A stretch of DNA of 64,000 nt. Origin: Carex sylvatica (taxonomy: Eukaryota; Streptophyta; Magnoliopsida; Poales; Cyperaceae). The position numbers and the translations under genes were made by a program. The stretch covers positions 124,001-188,000 of the forward strand of contig CAXKVR010000015.1 in the NCBI GenBank assembly GCA_964058845.1, written 5' to 3'. Under the pieces are notes generated by a model. That model was given only the letters and a program-made list of their open reading frames with translations, searched no databases and was not told the origin of the DNA. Each line of letters opens with the position of its first letter. Within the stretch, counting starts at the first letter, position 1. Shown in pieces: positions 1-64,000 of this stretch.

Positions 1-408
1 GTGAAGACATTATGTCGTGTTTGGCTCATGTGTCGTATTAAGACAATGCTATTAACGTCATTTGACTTGTTGTGCACTAAATTGTGAGATTTTCGAAATA
101 AAAGTTCGACATGTCTTATCTTCATTTCATTATTAAGCACGTTGGGTGTCCGATCCGCCAATGGCTACAATTGAAAGATGAGATTTCGGATTTAATCTCA
201 AACATTCAATTACATAATATATCTTCTTTTGATTAAATGTATCTGAATAATGTGTAGAAGTCTAAATTTAACTAAAAACATACTCGTCACACGTACCACC
301 ACACGATGCATTACAATTACAATTAAATAAATTCTGAAATTTAGTGATATAATTTGTTTCCATATTTCATTCATTCCTTATTTCTCCCTTTCCAATTTAG
401 AGATATAA

Positions 409-624
<216 letters not shown>

Positions 625-1514
625 TAAAAGTTTTATTTTGTTTTATAACCCCATTTCTGTGCTTTGTTGTAACTTTTTTTTGGTTCTCCCTGCTATTTTG
701 TGTACATATAGGGGAGGTTCTGGCCTTCTGGGTATTTCTCTGTCGCTACTAGGTTACTGGTTTTTTCTTTTATGTTTCTCACGTCTACCATTAGACTGTA
801 ACAGGGAGCTGTGATGTTTTGTATTCTCTATATGCATGGTTCCTTCCATTTTAGATAGCTGTAGCCTGTGGGGTTTGTAATGGATGAATCTTTTGCACTT
901 TAGGTTGCCAGAATCGAGCTGGTGTAAACAAGCTGAACTAACAGCTCACGTGATCTATGGTACACAATGGTATTAATGAAGTTGCCTAAGGGCCATTTGC
1001 CAAAAAAAAAAAAGTTCTATTTCATTTTATTTCTGATTTTTTTTTTTAATTTTCTCATCTATATTTTTTTTCCTAATTTCATTAAATATATTTTTACAGT
1101 AACTGTGTCGTTGACTTAATACTTCACATGCACAGTGTCGGTGTTTTTCGAAGTTTTGGTTGAATGTATTTTTATGAATAAATTAATAAAAAATTTATAC
1201 GCCCTGCACTCCCAAAATCCTTTACATAAATTCATATATATATATATGATTGTACTAAACAACTCAAAATCATATTTTGCAAAATATAACATAAAGAAGA
1301 AGAACTAATTATTAGTTAAACTACTTCACTCAACCAATCTGAATAATGTGAAACACAAAATTCTATCCCCAAATTTATTTATTTTTCTTAAATGAGTATT
1401 CTTAGCACATATTAAAGTATTAGAAAAAACAAAGAGATCGAAGATCAAAATTTTGAAAAATACATTTACATATATAATTTTGTAGCAATTGAATATTTGA
1501 TTTTTCTTTCACAG

Positions 1515-1635
1515 ATACAAGGGATTCATATCACCTAAGGTAACAAAATATTTCTATTTGGATGTGGACCGTCCAAACAGATTCCGCATGTCTATTAAAG
1601 CAGCCCATGCATTTATGGATTCGATAGATGTATAA
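1515..1635 (+). pseudogene. Unidentified terminal-exon fragment
   Basis: After a TTTCTTTCACAG acceptor an open frame of about 39 codons runs to TAA, with protein-like composition (YKGFISPKVTKYFYLDVDRP and then a short amphipathic stretch ending SIDV). I do not recognise the family. It has no visible upstream exon in the same frame and lies between the GAPDH fragment and a Helitron 3' end. I read it as a second captured exon rather than a gene. Confidence 0.35.
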
Positions 1636-1842
1636 TACAGATACTACTATGATGTCTTCAATTTACACTAAGTCAATGCTATTTCTTACTATTATACTAA
1701 TTGACTATTTATATATAATTTAGATTTATAATCAATTTATTTTAATATATTAAAAAATATTCTTGTGTAATTATTCCTTTCATTTGTCTATTTTTAATAA
1801 AAATATATCATTTTTATGAGATTTTTTTTCCTCTTATAATAT

Positions 1843-1875
1843 ACTCCCGTTGCAACGCACGGTCATGATACTAGT
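1843..1875 (+). mobile_element. Helitron 3' terminus
   Basis: The sequence CTCCCGTTGCAACGCACGG followed by TCATGATACTAGT is the classic plant Helitron 3' end. A short hairpin (CCGT at 1847-1850 pairing with ACGG at 1859-1862) lies about 10 bp before a terminal CTRRT motif, here CTAGT at 1871-1875. Rolling-circle Helitrons leave no target duplication. The 5' end (TC...) was not located and may lie before the window. The element would include the upstream exon fragments. The host base after CTAGT is A, where T is more usual, which lowers confidence slightly. Confidence 0.65.
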
Positions 1876-4414
1876 AACTTGTTATGGGTCATGTCAACCA
1901 TCAACGGTCCAGCATGTATACTATCAATATAATTGTTTATTTGTGGTAATCATTAAATATTGAGTTAATTAAAAACAGTAAAATTGAAAATCATGAAAAA
2001 TTAACTTTATAATTCTATATCTTATCTAAAATTATCCTAAATTTTCGTATTTTTCTACATTTCTTCGAACCTTTTTTTCCTGAACGTCAATCTGAAGTCT
2101 GAACCATCAAATATAAAATCCACTAAATTTTTTGTCTTTTTTAATAAATAAATAAATAAGCCTGTAGGCAGTAGCTAGGCACAAACAATTCACTCACATA
2201 TTATTTCAAAATATTAGTTCTAACCAAACTTTTGTTGGAGTATGATCTCTTTTATGAAAGACTTAAATATACATTGAAGCTGCAGTGCAACTCTTTTTTT
2301 TTTTTTTTTTCATTTTTGGCAGTGACAATCTGGAGTCATCCAGTAGCCCAATTGCAGCACTGTTATTTTTTTTTTTTTAATATTCAGCCACATGTATTTT
2401 TTTTTTTTGTAAGTTTAAATGTAGCCAAATAAAATACATAATATATGCACTCAATCATTTGATGAAGTATTTGTATATCAAAATGAAATATGTGCTACAC
2501 ATGCCATTAATATATTTTTTTAATGAAATAGTAACTTCGGTAATGTTATACTTTCGCATATTTACTTTTTAAATAGTCTTCTATTGTATACCATCATAAT
2601 CAAATATTGTTTCAACTAAATTGAAAATAGGATATATTTTTTATGTCTTTCATAACTAAATATTTTAGTGAACAATGACTATTAAATGCATCACAAAGGG
2701 TAGAGGTCAACTTAGAGCTGGAAATTAAACTTCTTATATCCCAGGTTCTTAGCATTTAATTTCACATTTTTCTTATATATGCTGGGTAGTTACATTAAGC
2801 TATGTGCAGGTGTTGTGAAGCTATGAGTTTTCTGTTCATCAGGTTTTATCATTTTCAGATTTCATTTATTTTTAAAATTGCAAAAAAAAAAAAAAATTCA
2901 ACATAATATCCATCACATAGGTTAGTGGTCAAAAGTTCAACTTATGTGTCTATGATCCTTAAATTTTCAGATTTCATTTATTTCAGATTTCACTATTCCA
3001 CGCACACCAGGTTCTTGTAATTCTCAAATTTCAATATTTTGCAAGTTTCATATTTTTATTATTATATATATCATCTAATGCATAGGTTAAAAGTTCAACT
3101 TATGTGCTGGAAAGTTTTATTAAGCCATCCCCAGGTCTCCTGAAGCTACAACTACTGTATACATAACAATCTATTGTACAATATATGAGAGAACAATGGC
3201 ACTCATTGTAAAGATTTTCAGTACTTTTTGTTTATTTTATAACATTTAAATTATATCTTAAAATCTAAATTTATCTTATAGCTTTATTAGATATTGCCAT
3301 CTTTCGTCGGATGAAATTTATATTGAAGACCATTAATGGGGAAAAAAAAGGAGGGAAATGCAAGAACAGAGTTCAAAGAATTACTTTCTACTCATAATTT
3401 ATAGAATATTTTATATGATATATATGTTAATCTGAATAATTTTTGTGTAGGTAACTCTGCCTATATTGTTTCAATATAGCTAGTTCCAAACCCGAATAAA
3501 AGAGGAGGGACTACAAACTTTAAAAATTAGATGATATTTTAAAGACGTCTTACACAGTTTTTCTCTAGCTGTATTAGCTTAAGCTTTTTTAAAAGAAAAA
3601 ACTGAAACAGAAAGAGCCGTGGGAAGGGGGGCAACAATGTACCAAATAGTACATGTAACAATTGTATTATATTTCTAAATTTTACATTTTTTATGCCGTG
3701 GATTTTTTTTTAATGTCATTGAAAAAAAGTCAGTGTATTATGTGATTGTAATAAAAACAGAAAAAACTTTAATTTAATTATTTACCATTATACGAGATAA
3801 ATAGATATTAAATTTAAGTTAAAAAAAAATCAGAAATTTAGGAGCAGACATTATAATAAATTAAAAATTAGAAATTTAATTACTTGACAGCTTCTGTTAA
3901 AAAGAGAAATTCGGAAAAATTGATATCCTTCAACTTTTCCGTATGACTAAACAAAGGGACAGATAAGAAGTTAAATTTTAGAAGAGCTAAGCACGCACGA
4001 TACGACACAACCAAAATTACTTACCTCAGACCACCGTTACATGTCAACAATTATATGCTGGATTAATTGTAGCAGATCGATATTACTTTTTATATATACA
4101 AAGCTGCACTCATTAATTTTTTTTTTATTATTGAAAATGATGATCCACGTATTTCTAGTCACATGGATTCTTTTTATGTGCATGGGTTCTTTTTATCGAT
4201 CAGATGCAAGCATGGGTTCAAAATTATCATTATTTTTCTATAGAAATATGAATGTGGTATAAGCGCTAGCCCTATAACGCAAAAATAATTGAAGTTGAAA
4301 AATCAAATCGAAAATAAATTAACTGGGATGAAAAAAGTGTAATTTGAATCACATCGAACACAAAAATTATGATCTTCGCATGAAAAAAAAAAATTATACT
4401 CCAAATTGTCATGT
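1876..4414. other. Non-coding AT-rich stretch
   Basis: No convincing gene. Several homopolymer runs occur (T-runs near 2297, 2366 and 2398). Two degenerate related segments around 2690-2950 and 3000-3160 share GGTTA...AAAGTTCAACTTATGTG and AAGCTATG/AAGCCATCC-CAGGT motifs, which suggests an old local duplication. Confidence 0.4.
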
Positions 4415-4812
4415 TACGGATGAAAACGGAGCAGATACGGAGTGATAGTTATAAAATCATATTCATATTTTTTTTTATATTTTGAATACAGATGCAGAGC
4501 AGATATTAACATATCAGACGGATACGGATACAGATCCGAATCAGATTAGATATTTATTAAAATAATATTAAAAAATATTAAAATTCATAATATTTATCTA
4601 ATTATAATGGTGAATAACGTAAATTTTTCATAATATATATTGAAATATATGGTATATATCTACTATTCGGATACAGATAATTGAAATATAAATCGTATCA
4701 ATATCTTTATCCACACAAATATTCAGATATCAAATATCTACATACATCTAAGTTTTCGAATACAGATTGATCGGTATACAAACCAGATATTATCCATACC
4801 GTTTTCACCCAT
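4415..4812. mobile_element. Non-autonomous hAT-like element
   Basis: Terminal inverted repeats TACGGATGAAAACGG (left) and CCGTTTTCACCCAT (right) enclose AT-rich DNA with many ATCCG/CGGAT-type subterminal repeats (GATACGGATACAGATCCG and relatives). This is the usual look of plant hAT derivatives. The flanking octamers TGTCATGT and ACTCATGT match at 6 of 8 positions, consistent with an aged 8-bp target duplication. It has no coding capacity. Confidence 0.6.
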
Positions 4813-5640
4813 ACTCATGTAGAGTAAGGAGAAAAAAAATAACAAATAAAATAGAAAAAATTTGGGTGTGCTATGCACGCGTGACACGTGATATCTATCA
4901 TAGATAGACCTAAAATTTTATCTATACCATAAAAAAAAAAAAACCAAAGCACTTCTTTTTTTAGAGAATTCGAAAACTACCTAAACCGCTAAATATCCCT
5001 GTAGCTGTAAGGGTTGGAGGCCATCAATTGGCTCTACAATTCCAATCTAGATGCCTCATAATGAATTAGCGGCTCCATTCTTCTTCTTTTTACATAATTT
5101 TTTTTAAGAAGTTATGACATAAACTAAAAACCAAAAATCCTTGTTCTCTATGTCACATTTGGCGAATTAGTTTCCAGACAAAAACTTTATTGTTTTGTAT
5201 GCCATCTACAATAAAAAAAATGAAGCCGCTGATTCATTGGAAGACCTCTAGAATGGAATCGCAGAATTTTACTCAAATATATGTTGCATTTTACAACACA
5301 AATCCATAATCAATTTGGCCTAAAGCACTGCACTGAGACTGGAAATTTTTTTAAATTTTTTTTTTTTGAATTGCATGAGACTGAAAATTCTCAACACAAA
5401 TTTGACACAAATTCTCAACTACAAATTGATATCATTATTTTATTGCTTGATTTGTGAATTCAGGATTGATTGCGAAATTGTTCTTGTTCAATTTCCAAAC
5501 CAACCAATCATTATCATATCATATACTGATTCCATCTCAAATAATTAGCAGATGAACGCGGATAATTTCTACAAGATAAATTATATCTCTCGTCTGGAAA
5601 GAGATTTTGTCATATCCTCGAAAATATATTTTAAAAATGA
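4813..5640. other. Non-coding stretch
   Basis: No gene seen. The first 100 bp (GTGTGCTATGCACGCGTGACACGTG) resemble 42.90-42.95 kb, so the hAT-like element interrupted an older repeat that is also present near 42.7 kb. The open frame at 5366-5548 has no domain or splice support. Confidence 0.35.
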
Positions 5641-6290
5641 TTTCCTTAAATAATTTGTTAATTTCTTTGAATATTTGTTTCATAATTTTTCCTTCATATG
5701 GAAAAGAATTTTGGCTTCGTATTTGATTTTTGCGTTTATCATCCTGCGCTTAAACTTAAATCAATAACAATCTTATTCATGATATCATCCTTAATCTCTA
5801 AATATATAGCTAAATAAAATACTGGAATATTCTTATAAAATACTTTTTATTTGTACCTACTATTTTTGGAACAATTTGAAAAGGTCTCCCTTGTAATTCA
5901 TATTTCTGAAGCTAATAAAAATCATTGCCTGTTTTTCAATTTATCAAAGCACAGTTTCACGTGTGATTTAATGAAATCATGCTTTTAAATTTTAATTGGT
6001 GAAATTTTAGATGACATTTCCACTAATTGTCCCTCAGTTTCAAATTTCCAAAATATTCACAATTGACAATTTTGTCAATATTCTGAGTTCAAATTTTTAA
6101 GAGGAAAGTATATATGTAAAAAAAATGAACATAAAATTGTGGTATTTATTCAGTAAGTTCACAATTTGAAAACATTGTATTATAATTTGTAGTTCAAAAT
6201 ATAAAGAAATATATCAAAACATGCCTCATTTGTCGTTTCCAAATAATAATACTAAACTGTTCTGATATTCTTGTTCCAAAAGAGACTGCC
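5640..6290 (+). repeat. Relic of arginine-rich gene 3' flank
   Basis: This block is colinear with the 3' flank of copy B (about 63380-63980) and of copy A (51890-52260). Shared landmarks in order are TTTGGCTTC-TATTTGATT, AACAATCTTATTCATG, AAATATATAGCTAAAT, TTTTTGGAACAATTTGAAAAGG, and finally CAAAACATGCCTCATTTGTCG. It is diverged and carries no coding exon. It shows that a unit like A/B once lay just upstream of the F-box gene. Confidence 0.7.
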
Positions 6291-7041
6291 TAGGGACGAA
6301 ATCAAGCAAATTTTAAAGACGAATTGAGCAAAACTCTAGGGACGAAATCAGCAAAATTCTCTGAGAGAGACTCAGAGGGTCGACGAGTAGTTGAAGGAGA
6401 GCGGCGTCGGAGCGCCTCTGCTGTCAACAATTTTTTTTCTCTCTCTCTCAATACCGGTTGTAAAGCCTCGGTATAGGTTAGCTCTATTCAATTTCTCATG
6501 ATATTTTTCTGCTCTTTTTTCCTCTAAAACATATGACCTCCGTTGGGGCAAACAACAAACTTGCTTCTACAAGGTCCAGCTAAGAAAGAAAAATTGTCTG
6601 GAAGATCAAAAGCTTTCGATTGATAACAATTAATGGATTTTGCTATGCCAATCAACACAACAACCAATTATCCACCTAAGGCAATCAAGAATTTTAGGTA
6701 GGAATAAGGAAGATATCAGAACCACAGTTATTTATTCTATCTAGTTTTTGTTCAGCATTTACACCAACGGCATTTTCTTGATGTGAAAATCCTTTGGTAG
6801 AAGAGCTAATTCAACTGTTCAATGTGAAGTTATCATAAAACCTGGCTCAATTCTCACCCTGTTTATAATAGTAATACTATATATAGGTTTGATTGCTCAG
6901 TTACTGTAAGAAACCAAGCCGGGCCTGAGTTTTGAGAACCATACCTTAACAATTGACATAGCCTGTTGTGAAATTCTTACATGGTGATGTTGTTCATTAA
7001 CTGAATTTGTCTTAAATTATTTTGAGCACAGTGTTTAAGCA
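6291..7041 (+). promoter_or_regulatory. Presumed leader of the F-box gene
   Basis: The stretch ahead of the F-box ATG holds a CT-rich tract (6437-6450) and two direct repeats of CTAGGGACGAAATCA (about 6290 and 6337). A clean 3' splice site, GAGCACAG, ends at 7032, nine bases before the ATG. This fits a 5'-UTR intron. The transcription start is not determined. Confidence 0.35.
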
Positions 7042-8229
7042 ATGTCGAAGAAGGAGTCTGACATGATAAGTCATTTCCCAGATGAAATTCTCCAACATAT
7101 TTTTTCCTTTCTAGGGACAAAAGAGGCCATGCAAATGAGCATACTGTCAAAGAGATGGGTCAACCTCTGGGCCACCTTACCTTCTCTCAACTTCAACCCA
7201 CATGACTTTGGAGCTCTCAATATTTTGGAGAAAAAATTGTTTGGTGCATACTTCAAAAGATTTGTTCAGGCCGTGCTATACCGTCGTGAAGCACCATTCT
7301 TGGACACATTCCTCATTAAATTTCCCAAAATATTAGACAGTTATACATGCTCTGATCTCGTTCGCAAATGTTTTAGCTATGCAATGAAGCACAATGCTCG
7401 AGTTTTCTCTATGCATGCTTCAATCCCCTCTCAAGAATTGATTGCATGCCTTTTCGCTTGGGAATCCACCGAGGAACTGTTCTTACAAACAAGTTTTTGG
7501 CATCCTCATATGCCAGAAGTAATACCAGTGATTGTCAATCTTCCCCGCATTAGAAGAATACATCTGCAAAATAGTATACTTGATAGTATAAGAATCTCCA
7601 GACTTTTCGCAGGGTGTCCAAAACTGGAAGAGCTATCATTGGAGAACTGCTTTGGGGAATTTTCATGCATCTTCAGCCAGAAGCTGAAGGACTTGTCTCT
7701 TCAGGGTTGCAGATCTAAAGTTCCACCAAATAACAAAACTGTTGATATAACATCAAGCCTCCATGGGAACACAGTAGAGTCAACAATTACTATTTTGTCT
7801 TCTGTGGTACAATTCATTTTCAAAACTCCAGGTGCATCTGCACTGAATAACCCTTCATCCTTTATGCAAAGCTTTATCCATGGCCTTGATTTAGACGACA
7901 ATCTTTGCTGCCTTTCTGGTGTTACAGTGCTCAAATTACATAGGCAAAATTTTAAGGTACATGTGCATCTTTGATTTCAAACCTGTGTAATTTTTGGTAC
8001 CATAAACCTTCTAAATATTATTTTGTTTTTCTCTCTCTTGTGGCATACTCAGATGTTGGAAACAGAGTTACAGAAGCTTGGAGAATTCCATTGCCTAATG
8101 GAATTGTGGCTTAGCAGATGGTGCATGATTTGTAATTTCAGTCCAGTTGCATTGTTCCTTCAAAAATCACCTAATATTCAGAAACTCATTTTATACAACT
8201 GCAGACGGCAATGTCGAAGGAAAAGATAG
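7042..8229 (+). CDS. F-box/LRR protein, 3' end frameshifted
   Basis: Substrate-recognition subunit of an SCF ubiquitin ligase by family. Exon 1 (7042-7956, 305 codons) starts MSKKESDM and carries an F-box at residues about 8-50 (FPDEILQHIFSFL...SILSKRWVNLW), then leucine-rich repeats of the plant F-box/LRR type (GCPKLEELSLENC near 195-208, LKDLSLQGC near 216-224). The donor AAG|GTACAT at 7957 and the acceptor ACTCAG at 8052 give phase-0 joining to exon 2 (8053-8229), which continues LFLQKSPNIQKLILYNC and then stops after an unnatural CRRQCRRKR tail. The expected FBD-like ending continues in another frame just downstream, so the predicted 363-residue product is shortened. It could still be translated. 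The start is the first in-frame ATG, after a 5'-UTR acceptor. Confidence 0.7.
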
Positions 8230-8429
8230 GCATTAAACAAATGGTTGATAATTTTATATTGCTTAAATCATCTCAGTGCAAGAATCTTACTGTGGTTCAT
8301 ATCAAATTATCGAAATATCCTATTAGAGTCCATGAGGTTGAAAAGGCTTTGCTCCCACACAGAAAAGAGTTTGAGAAAAATCATCTTGAGATCGTTTTAT
8401 CTCATATTGATGGACCTTTTTGGGTTTAG
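8211..8429 (+). pseudogene. FBD-like tail in shifted frame
   Basis: Immediately after the F-box gene's exon 2 loses its natural frame, a second frame is open to TAG at 8427. It reads SSQCKNLTVVHIKLS...EVEKALLPHRKEFEKNHLEI, which looks like the C-terminal FBD-type extension of plant F-box/LRR proteins. The switch lies between about 8200 and 8220 and shows no good GT...AG pair. An indel is the simplest explanation; a cryptic splice is the alternative. Confidence 0.55.
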
Positions 8430-9087
8430 TGTGTTAGATCGATCATAGTATGTTTTATTTATTGTAATAGTGGTGGTATTATGTGCGTAGTTAAACTGAG
8501 CATTAATTTATTGTTGTTGTCATACTAATAATTTATCAGAGTAGAGAATCATGTCATACAACAATTAATATTGTTCAAGAGGATTTTGTAAGTAGCAGTT
8601 CGTCGACAGCATGGAATTGTGTTTTATTTATGGATTTAATTTTTCTGTATATGTTGCATCTTGATATGTACAAAGTATGATATTTGTTGTTACTCTGCAA
8701 TTGTGATGCATACAATATACTTCGAAATAAAAATTATACTGTCGTTTCACATCAAACAAAGATATTCTTGACAGTTGCTGTCAAGATTGTGTTTACAACC
8801 ATGGTAGCTGTTACATTCACATCAAACAAAGAAAAACTCTCAAGTTCCTCTGTCTCTGCCTGCCACTTTTTTCAGCAGTATTTTCTCCATAGCGATTCTT
8901 CCTGAACAATTCTTTCTTCCAGCAGTACTTTGTACAACTGAATCTCGATATCCAGGCCGATTTGCACAGCCCTCTATTTCTAACTTCCATCCAAGATTTA
9001 GTTATGGTTAAGGATACTCTCTTCTAGCCTCATGATTGGACCTCCCCATATTCTTTCTAACAGTCTCCTATGGTATAATTCAATTTT

Positions 9088-9320
9088 CATGGGGACACAG
9101 TCGAGTCAACAATTATTACGTTGTCTTCTATGGTACAATTCAATTTGAGAAGTCCAGTGCAGATGCAGCATCTGCACTGAATAACCCTTCATCCTTTATG
9201 CAAACTTCATCTGTTGTTTTGATTTAGATGACCATCTTTGCTGCCTTTCTGGTACTGTTACAATGCTCAACTTATATAGGCAAAAATTTAAGGTACACAT
9301 GCGTCTTTAATTTCAATTTC
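9088..9320 (+). pseudogene. Partial tandem copy of F-box exon 1 end
   Basis: This segment repeats 7762-7990 of the F-box gene: the CATGGG(A/G)ACACAGT start, GCATCTGCACTGAATAACCC, GACxATCTTTGCTGCCTTTC, and the donor context TTTAAGGTACA. Internal indels and in-frame stops break it. No F-box or start lies ahead of it. It is a degraded local duplication. Confidence 0.75.
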
Positions 9321-9447
9321 TGTCTTGTTTGATACCATTAATATCTTTTCTCTCTCTTGATCAGCATACCAAGAATCTTAAGATGGATTGACAATATTGA
9401 GGTAATTTTTTCTTCAAAATTTAAAGAAAAACTGTCCTACAGTTGAA

Positions 9448-10067
9448 TCTGAATTTTTCAGTGGCACAAACTATGTCACCAACGATGGGGTAATGCAACT
9501 TGTTAATTTCTGTACAACAACTTGTTGACTATTTTTTTTGTTTTCTTTAACCGGTCAGAACATTTACGACCGCTAAGAAAAGATAATTTTAATGCTATGA
9601 TTGCTATATATTGACGGTAAGTAAAATTTATTAGTAATCTTAGTTTTGAGCCAAGTCCAGAATTCCTTCCCCTTTTACATCTTCTTCGTTAAAAAACCTA
9701 ATAATAAATAGGTTTCATTTTTTCTAAAAGTATCAAAATAAACTAGATTTTTTTTTTTATTGAACTTCACAAATATTATGTTTATATTTTATTACTTGCA
9801 ATATCTAAAATGATTTTCTCGAAGGTTCAGATAAGACAAATCCATAATCTACAACTTCAATCAATGAATCATCTCCAGCAGCAAAAATGTTACAATTGAT
9901 CACATCGAACCCCACTTTCCTTTCATTGTTTTGACAGACCACTATTTCTATAGCTCCTTTGTGTTATTCATAGTACATCAGAAACCCTTCACAGTTCCAC
10001 AAGAGAAAAAACAGAGATCCACAAATATCATTGTTTTTAAAATAATTAAAAACGAAGAAGAAGAAGA

Positions 10068-10098
<31 letters not shown>

Positions 10099-10215
10099 AC
10101 TCACAAATAACAGAGCAGAACAGAGGCCAGAGTAAATATGCCATTTTTTTTGCTCAACTCTTTGAGTCCTTACTGAATGTTCAGGTTGCAGTAAATTGAA
10201 CCTTTATTGGATGTT
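9448..10215 (+). repeat. F-box 3'-flank repeat (unit 1)
   Basis: Colinear with 56168-56720 (CAGTGGCACAAACTATGTCAC, AATGCAACTTGTTAA, GGxxGAGAACATTTACG) and with 43.89-44.47 kb (GATGAATCATCTCCAG, CAGACCACTATTT, GGTTGCAGTxxATTGAACC). These three copies mark the downstream border of the same ancestral segment. No gene is present. Confidence 0.7.
10054..10094 (+). repeat. (GAA)n(GCA)n microsatellite
   Basis: About five GAA units run directly into about eight GCA units. It is non-coding here. Confidence 0.95.
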
Positions 10216-10366
10216 AAAGGGCCTAGTATTTGGTTTGCCGCTGGGTCTATTTTTTTTTAAAGGCAATTGCTTGGGACAATTGGGGATGGGCAACTTATTT
10301 CGTACTGGTTCATGTTCATGGCAGGGGATGCCAAGGGCAAGGAATAATAGACCAAGGCTGCAGCTT

Positions 10367-10410
10367 CCATATATATAGATATATATCATATATATAGATA
10401 TATATATCGC
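10367..10410. repeat. AT-rich microsatellite
   Basis: Imperfect ATATATAG/ATATATC repeats. Confidence 0.9.
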
Positions 10411-10670
10411 TACGAGAAACATGGCCAAGGATAAATTTCACTAAATAGACCCTAATCAGTCTAATCAGTCAATGATAAATTTCACCGACGACAGGGATCT
10501 GATTACATGGCAATGGGAGAACTCGGAGCTCTACAAGCTCGGTCTGCATATAAGTTTAAATAGCCGGGCTAAAATATTTGAACCGAATAATACAGCATAA
10601 AGACTAAAGCATCTCATTGAATAGAAAAAAATTAGAAGACTTATTATTCTAGATTTCTTTCACTGACAAT

Positions 10671-10784
10671 ACATTTATTTTCTACTAATTTTAGCAAATA
10701 TATAAAATAATCTTAGTTAGAAAAAAACTTGTATAAAACCAGGGATACATTTATTTTCTACTGGCAACACATTTATTTTCTACT
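10671..10784 (+). repeat. Three copies of a 16-mer at inversion junction
   Basis: ACATTTATTTTCTACT occurs at 10671-10686, 10747-10762 and 10769-10784, the last one touching the start of the ankyrin inverted-repeat arm. Between copies 1 and 2 lies ATAAAACCAGGGATA (10733-10747), identical to a piece of ankyrin exon 5 (opposite strand, about 13862-13877). This looks like templated filler DNA at a rearrangement breakpoint. Confidence 0.75.
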
Positions 10785-12164
10785 ATGTGGTGTCGTGACG
10801 CCTCTACTTCTTGTGGTGATGAACAATGAGAGTTGTAAATTCCATCCCTTGGATAATACCAGGGATATTCTAGAATCACTGATATTGATACAAATTTTCA
10901 CTTTCCTGACAACTATATTTAGGTGTTGTCTTTTTTGTTCCAAACGTTTATTATATAATCAAAACTTTGCTAGTCAGCTAAATCTTATTTATGATGCTGT
11001 AAAATTCAATCAAGGGTCTGTTACTAAATGAAATTCACTCAAGGGACAAATAAGATGATGTGTCATTGAAGCAATGTAATATTTGAAATTTTAATATCGT
11101 AGGCTGGGGCTGATGTAAACAAGATACAATTGTTAAGCTTGGCTTACCATTCCAAGGAGCTGATGGAGGTCTTGTTGGCAAATGGAGCCGACCCCAATCT
11201 ACCTAATGAAGTTAGTCACATTTTATTTTCATTGTAACTATTAAATATTATGTGATATGAAAAATAGGGTTTGAGGTAGGTTAATGGAATAAATAATTTC
11301 GAGACAGTTTTTAGAATAAAAGAATTAAATGTCCTTTTTGTGACAAAATTACATATCAGCATACTTGCATAGCTGCTGATTATATAGTTTTAAGTATAAC
11401 AAATGTGCAATGCCAATAGAAGTTGCAGCAATGAGAGGTAAAAGAGAGATTGTGAAAATTTTGTTTCCTAAAACCACCCGTATTTCATCGGTGCAAGATT
11501 GGAGTGTTGAGGGCTTGCTTACTAAGTTCGCAGCTGAAAATTTTGCTAGTGAGGTACATTTCTCCCTGTCTCTAAGTTGAGATCATTGTAATTTAAAAAA
11601 AAAATATTACATATTGAGCGACAATTTTGGGAACAATTAAAAATTAACAATATAGTTTTTCTATCTTAATTTTAATGGTTCTAGGAGAGACTTTTGGATC
11701 TGAGGCCGAGAATTACTAATATGTTACTCAATAACAAATATCTTGCGGCACTAGTTCTCTGTAACTATGTAAGTGAGAGTTCTGATGCGTTGTTAAAAAA
11801 ATATTTTATATTGAATCATTCTAAAAGTAATAAGCTTATTCTGTTTTAGGCAATAGAGGAAAACCCTGGAAATGTAGGTGACTACTATGCAAAGAGATTA
11901 TTTTGTTGGAACCATTTGGAAAATGCGGTTCACGAAAGATACTTTACCAATGCCACAACAGATGCCGATTTGATCGGCAAGCCAGAAATTATTCGCATGC
12001 TAGGCAAGGAGCACTTGTCACAATTGTAAGTTCTACTGATCATATGTTCTCCCTGTTGACTTGTTGCTCTTTAGAACTAGACAGTCACAATTTATTCTTT
12101 GTTTTTTTTATTTTTATTTTGCAGGGCTTCATTCCGTGATTATATCGGGATTTTGCTGGATTGA
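10783..12164 (+). pseudogene. 5'-truncated ankyrin copy (left arm)
   Basis: A mirror copy of exons 5-10 of the ankyrin gene at 12566-15225, on the plus strand. Segments: 10783-10887 (exon 5, first 12 bp missing), 11104-11211, 11395-11553, 11685-11768, 11850-12025, 12125-12164. All of these stay open in the parental frame, and the ending reads ASFRDYIGILLD. The donor after exon 5 is mutated: parental TTG|GTACAA is TTG|ATACAA here (10888-10889). Exons 1-4 and the promoter are absent. It is probably not translated but may be transcribed with its partner. The high identity suggests it is young. Confidence 0.85.
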
Positions 12165-12353
12165 GATTTGAATGCTAGTGAAACAATATTTCTGTTCTTA
12201 TTTTTGTCTGTGTTTAGAACTCTGCTGGCTATTCTTTTTTGTCTGTCTTTAGAACCATGCATCCCACCCTTGCGTGGAGTGATCGTATTGAAGAGAATAC
12301 AATTTGAATTGGACTAAACATTGCTTATCTGATATTTATTATTATTGTTTTTG
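10783..12353 (+). repeat. Left arm of 1.57-kb inverted repeat
   Basis: Reading this strand gives the reverse complement of 12377-13947. Position x pairs with 24730 minus x at both ends and at every exon edge tested, so there is no net length change over 1571 bp. The arms differ by scattered substitutions only. The spacer is 23 bp (12354-12376). Confidence 0.95.
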
Positions 12354-12376
12354 CATTATGAAACATTTCATTATGT
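12354..12376. other. Loop of the ankyrin palindrome
   Basis: 23-bp spacer containing CATTATG twice (12354-12360 and 12369-12375), between complementary TGTTTTTG and CAAAAACA arm ends. A transcript crossing it could fold into a hairpin of about 1.57 kb. Confidence 0.9.
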
Positions 12377-13947
12377 CAAAAACAATAATAATAAATATCA
12401 GATAAACAATGTTTAGTCCAATTCAAATTGTATTCTCTTCAATACGATCACTCCACGCAAGGGTGGGATGCATGGTTCTAAAGACAGACAAAAAAGAATA
12501 GCCAGCAGAGTTCTAAACACAGACAAAAATAAGAACAGAAATATTGTTTCACTAGCATTCAAATCTCAATCCAGCAAAATCCCGATATAATCACGGAATG
12601 AAGCCCTGCAAAATAAAAATAAAAAAAACAAAGAATTAATTGTGACTGTCTAGTTCTAAAGAGCAACAAGTCAACAGGGAGAACATATGATCAGTAGAAA
12701 TTACAATTGTGACAAGTGCTCCTTGCCTAGCATTCGAATAATTTCTGGCTTGCCGATCAAATCGGCATCTGTTGTGGCATTGGTAAAGTATCTTTCGTGA
12801 ACCGCATTTCCCAAATGGCTCCAACAAAATAATCTCTTTGCATAGTAGTCACCTACATTTCCAGGGTTTTCCTTTATTGCCTAAAACAGAATAAGCTTAT
12901 TACTTTTAAAATAATTCAATATAAAATATTTTTTTAACAACGCATCAGAACTCTCACTTACATAGTTATAGAGAACTAGTGCCGCAAGATATTTGTTATT
13001 GAGTAACATATTAGTAATTCTCAGCCTCAGATCCAAAAGTCTCTTCTAGAACCATCAAAATTAAGATAGAAAAACTATATTGTTAATTTTTAATTGTTCC
13101 CAAAATTGTCGCTCAATATGTAATTTTTTTTTTTTAAATTACAATGATCTCAACTTAGAGACAGGGAGAAATGTACCTCACTAGCAAAATTTTCAGCTGC
13201 GAACTTAGTAAGCAAGCCCTCAACACTCCAATCTTGCACCGATGAAATACGAGTGGTTTTAGGAAACAAAATTTTCACAATCTCTCTTTTACGCCTCATT
13301 GCTGCAACTTCTATTGGCATTGCACATTTGTTATACTTAAAACTATATAATCAGCAGCCATGCAAGTATGCTGATATGTAATTTTGTCACAAAAAGAACA
13401 TTTAATTTTTTTATTCTAAAAACTGTCTCGAAATTATTTATTCCATTAACCTACCTCAAACCCTATTTTCCATATCACCTAATATTTAATAGTTACAATG
13501 AAAATAAAATGTGACTAACTTCATTAGGTAGATTGGGGTCGGCTCCATTTGCCAACAAGACCTCCATCAGCTCCTTGGAATGGTAAGCCAAGCTTAACAA
13601 TTGTATCTTGTTTACATCAGCCCCAGCCTACGATATTAAAATTTCAAATATTACATTGCTTCAATAACACATCATCTTATTTGTCCCTTGAGTGAATTTC
13701 ATTTAGTAACAGACCCTTGATTGAATTTTACAGCATCATAAATAAGATTTGGCTGACTAGCAAAGTTTTGATTATATAATAAACGTTTAGAACAAAAAAG
13801 ACAACACCTAAATATAGTTATCAGGAAAGCGAAAATTTGTACCAATATCAGTGATTCTAGAATATCCCTGGTTTTATCCAAGGGATGAAATTTAGAACTC
13901 TCATTGTTCATCACCACAAGAAGTAGAGGCGTCACGACACCACATAG
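12377..13947 (-). repeat. Right arm of 1.57-kb inverted repeat
   Basis: The arm that is continuous with the full-length ankyrin gene. It ends inside exon 5 (exon 5 begins at 13959), so the duplication captured exon 5 to beyond the stop codon plus about 190 bp of 3' flank. Confidence 0.95.
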
Positions 13948-15225
13948 CAACTCATCAAGCTGTCAAAACAGTAGATACATTAGGTTTACATTCTTTAAAT
14001 TAGCACCAATTTTAGCTAATTTGAGGTAAGAATATGTCGAGCCTATTTGAAAACCTATTATAAATTAATTTTATGTTATTTATAGTAACTATTTAAGGGA
14101 ATAGAGAAATGGGAAAAAAAGATAATTACATTAGGTTGGTGGCCGAACAAAAAATTCATACAAGACGTGTGGCCTAGCAAAGCAGACAACAGCAAGGGTG
14201 ATTCTGTGGAGTCATGGTCATGAATTTCAGCACCTGATTTGATTAGCCTTTCAATGGCTCTATGTTTATCTAAAATAAAAAAAAGTCACTTAGTATTGAC
14301 CAAAATTAAAAAAAAAAAAAATTGGAAAGGAAATATACCTCCAATTACAGCATAGTGAATAGGAGTGAACCCATTGTTATCTTTGACATGGAGATCAGCA
14401 CCATATTTGATTAGATTCTCAATGACAAATGAATCGCCAAAGTAGGCAGCAAAACATAATGATGTTTTCCCTACGAATACAAAGTTGCTAATCACATCAT
14501 TAATTGAAAAATATTTAAGAACCCACTCAAATTAGTTGCCATTTTCCCTTCAGTAACAACCCACTGTAATTAGCTTGTCTACAATTAGGTAAAAAACCAG
14601 TATTCACCTTTTTCAACATTTCTACTAACAACCTTTTTGTTAGATTAGAAATAATCACAATTTCCATACATATTTACTACCAATCTAATTACAGAATTGT
14701 TTGGCACCTCACTCCAAATTGTCCCAGACCTGAGGTCCCGAGTCTCTATAAATTTTTCAATTTTGAAACTTGAAAACATATAATATAATTTTTTGAGTTT
14801 ATATCAGGAATAATTCCTTTTGAAGTAACCATCCCTGACATATCTACATCAAAATACTTTATGAAGAAAATATCTTACCTGAAAGATAAACACACTTAGC
14901 ATTCAACCCATAATCTTCAATGAGTAATACACAAATCTCAGCATTTTCATGCCGTGCTGCATGATAAAGAGAATTATTATCCTCTTTATCACACAATTCG
15001 CAAATCTTCTCACCCATCGCCAGTCTGTCGCTTTTACTTGTTATTACTTCCAATTTCTGTATAAAAGAAGAGTTTTTTTTTTTGGCAATGAACCCGTAAG
15101 TTATGAAAGAAGAGTTAAACAGGAAGAAAATATTAAAAACGAAAAAAAAAAATCAAAATAAAAAGCTTACTGAGAAGATCAGGGAGTTTGCCCGATCGAA
15201 CTGCTTCAACCATCGCTTTAGCCAT
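12566..15225 (-). CDS. Ankyrin-repeat protein, 10 exons
   Basis: Predicted 392-residue ankyrin-repeat protein. Exons (minus strand): 15225-15171, 15046-14879, 14470-14339, 14269-14130, 13959-13843, 13627-13520, 13335-13177, 13045-12962, 12880-12705, 12605-12566. Phases agree at every junction. It starts MAKAMVEAVRSGKLPDLL. About six ankyrin repeats follow: NSLYHAARHENAEICVLLIE, KTSLCFAAYFGDSFVIENLI, GFTPIHYAVIGG..., ELMEVLLANGADPN, MPIEVAAMRRKREIVKILF. The LFPxTxxIxxVxDWSVEGLL segment matches plant ankyrin proteins that usually continue into TPR repeats; here only a short divergent tail (AIEENPGN...YAKRLFCW) remains, ending GILLD. No signal peptide or membrane segment. The exon 2 acceptor (GGAAG at 15047) is the only AG that keeps the frame; the stronger TACAG 10 bp upstream would bring a stop. 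A solo LTR lies 46 bp upstream and half of the gene is mirrored in the adjacent arm. Molecular partner unknown. Confidence 0.75.
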
Positions 15226-18200
15226 GGTCAGATCTGTGCAAGAGAGTGTCGATTAGAAACAGCGAAAATATTGTCACACCCAAACCAGAAATTCTGGATT
15301 AAGGTGTGATCAACCTCGCCTCGTACTTAATTAATCATTAAGTACGCAAGGCTAAATAACAAAATAATCAAACAGCAGCGGAATCATAAGATAAAGTATC
15401 AGCATCAGACACATAAACAATAAATAAATATAAACATACATGTCATACATACAATCCGTCTCGGATCCATAAATAACATCCACTAATGAAAGGAGGTACA
15501 TGATCTAGCGAGATTCGTATATATAAATACAAGATTACGGATACTCGTAATCCTAATCAAAATCCTAACATAAAAGTAAATCAAACGGCGCGGCCATCAA
15601 GAACAGCTCCTAGCACCTCCTACTGCGGACCGCCAGACTCTATACCTAAAACCCACGAAACAACTTGTGGGTGAGCGACGAATCGCCCAGTATGTGACCC
15701 AGAATTATCCCCTCAGGGATCCTCTACAGTCAAAGCACTTTTAGTTATAAAATTAATAAACTTTAAAATATGCATATGTGTGAACCTATATTAATATCTA
15801 ATAAAATTTATAATACTTTTTAATGATGCCATGATGCGATTATTCTATTATGCCAACATGCAAAATAACCCAAAGTAAAATCAAAGTATAATATCGGATA
15901 GAAATCAAATTGGAATCCAGTACACCTCGCACTGTGTGCCCAAATATAATAATGATAATAATAATAATATGGTCAAGTATATCACCCCGTACTGTGCCAA
16001 TAGGATCAAAAGATCCGAATAATATAATCCAAGGACTGCGATCATAGGCGCAATGATACACGTTGCCTAGTGACATCGAGAATTGCCCACAAGTTATAAG
16101 CACGCTAGCCGATGGGTATATCAAAAATCATATGTGTCATCTCGCCTAACGATTCATCACCAAACATATCCAATAGAAGAAATTATACAATGCATGTCGT
16201 AAAATTGTTAATCTCTTCCCTTATGAGCAGGAGAGAACTCTACCGTCCGGCCAGACCAATAGGACCAGGGGGCTTGTCGACCCCCGTGCATCAAGGCTCG
16301 TCGACCTTATGCACTTGCACTTCATTCCTCAAGGTCTGCATTGGGCCTTGGGAACTTCCGTTTCTAGGCAAAGTAGCTCCTAATGTAGGGAAGGAATAAA
16401 TTCCCGAATTGTATCGTGTCACAGAACTCGAGATCGAAACTGCTCACGTCAAATAGTAAAATAATCAAAAATAATACATAATCAAACTTTATACATATAA
16501 TATAAATCCTAAGGCCATCTGAGAATCAAGTAACACTCATCTCAGCGGCTGTCGGGCCGTCCCATGCCAAGTGACACCGAGACGGAACGAAGTCACTCGG
16601 CACTGCTCAGCCCTCACCAATGCATGCATGTGCACGTAATATAGTAATAATATATTATCTTCCACGAGAAGAAGACAAACTAATAACCTAATATTCTAAT
16701 AATATACATATAATATTATTTACTTACTCTACTCCTAAAATACAGTAAATTCGAGTTTGTCAGGGTTTATGCAATTCTACCTACAGTGCAGAAAGGATAA
16801 CATGCTCTACAATTTTAATGCAACTACTTAAAAATAAAGTGCGGATGTCAGGTCAGATGGATCGACTGGTAAGAGTACACCCACGAAAAGAATAATTCAG
16901 ATATCCCACACCTGTGGGGGCTAGAGTCTCTGTGGCTAACCCTCAGCGAAATCAGCAGGATCCGCATATAAAACTGCGGGTCAACCGGATCAGTCCACGG
17001 ATCAGACTCGTATAAAATATGCTGATCTGAAATTTCGTAATTACAACTAATTAAAATATACGCTAAATTATTCTAACCCTCGTCCCATTTAATATGTTTA
17101 GTCGTATGTTCGATTAATTTGGTTTTATAAAAATTACCATTTCAGTCAGTAGGACTGAACCAGTTAGTTACATATTGATCATTTACTTTCATGTCATCGA
17201 GCTTAGCATTAATCTTAATTTATAATTTCGTGAGGTATTGATCATTTACTTTGATCTTAATTAATCAAATTTTAATCTAAACTAATTTATAATTTCAATA
17301 ATTTAATTTGAAGATATATTGCTTATAAATTTTCTAATATCAAAATATTTGCAAAAATAATTATTCGTGAGTGACAGTAAATTAAACGTGTTTTACTTAA
17401 TTACTCTATTTTAATTACCTATCTACTTTGATTTATTTTAAATGAACTACAATTAATTTTAGTCGTTCGCCATTAAGTTTCGAAAGCTAATTTCTGATTT
17501 AAAATTTTTAAATCCAATATTTTAATAAAATATACTAATGATGTATTTATTATAAATTTTGTGTTTTTAGTTTAATATATTTTAGTTGTTTTATATTTTT
17601 AGATGCATAATTCGGTTATAAAATTTTAGAAACAAAACCTTTAACTAATTTTCGTGTTTCTAATTAATTATTTCTAAGTCGCACAGTTCGTTATTTTATA
17701 ACGAATTTAATTTTACGTTTAATTCGTCGTTTCAAATCCAAGTATTAATTAATAATTTTCGTTGCTAATTAATTGTTATTTATTAATTAGCAATGAAGTT
17801 TTTATAAAAGTTTTAAAAAGTTTAAAAGTTTTAATTAAAACATGTTTATTAAACTTATATTTTATTTAATATGTGGGGTGTCTTAGTTTGGTTTGTTTCG
17901 GGATCATACAAGTGTCCAATTGGGTTATTTTAGTATCTGCTCAAATTATGTTATGAGCTATCATCAAGACATCAGGACCTGGACGGTATAATCATTTCTC
18001 AATTTAATTTAGATTTACATAAGCATCTAGTTTTATTCGGTTACATTATCAAAACCTAAGTTTTAAAATCCGTCAATTCCTTCCCATATTCTAAGATTGG
18101 GCCCATTTATTCATATATACATATCATGTCAAAATCCAAATTAATTCAAAGGCCCAATCAATTAATCAAATTCTTTCACAAACCCAATTCCTTAAGGCCC

Positions 18201-18385
18201 AAAACAATAAACATTTAATTTATTCAACCAATAGCACAACAGCAAGGTCACGGCCCCTTATCCCATATAAATTCACATTTTTCAGATTGGCCCTTAGTCA
18301 ATATAATTTTCACACAAGGGCATATATTTTACAATTCAGACCCCTACTATTTTTATTTTGCAATATGGTCCCTGCCAGATCAAAG

Positions 18386-18499
18386 GCTGGTATACACACA
18401 AAATCAGCACCATACCAGTAGTATACTGGGCTGGTACCAGTAGCTGGTATACACACAAAATCAGCACCATACCAGTAGTATACTGGGCTGGTACCACTG
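18386..18499 (+). repeat. 57-bp tandem repeat, two copies
   Basis: Two adjacent copies beginning GCTGGTATACACACAAAATC, at 18386 and 18443. It lies inside the solo LTR. Confidence 0.95.
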
Positions 18500-20013
18500 G
18501 TACCAGCACTTCGCAAGTCAGCACAACAACAACAGAGCCAAGCAACAAGCCAGGTCAGAAAAACAGAAAAGACAAGGCAACAGGTCAGAGGCAAAGCACA
18601 CAGCCAGCAAAACAGAACAAGGCGCAGGTCAAGGCAAAGCACCCAGCCAGCAAAACACACAAGCACACATGCACATATGCACATATACCAGACAGAACAG
18701 CACACCAGAAACAAAGAAAGGCAGCAGGTCAGAGAGCACGGCAACACAGCTACGTGCATTGGCTTGCCGGGAAAATCAACAACCCGAGCAAGCCACAATT
18801 TTAACGATTATAAATTGGCAAGGCACAAATCAATCAAATAAAATGAGGCATTTCGAAAGATTACCCGAATAAGCAAGGGAAGAGATGGAGATGAAAAACA
18901 GTCGGTTCCAAGCACGGCTCGCGTCTCGGCCGTCTAAATCGATTTTTCGCACCATTGAAATGCCAGTTTCTTAGAAATGCCTCAAGAACAACCAACAACA
19001 CAGATTCACAATCACAACAGAAAATCGAATTTAAAAGAGGGTTTTTCTCAACACATGAGATAGAGGCAGAAAGAGAGAGAGAGCAACCAACCAAAGGGGA
19101 GAGGGGAGTACATATACCCGGAAAAGGGAGAGAACCACACGTAACAGGGCCAGTCCGTGCGACTGACTGACCACAGAAAGACAGCGGCAACAGTCGCTGC
19201 TTCGCAATAAATTCACCCAAAAAGGGCGTGGGCGTGCGTACGGCACGGCAGAGAGGGAGAGGGGGAAATCAAAATCCTAGCCTCTTCTCCGGTTAGGAAG
19301 GAAAGGAGAGAGAGTTGGCGAAGGGGGCCCTATGCTCAACGGCAGAGAAGGAGAGAAAGAGAGGGATCTCTCTTGCGTGAAAGGGAGAAGGAGAAACGGG
19401 GAAGGGTAGAAAGGGGTCTGTGTGGCCCGTCGGCAAAGAAAGAAAGAGAGAAAAGGAGGGTTTGCTTGTGGACCCGAAATTCCTATTAAATGGAGTTAAT
19501 TATCAAATTTTCAAATGTTTGTAAGGATCAAAGGATGTGATTACTTCAGAATTTGTGCTAGGATAGATCAATGGTATAAATAATTTTGAAATTCAATATG
19601 AACTCATTTTAATTTAGAATCGGAATAATTTGATATCCATTTATATAATTATATATTCGATTAAATCTCTAAAATTCCGAAATGAACTAGTTTTATAAAT
19701 TCCATAATTTATTTATACGAATAATTTCATATAATTATACTCTTATTTAGAATTCAATTATTTATTTATTCATACAATCAAATTGTAAATTTCTTTTCTA
19801 AATGGTTCAACAGAACTTGTAACGACTTTTTTTAAAATTTACGAACTACTCGAATAATTACCCTTAATTTATAGAATTTATATTCTATATTCAAATTCTT
19901 ACTTAGTACACATTAAATTCATAACTCGGTTATATTTTGAAATTTTAGTATCACTTTAAAATTAATTAGACATAAATTTGAAATGTCATTTTATTAACCA
20001 AATTTTAAATTAG

Positions 20014-20113
<100 letters not shown>

Positions 20114-20158
20114 TTAGCAAGTAAATTATATTTTAAAATTTTGGAATATAACAAATAT

Positions 20159-21680
20159 TATGAGGATCAAATACACACTCATATATATACAGAGATATAT
20201 CGGGAATTATCTAGACCCTCGCCACTGGAGAAGTGAGCAAAGAGAGTGAGAGTGACGAAGAAGAAACCCTAGGACTTGGAATATTAATAAAGAGCGGCTG
20301 TGTATTTATGAGCCGTCTGATCGAATATGTAATTATGGATGCACCTGATGCCTAGTAAAAGTTAATTAACCGCTTACGTCATGTCAGTTTAGCGAAGTAA
20401 CTTTATCAACGTTTTTTAGCGATGTAGCTCGCTTTGGCCGAATCCTCTAATTGACATAATTGAGTATAGTCAATCTCTAATTGACATATGGCATTCATCT
20501 TTCAATTTATTGATAAAGGTTTTAATCTACTTAATTAATTATGAATGATATAATTTCCTCTTTCCTCACTTTTCACCTTCTATTTCAGATTTAATTAAAA
20601 ATAAATAAAAAATAAGCACCGGTCCCTTCTCTAACCTCTTAAATATTGTGACAAGAAAAATTCAAAATATAAGCCAATTCTTGCCACGAGGATTTCTTGA
20701 TTCATGAGAATTTCATGGATTAGATCAAGTAGCAAAATATTTTAGCATTTCCATGATATTATACTTTAGATAATAGTTGAATATGAAATTGACTTGGTCA
20801 CATTGGAAATGAAAAAACTTGTTCTGTGCACAGCCTATTACAAAACATATAGCAACTAAATGTGTATTTTCTGACTACAAAAACCTCACACAGCTTAAAT
20901 ATTACAAAGTTGGATCATATGCCTAATCAATTACAAACTATAAACGCTTTTGTACTCTTGTCAATTTAATTTCAATAAATATACAAATTCTAACAATTCG
21001 CTGGGTAGGTATAGAAAAGAAAAAATATAAATGATTTTTTAAGAAGAATAAGCATCAAAAGTTACTGATAGCTCAATACATTTGTGGTCATATTAAATTG
21101 CAAAATGAAATATAGTAAGAGAAGAAAAAAAAACAACTGAATTAAAGAAGGTTATAAAAAGAAAAAAAAAGTGGAAAAACAGAAAGATGAAATTAGAACC
21201 GAATTCAACTCAAGAGAGAGGCCTGATTTGCATAAGTTAAGATCTAATTAAGGCAAATACATTTTGTGTACACTTCTTAATTTGATTAAAGGAAAGTTTT
21301 TTTTTAATCAATTATGAAGTAGAAGGTGAAGAGACTGACCGAGGAAAGATGAAAGAATGCCATTAAATAATCAATTGAATAGATAAAAATATTCTTGTCA
21401 ATGAGTTGAAAGGTGGATGTCCACGTGTAGACAAATGATTGTTCAAGCAGGTTTATCAACATTTCAGTTCCATTCTTTTTGACAGTTTAGATCCTTTAGG
21501 ATGCTAGCCCCATTAAGTTTACTTTTCGTTGCTAGTAAATCACTGCCATATAATGCGCGTATGATTTTCTCTTTAGCTTTCTTTTGTGACAACTTAACAA
21601 TAACATTCTTTTAATTATGTTCAGTTTCAGTTTATTAATAGCATTCATAATTTTCAACGGTTGAGACATAATTTAGGTAA
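20159..21680. other. Non-coding, weak fold-back symmetry
   Basis: No gene. The region holds a diverged inverted similarity: 20475-20600 (GACATATGGCATTCATCTTTC...CACCTTCTATTTC) resembles the reverse complement of 21290-21420 (GACATCCACCTTTCAAC...CACCTTCTACTTC). This may be an old fold-back element of about 0.95 kb. Confidence 0.35.
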
Positions 21681-21689
21681 AAATTAAGA

Positions 21690-22245
21690 AGCTCATTAAA
21701 CGATACTAGAGCTTTTAAGACATTTCAAAGCCTCAATTCTCTCTCAAAAAAAAAGAGGACATTTGAGGGCTATTTCACTATTATATTTTTGTACAAGAGT
21801 GAAATTTATGTAGACCAGATACATGTTTTTAGTTTTCTTAAGCTAGTTAATTTGATGTAATTTTAAGATTAATTTATGTGTCTGTTATTCTTATTTATTT
21901 TTTTTCTTTTCTAGCTTTTAGATACAGGAAGAGGTTGGTACGACCCATTCTGTAAGGATAAGCTTTATTTACTCTGTAATCAAACTTTTCTTTCGATACA
22001 TATCTACGGGTTTCACATTAAAAAAAAATACACATTACATGCTTTACATGCTACGGTGTGTTTTCCAAAAATACTTTTTCTTTGTACAAGCTTTTCAAAT
22101 TAAGATTTAAAAAACAAAAAACAAAATGAACAAAACAACTGACCAGAAAGATTGATCTGATTTGAGACATACCTTTTTCGTTTTTTTTTAGCTAGTCTAG
22201 TCTAGAATAGCTAGTCTAGAAGGAGATCAAAAAAGAAAAAGGAAA
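21690..22245 (+). repeat. Local duplication, copy 1
   Basis: Colinear with 23465-24060: ACTAGAGCTTTT-AGACATTTCA, TTTGTACAAGAGT, ACATGCTACGG(T/C)GTG, CTTTTTCTTTGTACAAG, GATTTGAGxxATACC. Copy 2 carries a Mutator-like MITE that copy 1 lacks. Neither copy has coding sequence. Confidence 0.75.
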
Positions 22246-22616
22246 AAAACAAGAGCCTAGACTCCACTACTCCATTGGGAAATTATATGACCATACAGTC
22301 TTCTGGCAATGTGTTTTTCCTTTTATCTTTTAGGAACTGAGGAATAATGGTAGTGGTACCGATACTTTTATCTTTTATCAATCCAGTTTTTATTTCTTTT
22401 TTAAGTTGTTATTTATTTTTAAGTTGCTATTCTTATCTTTCTAACTTTGTTGGCCGGTCTATTTACGTAACGTAAGACTTTTTCTATCAATGCATGCGTA
22501 AAATACTTTTTAGTAAACAAAAAAATAAATAAAACTGGTTCAAAATTTTTATTAATATTAAAAAAAATAAAAATTTTAACTATCTGCGCTCTTTTGTTGG
22601 GAATTCCAAATCAGCT

Positions 22617-22646
22617 CAAATCGGAGAAATATTATTCTCCGATTTG
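22617..22646. repeat. Perfect 12-bp stem hairpin
   Basis: CAAATCGGAGAA and its exact complement TTCTCCGATTTG are separated by ATATTA. It is flanked by CTGCGCTCTTTTG on the left and CTGCGCTCTTTG on the right, so it is likely the core of a small MITE. Confidence 0.7.
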
Positions 22647-22779
22647 ATCAGATTTGATCTGCGCTCTTTGCCCACCGTGATCGATTTGTTAAGTTTGATC
22701 ATATTTATCTATTTTTTTCATAATTTATATTAGTTTATTCAATATTAACCATTCAATCAAGATTTAACAGTTTTAATTA

Positions 22780-22965
22780 CACGTGACTCGCGTGACCATG
22801 TTCCGTGCCACAATTAAATATTTCGCATGACGTGTCATGCCAAATTTTTGAAAGATGATCACATCATGCGAACAGTCACAGCACGTGACATATGAGTCAC
22901 GACACGTGATCAACAAATGTGTCGTGCCGTGGCCAAAACGTACCGTGCTGTAACGTATCTAGTCA
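22780..22965. repeat. Cluster of CACGTGAC-like motifs
   Basis: Repeated short words (CACGTGAC, CACGACACGTG, CGTGTCATGCC, GTCGTGCCGTGG) in both orientations. This looks like a degenerate subterminal-repeat region of a transposon. No termini found. Confidence 0.4.
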
Positions 22966-23464
22966 CGCTATTGCAGATTCAAATTTATATCTGCTACTCT
23001 GCTCTTATTCGTCAGAGAACAAATTTATACTATAAATTATCAGTAATTTGTATCTACTCTTATTGAAATCCTAGATCTGTCCATATTCACACGTATACGT
23101 TGATATTAGTTTTGATGACCTCTTGTAATTATATACATATATAAAAGAAAACCAATAGATTTATTACGCATGTAGCATCACATTAGTTTTAAACAATACG
23201 TAGTAAAACCTACACATTTAATTTTTTTTTTAAAGAAACAATTGAGGTTAAGCCCCTATTTATATTAATCTCGATTAGGTTCTCAAATTGGAAATCTTGT
23301 GTTGTGTAGAAGAATAAAATGCCAAAAGAAAGGAAAACAAGGAGGAGATCCTATATACGAGGTGCTAAGCGGGTGAGGGTTGGGTGTTAAAGAAAATAAA
23401 ATACAAAGCTGCTGTGCTATCCTATACATTTAATTTAGGTAGTAGAAATTATGAAGATCATTAA

Positions 23465-24060
23465 ATAACGTTGACTAGAGCTTTTGAGACATTTCACATC
23501 CTATGGCTATGGGAGTCGGAGTAGGTCCGATGCCCATTGGATCTACTTTGGTTCATTGGATGTTGTGACCATCCAATTGCATCAAGATTCGTGCAATTCG
23601 TATTAAATCCGTGCAAGTTTTTATCAATTTTTGTGCTTACAGATCTTAATGTTGATCATACGGTGATAGAGCCCATCGAACCTAAAAGTAGGTCCAATGG
23701 GCATCGGACCTACTCCTATCTCATGGCTATGTGATTCATTATTATAATTTTGTACAAGAGTACAATTTATATAGACTAGCTAGATGCATACTTCACATGC
23801 TACGGCGTGTGTTGTAGACTAGATACATATTACATGCTACAGTCAATGTGCTTTCCAAAAAATACTTTTTCTTTGTACAAGTTTTTTAAATTGAGATAGA
23901 AAAAAATAAAAATAAAGGTAACAAGAAGAAAACTAAGAAAGAGAAAAATTGATCAGATTTGAGGTATACCTAAACCTTTTTAGTGCAAGTCCACGTTATT
24001 CGAAATTTGTTGACAAGACTACACATAGCTGCTGCAAAATAGCTAGTCTAGACATAATAT
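23465..24060 (+). repeat. Local duplication, copy 2
   Basis: Second copy of the 21690-22245 segment, interrupted at ATGGCTATG by the 211-bp MITE described next. Confidence 0.75.
23512..23722. mobile_element. Mutator-like MITE, 211 bp
   Basis: The terminal inverted repeats share GGAGTAGGTCCGATGCCCAT, and a perfect 9-bp target duplication ATGGCTATG flanks the element (23503-23511 and 23723-23731). A 9-bp duplication is the mark of Mutator-like transposases. The short open frame inside is not a gene. The empty-site version is preserved in outline in the sister duplication at 21.7 kb. Confidence 0.9.
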
Positions 24061-24332
24061 AATATAAGGACTAAGGAGACAATTAAAGAGAATTATTAAT
24101 GTATGCTACCGAATAGCTACCGCATGAAGCTCATGGTTTGCACTGCAAATCTCTTCATCATCGTTGCATAATATAAATATTCAACAATTTGTTTTTATAA
24201 AATCTACTATTTGACGTTCTTGAACTTTCATGGTATATATTTAAAATTTAAATTTAAAGCACTCAAAATTTCTATTTCCAGATATTTGGTTGGAATCTTC
24301 TTTTTGACTGACAAATATATAATTACCTTTAA

Positions 24333-25021
24333 GGGAGAATTTTATATATAATTATCATTTAAATTTTCGTAATTACATATTTATCATCTAAAAATCTAAT
24401 AACTCACATATTAATTTACCCAATATAACTTTAGTATATATCAAATATACCCAAAACTAATATTAATTATGTTTAATTTTCTTAAAACTATAATTAATCA
24501 AAGATTAACTTAGCATCATCTCTTTCTTTTCTTAGAACTGTTCTCCTTTATATCCAATATAAAAAATATTAAAAATAGATATTCCAAACTGAGCCAGTAA
24601 CAAAACACAGATTTTCAAACTCAGTTACTACTTTGATAACAGGTTGTGATATCAGCATCAAATTCAGCTAGAAAAGTTGAAGTGGTTACCTTGATTTTAG
24701 ACGATCAAACTGGTGTTGGAATCCTTATATCGAGTCTGCTACCCCCTTTTTTTCGAGTTTAAGCGGAAGAGACGAGATGAAGAGGAAATTTAAGCGAAAA
24801 TGAAAAGTTATGTCAAAAAAGACAAAAGAAAATCTGTACGCAAAAGAGGAAGGGGACAGAGAAGGAGAAGAGACTAAATGACTTATTAATTATATTTTAT
24901 ATAATCTTAAATTAAATTAATCTCATTTTTTTATTAATTGGATATATATGTGAGTTATTAGATTTTTAAATAAAAAATATATAATTATAAAAATTTAGAC
25001 GATAAATACGTAAATTCTCCC
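24333..25021. mobile_element. Mutator-like non-autonomous element, 689 bp
   Basis: Long imperfect terminal inverted repeats of about 110 bp start GGGAGAATTT and share TCTAATAACTCACATAT. The flanking nonamers TACCTTTAA and TAACTTTAA match at 8 of 9 positions, as expected for an aged Mutator-type duplication. The interior (about 24520-24880) is unique and G-rich on one strand (AAGCGGAAGAGACGAGATGA), possibly acquired host sequence. No transposase. Confidence 0.75.
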
Positions 25022-27080
25022 TAACTTTAATTACCCGATTTTAGATGGTCCAGCTTTCAATCATGTTTGGATATCAAGTCATTTCATATCAGATCGAGTC
25101 AACTTTGAATCTTTAATTAAGTGGTCTCAAATTAAGTCGATGCATTAAATAAATTTGACTTTTAAAACTTGTGAGTCCAATTTGAATTAATTGGATTAGA
25201 TAAATCCTTCGGATCGGATAAATTTTTTGCTGCTTCTAATAGCCACAAATCCATTTTGTTAGCTCTGATCACAAAGATAAATCCATAGAACCAACTTTGC
25301 ATATAATTAAGTTGATTTTTTTTCTAAAAAAAAAACATTGTAATTAACGACTCGAATATTATGCCAACCGCTAAATATTTGACGTCAACTGGGCCCGCAC
25401 AGAAAGGTTGCAGCAAGGATTTGACCGATTTTTTTTTATGTGATGCACTTAAAAAATAAAATAGAGAAATGGCATTGTTTTGAGAAATTTTCAAAAGTAA
25501 TGATGATACTTTTTTAGCGTCTGGTACTCTGGTTCATTTTTTTTTTCTGGGCGTTACTTCACGGTGTGCAGTTGAGATTTTATTCTCTTTTTTTAATTTA
25601 GACTTGTGTACTTTAGATCAGTGACGTAGTCACAAATTGAGGATAAAATATTAACAATTAAAATTTCATAAAAATATTAAAACTTAGGTTCGAAAACTAC
25701 AAATTTTATTTAAAATAATATGTTCTAAATTTCTAATATATAATATTTGCTTCACATAAGAAAACCAACATGATATACAAGCAGCACCATTACAAAAACC
25801 ATAATCATACACAACAAATTATACACAGAACGAGAAATTTCTAACAAAATAGTGTGTAAAGGTAGGACTTGATGCACTCAGCCATACACACGATTATTTA
25901 AAAGAAAACAGTGTACAAAAGGCACCTAAATTTTTTTTTTAAGAAATCGTGTGCAATTAAACCTCGTCATACCTGATTAATAATTAAGTAACTGTGTATG
26001 ATTATGGCCAATCTCCAAACACAGTTTACCCTAACAAAATTGTGTACGATTAATTCATGCTTTCACAACTTACCTTGTTCAAAATTTGCATGTATATGTC
26101 AATTTGTATAAATGTGTGTATTAAGTTCATTTGCATTCTTAATTTGTATGGCTAGCGTTGAGACAATAAGGTAATTTCTCAACTCGCTTCAGGCCTTCAG
26201 TTGATATAATTTCTTAAGTCAACGTTGAGATATGCTTGATATGATTGGAACATTGCTTAATTAATATGTGAAGCACCAATGTTATGTATTAACATTTTAT
26301 ATATCGATTTCTTTTATTCAGTTGCTCAAGATTTAGTGACAACCTAATTATTTTTTTTTCCAATTAACATTTTATCTTTATTTGTGCAAAATCACTAAAG
26401 CAAATCACACTATTGCTTGTACAAATTACACAAATTTCATGTGAACTTATCATATAATATACGACATGCCAATTATCATGGTTAATTTTGACAGTTGACT
26501 TATGATTAAAACAATAAAAATACAGTAACACCTAGCAGTATAGTAAGAAATAGACGTCGACTATGATAAAATTAAGTTAATTGCATTTATTTAAAGTTTT
26601 ATCTATGTCCATGTAATTAAAGGTTTACGATATTATAAATTTATTTTATTAATATCAAATGCTTACAAAAATATAACAATGTGATTAACTATCGACGTTA
26701 TTTTAACTCATTTGACTTATGTAAACAAAAACTCCAAACTGACAATTTTTACGGATATGTACTGGTGAAAAATAATATAGATCATATTCAATATATTTAT
26801 TTTGATACATAAGTTTTACTATTTTAGTATTTTATTATTAAAAAATATCAAAACGAAGAGGCACAAAAAATATCTAAATCCTTTTTCAATCAAAATTTTC
26901 TATTACATTTTTGTAGAATAGTTAATAAAGTTTCACAAGTACTGCAGAGTTTGCAAAATAGCTTTTCTCTTATAGCGCACCATCAGATCATCAGATCACA
27001 CAGTGAGCAGGAATGAAGTTCTCTGCTAAACTAGTTAATCCGGAAAACATAGAATTAAGCCATGGTGAAGCCTGACATAA
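25022..27080. other. Non-coding stretch
   Basis: No gene supported. 25770-26060 contains repeated CACACGATT/GTGTACGATT words after CCATTACAAAAACC, which could be a decayed CACTA-type end, but no partner terminus was found. Confidence 0.3.
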
Positions 27081-27420
27081 ATTGAACATAACAGCCCATA
27101 AATTTCAACTCTTCGCTAGTCCTTTCTCACATAAATCACCTATATAAACAAACATATGACCCATTAAGCCTTAAATATATCCTTTTTGTTTTTTGTGTAC
27201 CTAACGAATCTACTTTAAACTCCATTGAAAAGTCTCTTAACAATATCCTTCTTTAAATAATATCAACATAATCCATATGAAATAAGTGTAAACTGATTGT
27301 TCACCAATATAACAACGCATGTGACAGTACTATGCTATCTGCAAAATACAAATCCTATTATATACTACTGTCATAGGAAAACCATTGAATTTATGTATGC
27401 AAAAAGATAGAAAGACTTAT

Positions 27421-29881
27421 TTATCTCAATTTAAATAAATATTGTGTAACTACAATGTTTATACCACTCAACAATACGTAAGAACTGACAATGTACCTCA
27501 TATTTATTATGACGTCCTCACTCACAAACCTTCCCAGGTACATCTGTAGAAGGAAAGTATGATATATATTTTATGATAAACTAGTTGGAAACCAAGTTCA
27601 TAAAAAAAAAAGAACCCGGAGTAAAAGGAACATAATTCACTTAATCAAAAGAGAGAAAACTATGTACACACCTGTAGAAATTTGCTCAGACAGTCATTTT
27701 GTTCTTTTACAAACTTGCATATGTTCTCATGGGTCTGAGGGAGATAAGTTCCAAGGGATCGAGTGACATTATTCACAAACTTACTAAGTATCCGTCGGTA
27801 ATCGGCTTCTTTCAAGTGCCGATTTAACCAAAACGGCTTCAGCTTTGGCTTTGCAAAACCTATCAGTGCCCATTCAAAGCTGTGGTTATCAACCTCATTG
27901 GGTTTCTCTCGAGCTGCTGTTCCATTTGCCACAAAGTGATTTTGGTTCAGTTGTGACTGTCCCAGCTTGGGAACCTCAGGAGTTGAGTCCACTGGATTGA
28001 CAGCAGACAACTCAGACCCAGTATCTGATCCTCTAGCCTGAGATGTCCCCACATTTGTGTATGAGCATGATATAGGTTGCATAACTGCATCAGTATTTGG
28101 CTTCTCAGCAACACTATTTTGATTTGTTTGTGACATCCCCACCTTGGAAGCCATGATTGGATTCTGTTGATTTGAGAGAGATTGAGGGGCAGTTGGATTC
28201 ACTGAAAGGGTACTGGTAGCATGTGAACTTGCAATACATACATCATTATCCCATTGAGATGCCATTGGGTTCATTGAATGTTCTATTCCTGGTGAGTTCT
28301 TTACCACTTTTTCTTTCACATCCTCATGATATTGAGATGAAATCTGCAGCTCCTGTGAAATGTTGTTTTCTTCCATTACAGTATTATCTCCGTAATTCGT
28401 TTTCTTGTCATACCTACCCTCCAAGCCATCCTTTTTCTCTCTATCTTGATCCATTCTGGGCACACGACTGGGGCTCCTTTGTAAACTAGGTGATCTTCTA
28501 GACCTTCTAATCGGGCTGTAGAAAGACTCTCTTAGATCAAGTTTGAATCTAAGTGAGGATCACCAATTAAAATAGAGAGAGAACCTCTGATTATGTAAAT
28601 GAATTGAAAATGTCCATACCTCTTTTGGCACCTGTATGGTGAATTGGTACGACCTCTCCCTCGGTACCCGGACCCACCTCGGCTCCAGCCAGTTCTTTGT
28701 TTATTGGCAGGTGAGTAACTGGTGTCTCTACCTCTTGGCCTCTCCACGTCCCATCCAGTTCTTCTCCATTTGGGTGCTGGTGAACGACTTTGGTTGCTTG
28801 GTTTCTGTCCTCCCGTTCTGCAAATTAATTGTTATAAATGGCTTAAAATTAGTGTGCACTAATTGATTTTTTGATCGATGAAGAGTCTTGACACCACCAA
28901 TAAGATTCCTTTTGGTTAGCATTCTTCGTTGATTCCGGACCCCACCTGTCAGATCCAGTCTTTTCATTTAGATCAGAGCATTTTCCTGGGGGAGATAAAA
29001 AGCCTAACTGTTTCTCCCTTTGGTCTTTTGTTTTGTTGGCATCAGTAGGACTCATTCCTTGACTCCTGTTGAACGTTTTACAGAACCCAAGAGAAAAATG
29101 GGTGTTAGACCAGAGATAAAATTTGTTGAAATCAAAGGACTCCTATATTTGAGTAAATAGCAAATATGTATTCACAATTATCGACTCCTAACCAGCAAAA
29201 ATAACTGAAATATTTCTATAAAATTGTGACACAACTCAAATGCTTATATTCTAATGCAGTGATAATTCATAAGCTTTCAGGTAACTATTGGATAATATCG
29301 TGTACCTGCTAAGACAACTCGGATCAGTACTACCTCCCCCTCTGGACCTACCCCGATCAAATCCTCTTGTTCTTGGTTTATTCTCTGGGGAAACATTGCG
29401 TCTTGACCAGTCTGGATGATGTCCAGTTTTTATCCATTTGTGCTCTGGTGAGCCGCTGTTGTCCAGCCCAATTCTTTTCTGTTTGTTCTCGGTTGAAAAT
29501 CTTCTGTCCCTTGATCTAAATGCACTACGCCCACCTCTACATCTGTATATTGATTTTGGCAATGTTCAAAGAAATAGTATTCTAGGAATAAGGTTGACTT
29601 TAGTAATTTAAGCGTATAGTTACATAGTCATTATCTCATAATTTGTCTAGCGCATTAGTATTTAAGGTGCCCAATTATATGGCAGGTATGGCAATGGCCA
29701 AAAAACCACACCGGAAAAGATGCATTTTCTTGTGTTTTAGTTCAATATTTTATGTGCCCACCCTATCATAGCCCAGAAAGATCATCACAGATGCTAACTT
29801 AAAAAGAATAGAATCAAATTATAAACAAATAAATATGTCGCGTGTTTTATCTCTAGCAGAAACAACATACCTGCCAGCCAT
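27421..29881 (-). CDS. Arg/Ser-rich protein with C3H38-like C-terminus (copy D)
   Basis: Predicted 510 residues from six exons: 29881-29871, 29542-29306, 29065-28946, 28817-28620, 28515-27672, 27543-27421, all phase-consistent. It starts MAGR. Residues 5-188 are basic and low-complexity, with repeats of the type SPExKWxxTG and RSPAPKWRRTGWD, then an RGG-like patch (WSRGGSGYRGRGR), resembling splicing-factor RS/RG regions. The middle is polar and disordered. Residues about 402-485 (ALIGFAKPKLKPFW, YRRILSKFVNNVTRSLG, CLSKFLQMYLGRF) match the conserved C-terminal helical domain of plant CCCH-finger proteins C3H38/C3H55. No CCCH finger is present. A nuclear RNA-related role is an inference. The exon 3 donor (AG|GTGGGG) is weak: the frame stays open past it, so intron retention is possible. 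The last intron's acceptor seen in copy C is CAT here, so the C-terminus reads through to TAA. Confidence 0.7.
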
Positions 29882-30690
29882 GGGTATCTCTCCAGTTAAT
29901 GCCTCTGTCAGCAAAATCCAAATCATGAAATGCAATCAAGAATAATTTTAGTATGCTAAGAAAGAATGAAATGTTAAACGAGCTATTAAAATTAAAAAAC
30001 TAGGGTGAAGTATCCCCTTGGATATTTTTCAAAAATACCCATACACCCTTTTCCCCTAAACCCTATTTGCACTGCATTATAATACATTAATATTGTCATT
30101 TGAAACTCAAACAAAAAATGATTACATAAAACCTAATTTGGTAAGCTGACCATTTTTTGGTACATAAAAACGGGGGTAAAAAGTTCCTGCACATTTAAGA
30201 AAAGAAATGCTTAAGCCCTGAACCTAAAGATAAAAAACAGGGTCGGATTAGGAAAACTCTGTTATAATAATTTAAAATAAACCTAAAGAAGGAATTTCTA
30301 ACAATAACAAATTTCCTTTCCAAACGATAAGAGGAGGGGACATTAGTGCGTATTTTCAATTTAATTACAAAAATAAATTCATTTGGTGCCAAGAAAGACT
30401 CCTAAAAATGCCTTTTCATTTTGGGGAAATTCAGGCAAAAAAAGTTCCATGTAAATTGCTTCTCAGGACAACGAATTTTCAAGTAAGAAAGCTCGTAAAA
30501 TTTATTTGAAACGACAATAAAATCCAATAAGAAGGGGAGACGAAAAACAAATTTGCCTAAACACTTGCGAGAGAAAGAGGCGAAAGTACAAATCTTTTGT
30601 ACTCCTGCTTGCGAAGTGTTTCGACTTTTGAACAATCGAAAAGGAAGGGGAAACGACAAGTTGACACTTGACAGTACCCTATTAGAAATT
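29882..30690 (-). promoter_or_regulatory. 5' leader and leader intron of copy D
   Basis: Colinear (minus strand) with 46780-47413 ahead of copy A: CTCTTTCTCTC, TTTGGAAAG, CTGTTTTTTATCTTTAG, TAATGTATTATAATG, GTGTATGGGTAT. It ends in the acceptor GCTGACAG, ten codons' length before the ATG. Where A has the leader-intron donor GTTAG|GTAAAT, D has TTTAG|GCAAAT, a GC donor. The transcription start is inferred near 30.69 kb, not shown. Confidence 0.5.
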
Positions 30691-30719
30691 TACAACAACT
30701 CACCTTCAATTTTTTAATA

Positions 30720-31176
30720 AAATAAATGCTTATGATTACCTTTTTGCACTTAAACCCGGTAAAATACTTCTTTGTACTCGGGTAATACTAATATCTTTTG
30801 GGTAAGAAAGAATCATTATTACTAAAAGCTATCGAGAATTTTCAAAATATCCTTCCTTCGACACTTATTAGTGGAATAAAAACATAAAAAAAGAACTGAA
30901 ACTAGTAAATAATAATAAAAACAAAAAAAATTATTTGTTGCACATACTAAGGGTGCGCACCAAATAATAATAAAAACAAAAAAAACAAAAAATTCAATTT
31001 GGCGCACATACCCAATCCGTGCACCAAAAAATATGATGTGGGAACTAGGCATGCGTGGGTGGTTAAACTTCAAAATTGAGAGGTTGGGTGATGTTCGTTT
31101 AATTATGATTTATTAGGGTGGGTGCTAACTAAAATAATTTCAGAAAAAGAGTGAGCATCCTAATATATATATATAT
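30720..31176. other. Non-coding stretch
   Basis: No gene. Contains a short local duplication: AATAATAATAAAAACAAAAA with TTGGCGCACATAC / TTGTTGCACATAC, at 30905-30960 and 30963-31025. Confidence 0.4.
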
Positions 31177-31555
31177 GAGGAGATATCCAATTACACTTTT
31201 TTTGTTGATACCGAATTACACTCTTCATTTTGAAATTTTTTAAAGTTCAAATAGTCGATCCAAACCGTTCAACATAATTGATATCTTAAAATGTGCTTCC
31301 AGATCAAATTTTACTTTTTTTTTAAATTTTTTTTACTATTTATTAAGTATTTAACAAAATTTTATATTCATATCATTGAATTTTTGTAACCATCTTAATA
31401 AATAGTAAAGAAATTCAAAAAAAATATAAAATTTGATCTGCAAGCACATTTTAATATATTCATCATATTGAACGGTTTGGATCGACTATTTGGACTTCGA
31501 AAATATCAAGTGTAATCTGGTGTCACGAAAAAAAAGTTTAATTGGATCCCTATGA
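31177..31555. mobile_element. Fold-back MITE, about 380 bp
   Basis: The element reads nearly the same on both strands. The left half (ATCCAATTACAC, CAAATAGTCGATCCAAACCG, CAGATCAAATTTTA) is repeated in inverse in the right half. The whole transcript would fold on itself. The ends lie near AGGAGATATCC and GGATCCCTATGA; the target duplication is obscured by the flanking (AT)n. No coding sequence. Confidence 0.75.
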
Positions 31556-32479
31556 GATTCAAAAATACCGTTTTAAATAATTTGAATCAAAAGTTTTGGT
31601 AGTGTCAATATTTCATTCATGACCAATTCAAGATAAAAATGGAAAATCAAAATTTTATTATAGACAAAACGCAGATCATCGTCCCATCAAGAACAAAGTA
31701 ACCAATAAAGCAAACAAGAATCGAGATCTGAATTTTATGATATCAAATGGCTGTACACATAGTATTACAATTTATTTACGTGGTATTATAATCAAATTTA
31801 GAGTCAAAAACGCTAATATCAAATCTGTATTCTGCTTTCTATGACCGCGTATGAATACGAATACAAATGCAGATAGTAAATAGGTGACAAAATATTTAAA
31901 AACTATTTTGAACAAATACATATATTAAGCGGACAATCTACGAATACAAATTTAAATACAAATATGAAAATAATTGTTAGATAATAAAATCATATAAAAT
32001 TGAAGATACAAATACTAATTAAAAATATTAAAAAAAATAAATTAAAAAATAGAAAAGAGTAAAATGAAGGTGTCCGTAAATATGGGAATGGAGGAGAGGA
32101 AACAAGAGGTAAAGAAATAAAAAAGAAGAAGAGCGAAATAGCGAAAGGAAAGGTGAATTTGATCCGGATCGGAGTATAAGTCCCACAAGTAAAAAGAAAA
32201 GTGATTTCAGATATTTATATATAATTCGAATAAGAAAGATTTCCAAAGAGAAAGCATATTTGAGATGGATTTTCGATCCGTTCATTAATTATCAAATTTA
32301 TTCGATCCGTTTACACCAAAATGGCGGTGTCAGCCAAGGCAAAATCAGACACACACACAAATAATAGGGGAAGAAGAAACAATAAAATTCCAGAAGATTG
32401 CTACACCAAATTTCAGAAGATTGCTACACCAAATTGCGGGATTAGGTGTGACGAGCGTGTGCCGCCATCCAACGGGCAA
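31556..32479. other. Non-coding, degenerate repeat
   Basis: Tracts of ATACGAATACAAAT-type words (31850-31980) and an ending GATCCGTTTACACC (about 32325) look like a decayed hAT-type element. No gene. Confidence 0.35.
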
Positions 32480-32592
32480 CGAATTCGCATCCTCTGAGAT
32501 ATCTCAAATAATACTGGCCTCCTACGTCACCTCCAAATAGGCACCGGACGTCGGTCATGCAAAATATGAGATATCTCAGAGGATACGCACTC
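32480..32592. mobile_element. 113-bp MITE with 8-bp target duplication
   Basis: Inverted repeats share ATCCTCTGAGATATCTCA at both ends. The octamer ACGGGCAA lies directly on both sides (32472-32479 and 32593-32600). An 8-bp duplication suggests hAT-type mobilisation. Confidence 0.85.
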
Positions 32593-32864
32593 ACGGGCAA
32601 TGGAACATATTACAGATAAGAGGTCAGAGTAGGAATTGTTTTTAGAAACCATAAATAAATAAATAAAAAATTTATCAAATGAACTTAATGGCTTTGTTTT
32701 TTTATTTTAAATTATAAGAATCGATATGTCATTTCGATTTTATTTTTTTTGACTGAATTGTCATTTTGATTCTAGCTGTTTTCACTAATTTTGAAAAAAA
32801 ATACCTTAAAAAATTATGAAAATACCTGGTTAGGCCCTCAACCATACGGAATGCTATCCTTTGC

Positions 32865-33058
32865 GGAGTTTTTCCGTGCGAAGCTGTGAGGAGTTTTTAA
32901 TCTGGTCCGTTCGTTTTAATCGGACGGACCAGATCAAATCTAAAAAAAACAGTCCTCTGTTATGATCTATCCGATCGAAAACAAATGAATCAGATTAAAA
33001 AAACCACACGACTCCGCACGAAAAAACTCCGCACGAAAAAACCACACGACTCTGCATA
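32865..33058. mobile_element. Fold-back element
   Basis: Left half CGGAGTTTTTCCGTGCG, TTTTTAATCTGGTCCGTTCG; right half TTTGAATCAGATTAAA-like sequence and CGCACGAAAAAACTCCGCAC in inverse. The unit ACTCCGCACGAAAAA is duplicated in the right half. No target duplication identified. Confidence 0.6.
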
Positions 33059-33094
33059 AAAAATAATTTTATAAAGATTCGTGTAACTCAAAAA

Positions 33095-33170
33095 ATGAAA
33101 GGTTGGATTTAGAATCGTAGGACCCTACAATCCCTTAGGATCGTAGCAGATTTATTTCCGTAGAAAGAAA
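33095..33170. mobile_element. Half copy of the 35.6-kb MITE family
   Basis: GGTTGGATTTAGAATCGTAGG then GATCGTAGCAGATTTATTTCC corresponds to the right half of the 35605-35800 element (TTAGATTTGAAATAA...AGATTTATTTCT). The other half is missing. Confidence 0.5.
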
Positions 33171-33179
33171 GGACAACGG

Positions 33180-35595
33180 AGCAATAAATTATGTTCTTAT
33201 CGAGGAGATATAGACAGGACTACAGGAGGTCTTTCTAGTTTCTACACGCCAACACTGGAAAAAATCAAACCAGGTTCATAGTTTATTATTGAGAGGTTAT
33301 TAAAGTCTGAACACCAATTTATGAGTATAATCACTGAATACATTCGCCATAAACACATGAAACATAAAACCTTAATTAATCACACGAGCAACGATTAATT
33401 AGAAAACTTATGAATACTAATTTGTACAAATATAAATATATAAAAAGTTTGATATTAACACGGGAACGAGGATTTATTAAATTATACATATGTACACCAG
33501 TTCGTTGAAGTATATACACTGAGAATATCCATTCTTAATCAACAATTATGAATCTGTGTAATAATTGTTGGCGCGGTAGAGGATGTGAGGCACGGACAAT
33601 TTGTAGCCGTGTAGGCCTAAGGGCTAAGGCCTTGTGGTTGTGGACATTGAATAAAGTTTGCTAAATTATGTTAAATAATGCACCACTATATAGCAAACTT
33701 AACATAATGTAAATGTAGTTTCAAGTATTCTGCTAGTTATGCATGACCGCATTGAAAAAAAAAATCAATATTAGAATATAATTTGTAATTTTTAAAATAT
33801 AATATTGCGTGAGCTCTTCACAGCACTTCTGCAAGAATAGCTAACGAAACACTGTATACGAAAAGAAGATGATACCAATGTTGTAGCCAATCCTCCTAGG
33901 ATATATCGATGCTAAGTATATACTTGTCTGCTCTTCTCCTTAATTTAGAGGTCCTTATGTGCTAGTGTCAGTGTGGTACCAAGCTGCACCTTCTCCCGAT
34001 ATTTTGGGTTGCTGATATTACTACGACCTAATCTTACACCTGATCGAGTTAAGTAATCTCTTGTCGAGGGAAAACTCTGCCTAATTTTTCTCCAATATTT
34101 AATTAAAAGCACACGAACGTAAAATCTTTTAATTCATAACATCGAATCATTTATATGCCTGGTCTATTGTAATGTTCAATTTACTAGAAACCATAAATAA
34201 GTTTGGAGTGACACTTTTGAGTATCCAATAAGTTTAAAGTATAAATTGGTTCATACATAATTTGTGTTTATTCACACCATAGTTATTGATCAATAAATGT
34301 TATAAGCATTTTACATGCTTACAAAAAGTGCGTACTTAAGAAGTTAAATTAGTAAAATGTAAATTTACAAGACAAGAGACCATTTATATGGCGATACATT
34401 AGAAAAATATAATTTATTACATTATTTTAATTTTACAATTTTAATTAATAAGAGTGAATAATTTATCTTGTTTAATATTGAAATCAATGTATATGTGTCA
34501 AATTTAATTATATTTAGTTTTTACTGTAAGATCAAAATGTTGAAAAATCAATTGCTGGATGATGTCAATTCCTGTGTTGATTTTTTTTTAATCTTATACC
34601 AAATTTGGCATAGCTCAGGATGAAAGCTAAAGGGCATATTTGAAAAACACGTTTGCAAAATGGCATCACTTCATTAGCTGACACTTTTAATCTAATAACA
34701 AATAAAACACACTTTTAAAAAATATCGTGAGAACTGATAAATAGACAGATCTATTGTATCGAGGAAAGGTGGTTGTACCTCACTTTGTGCATATTATATC
34801 GTGAGAACCAAAAATATATAATTTTAACTTTTGTATCGCTCAAGAAATAAAGAAGGTAAAAAAGTTAACCATAATTCTATCTCAGAAAAATAAAATCTAT
34901 TTAACAAAAAAGATAAACAATTATAATACTTTATTGACAGGATACTGTATTAAACATGATGATTATATATGCCAAGTGCAAAAAGGTAAGAATCGAAGTG
35001 AACAATTACCACTAATAAAATAAAAGGATTGTTAATTATGCTAAATAAAATATCATTTATATATCTCTCGTCAAAATTTATCATTTTTTCACATTAAAAT
35101 TATAGTACACTTCATAAAATAATTAAAATTAAACGTATTTATGTAAAATGATTTTTTAACAATGAAACGTTTAGGGTTTATCATTCATCAAGTGATTTCA
35201 ATTTTTAACAATCTAAAATGAATGATATATTGGGATGATTTGAAAAATATCCACCACACAATTAGCTAAGATATTTCTCCATATAAGATGGCATGTTCGA
35301 AATTTACTGCATTCCACTCATGAAGTGATTCGAGGACTCGAACCCTCATTTTATTCTCAAAGGAACTCAAAAGCATTGTTTACTTAAAAAATAAATAATA
35401 GTCATTCATTCTTGCATCTCAATTTTCGCATAATTATTCTCCAACGTGCATATAAAATTGTTTTTTTTTTTTTTTTTTACTTTTAATCTTATTTAATATT
35501 ATCAACATAAATCATCTATGTCAACTATATTGTTAGACTCTTGGGATAACTCCACAGATACAATTTTTTTGGGTGATGTTGTATGACTGAAGATT
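33180..35595. other. Non-coding stretch
   Basis: No gene, RNA gene or transposon terminus that I can support. AT-rich, with homopolymer T at 35460-35478. Confidence 0.4.
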
Positions 35596-35604
35596 GAAGA
35601 AGTA

Positions 35605-35800
35605 GGAACTAAATTTGTTGTGATTCGTAGGAATTGCAGGGACCCTACTATTCCAAATCTAACCTTTCATTTTTTTTTTTAAATGCACGAATTCCAATTA
35701 AAATTGTTTATATACACAGATCTCAAAACAAATAAAATGTTAGATTTGAAATAACTGGGTCCTGCAATTCGATCCTACGGATCACAACAGATTTATTTCT
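35605..35800. mobile_element. Mutator-like MITE, 196 bp
   Basis: Inverted repeats GGAACTAAATTTGTTGTGAT and AGAAATAAATCTGTTGTGAT (outer ends), with a perfect 9-bp target duplication GAAGAAGTA at 35596-35604 and 35801-35809. The interior has the family signature CAAATCTAAC in both orientations, shared with elements near 33.1 and 56.4 kb. Confidence 0.9.
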
Positions 35801-35809
35801 GAAGAAGTA

Positions 35810-37240
35810 AATAGTTTTTGGATGGATTCGGTAGTTTACTAGTTTATGACGTGAATATAATCTATAGAGAAAATTTTAATTTATGGCATTTGGCTATGGA
35901 TTCCAATATACTATGGTCTCCATTCAGATATTTTTGTTCTAAGTTCACAAAATTATTTATTATCCGATTTTGGGACATTTTAAATTACGACATTTGTGAC
36001 GAACATCATAACTCGTAGCGTCAGTTCTATAATATGAGATTTTGAATTTCGGTCCTATTTTTTGTAGTTTTTTTTTTATTACCATTAATAAAAAATTCGG
36101 TTAGTTTTAACTTTTTGCAGGACCAATATTTATTTAGAATTTACAATGTTATTTTTCTAGAAAAATTAAATCTAGATGAATTGAAAAGCGAAATGCCTTT
36201 CTTTGTGTTTATTATATTGTGCGTTGTCTCCGCTTATATGTATTAAAATATTTAGAAAACATTCTAACGATATTAATCGGTGCAAGCATTTAAGCACACA
36301 AAATATTCATCTAAATATTATTTTTAAATAATTTATACTATTTATGACGAAGTGTATAAATACATAATTTTTATCCTATTCATGACATTTCAAACTTTTT
36401 GTGTGTTATCTAAAAATATTAATATTTTGATATATTATTAACATTATAAAAGGGAAAAAATTATTTCTGAATTATAATATTTTTATATCTGAATCATAAG
36501 TTTAAAATCTGGTAATATTATTTCGAAGTACCAACAAGTAACAACATGTGTGCGTTTGCCTTTCTGATAGGGTACAGACAATTAGACAAACAATCCATAA
36601 CGAGAAGGATAATAGAAAATTTTGTATTCTAAAGAAGTGAAGAGTTATAGCCTTATAGGCTTTTTTTCGTTTGTACAAAAGGAGCGTAGACTTTGTGACA
36701 GTGATAAAGTGCACACGGCAATGTTGATTTTCGAGGAGGATATTTGCAAATACCTTTCCCTGCTACGAATGTACACTTACACACAAAAAGTAATAATTAT
36801 GTCTATTATTTTTTTTATCTCCTCTATTCGTTTTTCTATTCGTTTTCTATAATATTATTCATACTTTTCACTTTGATTCTCGGTGAAGCATTTTTTTTTT
36901 TTTAAGATTGAAGATGAACGACCTGAAACCTGTCTGATAAGTACTGTTGATCTGCAATTGTTTGTCATAAAATATGATGTATCAAAATGAGATACTTATT
37001 AGATCTTAGCGTAATATTAATTGTGCTATTTTAATACTAATTAAATTAACAATATCAAAATTAATACATTGATTATTTTTACGACCAAGTTAAGTTAAGA
37101 CTTAGTAAACTGCATATATATACGATCAAGTGATGTGATTATAATTAAAAATTATTTTTGAATATCACAGTTAAAGAAACATATTGTCATTAAGTATGGT
37201 TGATATGTGATATAATTTATACAACAAAGTTTCCAGGTGT
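35810..37240. other. Non-coding stretch
   Basis: No supported gene. The short open frames here lack conserved domains, splice context or codon bias. Confidence 0.4.
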
Positions 37241-37310
37241 CAATCACTGCTGCAACATCAACATATTCCCAGGTATCCAGCTGTCCCAATCACTGCTGCA
37301 ACATCAACAT
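37241..37310. repeat. 24-bp direct repeat at kinase truncation point
   Basis: CAATCACTGCTGCAACATCA plus four bases occurs at 37241-37264 and 37287-37310. The second copy is the natural kinase sequence. The first lies just past the point where the kinase frame is lost, marking the rearrangement that cut the gene. Confidence 0.9.
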
Positions 37311-39078
37311 GGTCACGTCCTGCTTCGGGCCCAAACACAGCAAGCCCAAAATCTGAGATTTTGGCGTTCCATTTTTCATCTATCAGTATGTTTGATGACT
37401 TGATATCACGGTGGATGATTCGTGGTTTGGCATACTGGTGCAGGTATTCAATTCCTCTTGCTGCATCAAGCAAGACCTTCAATCTCAGTTTCCAGGAATA
37501 GAAAAGCACGGTCGTCGACTTCATTCGCCAGTTTCTTGGGTGAATGTGCCTGTGAAGATCTTTGTTTAGCATAAATTCAAAGACACAAAGAGGCTCATTG
37601 CTTTCTGTGCAGTAACCGATGAGACTGACAACATTCACATGGCAGGTTGTGGCAAGAGTTTCCAGCTCTGCTTTGAAGCAAGACTCCCAACCTGAATTTG
37701 TGGTGTAACAGAGCTTCACTGCCACCAGGCTGCCATCAGAAAGCTGGCGACGGTACACTATACCAAAGCCCCCACAACCTAGCAGAGAATCCTTGGAGAA
37801 ATTATTAGTTGCATTCTTGAGCTCATTGAAGCTGAATACCTTCACATTGTTCAAGGCTGGGAAAGTGAGCTCAGTTGGAATGCACTTATTTTTGTTTTGC
37901 CTTAACGTCAACCATTTATAACAGACATTCATACCAATACCGACTATGGCAAATACTATACCAAAAATGACATAAACAAACCACCATTTTCCCTGTGAAG
38001 GAGCGTGCGGCATTTCAATTATTGCCGAAATTGGGCAAGAGTCCTTTGTACCAGTGTCAGACCTCGTACAAATAAAACCTGATCCACTGCACAGATTCCC
38101 TGAGTTGTGAAAAAACCCGCAAGAACGAAAGGTCTCGTCTGGCAAAGAACCACCAGGTAGGATTTTTATAGATACCGACCGGTTTGTTCCATTCAAGCCC
38201 CAACATGCTCCATTAAAAAAATGACCTGTTGTCAAGCCACTCATAAGATTGCCTCCTGCAGCTAAGAACTCAAATCCTGTACTGCCCATTGGAAAGTACG
38301 AACCGTACCGGCCCCAACAAACAGCCATCCAATTTTTTCTCCTAATTGCACAGGTGTGGCTCCCCCGTATGGCAAAGCTTGTGAACTCAAAAGCCTCACC
38401 AGACTGCACATTCAATTTTTTTCCAGTACATATAAGATCGCCAGTCATGTTCAGACCACACATGGGGCCCCCACCTGCAATCATACGTCTCATTTATACA
38501 CCAGCTAAATTCCTCTGAATCAATTTTGCACCGGATCCCCAGCCGGGAACAATGTAGGCCTCATAAATCCCACATGTGAAAATATCTCCTGAGGTGAGGG
38601 AATGGGACTCACCATAAACCAATGTAGGGAAGTTGCACGGGGGTCGGGCATGATAATTGCAGCCATATGATCTCCAACAAAGGATCTTCAACCAATCTCT
38701 ATGGATCGACTCCAGGTGTCGACTTCCGACTGAAGTTTCACTCAGCACTGTGGGCCCAAAGAAGACGCACTTGATTAGTTGGCAAAAGGAGGTGTCTCCC
38801 GACCTAAGACTGTAAATGAAGTTGTGGCCACTCGGAATGGAATTGATCGACAGTGTAGTATCTATCTGAAAGGAACCGTTCAAGTCAGCTGATTCTTGAA
38901 ATTCTGGGCATTCGATGCTATGCTGTTGTGAACCGGCAATGATGCCACAGACAGTGCTGGTCGCCTGTCTGATTGCTAGGGTGGTAGAGGTGGAGTCCAC
39001 GATGCGGTGAGAGGTGGCCATAAGGAGTACAAGAGAGAAAAATATAGCACGGAGGAGAAGCAATATTGAAGGAGCCAT
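37258..39078 (-). pseudogene. CRINKLY4-related (CCR-type) receptor kinase, broken
   Basis: Plasma-membrane serine/threonine receptor-kinase family with an RCC1-like Cys/Gly-rich ectodomain. In one frame: signal peptide (MAPSILLLLRAIFFSLVLLM, ATG at 39078), ectodomain with CCR-like CWR/CGL/CWG motifs, a transmembrane helix (WWFVYVIFGIVFAIVGIGM), then the kinase domain with GCGGFGIVY loop, VAVK lysine, HRDIKSSN catalytic loop and SDFGLA. Two defects: an in-frame TAA at 38494-38496 inside the ectodomain, and loss of everything after GTAGYL, so the APE region and C-lobe are gone and the frame ends at TGA 37258. The missing half is not found nearby. The body is intronless, as CCR genes usually are. 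A second ATG right after the TAA (MRRMIAGG) could only give a product without signal peptide. I call it a pseudogene; a dominant-negative fragment is conceivable but unsupported. Confidence 0.85.
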
Positions 39079-39466
39079 CGACTTTCTGTGATTCTTGGAA
39101 AAACAGAGAGGGTTCTTGCTATGGAGTTCTTTACTGATGGAGAGAGCCAATTTGATGGGGGAGTGACCATAAGGAAATGCAGATGCAGTAACTGGTTTGG
39201 GCGGAGCTTTTACTTAATTTCACTTCTGTGACGTGTAAATGGATCTTTGTAGGCGAGTCGCCTCCCTTCCATTTTTAGTGAACTTAAGTAAAGTACATAA
39301 GTACATTAAAAGTGAAATTATTTCGACTTAACTCGTGTTATAACTAAATGAGCGTCCCAAGTTTACAACTCTTAACTATAAGTTTATATGGACTGATCAA
39401 TTCTCAAAAAAAAGTTTATATGGACTGATCATATATGGCTGCTTGGTTAAATAGTAAATTATTACT

Positions 39467-40035
39467 GTTATATCCCGAAATCTTAATCAATAATAAATTA
39501 GCTAATTAATAATCACGCTCAATTTTTTTTTTATTTAATTAAACGATTGTTTAATTAATATCTGAGTATATTAAAACGAAACTAAATTTCGGGAAATAAT
39601 CGATTTATAAAAGTAATATACTAATTTAAGAGTAAAACGGAATTTTAGAACTTATAAATTAACTCTGATTATTCGGAAAATTCGTAATTTGAAGGGTAAG
39701 TCTTGTTGAATTATTGCGAAAATAGTCATTTTAAATTGATATATATATATATTAATAACAAAATTAATCGAGTTCTAAATGTGAAATTCAAGTATTCGAA
39801 TTATTTGTACGAATTTGATCATAAAATTTACAAATCCTCGATTCAAAAATTTATAACCGTAACGGATTATGAACCAATAAATTGAAACCAATTTAGAACT
39901 ACAGAAATTGTTTAAACCGTCTTATCTCGATCCAGTACGAATCTTGAAGGCACATAATTCATTTATTTTGAATTAAAAAGGAGAATGGGGATTAATCTCA
40001 TTTGATAAAAGAGAATGGGGATTAATCCGTGAAGG
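39467..40035 (+). mobile_element. Truncated Del/Tekay-like LTR start
   Basis: It opens TGTTATATCCCGAAATCTTAA, very like the minus-strand start of the 4.9-kb solo LTR (TGTTATATTCC...). The following AT-rich text (ACGAAACTAAATTTCGGGA, GTAAAACGGAATTTTAGAAC) is typical of such LTRs. No 3' end or target duplication is found. Near its end AAAAGAGAATGGGGATTAATC is tandemly duplicated (about 39975-40030). Confidence 0.5.
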
Positions 40036-43000
40036 TCGCAGGTTTAGGAGAGTAGACGTTAGTGTCAAACTCCGTAAACAATTTTCGTGTCAAGTGTCTC
40101 TAAACTCTACTATTTATTTTATACTTTAATTTATAACAAAGTTATTCTAATTTTCGTTAAGAATAACTTATAGATATGCAAGAACTTTATTACTTAAGAG
40201 TAAAAATTCAAAAAAGCTCTATTCATCCTCCACTAAGTGTTTTTGAAACCAACAGTTAAGTATGTCTTTATTTTGTAAAATAAATATTTCTAGTTCAGAC
40301 GGAAACAAAAATAAATAATCATTCAAAAAATAACATGAAATCATCAATGACACTTAAGTACTTTTTCCCAAAAAAAAAATGTTGCATCCGATTGCAATTA
40401 TGTTGAATAGCCCATTTTTTATACAAAAGTAACCAAAGTTAATAAAATTCATCCAAATTAAAGTTACCAAACTCAGATTCAAATCTAAAAATTCATTCAT
40501 AATTTTATACCCACATCCGTACAAAGGGAAAATTTTGGACATTTTCTGGAGGATAATTAAGGTTTCCTCCCTTCCTCAGTTTCTTTCTTATGTACTGCTT
40601 GCTTCATGATGATTATATGAACATATAATCAACGTAAATAATCTATTTGTTAAATTACTGACATGCCAAAGTTATGATTTATTTGAGGTGTTTGATTTCA
40701 TCCTCGAACAATGTTACGCAGTAGATGAAATAATTGTACAATTGTAGATGGACTTAAAAATTGGCATCGGAAGTGTGTGTTAGTCTGTTAGACATTGAAA
40801 CTAGGCCACAGCTGGGCCCTCCTTGTCACAATATATTCCAGCCCCGAGATTCATGTCCGACTCAGATCCTAACCATGTTTTGCATTGAAAAATATGTTTT
40901 CCTACAAGTTATACGGTTAGACAATTGAATACAATACAGTATACAAAAGGGTCGGTAATTAAGCTTCGAGGCCATGGTTTTCGTTGGGATTCGCACGGTG
41001 CTCAAATCTAATGGATCAGGTAAGTTACACTTTTGATCAAAATAATCAACTGCTTATATTCTATCACTCTCTGGGACTGCAAATGAATCAAACCAAATCA
41101 AATTTACTCTAATTTGAGTTTGAATTTGAATAAGATTCGAATCAAAGATTTTATTTGTTTCAGAAAGAACTTCAACCGAATGAGTTAATAGCGAATTTTT
41201 TTTCGAATCGAAGTCAATCGAATCACCTACGAGCATGTTTGGCAGCCCTACCGCTCTTAGATATTTTTTGAAAATTGGATAGCTTAAACTAAGTATTGCA
41301 TTGAATCTTATCTGATCATATCAGGTACCTATTTGTACCTATTTGATTTTGCACTGAGCCACTGGCGTTGCTCTAATTTGAACGGTACATGTTAATTTGA
41401 GATTTGAATCTAAATAGTTGACGAATCAATTTAGAACGAACTATATCCAATTTGAGTTTGAGTTTGAGTAAGATTCAAACCGAACTGGTTTGATTTCATA
41501 ACGACCTTCTATCGGAACGAGTTAATTGCAAAAAATTTCCGAATCAAAATCAATCGAATTACGAACTACGAGCTTTTTTGGCAGTCGTAATCTATGTGAT
41601 GTTTTTTGGATGTCTAAGGCAAGTCTAAATTATTCGTATTTAACGAAAGTTTAAAGTTAAGAAGATTCTATTTATTTTACTGATAACAGATTCTACACAG
41701 AATAATTTAAATCACATGAACTTGTATAATGTAGTATATGGAATTTGAATTCAAAGTTCTCGCACATGCCACACCATTATATAAATTAGAAGCAAACATG
41801 AGAGTCATCATAAAATTTTGTATTTGGTCACTGAAATGAGCTAAATTTTTTATCTTTCGTTTTAGTCCTCAATTGAATAAAATAAATAAAAGGTGTAGCG
41901 AAATTTCTCCCAAAACATATTGGATTCAAATCCGAATTACAACCACGCTAGCTGTACGGATGAAAATGAAAAATAAAGCTCATTTTTTCCTCTTTAAACA
42001 CATTGTTTTTTAAGGAGCGAGTAATGAAAGAGCACCAATAGCGCCACCGTCTCGGCACCACCTATGCATAGAATTATCTAGCAGTTGTGATGATATCCAG
42101 GTCAAATTCCCTTAGACGAGGTTTATTGAATCAGCTAATTTATATGCTAATAAAGTGGGGCATAAGTCTCAAAGATAATTTCTGTTATATTGAAATGGAT
42201 CTTGCAAGTGATTGCAAATAGCAAACTCTTATTTTCTCTCAATTTCTGTTATTTTGACATGGATTTGGTAAGTTAGACAATAACATAACTACAATCTCCG
42301 GCCAGCAAAGAAAATAGGCTACTCAGGCATCCACAAAAATGAGTGAATTTGATGCAAAATTTGACAGATAAAAAAAAATTGAGAGAAAAAACTAACAAAA
42401 ACAAAAAAAATGAAAATTGGTATTCGAACATAAGCAAAACAGCAGAGAAAGTGCATATAAGCAATTTGATGTAAAATGTCAGCCTACAGTGAGGAGGGTG
42501 TTTCTCAAATAAAAAATGGCAATAAGACAGGTGTCGGGAAGAAATAAATATTGGAAACAAAAATTATTGGTCGAATTCAACATGATAGTAAGAAATTGAG
42601 CTTGAAGAAGCTGGAGCAACCATTCAAGTCCTACGTAGATCCTAGAACACAGGTTGAAGAATTGAACTAGGACCAGATAAGGTCAGAAAAAGTTGTAGTT
42701 CAAATCACATCCAATTCAAAAAAATATCGACGTTCTTTATAGAACTATGAACGTGCTCTAACGGAAAAAAAAAATAGAAAAATCAAATCGAAAATATGAT
42801 TTTTTTTCTCGAAAAAAAGAAATGTGTGGATCCAAAATATCATAATTTTGTAATAGGAATCATTAACGTGTACGTTAACGGAAAAATAAAAAAATAAAAT
42901 AATAAAAGGTTGGGGTGTGGCTAAGCACGCATGACACGTGCTACTTACCTCAGGACTCAGCATGAGTGGTAAATTTCTCAGTTAAGATATGAACTATATG

Positions 43001-43600
43001 TGCATACCGCACATACTCAACTGGAGCCCAGAGGAATCCAGGATGTGGTTGCATACGACCACATTTAATCTATTAGGAAGAAACTATTTAAAACACTGAA
43101 TTACTGTAAACTATTCTTTGTGGGATTAATTACTGAAACTAAACCGGACTGTATGCACTATGTTTAGCTCTTAGATACTGATCCGCTATAAATGACACTT
43201 TTTCAATGATTTCGTACCGGCCGCTTGATTTCCAAATTTTGCTATTAGAACTTAAATATCTTTGTATTCGGCCGAATAGCTAAGCCCATGAAATTTCCCA
43301 ATATATTAGGGCTTTTAAATTTGATGCTAATTCAATTATTCCGTTTAACAGGACAGATTCTGTTTAACAAGCAAAAGGAGTAAAACACAACTATTGTGTT
43401 CCATTTTTCTAATCTTATTTTAGATTTAAAAATCTTTAACAATGATATTTTTGACACTTCGACAATTTCATGCTTATTTTCTGAGCGTATGTGTTTACAG
43501 GTTATGATTTATTCATGCTTTAAGAGCTAGAAAAACGCCTCTCTTTTTTTTTTCTTTTATAAAGAACAACTATGAATTCAAGAGTTCACAATATAATCCG
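40036..43600. other. Non-coding with old repeats
   Basis: No gene. Two diverged copies of a roughly 170-bp repeat lie at 41080-41250 and 41440-41600 (CAATTTGAGTTTGA, GAGTTAAT(A/T)GC, AATCAATCGAAT, TTTGGCAG). 42690-42965 resembles the pieces around 3.96-4.34 and 4.84-4.90 kb (CTAAGCACGCATGACACGTG, CTTACCTCAG). Confidence 0.45.
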
Positions 43601-43879
43601 AACACATTCTTGTGCTCAATGGTTTCGTTTTGTATTTCGGAACATTTAATTCATTAAAATTACTAAATACATGTAATATTGACATATTGTGCATGAAACG
43701 AGATCCTGGCTAAAAATTGAAATAATTATTTATTTCATAAAAAAAAATTATTACCTGAAATTGAAATCGTGAAAAATCGAGCTGAAACGAAGAATCTTAA
43801 CTCTTACGCACAATTCTAAAGTCTAAACTGAGAAGAATCAACCAAGTCAGAAGAGCAACCACTCTGATGCAAGTAACCT

Positions 43880-44475
43880 TTTGAGCCAATCCCAAAATAC
43901 CCTCTTTTTATATCCTTTTTGCTTAAAAAAAAAAAAAACTAATATTTAAAAGGTTACATTTTTATAAAAATCACTAAAATAAATTGTATATTTCTTTAAT
44001 TGAACATATGCAGTACAAATTTTTTTTTTTTTTTGAAAATCTTCGCAGAGATTGCAAAGTCGTGAGGGAAAATCGAACTCTCGACCTTTGAGTACAACAA
44101 CTCTAAGACATTTTTCTAGCCAATTATGTTACCTCTCTTTTCTGATGCATTACAAATATTATATTTATCTTTTTTACTTACGTACAGTCTCTAAAATAAT
44201 AGTCGTGAATTAATTGGACGTTTCAGATTAAGACCATATTCTATTCTAGAACTTTAATTGATGAATCATCTCCAGTACCCAAAATGCCAATATTGATGAA
44301 ATCGATCGAACCGCATTTTTCCTAATACAATTGCTTTAACAGACCACTATTTATATCCAGTTCATGTAATTTTTTTTTTTTTTGGTCTCATTCCATCACA
44401 AAACCCTGATAGTTGCTCCCTTAATTACATAAATATATCTTCAGGTTGCAGTGGATTGAACCTTTAATTACTTTG
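43880..44475 (+). repeat. F-box 3'-flank repeat (unit 2)
   Basis: Colinear with 9640-10210 and 56580-56740: CCCTC-TTTTATATC, AAAAGGTTA-ATTTTT, CTAAAATAAATTG, TCGTGAATTAA, then GATGAATCATCTCCAG and CAGTGGATTGAACCTTTA. Placed about 2.2 kb before copy A. Confidence 0.7.
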
Positions 44476-44544
44476 AGACACCATATTCAAACATAAAGCA
44501 AAGGAGGAAGTGTACAGTTTTGAGTCTCTCTCTCCAGGTTCATG

Positions 44545-44551
44545 ACCACCA

Positions 44552-44587
<36 letters not shown>

Positions 44588-44588
44588 C
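44545..44588. repeat. (CCA)n(CAT)n microsatellite
   Basis: ACCACCACC units pass into CATCATCAT. Simple-sequence open frames on the minus strand here (runs of D, G and V) are artefacts of this repeat. Confidence 0.95.
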
Positions 44589-44599
44589 AATAATAGTAG

Positions 44600-46356
44600 T
44601 ACGTAGTGTAGTAGTAGTAATATAGTAAAAATAATAATAATGAAAAAAGAAAGAAATAAAAAATTGCCTCATTTAAAAGTTTTGAAATAGGAAAAGTATC
44701 AATAAGTTTTTGTTGCGGTGAGGTTTTTGTTTGTCTCATATTTTCTAATGTAAAAAGTAAACAATTCATTTAATCAAACACGTGCGTTTTATTTTGGAAA
44801 TAATCTAAATAAATTATTCTGGAGGTAAGAGTGAATTCATTTAGGTAGAATGGTAAAAACTAAAAAACTAAAAGTACGAGTTTAAATGTATTTGGTATTT
44901 TTGAAGTGGTTTTATGTCTAGGTCGTATTGGAAATTGTACAAGGATTGCATTTTGGGGTTACTGTACGTAACAATTCAATGACATTTAAAATAAAGGTGT
45001 GCGTAGTTGTTTTTATTTTAGTACCTTAAATATGTTTATAATTTTAATATTTTGATGACTTTAATTTAAAATTTTTAAATTTAAAAACGAATCCTTTAAT
45101 TATATTGCAATCTACATCGTTTAATGAAAACATTTAAAAACAAGATATGTCGATCTGTTTAGATTGACATTAAAAGATTGTATTTTATCTCGATGTTGCA
45201 ATTTTTTAGATATTGTTTTCTTCAGTGTGTTATCCTTATTAAGATAATGTCAAAATACGCACCATGGTTTTTTTACGTAGATATAGAGGGAGTTTTATAA
45301 ATCTAATGATCTAGCTAGTGGCTCTACTTTGTTTTTTGGATTTTAAATTTTTTATTACGAAGAATTAAAAATTTAATAATGGATGTATATATGAAGACTA
45401 AACATATTTCAACCCTCCACTGTTTAATTTGATTGATAGATGAAAGTCCAAATTAAGTATTATATAAGGATCTATAGACAGTAGGACATTAATTATAAAT
45501 AACTGTCTGTCGATTTTTTATGAATTTAATTAATAGCCTCAACAAATTAATTTGTACAACCCACTGAACAAGATCAATTTTAAAATGAAATTTGTTTATT
45601 CATTTGGCAGATTATTCATATTGTTTTTTATAAGATTTTTATGGATAACTTTTTTTGTTGGCTCACAAGTAGTGATACGGTAACAATAGAAAACCGTTTA
45701 CTTAGAGTATGAATTAGAATATTTTATATATGATAAAGTTATTAGCAATATTTTTTGTGCCTTGTTAGGAGATCAAATTTAATTTAGATGAGGCGTGCAT
45801 GAAAAGAGTCCATAATATTTAGAAAATGAAAATAAATACATGACCTAGTTAAATAAAGCAAGAGTTCAGAAAACTATTATCACCGAAAATATATAAAGAG
45901 AGAATAACAAATTAGGTCTGCCTTGCTTGTACATTAATCTATACTTAATTGTGTTCATTTTATTTTATGGATGAAATCTTGATGTATTAATGATTCAAAA
46001 GACTGCCATCTTTTTCCGGGAGCTACAGATATTTTTTTCATGAAATGGTTTAGTCGATTTAACGAGTTCTAAGTATCTTTATTCAAAAAATGAGTTCAAA
46101 GTATATTGTGAAAAATATCTAACAATTTGAAATTCGATGGGTAAAATATTAAATATAAAATTTTCAAAGAAAAAGATTTAAAAAGCTAACATTTGATGAG
46201 TATACAGTACTGGTATAATAAAGTACTGCTCATTAATTAGATCAATCTATACGTGATTTAAACTTTCAAGATGACACTCCGCTACACGACTAATTCAGTA
46301 AAATAAAAAAATTATTTGAGATCAGTGTTAATAAGTTCATCTTAAAGGGTTTTACA
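44600..46356. other. Non-coding stretch
   Basis: No gene. 45300-45560 is a diverged copy of 52390-52640 (ATTACGAAGAATTAAAA, TGGATGTATATA, AAGGATCTATAGACAGT, AATTGTCTGTCG-like), so the flank of the A unit shares sequence with the flank of copy C. Confidence 0.55.
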
Positions 46357-46639
46357 TGCGATATTGAACAAATAGTCTGACTTTCAATCAAATGCACCGA
46401 AAAAATAATATGCCAACAGTATAAGCACCGGACACGTTTAAGACTATGCCACGCACCGACTATTCTCGACATCTTTTATTTTTGGTAAATAATGAAAGGG
46501 TATTGGCCGTCTGAACTTTCAGACAAAGGGTTGTGTAATAATTAATTTATCTTACAAGGTTTAAAGTGCAAAAGATCAATCACCTTAAATGGCAGAATAG
46601 CACTTTTTGTTAGCGTGTCATCCTTTTCCAATTCCATCA

Positions 46640-47463
46640 CACGTTCTCTCTCAACTCAAGGGTTTTAAGAACTCTCTCTCGAGAGTTTAGCAGAAGTCGC
46701 AGACCTCTCTTTCTCTCAAGATCAAGAAGGATTTTAGTAGAAGCCGCAAAAGAAAAGATTAGTGCTTTTGCCACTCTTTCTCTCCCAATCAAGGTTTAGA
46801 GGTTAGGTAAATTTCTCTCTCTCTATCCCTTATCAACGTTTCTGTCTGAATCTCGTCTAATAGTTACAGCTAATGATCCTTCTTTCTCGAAAATCTGTGG
46901 TCCTGTGAACCAATTTATATTTACCTGAATTCCCCTAAAATCAAAGAAAGCGCGACTTTTTTCTTGGCGCCAAATGTTAAATTTTCGTAATCAAAGCAAA
47001 AATAAATTCGCACTGACTAATTCCCCCCTCCTCTTTCGTTTGGAAAGAAAGTTTGCTATTTTAAGAAATTCTTTCTCTAGGTTTAATTTAAATAATAATA
47101 ACTTGGGGTTTGTCTAAATTTCTCTGTTTTTTATCTTTAGATTTAGCGCTTAAGCAATTTCTTTCTCTAAATGTAGAGGAACAGCCCCCCTATTTTTATT
47201 TACCCAAAAATGATGCCAGTTTACAGAATTGGGGTTTATGTAAACATTTTTAGTTCCAGTCTTTAAATGACGGTATTAATGTATTATAATAGTATGCAAA
47301 TAGGGTCTATGTGAACAAAGGTGTATGGGTATATCCAGGGGAGACTTCTCCCAGGATTTTTGTTTTTGTATTTTTCATTGTCGTAGCTCATGTTAACATT
47401 TCATTCTTTTTAGGATACTGAAATAGTTCTATGATTCAGATTTGCTAAAAAGGAGAGAAAACC
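46640..47463 (+). promoter_or_regulatory. Leader, leader intron and uORF of copy A
   Basis: A CT-rich untranslated first exon ends at the donor GTTAG|GTAAAT (46806/46807). The leader intron closes at TTCTTTTTAG (47413). The second leader segment contains a five-codon uORF, ATG ATT CAG ATT TGC TAA (47431-47448), 15 bases before the coding ATG, which has a strong context (AAACCATGGCT). Within the first exon a roughly 50-bp unit (AG...TAGCAGAAGTCGCA / TAGTAGAAGCCGCA) is repeated. Confidence 0.55.
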
Positions 47464-50400
47464 ATGGCTGAAAAAGGAGATGAAAGACAGCATACTAATC
47501 CTAGACTACGGGAGACTCTAGCTTCAACAGAAGGAGCGCATCGTCAGAAAGAGCCTGATCCTCTCTCATGGAACCGGTCTAGGAGGATGTCTTCTCCGGG
47601 CAGTAGCAGCAGGTTCATTATTTTTTTTTATGTTTTTATGTTGTGTTTGGTATGCTCTACCTTGTTTACTCACATGAAGCACTAACCAAGCTGTGCAATT
47701 ATTTTTGTTTTGGTAGAAATGTTTGAAGAAGTTCTACAAGCCGTGGAGGTGATTTGAGGCAACTTCTTAACAGAGGGATAAACTGGATAGAAGAGTCTCT
47801 ATCTCCTCTACACTGCATTCAAGATAGCTTTTATTACGAGTGTTTTTGCAAATTTCACCTTAGGTACTTCCGACGAAATAGAGAACCTGACTGCGATCTT
47901 TGGAGGGTTTCATGGAGCATTGACAAGAAGCAAGCTGCTACAAATCCTAGATGCTTGACTCTATGTTCTGGAAGAGAAGCTTTCCGACTTGACTGGTATG
48001 ATGCAATCATGAAATATCACCTTTTAAACAGTTGAGACATAATCTATTGGTACCATAACAGTCAGTAGTGAATGAATTTCAGTAAAAGTTGGTTACAACC
48101 TGAATTTTTAAGTCAGCACATGTAAGAACGATGCTGTGGAATGATATTTGGTGTAATGTAACAATTATTTGTTTACTTATTCTTTTGTATATCTACGAAA
48201 CGTCAAATATGTTGTCTAATGCAGGGGAGAAAGAGGAGAGTCCAGTGCAGGGAGACTGACATATCATCCTGTTTCAACCGATTCACATTTAAATTATCAT
48301 AACCGGTACTCTAATTAGTTGTTTTGTATTGTTTTGTTAGACTTCCACTCTTCCTTTTCTTCGTGTATTCTGTGTAGATGTTTTGTTTGATCTAGATTCA
48401 AGGTCAATGCTAAACCTCTGTATCAAATCTGTAATATTTTATTTATTTATTTACTATTATTCAAAGCAGGGCTGAAAGGAATCCAGGCAACGAGAGGCCC
48501 AGTGATTCGCTGAAAGAGGACTCTGCCCGTCACCTTTTACCTAATCGTGGCTCCAACAAGTATGTTGTTTCTCCTACAGATAGAACTTGCAACAAATTTA
48601 TTTATTACTAATTTGATTCTTGCGACAAACTTACTGATCAGCAGTCAGTAATTGTGAATACATATTTGCTTCAGATAATTCTTCTATTTACTCTAATATA
48701 AGGGTCCTTTAATTTACTCAAAATCACAATTTGTGCCCTCAGTATGGCAGCGCCCTTACAGATACCAATGACTAATGATAACCAATAAATGGACAAAGGA
48801 TTGATTAATGGCAATCAATAAATAAACTAATTTGTGTAATCGGTATCAATTGAATAATTAATTAGATTAGAAGAACAATACTTGCTGCTGGTTCAAATCC
48901 GTATTATCCTTATTATCAATTGAATAAATAATTAGATTAAAAGAATTATACTTGGATGTTATTCTTTGCTAGAATGTATATTAGTAATTTATTTTTAATT
49001 ATCTGATATATATTCATATCCGTATTCGTATTCATCCGATATCCTATACGAATTTGTATCCATTTAATATCTGATCTGTATCCGAGACTATCCGTAAATT
49101 ATAACGGATAACAGTTTGATCACTATCTGATCCATATCCGACTTTTTACACCCCTACATACCTGCCATATTGTGCACCTTAAATACTAATGCACTGGACA
49201 AATTATGAGGTCATGACTTTGTGAGCCTAAATTACTAATGTGAGCCTTATTCCAATAATACTATCTCTTTGATCATTGACAAAATCAATATACAGTTGGA
49301 GTGGTGAGTGTAGTGCATTTAGATCGAGGGACATACACCTTTCAATTGAGGACAAACGAAAAAGAACTGCACGGGACAGTAGCCGCTCACCCGAACACAA
49401 ATGGAGAAAAACTGGACCGCATCCTGACCGGTCAAGATGCAGTGAGCGTAGTGTTTCCCCAGAAAAGAGACCGAGAAATGCTGGATGGTGCCACGGTAGG
49501 TCCAGAGGGAGTGGCAGTCCTGATTTAAGTCATCTTAGCAGGTACATTACTATGCAAAAGTAACCCAAAAGCTTGTAAATTTTCACTGCAGTCGAATATA
49601 AGCATTTCAGTTGTGTAACAATTTTATACAGATACTTGGTTGTTTCGTTGGTCAGCAGTCAGTAATTGTGAATACATGTTTGCTTCAGATTATTTTTTTA
49701 TTTTCTCTAATATAGGGGTCCTTTAATTTCGACAGCTTTTGTCTCTAGTCTGACACCCATTTCTCTCTTTGGTTTTGTAAAAAATTGAATAGGAGTCCAC
49801 AAATGAGTCCTACTGATACCAAGAAAACAAAGGACGAAAGGGAGAAAAAATTAGGCTTTTCATCTCCCAAACAAACCTTGAAGCAAACAATGTCAGCTGA
49901 GCTGGGCCAATCTGATGCAGGGCAACCCATGCCTGAAAAAGGAGAAAAGAAGCAGCCTAACCCAAGGGTACGGGGCAACTTGGCTCAAGCTCAAGGAGTG
50001 CCACCTCAGAACAATGACGGGCGGGGCCGGTCTATTAATAATGATGAGCAGAGGAAATCTGATGGGTTGGGCACATCTACTGTTCAACCCGATCCTCAAC
50101 TATCAACCTCATCTAGTAGGACGTCTTCTGGCAAAATGAAAAGGTTTAGTTCACTTAGAATTTGTTTCTTTTATGGTTTTGTGGTATGTTATAAATTTTC
50201 TAAATTTTCGAGGAGCGCCATCTGTGGACAGTTTTTTTCTTCTAAAATTTTCCTTGAAAGTTCTGACACTGTAAGCCTTAGATTGGCAACTCTAGTATGA
50301 TACACATAGTGCGATGTATACTTAGCAGTTAGACATAATCTTGTAGAGCCAAAATTACCAGAGAAAAAAAAAAAAAACTGCTCTGATCTAAGCAAAAAAT

Positions 50401-51254
50401 ACTTGTTCTGACAGGTGGGGTCCGGCCTCTCCAAATGTGGATGGTTCCAGGTATAGGACTCTGTCTCAATGGTCTAAGGCGGCACAGGAATCTGATGGGT
50501 GGGGTCAAAACTATTCACCAATAAGAAAGTCACAATCAAGGTCTTTGACCTGTAGCTCTCAAGCCGCAGTCGGTACCAACAATAACAACAAGGAGTCTAA
50601 CCTTTCACCTTATCTTGGTCTGAAGTATCCATATTTTTATTCCCCGTTGGTAAGCACCTCTTGTTCTGGAGGAGCTGATGCAGATATGCAACCTATATCA
50701 TCCCCATATGCAATTGTGGGGACTGAACTCCCGAGGTTGTTTGCTGTCAATCCAGTATCCCCAACTCCTGAAGTCCCTAATCCGGGGCCATCACAACCAA
50801 ATCAAAATCTTGTTGTGGCAACTGGGACTGCAGCAGTAGAGAGAACAGATGCGATCGATAAGGACAGCCTCCGACGGGCACTGCTTGGTTTTGCGAAGCC
50901 AAAGCTGATTCCATTGTGGTCAAAAAAGCAGTTGGATTTTGCTAATTACAGGAAAATACTTGAAAAATTTGTGAATAATGTCACTCAATCCTTAGGAACT
51001 TGTGCCCCAAAGACCCGCGAGGACAGCTGCAAGTTCGTTCAAAAAGAAAATGACAGTCTGACCAAATACCTGCAGGTGTGTATTAGTTCTTCTCTCTTTT
51101 GATTAAGTAATTATTTTCCTTTTGCTTTGGATTTTTTTCCTTAAAAAAAGTTATGTCAAGTTTGCAGCTTGTTCTTCATATAATGTCTAATACTTTCCTT
51201 TTACAGATGTACCTGGGAAGGTTTGGGACCAAGGATGTCATGATGAATATTTAA
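47464..51254 (+). CDS. Arg/Ser-rich protein with C3H38-like C-terminus (copy A)
   Basis: Predicted 586 residues, eight exons: 47464-47612, 47729-47863, 48225-48305, 48470-48559, 49296-49541, 49793-50143, 50415-51075, 51207-51254. Every internal junction up to exon 7 is phase 2, so exons can be skipped in frame. Residues 1-50 (MAEKGDERQHTNPRLR...) recur as a related module at about 280-305 (MPEKGEKKQPNPRVRG). Residues 152-233 carry SPEHKWRKTGPHPDRSR and SVSPEKRPR, an RS-like region. About 503-586 is the helical C-terminal domain (ALLGFAKPKLIPLW, YRKILEKFVNNVTQSLG, LTKYLQMYLGRF) shared with plant C3H38/C3H55 proteins. No intact CCCH finger; exon 2 has only a Cys/His cluster (HCIQDSFYYECFCKFH). 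The exon 2 acceptor (TTTGAAG) is weak, because the stronger GGTAG 12 bp upstream gives a stop. A nuclear RNA-processing role is inferred. Confidence 0.72.
48640..48725 (+). repeat. Intron segment duplicated from downstream intron
   Basis: GGTCAGCAGTCAGTAATTG...TAAGGGTCCTTTAATTT repeats 49650-49735 of the same gene. It lies in the large intron after exon 4, before a decayed hAT-like stretch (48900-49165) that ends ACTTTTTACACCCCTA. Copy B lacks this whole block. Confidence 0.75.
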
Positions 51255-52389
51255 GAGACTTCTCAATGGTATGAAATTTTGTGTTTTTGTTATGATAATC
51301 AGTTTACATATGTTTCATACGCAATATGTTGGTATCATCTAAAGAAGGATATTGTTAAGGACTTTTTAATGGAGTTTAAAGTAGATTTGGTAGGTACAGA
51401 AGAGACAAAAAGGGAATATTTAAGACTTAACTGTTTTATCTGTTTGTTTATGTAGGTAATTTACGAGAGAAGGGACTGAAGAATAGTAAAAATTTATGGG
51501 CTTTTGTGCAAGATTTATATGTCAAGCATCACAATTGCTTAATTCTATGCTTTTCCAAATTAATTGGTTGAGCCGAGAGCTACATTCCAGGCTCCCTAAT
51601 TGTGTGATACTGATGCTATTCTTATTATATCTAAGCCTTTATTTATGTAGAACAATTTATTGCATATATCGCTGAACTGATAAATTTGTATATCAATTAT
51701 CTCATGTATTGTGTGCCAGCCATTACATGTCAGAACTCAGTACTGATTAATTTTTCTTTTTCTATAAATATTTGTTTCATAATTGTCCTTTCATATTGCT
51801 GTTTCGTCATTGTTGGTTCTTGTATAACCAGAATCAAGTCGTCTTTCTCTGGAGCCAATATATATATGTATAGATATTTTTTTTTTTTGTAATTTATGTA
51901 AAACATTTAACAAATTTGTCAATTTTCTCAGTTCAAATTTTTATGAGAAAAGTTTGTTTTAGGTCCCTAAATTTATTATGAACTTACGAAAGCAAGCTCT
52001 GTAAGCTGAAAATTGAAGCGAATATCTCTGCAAAATAGCAAGATAACTACATTATTTAGAAAACCATAAGATTTCACAGCAATTAAAGAAGAAAACATAT
52101 ATGTGTGAAAAAAATTTGCATGAAATTGTACTATTTAGTTCGGTCTTCAAAATTTGAAAACATTGCATAAAATTTGTAGTTCAAAATATAAAGAAATATA
52201 TCAAAGCATGCCTCATTTGTCGTTCTGAATAATATTGTACAAGATGTTCCCATATTCTCGTTTCAGAAGATAGAACGAATTTCACTGTTTTTTAGATATG
52301 AATTACAATTCTAATTTCACAATTCCCTTTCCGCCAATTTAATTCCCACTTGAGAATGTTTTGTGTATTAATTTTTTTATAGGTCAGAC

Positions 52390-52640
52390 GATCTAGTGGT
52401 TCTACTTTGTTATTTCGGTTTTAAAGTTTCTATTACGAAGAATTAAAATTTTAAAATGGATGTATATACGTACAAAGACTAAACATATTTAAACCCTTTG
52501 CTATTTAATTTGTTTGATAGATGAAAGGTCAAATTAAATATAAGGATCTATAGACAGTTGAACATTAATTATAAATAATTGTCTGTCGGAAATTTATCAA
52601 TTTAATTAACAGCCTCAAAAAACTAATTTGTGAACCCAGT
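52390..52640 (+). repeat. Flank repeat shared with 45.3 kb
   Basis: Colinear with 45300-45560. No coding sequence. It sits between the end of unit A and the start of pseudogene C. Confidence 0.7.
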
Positions 52641-53094
52641 TTTTTATTAATAGGAAAATAAATAAATAAATAAATAACGGGAGAATGAATTTGTGAAATT
52701 TGGAAATATAGGAAAAAATGTTATTATTTAAATGTTCGGTTATAATTCAAATGTCCATCTAATTTCTCAATCCAAACTAATCGGTCCGCTAATTAAGTAA
52801 ACATAACAAAATAAATTTCTGAACGGCTATAGTCCGTAACGTCCACAAAACATGTGAAAAAAACAAAAATATATTTGAGCCGTAATGGACTACAGCGTCC
52901 GACCCCATTATTTTAGCTAAAACTTTATACTTTTCATATGCGCAATTAATATATATTAAAAAGTAATGAGCAAAAATTCACAGCATCATGTGATCAACAC
53001 AAGAATCTGAATCATTCATTGAAAAATTAAAGCATGTAATAAACAGTCACAAATTTAGGTTATTATATATTAATTGTGCTTATTGCGGTTATCA

Positions 53095-54549
53095 TATCAT
53101 GTTTCAACATATTCTCGTTTAAATTATCATAATTGGTACTTTATTTGTTTTGTATAGTTTTGTTAGTCTTTTATTTCTTGTGTGTATTATTTGCAGATGT
53201 ATTGTTTGATCAAGATTCAAGGTCAATGATTGATGTCGATATCAATTATGTAATGTTTTATTATTTATTTATTGTACTATTATTCAAAGCAGGGCTGAAA
53301 GGGATCGAGGCAATGAAAGGTCCAGTCATCTGCTAAAAGCTGATCTTAGCAAGTATGTATTTGTTTTTAATTGTTTAGTTTTTTTTTTGAGGCAAGTTAT
53401 TTTACCAAACCATTTTTTTCTTTTTTTTAAAAAGCAGGAGTCAGAGTGTGGAAAATGAGAATCAACAAGGCTTATCATATGCACGCACCAAACTCTCCAA
53501 TCTAAATTATGAAAATAGACATAATGGATGGCGCCCGTACTCTCCAGTGATGGCCCGATCCCGATCATGGTCTCTGTTATGTTCGTCTCATGCCACACAT
53601 AATGCTAAAGATGACTCTAATAGCAAGGATACTGATTGTCACCACTTACCTAATTGTGGCTCCAACAGGTATGTCATTTCTCCTATAGGTAAAACTTGCA
53701 TAATATTTATTTATTTCTAATTTGATTGTATGCTTTTTAAGTTAGCATCTGTGATGATTTTTTTGGGATATAATTAGGAGGGCTCATAAAATACTGAATT
53801 AAAACATAAGAAAATGAATCTTTTGCGGCGCGGTGTAATGGTCATTCAGCCATTGCAATACCTGCCATATTGTGCATCTTAAATACTAATGCAGTAGACA
53901 AATTATGAGAGAAATGACTTTGTAACAATAAGCCTAAATTACTAAAGTGAACCTTATTACTATAATACTATTTCTTTGATCATTGACAAAATCAATATAC
54001 AGTTGGAGTGGTGAATGTAGTGCAGTTAGATTAATGGACGTACGTCTTTCAACTGAGGACAAACGAAAAAGAAATGGACAGGACAGTGTTACACTTAGTG
54101 CACCTCTAAATAGCTCAAAAACTGAAAATAAATACAATTGAAAGTAAATAGATGAGTTTAGAGAAAATTGACATGCGGAATGATAACGGAGTTAGGCAAA
54201 AGAGAGATCTACGTCTCCGGAGCTTTGCAGCCTTTTCTAGGTGCACCTTTTAATTACTCAATACGAAAAGATTACAACTTGTGAACCGTTGAGTCCTTAT
54301 AATTCAAGCGAAAAGTCAATCGGCCAATTCAAAGAGATTAGAACAAGGTCTCTTGGGAAGGTTTGTGACCGAGGACGTCATAATGAATGTGAGGTACATT
54401 GTCAGTTCTTACGTGTTGTTGAGTTGTATAAATATTTTAGTTACCTAATTTGATTTAAAATTTAGATCAAGAAAGTTTTCTCTTTTTGCAGATATGATGG
54501 AAGGAATGAAGAGGTGATGGTTTTCCGATCCCATGACAGTACAATATAA
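53095..54549 (+). pseudogene. Copy C of the Arg/Ser-rich gene, disrupted
   Basis: It begins inside exon 3 (TCATGTTTCAACATATTC...) and has no promoter, exon 1 or exon 2. Recognisable exons: 53294-53352 (AERDRGNERSS...), 53439-53669 (SQSVENENQQG...HLPNCGSNR), and about 54004-54093 (WSGECSA-like). Foreign DNA follows and then only the end of the C-terminal domain (GRF-TEDVIMN at about 54350-54393), spliced to 54492-54549 ending HDSTI. Most of exons 5-7 is deleted. Comparison shows that exon 4 of copy A is a fusion of the first two C exons, so C preserves an older exon structure. It also preserves the terminal exon lost in copies A, B and D. Confidence 0.8.
54094..54345 (+). other. Foreign insert inside pseudogene C
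   Basis: About 250 bp without similarity to copies A, B or D, replacing the part from mid exon 5 to exon 8. It contains CTACGTCTCCGGAGCTTTGC and TTGTGAACCGTTGAGTCC. Origin not recognised. No target duplication, so it may be filler DNA at a deletion. Confidence 0.6.
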
Positions 54550-54662
54550 ATGGTATGCAATAGGACTATTTGGTATGAAGTTTTGCATTTTGCAAATAGC
54601 ACTCTCACATGCGTTGATATGTTAATTAACAATCAGTTTACATATGTTTGATATGTAATAAT

Positions 54663-55338
54663 TGTTGGAGTTGAAGACAATTAACGGGTTCAGCCCGTTT
54701 TGCCTTTGCCATCGGTTTTTCAGTTTAACCGATGCTGCTTGGTTCATTTTCTATCGGCAGAATCATACAGCCGATGGTGATTTTGATCTTTCCCATTGGT
54801 ACTAAAATGAACCGTTGGCATTGCCTTTTAATTAAAGGTGCTTTAATTGCTTTGCTATCGGATGGTAAACAAAAGAACCGATGGTGCCTATTTAGGTGTT
54901 TTATTGAAGCTGCTGCCGCTATTTGGTTTTCCTATCTGTAGGAAACATAGCACCGATGGTGCTTGATTAATTGAGTTCAATTAAAAAGGCTCCTGCGCAA
55001 CTTCCATAAGTCGCTTCGTTGCTTTTTGTTTGAGCTGCTTCTGTCAGTCTCTGTGTGTTGTCTCTTCACTTAGCTTTTTAGAATTTGCTCTCTTCTTCTT
55101 GAAACTTGTGAGAGAGTGTGAGAGAGAGCTATTGAAAATTTTTAATCTCCTTATACTTGTAAAGACTATTTGATTTAGTAAATTTGTGTTGTGTGCTCCC
55201 GTAATTTTTTTCCGAATTTTCACATAAAATCTTGTGTCATCTCTAATTTTTTGTGCTTGCTTGCTTGTTGTTTTGGTGTCTTGTGTGATTCTCCATTTAT
55301 TTGCTTACCTATTTATTAGAGCTTATTGAAGCTCAACA
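54663..55338. mobile_element. Solo LTR, 676 bp
   Basis: Begins TGTTGGAGTTGAAG and ends GAAGCTCAACA (TG...CA), with a perfect 5-bp target duplication ATAAT at 54658-54662 and 55339-55343. It splits sequence that is continuous in copies A and B (ATATGTTGxTATCATCTAAAGA). The motif CCGATGGTG / ATCGGTTT recurs at least six times inside, probably U3 repeats. No internal retroelement coding region. It is probably Copia-like by length, but the family is not proven. Confidence 0.92.
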
Positions 55339-55343
55339 ATAAT

Positions 55344-56050
55344 GTTGATATCATCTAAAGACGAATATTGTTAAGAGACTTTTCAATGGAATTTAAAGTA
55401 GATTCGTTAGGTACAGAAGAAAAAATGAAATATTAAATACTCAATGTGTTATCTGTTTGTTTATGTAGGTAATTTACGTGAGAAGGGAATGGAGAATAGG
55501 CAATAATGTATGGGCTGTTATGCGAGATTCATATGTCAAGCTTCGCCAATGCTTTAATTCTATATATTTTTCAAACTGTCTGAGCCGAGATTTCATTGTT
55601 GCTCACTGTGATACTGATGATATTCTTATTATATCTAAGCTTGTATGTATGTAGGACAATTTAGTGCATACATCTCTAAATTGATAAATTTTTGTGTATT
55701 AATTATCAAATGTATGTGTAGTAATTCTGTGCCAGCCATTACGTATCCTAACTCAATACTAATTAATTTTTTTCTTTAAATATTTGTGTGATAATTTTCC
55801 TTTCATATTGTTGTTTGGTCATTGTTGGTTCTTGTATAACCAGAATCAAGTCATCGATCTGTGGATTTGTTATCTTTATGGCAACAAATTTTGACTTCAT
55901 ATTTGATTTGTTTTACGTTTGACATCCTGTGTTTAAACTTCAATTAACAAGAGTCTTATTCTTGGTATGATGCTTATCTCTAAATATATAGCTAAATAGA
56001 AATCCACACTTGGTTGTCTTTTACCGCTCAGAACTATTTAGGTACTTGAT
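55344..56050 (+). repeat. 3' flank of copy C
   Basis: Colinear with 51335-51840 (TATGTAGGTAATTTACG, ATGCTATTCTTATTATATC-like, TGTGCCAGCCATTAC, GTTGGTTCTTGTATAACCAG) and then with the B flank (TAAATATATAGCTAAATAG). No gene. Confidence 0.75.
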
Positions 56051-56745
56051 TTAATTTTGCCGTGTATGTTGTATCTTCACATACAAAGTATGATGTTTGT
56101 GTTACTCTGCTATACAGATGCATGACTATATTCTTCAATATGAGAAGCATCATCATCGCTTTTGAATATTAATTCTTCAGTGGCACAAACTATGTCACGA
56201 AAAGTGTGGCAATGCAACTTGTTAAATATATGTACTATTCACTTTTGGACTATTTTCGGTTGTCTTTAACAGCGGAGAACATTTACGGCTGCTAAGGGAA
56301 AATGAATGAAATCTGCTGCGATCCGAATTGAATGAACAGTACTCTGAAATCTCTATTTTTTCAAATCTAACCGTTCAACTTTTTTTGTGCACGCATCTCT
56401 AAGCAGTTAGTTTTTTTGTGCACGCATCTCAAAATAAATCAACAGTTAGATTTGAAAAAACAAGAATTTCATAGTACTGTTCATCCAATTTGGATTGCAG
56501 CAAATTTGTTTCCAAGTAAAAAGGAAACATTAAAGAAATACATTGACCAAATAACATCATCCCATGTTATAACCTTTTGACTTTTGAGTCAAGTTCAGAA
56601 CCCGAACACCCTCCCATTTTATATCTTGTTCTTTAAATTAATAAAAAAAAAGGTTATATTTTTCTATATATCTCAAAATAAATTGCATTATTATTTTTAT
56701 TGAAATCTTATGGTCTAAATTGATATTCGTGAATTAAAACCCCGA
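56050..56745 (+). repeat. F-box 3'-flank repeat (unit 3)
   Basis: Colinear with 8640-8740 and 9448-9760 downstream of the F-box gene (GTATATGTTG-ATCTT, ACAAAGTATGAT, TGTTACTCTGC; then CAGTGGCACAAACTATGTCAC). The F-box gene itself is absent. Interrupted by a fold-back MITE. Confidence 0.75.
56312..56513. mobile_element. Fold-back MITE
   Basis: Left ATCTGCTGCGATCCGAATTG...GAACAGTACTCTGAAAT and right ATTTCATAGTACTGTTCATCCAA...TGCAGCAAATTTGTTTCC are inverse copies. The inner CAAATCTAAC signature matches the 35.6-kb element. A TTTTTTTGTGCACGCATCTC unit is tandemly duplicated in the loop. Target duplication not clear. Confidence 0.75.
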
Positions 56746-56748
56746 GTC

Positions 56749-57364
56749 TAGAGGTCTGCAAATACCCATCGGGGGCGGATCCGACCCGTACCCGCCCGTG
56801 CCCGGTACCCGGGTTACCCGTGCTCGAGCCCGGGTATGGGTCGGGTAAACAGGTACACGGGTACGGGTAAAAAACGGGTAGGGTACGGTTATTTGGTTCA
56901 AAACCCGAGCAAACCCGGCCCGATTTACGCCCGACCCGACCTGACCTGACCCGACTGGACTGGACCCGACCCCGTACCCGACCCGTACCCGTTAAAAAAT
57001 TCAAAAAAATTCAAAAAAATTCAGAATAATTCAGAAAAATTCGAAAAAATTCAACAAAATTCAAAAAAAATTCAAAAAAATTTAGAAAAAATTCGAAAAA
57101 ATTCGAAAAAATTCAATTTTTTTTGAAATTTCGAATTTGCCGCTTAAAAAAAAAAAAAACGGGTACCCGACCCGGACCGCCCTACCCGTGCCGGGTACCA
57201 CGGGCACGGGTATAAGTCGGGTAGGGTACAGGTTTTGAAAAATATACCCGAGTATACCCGACCCGAGATACCCGTATACCCGACTTACCCGTACCCGACC
57301 CAAACCCGTACCCGACCCTGGGTACGCCCGGTCTGCCCGAACCCGGTCCGAGAGCAATCAACTA
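56749..57364. mobile_element. hAT-like element rich in GGGTACGGGTCGGG
   Basis: Exact 8-bp target duplication CCCGAGTC at 56741-56748 and 57365-57372. The ends, TAGAGGTCTGC and GCAATCAACTA (inverse TAGTTGATTGC), match at 7 of 11. Subterminal ACCCGACCCGTACCCG-type repeats flank a central array of imperfect ATTCAAAAAA decamers (56998-57120). Long proline/arginine/glycine open frames here are simple-sequence artefacts. Confidence 0.85.
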
Positions 57365-57552
57365 CCCGAGTCCCTATTGGTGCACCACGCGCCCATTTGA
57401 TGCAATCTGCACCGTACACTCCAGAGCCCACGGATCCACTCCTTTTGATGCGCCAAATCATTTCTCTGACATTAGTTTGACTTGTCAAATCTCCGTGTTC
57501 CCGCCTCAAGTATTCCCAACTCCAATCAAGAAATCAACAAAATTCACTGAAG

Positions 57553-57726
57553 ATGGCACCGCCTACACTACACAGGAGGCGCAGCAGGAACTCAGGGATC
57601 AATCCTGCAATAGAGAGACAAACTTTGGACTTTAAAGATGTGTTGTTACCACATTGTTTCTCTCTTTTTTGGGATCTTGGGTTATTTATTGGGTCTGGTT
57701 TCATGGTAGGATTTTTGTGTGTTTAG
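57553..57726 (+). CDS. Short hypothetical frame
   Basis: ATG in GAAGATGGCACC opens a 57-codon frame starting MAPPTLHRRRSRNSG and ending in a hydrophobic stretch (FIGSGFMVGFLCV). It lies in a less AT-rich patch after the hAT-like element. I do not recognise it. It may be the first exon of a lost gene or chance. Confidence 0.15.
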   Translation: MAPPTLHRRRSRNSGINPAIERQTLDFKDVLLPHCFSLFWDLGLFIGSGFMVGFLCV

Positions 57727-58671
57727 ATTATCGTCAGTGTTACTTAATGTGAAGGTTTTTATCCCTTTTTTTTTTTTTTTTAGTAAAAATGAAAATAAGT
57801 GCGGAAAAGTGGCTAAAGTAAAGAACTTATTTCTATTACTTGTTTGATGTGAATATCATATATTATTTTCTTTTTGTGACTTTTAAATATGAATTTTTTA
57901 ACAGCACAACATATGTAGAACTAGCAATATTTTTTTTTAATGACATTATAAAAAACATATTTTGAAAAAAGAAAATTATGTCCAAAAAATTGATAATGTG
58001 GTCGGGCCATGTACCAGTACTGTACCGAGGGATTAAATTGTTCAAGTCTTTGTGTAGATTCCTGCTACTATTGAGGGATTAATTTTATATGTAATTAAAT
58101 TGAGTTTCACGAAGTTCATCCAATTTATTCAATTTTGATTGATTCGAAAACATGAAGATCATAATTTTTTTTTTTTGATTGGCGCATCATTTATAAGAAA
58201 GAAATGGCTGGGAATAGCCGGTTACTTTTTAGTCTCTTAGAAAAAAAATGTAAATAGCTCAGAATTTACGAAGTATTAAGATACCGTAATTAGTGTATCA
58301 CCACAACAACAAAAATTATAAATAACTCAGAATTTACATCACATCACATCATTTAGTACAAGTACTATGTTATTTAATGATCAATGTCTATGGGGTTTTT
58401 CTCGAAAAAAGAAAAGAAAAACATCAACGAGACATTCAATATATTATTATACACTGAAATGTCCCTCTAAATACTTTGCTGAAAAGTTTGTGCAGAAAAT
58501 GTATTATGGGAAAACACATCGTACCATTTAAATGTTTTATTGTTACGTTGTCAAATTAAATTAATGCTTAGGTGACATTGTTTTTAGTCCATCTACTGCT
58601 GAAATTGACTTGGTACAGGTTAAAGTAACTCCATTAATTTGACTAAAGTAACAGCATACCAATTAAAATTT
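57727..58671. other. Non-coding stretch
   Basis: No gene. Unique sequence between the remains of unit C and the left edge of duplication B. T-runs at 57765-57781 and 58165-58177. Confidence 0.4.
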
Positions 58672-58954
58672 TGCGATATTGAACAAATAGTCTGACTTTC
58701 AATCAAATGCACCGAAAAAATAATATGCCAACAGTATAAGCACCGGACACGTTTAAGACTATGCCACGCACCGACTATTCTCGACATCTTTTATTTTTGG
58801 TAAATAATGAAAGGGTATTGGCCGTCTGAACTTTCAGACAAAGGGTTGTGTAATAATTAATTTATCTTACAAGGTTTAAAGTGCAAAAGATCAATCACCT
58901 TAAATGGCAGAATAGCACTTTTTGTTAGCGTGTCATCCTTTTCCAATTCCATCA

Positions 58955-59778
58955 CACGTTCTCTCTCAACTCAAGGGTTTTAAGAACTCTCTCTCGAGAG
59001 TTTAGCAGAAGTCGCAGACCTCTCTTTCTCTCAAGATCAAGAAGGATTTTAGTAGAAGCCGCAAAAGAAAAGATTAGTGCTTTTGCCACTCTTTCTCTCC
59101 CAATCAAGGTTTAGAGGTTAGGTAAATTTCTCTCTCTCTATCCCTTATCAACGTTTCTGTCTGAATCTCGTCTAATAGTTACAGCTAATGATCCTTCTTT
59201 CTCGAAAATCTGTGGTCCTGTGAACCAATTTATATTTACCTGAATTCCCCTAAAATCAAAGAAAGCGCGACTTTTTTCTTGGCGCCAAATGTTAAATTTT
59301 CGTAATCAAAGCAAAAATAAATTCGCACTGACTAATTCCCCCCTCCTCTTTCGTTTGGAAAGAAAGTTTGCTATTTTAAGAAATTCTTTCCCTAGGTTTA
59401 ATTTAAATAATAATAACTTGGGGTTTGTCTAAATTTCTCTGTTTTTTATCTTTAGATTTAGCGCTTAAGCAATTTCTTTCTCTAAATGTAGAGGAACAGC
59501 CCCCCTATTTTTATTTACCCAAAAATGATGCCAGTTTACAGAATTGGGGTTTATGTAAACATTTTTAGTTCCAGTCTTTAAATGACGGTATTAATGTATT
59601 ATAATAGTATGCAAATAGGGTCTATGTGAACAAAGGTGTATGGGTATATCCAGGGGAGACTTCTCCCAGGATTTTTGTTTTTGTATTTTTCATTGTGGTA
59701 GCTCATGTTAACATTTCATTCTTTTTAGGATACTGAAATAGTTCTATGATTCAGATTTGCTAAAAAGGAGAGAAAACC
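58955..59778 (+). promoter_or_regulatory. Leader, leader intron and uORF of copy B
   Basis: Same structure as copy A at an offset of 12315: donor GTTAG|GTAAAT at 59121/59122, acceptor at 59728, five-codon uORF at 59746-59763. Since the whole leader was duplicated, B should be as expressible as A. Confidence 0.55.
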
Positions 59779-62769
59779 ATGGCTGAAGAAGGAGATGAAA
59801 GACAGCATACTAATCCTAGACTACGGGAGACTCTAGCTTCAACAGAAGGAGCGCATCGTCAGAAAGAACCTGATCCTCTCTCATGGAACCGGTCTAGGAG
59901 GATGTCTTCTCCGGGCAGTAGCAGCAGGTTCATTATTCTTTTTTATGTTTTTATGTTGTGTTTGGTATGCTCTACCTTGTTTACTCACATGAAGCACTAA
60001 CCAAGCTGTGCAATTATTTTTGTTTTGGTAGAAATGTTTGAAGAAGTTCTACAAGCCGTGGAGGTGATTTGAGGCAACTTCTTAACAGAGGGATAAACTG
60101 GATAGAAGAGTCTCTATCTCCTCTACACTGCATTCAAGATAGTTTTTATTACGAGTGTTTTTGCAAATTTCACCTTAGGTACTTCCGACGAAATAGAGAA
60201 CCTGACTGTGATCTTTGGAGGGTTTCATGGAGCATTGACAAGAAGCAAGCTGCTACAAATCCTAGATGCTTGACTCTATGTTCTGGAAGAGAAGCTTTCC
60301 GACTTGACTGGTATGATGCAATCATGAAATATCACCTTTTAAACAGTTGAGACATAATCTATTGGTACCATAACAGTCAGTAGTGAATGAATTTCAGTAA
60401 AAGTTGGTTACAACCTGAATTTTTAAGTCAGCACATGTAAGAACGATGCTGTGCAATGATATTTGGTGTAATGTAACAATTATTCGTTTACTTATTCTTT
60501 TGTATATCTACGAAACGTCAAATATGTTGTCTAATGCAGGGGAGAGAGAGGAGAGTCCAGTGCAGGGAGACTGACATATCATCCTATTTCAACTGATTCA
60601 CATTTAAATTATTATAACCGGTACTGACATATCATCCTGTTTCAACTTATTCACATTTAACTGATTCACATACCTGCCATATTGTGCACCTTAAATACTA
60701 ATGCACTGGACAAATTATGAGGTAATGACTTTGTGAGCCTAAATTACTAATGTGAGCCTTATTCCAATAATACTATTTCTTTGATCATTGACAAAATCAA
60801 TATACAGTTGGAGTGGTGAGTGTAGTGCATTTAGATCGAGGGACATACACCTTTCAATTGACGACAAACGAAAAAGAACTGCACGGGACAGTAGCCGCTC
60901 ACCCGAACACAAATGGAGAAAAACTGGACCGCATCCTGACCGGTCAAGATGCAGTGAGCGTAGTGTTTCCCCAGAAAAGAGACCGAGAAATGCTGGATGG
61001 TGCCACGGTAGGTCCAGAGGGAGTGGCAGTCCTGATTTAAGTCATCTTAGCAGGTACATTACTATGCAAAAGTAACCCAAAAGCTTGTAAATTTTCACTG
61101 CAGTCGAATATAAGCATTTCAGTTGTGTAACAATTTTATACAGATACTTGGTTGTTTCGTTGGTCAGCAGTCAGTAATTGTGAATACATGTTTGCTTCAG
61201 ATTATTTTTTTATTTTCTCTAATATAGGGGGGGTCCTTTAATTTCGACAGCTTTTGTCTCTAGTCTAACACCCATTTCTCTCTTTGGTTTTGTAAAAAAT
61301 TGAATAGGAGTCCACAAATGAGTCCTACTGATACCAAGAAAACAAAGGACGAAAGGGAGAAAAAATTAGGCTTTTCATCTCCCAAACAAACCTTGAAGCA
61401 AACAATGTCAGCTGAGCTGGGCCAATCTGATGCAGGGCAACCCATGCCTGAAAAAGGAGAAAAGAAGCAGCCTAACCCAAGGGTACGGGGCAACTTGGCT
61501 CAAGCTCAAGGAGTGCCATCTCAGAACAATGACGGGCGGGGCCGGTCTATTAATAATGATGAGCAGAGGAAATCTGATGGGTTGGGCACATCTACTGTTC
61601 AACCCGATCCTCAACTATCAACCTCATCTAGTAGGACGTCTTCTGGCAAAATGAAAAGGTTTAGTTCACTTAGAATTTGTTTCTTTTATGGTTTTGTGGT
61701 ATGTTATAAATTTTCTAAATTTTCGAGGAGCGCCATCTGTGGACGGCTTTTTTCTTCTAAAATTTTCCTTGAAAGTTCTGACACTGTAAGTCTTAGATTG
61801 GCAACTCTAGTATGATACACATAGTGCGATGTATACTTAGCAGTGAGACATAATCTTGTAGAGCCAAAATTACCAGAGAAAAAAAAAAAAAACTGCTCTG
61901 ATCTAAGCAAAAAATACTTGTTCTGACAGGTGGGGTCCGGCCTCTCCAAATGTGGATGGTTCCAGGTATAGGACTCTGTCTCAATGGTCTAAGGCGGCAC
62001 AGGAATCTGATGGGTGGGGTCAAAACTATTCACCAATAAGAAAGTCACAATCAAGGTCTTTGACCCGTAGCTCTCAAGCCGCAGTCGGTACCAACAATAA
62101 CAACAAGGAGTCTAACCTTTCACCTTATCTTGGTCTGAAGTATCCATATTTTTATTCCCCGTTGGTAAGCACCTCTTGTTCTGGAGGAGCTGATGCAGAT
62201 ATGCAACCTATATCATCCCCATATGCAATTGTGGGGACTGAACTCCCGAGGTTGTTTGCTGTCAATCCAGTATCCCCAACTCCTGACGTCTCTAATCTGG
62301 GGCCATCACAACCAAATCAAAATCTTGTTGTGGCAACTGGAACTGCAGCAGTAGAGAGAACAGATGCGATCGATAAGGACAGCCTCCGACGGGCACTGCT
62401 TGGTTTTGCGAAGCCAAAGCTGATTCCATTGTGGTCAAAAAAGCAGTTGGATTTTGCTAATTACAGGCAAATACTTGAAAAATTTGTGAATAATGTCACT
62501 CAATCCTTGGGAACTTGTGCCCCAAAGACCCGCGAGGACAGCTGCAAGTTCGTTCAAAAAGAAAATGACAGTCTGACCAAATACCTGCAGGTGTGTATTA
62601 GTTCTTCTCTCTTTTGATTAAGTAATTATTTTCCTTTTGCTTTGGATTTTTTTCCTTAAAAGAAGTTATGTCAAGTTTGCAGCTTGTTCTTCATATAATG
62701 TCTAATACTTTCCTTTTACAGATGTACCTGGGAAGGTTTGGGACCAAGGATGTCATGATGAACATTTAA
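59779..62769 (+). CDS. Arg/Ser-rich protein with C3H38-like C-terminus (copy B)
   Basis: Predicted 556 residues, seven exons: 59779-59927, 60044-60178, 60540-60620, 60808-61053, 61308-61658, 61930-62590, 62722-62769. It differs from copy A by a few substitutions (MAEEGDE start, P to S in GVPSQ, D for E in PTPDV) and by loss of exon 4 (30 codons). The loss is an exact exon removal in phase terms, so LNYYNR joins WSGECSAF in frame. At the deletion point the end of exon 3 and the first bases of the intron are partly repeated (GACATATCATCCTxTTTCAAC at 60573 and 60625). Domains as in A: N-terminal NPRLR module, RS-like basic middle, second NPRVR module, C-terminal helical domain ending YLGRFGTKDVMMNI. 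All remaining splice sites are intact. Confidence 0.72.
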
Positions 62770-64000
62770 GAGACTTTTCAATGGTATGAAATTTTGTGTT
62801 TTTGTTATGATAATCAGTTTACATATGTTTCATACGCAATATGTTGATATCATCTAAAGAAGGATATTGTTAAGGACTTTTTAATGGAGTTTAAAGTAGA
62901 TTTGGTAGGTACAGAAGAGGCAAAAAGGGAATATTTAAGACTTAACTGTTTTATCTGTTTGTTTATGTAGGTAATTTACGAGAGAAGGGACTGAAGAATA
63001 GTAAAAATTTATGGGCTTTTGTGCAAGATTTATATGTCGAGCATCACAATTGCTTAATTCTATGCTTTTCCAAATTAATTGGTTGAGCCGAGAGCTCCAT
63101 TCCAGGCTCCCTAATTGTGTGATACTGATGCTATTCTTATTATATCTAAGCCTTTATTTATGTAGAACAATTTATTGCATATATCGCTGAACTGATAAAT
63201 TTGTATATCAATTATCTCATGTCTTGTGTGCCAGCCATTACATATCAGAACTCAGTACTGATTAATTTTTCTTTTTCTATAAATATTTGTTTCATAATTG
63301 TCCTTTCATATTGTTGTTTCGTCATTGTTGGTTCTTGTATAACCAGAATCAAGTCGTCTTTCTCTGGATTTTGTCCCGAAACGAATTTGGCTTCATATTT
63401 GATTCTTACGTCTGACATCTGCGTTTAACCTTAAATTAATAACAATCTTATTCATGGTATGATCTTAATCTCTTATAAATATATAGCTAAATAGCTTGAG
63501 AAATCCACATTGATGATGATGAAATCTACACCTTCTTAAACTGTCTCCTAATTGTAATCCTTCCTGACCAGCGATCCAAATAATGGAATATACTTACAAA
63601 GCATCCTTTATTATACTTATAATTTTTGGAACAATTTGAAAAGGTGACCCTTGCAATTCATGTTTCTGAAGCCAATATATATATATATATATATTTTTTT
63701 TTTGCAACTTATGAAAAACATTTAACAAATTTGTCAATTTTCTCAGTTCAAATTTTTATTAGAAAAGTTTGTTTTAGGTCCCTAAATTTATTATGAACTT
63801 ACGAAAGCAAGCTCTGTAGGCTGAAAATTAAAGCGAATTGCTCTGCAAAATAAGCAAGATAACTACATTATTTAGAAAATCATAAGATTTCACAGCAATT
63901 AAAGAAGAAAACATATATGTGTGAAAAAAAATTGCATGAAATTGTACTATTTAGTTCGGTCTTCAAAATTTGGAAACATTGCATAAAATTTGTAGTTCAA
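62770..64000 (+). other. 3' flank of copy B
   Basis: No further gene. It preserves about 300 bp (about 63367-63670) that copy A lost, and this same block is what matches the relic at 5640-5930. B therefore keeps the older flank. Confidence 0.6.

Follow-up and report, generated by a model that had tools for sequence, protein, structure and literature searches.

We think it probable that a 3.2-kb palindrome in Carex sylvatica arose when part of a decaying plant ankyrin gene was duplicated in inverted orientation by foldback priming, and that it now constitutes a latent hairpin-RNA locus. It lies in a stretch of 64,000 nucleotides, C15:124001-188000 of a 64-Mb, 950-contig assembly, which was analysed as a whole and which we call the window; coordinates given without a contig name are window positions.

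The palindrome and the gene it mirrors

Judged from the assembled letters, the palindrome is real. A repeat search returned two arms of 1571 bp each, 23 nt apart and 98% complementary (10783-12353 and 12377-13947), and the whole 3165 bp appears as one self-complementary BLAST match in which two gap openings bridge the spacer. A letter-by-letter comparison of the arms gives 31 substitutions and 0 indels, which bears out two claims of the sequence-only reading that preceded this analysis: the arms extend over 1571 bp without net length change, and position x pairs with position 24730-x, a rule that holds along the whole arm. The same reading described a 23-bp spacer; its length and position (12354-12376) stand, but the spacer nearly pairs with itself, so that the unpaired core comes to only about 2 nt (12364-12365). 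A chance origin is ruled out because the arms are so long. When 198 kb of contig C15, stitched, was scanned for inverted repeats (pairs 150 bp or longer lying less than 3 kb apart, or self-palindromes of 100 bp or more), ten passed the filters, the palindrome included, and the remaining nine measure 160-489 bp at 74-89% identity. One of the nine smaller repeats is part of a dispersed MITE-like family.

The palindrome, its centre and the source gene are laid out as follows.

10783..12353, plus strand: left arm, the mirror of exons 4 (part) to 8 and the 3′ flank of the ankyrin gene
12354..12376, no strand: palindrome centre, an imperfect inverted repeat, CATTATGAAA-CA-TTTCATTATGT
12377..13947, minus strand: right arm, continuous with gene exons 1-3
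12701..15017, minus strand: ankyrin-repeat gene with a degenerate TPR-like end (three-frame translation read by eye, Pfam and protein matches)
15017-14879, 14470-14339 and 14269-14130, minus strand: exons 1-3 (edges by eye)
13959-13843 and 13627-13520, minus strand: exons 4-5 (edges by eye)
acceptor lost, up to 13177, minus strand: exon 6 (edges by eye)
13045-12962 and 12880-12701, minus strand: exons 7-8 (edges by eye)
13312..13319, minus strand: site of a 50-bp deletion, at TGCCAATA (alignment to paralogs)

As had been proposed, the palindrome duplicates, in inverted orientation, the 3′ half of an ankyrin gene that lies on the minus strand. The gene opens with an ATG at 15017 and closes with a stop codon at 12703-12701; its product matches the Pfam family Ank_2 (E 1.4e-25), and its best protein matches are from Carex, the top one at 55% identity over 99% of the composite query. 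With its first base at position 13 of exon 4 (13959-13843, by eye), the right arm starts within the exon and not at an exon edge, and it runs on for 324 bases beyond the gene stop; the left arm lacks exons 1-3.

Nor does the right arm belong to an intact-looking gene, as had been supposed, for the splice acceptor of exon 6 is gone in both arms. Alignment to the 58-kb paralog, two array copies and the 204-kb paralog, all described below, identifies a 50-bp deletion that took this acceptor (TTGCAG) and is the same in the left and right arms. Its site, TGCCAATA, is a direct repeat in the copies that lack the deletion, and two Carex proteins (P0001 and P0003) run uninterrupted over the junction, E-SGRLPIEV. 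The shared deletion, with the acceptor that it removed, rules out an intact parent gene. Since the loss is common to both arms, the simplest reading puts the deletion before the duplication: the gene would probably have been broken first and mirrored later. The splice donor of exon 4 is gone in the left arm (GT to AT at 10888), and a repeat element of ~4.9 kb is inserted ~255 bp upstream of the ATG, at about 15272-20153. The ankyrin gene is probably a pseudogene or the source of a truncated protein.

A genome search for copies of the arm, confined to the best-scoring candidates, placed every right-arm match among the 21 listed (both arms included) on contigs C15 or C227, and no second paired copy of the palindrome was found among these 21 places. 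The copy at C15 58.1-59.3 kb, the 58-kb paralog, consists of a single arm without arm positions up to about 516, and is 95.2% identical to the left arm and 94.2% identical to the right. A tandem array at C15 102-113 kb holds five units of ~2214 bp each, 99.5-99.8% identical in register; these units carry the first 645 bp of the arm at 97-98% identity and end inside exon 6. Farther paralogs are found at 204-207 kb and 222 kb on C15 and on C227, and in the C15:204-208 kb paralog a 2-bp insertion in exon 6 leads to a frameshift and stop. As read from their sequences, the three closest relatives examined (the 58-kb copy, the array and the 204-kb paralog) are also broken. By eye, the C15:204-208 kb paralog is closer to Carex proteins than is the window gene.

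Turn point, far junction and mode of origin

At the place in the single-arm paralog equivalent to the palindrome centre (C15:58142), the sequence reads TTTTTG-CATTATGAAA-CA-TTTCATAATG and then becomes unrelated to the arm; a perfect 10-bp inverted repeat with a 2-nt loop is therefore situated exactly at the palindrome turn point. Perfect 10-bp inverted repeats with loops of 0-6 occur 113 times in 198 kb of C15 (0.57 per kb), so that we estimate at roughly 0.002 the probability of chance alone placing one no more than a few bases from the centre. Arms that mirror one another across a short, small-looped inverted repeat are the structure that foldback priming would produce. The first 207 bp of flank beyond the C15:58142 repeat gave no other match among the 93 places listed (best 40 of 1176 candidates), and these places therefore supply no second witness of the pre-event 10-bp repeat. 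That flank is followed by a MITE-like hairpin family (C15:57.56-57.93 kb) with at least dozens of places listed. The single-arm state is seen in only one paralog, the 58-kb copy, and could in principle be the deletion product of an older palindrome.

The outer left breakpoint carries the following features.

10416..10737, plus strand: last part of the left flanking unit, with four homologous copies elsewhere on C15
10669..10687, plus strand: filler template, the left-flank source of pieces 2 and 3
10738..10782, no strand: filler, 45 bp at the outer left breakpoint
10733-10747: filler piece 1, partly flank, ATAAAACCAGGGATA, with a match inside the arm
10745-10762: filler piece 2, an 18-bp match to left flank 10669-10687
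10769-10785: filler piece 3, a 17-bp match to left flank 10669-10687

The four other copies of the flanking unit end at C15:41346, 53436, 80661 and 92722 (in the first of these the match begins only at window 10486), and all four run on past window 10737 with one common sequence that is absent from the window. Together, three local matches (15, 18 and 17 bp) cover 10733-10785 apart from 6 nt of filler without a match (10763-10768); piece 1 matches the right arm over 15 bp and the left arm, where an A later changed to T, over 10 bp. Local matches of at least 14 bp also occur for about 18% of 300 random 45-mers from C15, and for that reason the argument from the filler depends on the three tiling matches together and on none alone. 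At the 53-58 kb locus the homologous points are separated by ~4.7 kb that is missing from the window. The joined end thus combines locally templated filler with a deletion, as would be expected of end joining.

We suggest that a double-strand break downstream of the ankyrin gene was followed by resection, and that the 3′ end would then have snapped back on the 10-bp inverted repeat and primed ~1.57 kb of synthesis, copying the gene's 3′ half. Microhomology-mediated (polymerase-theta-like) joining would then have linked the copied end to the distant side, replacing ~4.7 kb, and replication of the hairpin would have fixed the palindrome. In yeast deficient in Mre11 or Sae2, foldback priming is described from inverted repeats 5-9 bp long whose spacers measure 3-12 bp (PMC7999016); short foldbacks, mostly of 5-34 bp, are reported together with end-joining capture (PMC11724301); and templated fillers are given as marks of polymerase-theta joining in Arabidopsis (PMC10923293). 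The Carex locus resembles the yeast and mammalian foldback palindromes in combining a short central inverted repeat with a large palindrome (PMC7999016), and the events of PMC11724301 in the capture of the other end by end joining that we propose here. Unlike those cases, which were induced or arose in repair mutants, it is a natural plant locus of 3.2 kb, and its loop is 2 nt long where the spacers in repair-mutant yeast span 3-12 bp (PMC7999016).

The orientation of the centre departs from this scheme. Read from the left arm, the loop is CA, as in the paralog, and read from the gene (right) arm it is TG; the bases beside the loop likewise fit the 58-kb paralog better from the left arm than from the gene arm. 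The loop orientation expected of the parent arm was thus not found, the paralog-like reading being that of the left arm. That the left arm and loop are closer to the paralog is the opposite of what simple foldback predicts, and because of it an arm-arm crossover or some other order of events is needed. Crossover between palindrome arms flips the middle, and such an exchange would explain the orientation of the centre.

Several other origins have to be set against foldback priming. Replication-fork template switching of the MMBIR/FoSTeS type, between inverted microhomologies and without break and snap-back, draws on the filler, which is itself a chain of template switches, and on the centre, which when read from the left arm may fit a switch at the CA microhomology; the turn coincides, however, with the paralog's 10-bp hairpin, which favours self-priming of one strand, and the fork model does not need the loss of ~4.7 kb, so that we regard this route as unlikely, if worth keeping in view. 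We consider it very unlikely that the palindrome is an assembly or library artefact, whether from a foldback chimera within a read or from the head-to-head fusion of two haplotypes. Long reads are known to suffer from foldback chimeras, and the contig belongs to an assembly of 950 contigs, but the arms differ by 31 substitutions, derived in both (19 right, 12 left), with 0 indels where raw-read errors would be expected to give some, and the largely templated filler and the sharp swap relative to four unit copies would require a second independent artefact. A transposon, either a foldback/MITE-type element or a Pack-type element with a captured gene, is exceedingly improbable: MITE-like hairpins are common nearby (the C15:57.56-57.93 kb family, at least dozens of places listed), but the flanks show, by eye, neither terminal repeats nor a target duplication, and we reject this origin on the grounds that the arms hold gene sequence in its native intron-exon order and that no other paired copy is present among the 21 places listed.

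Differences between the arms

To polarise the 31 differences, the array served as outgroup as far as arm position 655 and the 58-kb copy from there on; by this measure the right arm carries 19 of the derived changes and the left arm 12. Twenty-two of the 23 transitions between the arms are C:G to T:A. Counted over both arms, 17 of these 22 run from C to T when read on the minus strand (p 0.009 with base content taken into account; p 0.055 for the right arm and 0.15 for the left when each is taken singly). The derived C-to-T changes lie in CHH contexts 18 times, and in CHG and CG contexts twice each, close to the make-up of the 527 left-arm cytosines on both strands (403 CHH, 80 CHG, 44 CG). 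Since they are enriched neither at CG (2/22 vs 44/527) nor at CHG sites (2/22 vs 80/527), no CG or CHG methylation scar is visible, and methylation-driven mutation was dropped as proof of silencing.

Strand bias was likewise dropped as proof of read-through transcription: the lean is not specific to the palindrome, because the ankyrin gene outside it also shows 12 to 3 (by majority rule of three copies, a polarisation without a secure outgroup). In raw counts, C:G to T:A stands against A:T to G:C at 15 to 5 outside the palindrome and 22 to 1 in the arms. A count of 10 to 1 in a flank was discarded, its changes being unpolarisable because two of the three copies show no differences there; other flank counts were small and were left unused, as were the pairwise counts of the 58-kb copy, owing to a deletion and misalignment below arm position 517. 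The 0 indels per 31 substitutions between the arms compare with 6-10 gaps per 17-33 substitutions in BLAST pieces of the paralogs, namely 6 gaps per 17 substitutions for the 58-kb copy on the side of exons 1-3 (Fisher p 0.004 vs the arms), 7 per 33 for the 58-kb copy against the right arm (p 0.016) and 10 per 31 for one array unit (p 0.004). No uneven spread of the mismatches along the arm was found (KS p 0.47).

At a plant substitution rate of about 7e-9 per site and year, the arm divergence of 1.97% would correspond to about 1.4 million years, a figure that becomes meaningless if there was arm-arm conversion or a mutation burst. The lack of indels, together with the excess of C:G to T:A (22 of 23 transitions) and of minus-strand C to T (17 of 22), raises the prospect, to our minds a slim one, that most of the 31 differences arose together, when cytosines on one strand were deaminated in a burst during a single-stranded stage of the new palindrome. 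If such a burst did occur, the palindrome would be much younger than its 2% divergence suggests and would record the single-stranded intermediate of foldback repair.

Predicted hairpin RNA and the significance of the locus

The minus-strand RNA across the palindrome is predicted to fold with 1566 of 1566 pairs on the palindrome diagonal, at about -2716 kcal/mol for the whole palindrome versus -359 for one arm, and 1021 of the 1551 21-nt windows in the stem are perfectly paired. The read-through hairpin of ~1.57 kb that had been proposed thus finds support in a predicted end-to-end fold, but the first AATAAA after the gene stop lies at 12340, about 25 nt beyond the palindrome centre, and would have to be ignored for the full hairpin to be made. 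Of the 1551 arm 21-mers, 579 have an exact match in the 58-kb paralog and 510 in the array, compared with 18 in the 204-kb copy, 8 in that on C227 and 0 in that at 222 kb; exons 1-3 of the ankyrin gene share 0 21-mers with the arms. More tentatively, transcription across the palindrome might yield double-stranded RNA for DCL enzymes, and this RNA could then have as targets the 58-kb paralog and the five units of the tandem array.

Whether the palindrome acts today as an inverted-repeat siRNA locus of the PAI or Mu killer type, its hairpin diced and its parent gene and paralogs silenced or methylated, is a matter on which we lean somewhat toward doubt. This reading concerns present function and is compatible with a foldback origin. 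In its favour are a long, nearly perfect inverted repeat predicted to form double-stranded RNA, with about two thirds of its 21-nt windows (1021/1551) perfect, the long exact stretches shared with the array and the 58-kb paralog, and a tail-to-tail layout like that of PAI1-PAI4 (PMC3431836). Against it stand the AATAAA about 25 nt past the centre, the 4.9-kb insertion in the gene's 5′ region and the lack of a CG or CHG mutation scar among the derived C-to-T changes; the candidate trans targets, although identical in sequence, reside in broken genes (the 58-kb copy, the array units and the 204-kb paralog were those examined). An siRNA role is plausible on these features; siRNA production from the palindrome is possible, if somewhat doubtful, and a selected silencing function appears improbable. 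By their sequences, the copies that the palindrome matches best are relics.

The palindrome belongs to an already known kind of structure. In rice Lgc1, two neighbouring genes are joined tail-to-tail with a deletion between the copies, and double-stranded RNA is made by read-through. The Carex locus is likewise a tail-to-tail gene repeat created with a deletion, but where Lgc1 involves two neighbouring genes, here one gene end is mirrored and there is mostly templated filler. PMC3431836 describes PAI1-PAI4 of Arabidopsis Ws, a tail-to-tail inverted repeat of two genes that is reported to be methylated and to act in trans, and maize Mu killer, an inverted duplication of a partial element whose 2.4-kb hairpin RNA is processed to siRNAs. 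Our locus shares with the former the tail-to-tail inversion of a duplicated plant gene and the presence of related copies at other places, and with the latter the inverted duplication of partial sequence. Unlike PAI1-PAI4, it mirrors no more than the 3′ half of a gene that was already broken, and its centre has about 2 unpaired bases; unlike Mu killer, which has a transposon target, it derives from an ankyrin gene. Among the papers listed by a literature search there was none on sedge small RNAs and, by titles and the starts of abstracts, no natural plant palindrome of comparable sort, which is no proof of absence in either case.

Inverted duplications are thought to start plant siRNA loci and some microRNA genes, and to our knowledge the birth event is seldom readable. 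The birth of the Carex palindrome appears to be well readable: the paralogs reveal where it probably turned (the 10-bp hairpin), how its far end was joined (through mostly templated filler) and in what order the steps are likely to have come. The locus thus offers a natural plant case of apparent foldback priming, one at which the step from palindrome to small-RNA source is directly testable.

Palindrome arms and neighbouring elements

The two arms of the palindrome (10783-13947) differ by 31 substitutions and no indels, whereas paralog comparisons give 6-10 gaps per 17-33 substitutions. An F-box open frame lies upstream of the palindrome's left arm and points at it. Elsewhere on the contig (C15, whole-contig coordinates), a hairpin element lies close to the single-arm ankyrin paralog near 58 kb; dozens of genomic places carry it among the matches listed.

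7039-7974, plus strand: F-box open frame, FBD/LRR type (Pfam F-box, E 2.1e-8)
C15:57562-57926 (L010): MITE-like hairpin element, ~360 bp

Insertion and duplication in the window

15272-20153: insertion of ~4.9 kb on the 5' side of the ankyrin gene, ~255 bp from its ATG

This insertion is missing from both the 58-kb and the array copies of the ankyrin locus, and the genome carries tens of partial matches to it. Its TG...CA ends and the AATAT flanking each side, read by eye, point to an LTR element, either solo or non-autonomous.

Separately, the region 46357-52184 is duplicated directly, piecewise, at 58672-64000; further pieces, diverged and inverted, lie near 27-30 kb and 53-56 kb.

46357-48310 and 58672-60625: direct, 99.3% identity
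49156-51853 and 60668-63368: direct, 98.9% identity
51848-52184 and 63665-64000: direct, 95.0% identity

Tandem ankyrin array

C15:102151-113262 (L015/L016): tandem array, five units of ~2214 bp

Each unit is an ankyrin gene truncated in exon 6 and fused there to upstream flank. Since the five units are 99.5-99.8% identical to one another, the array is probably of recent origin.
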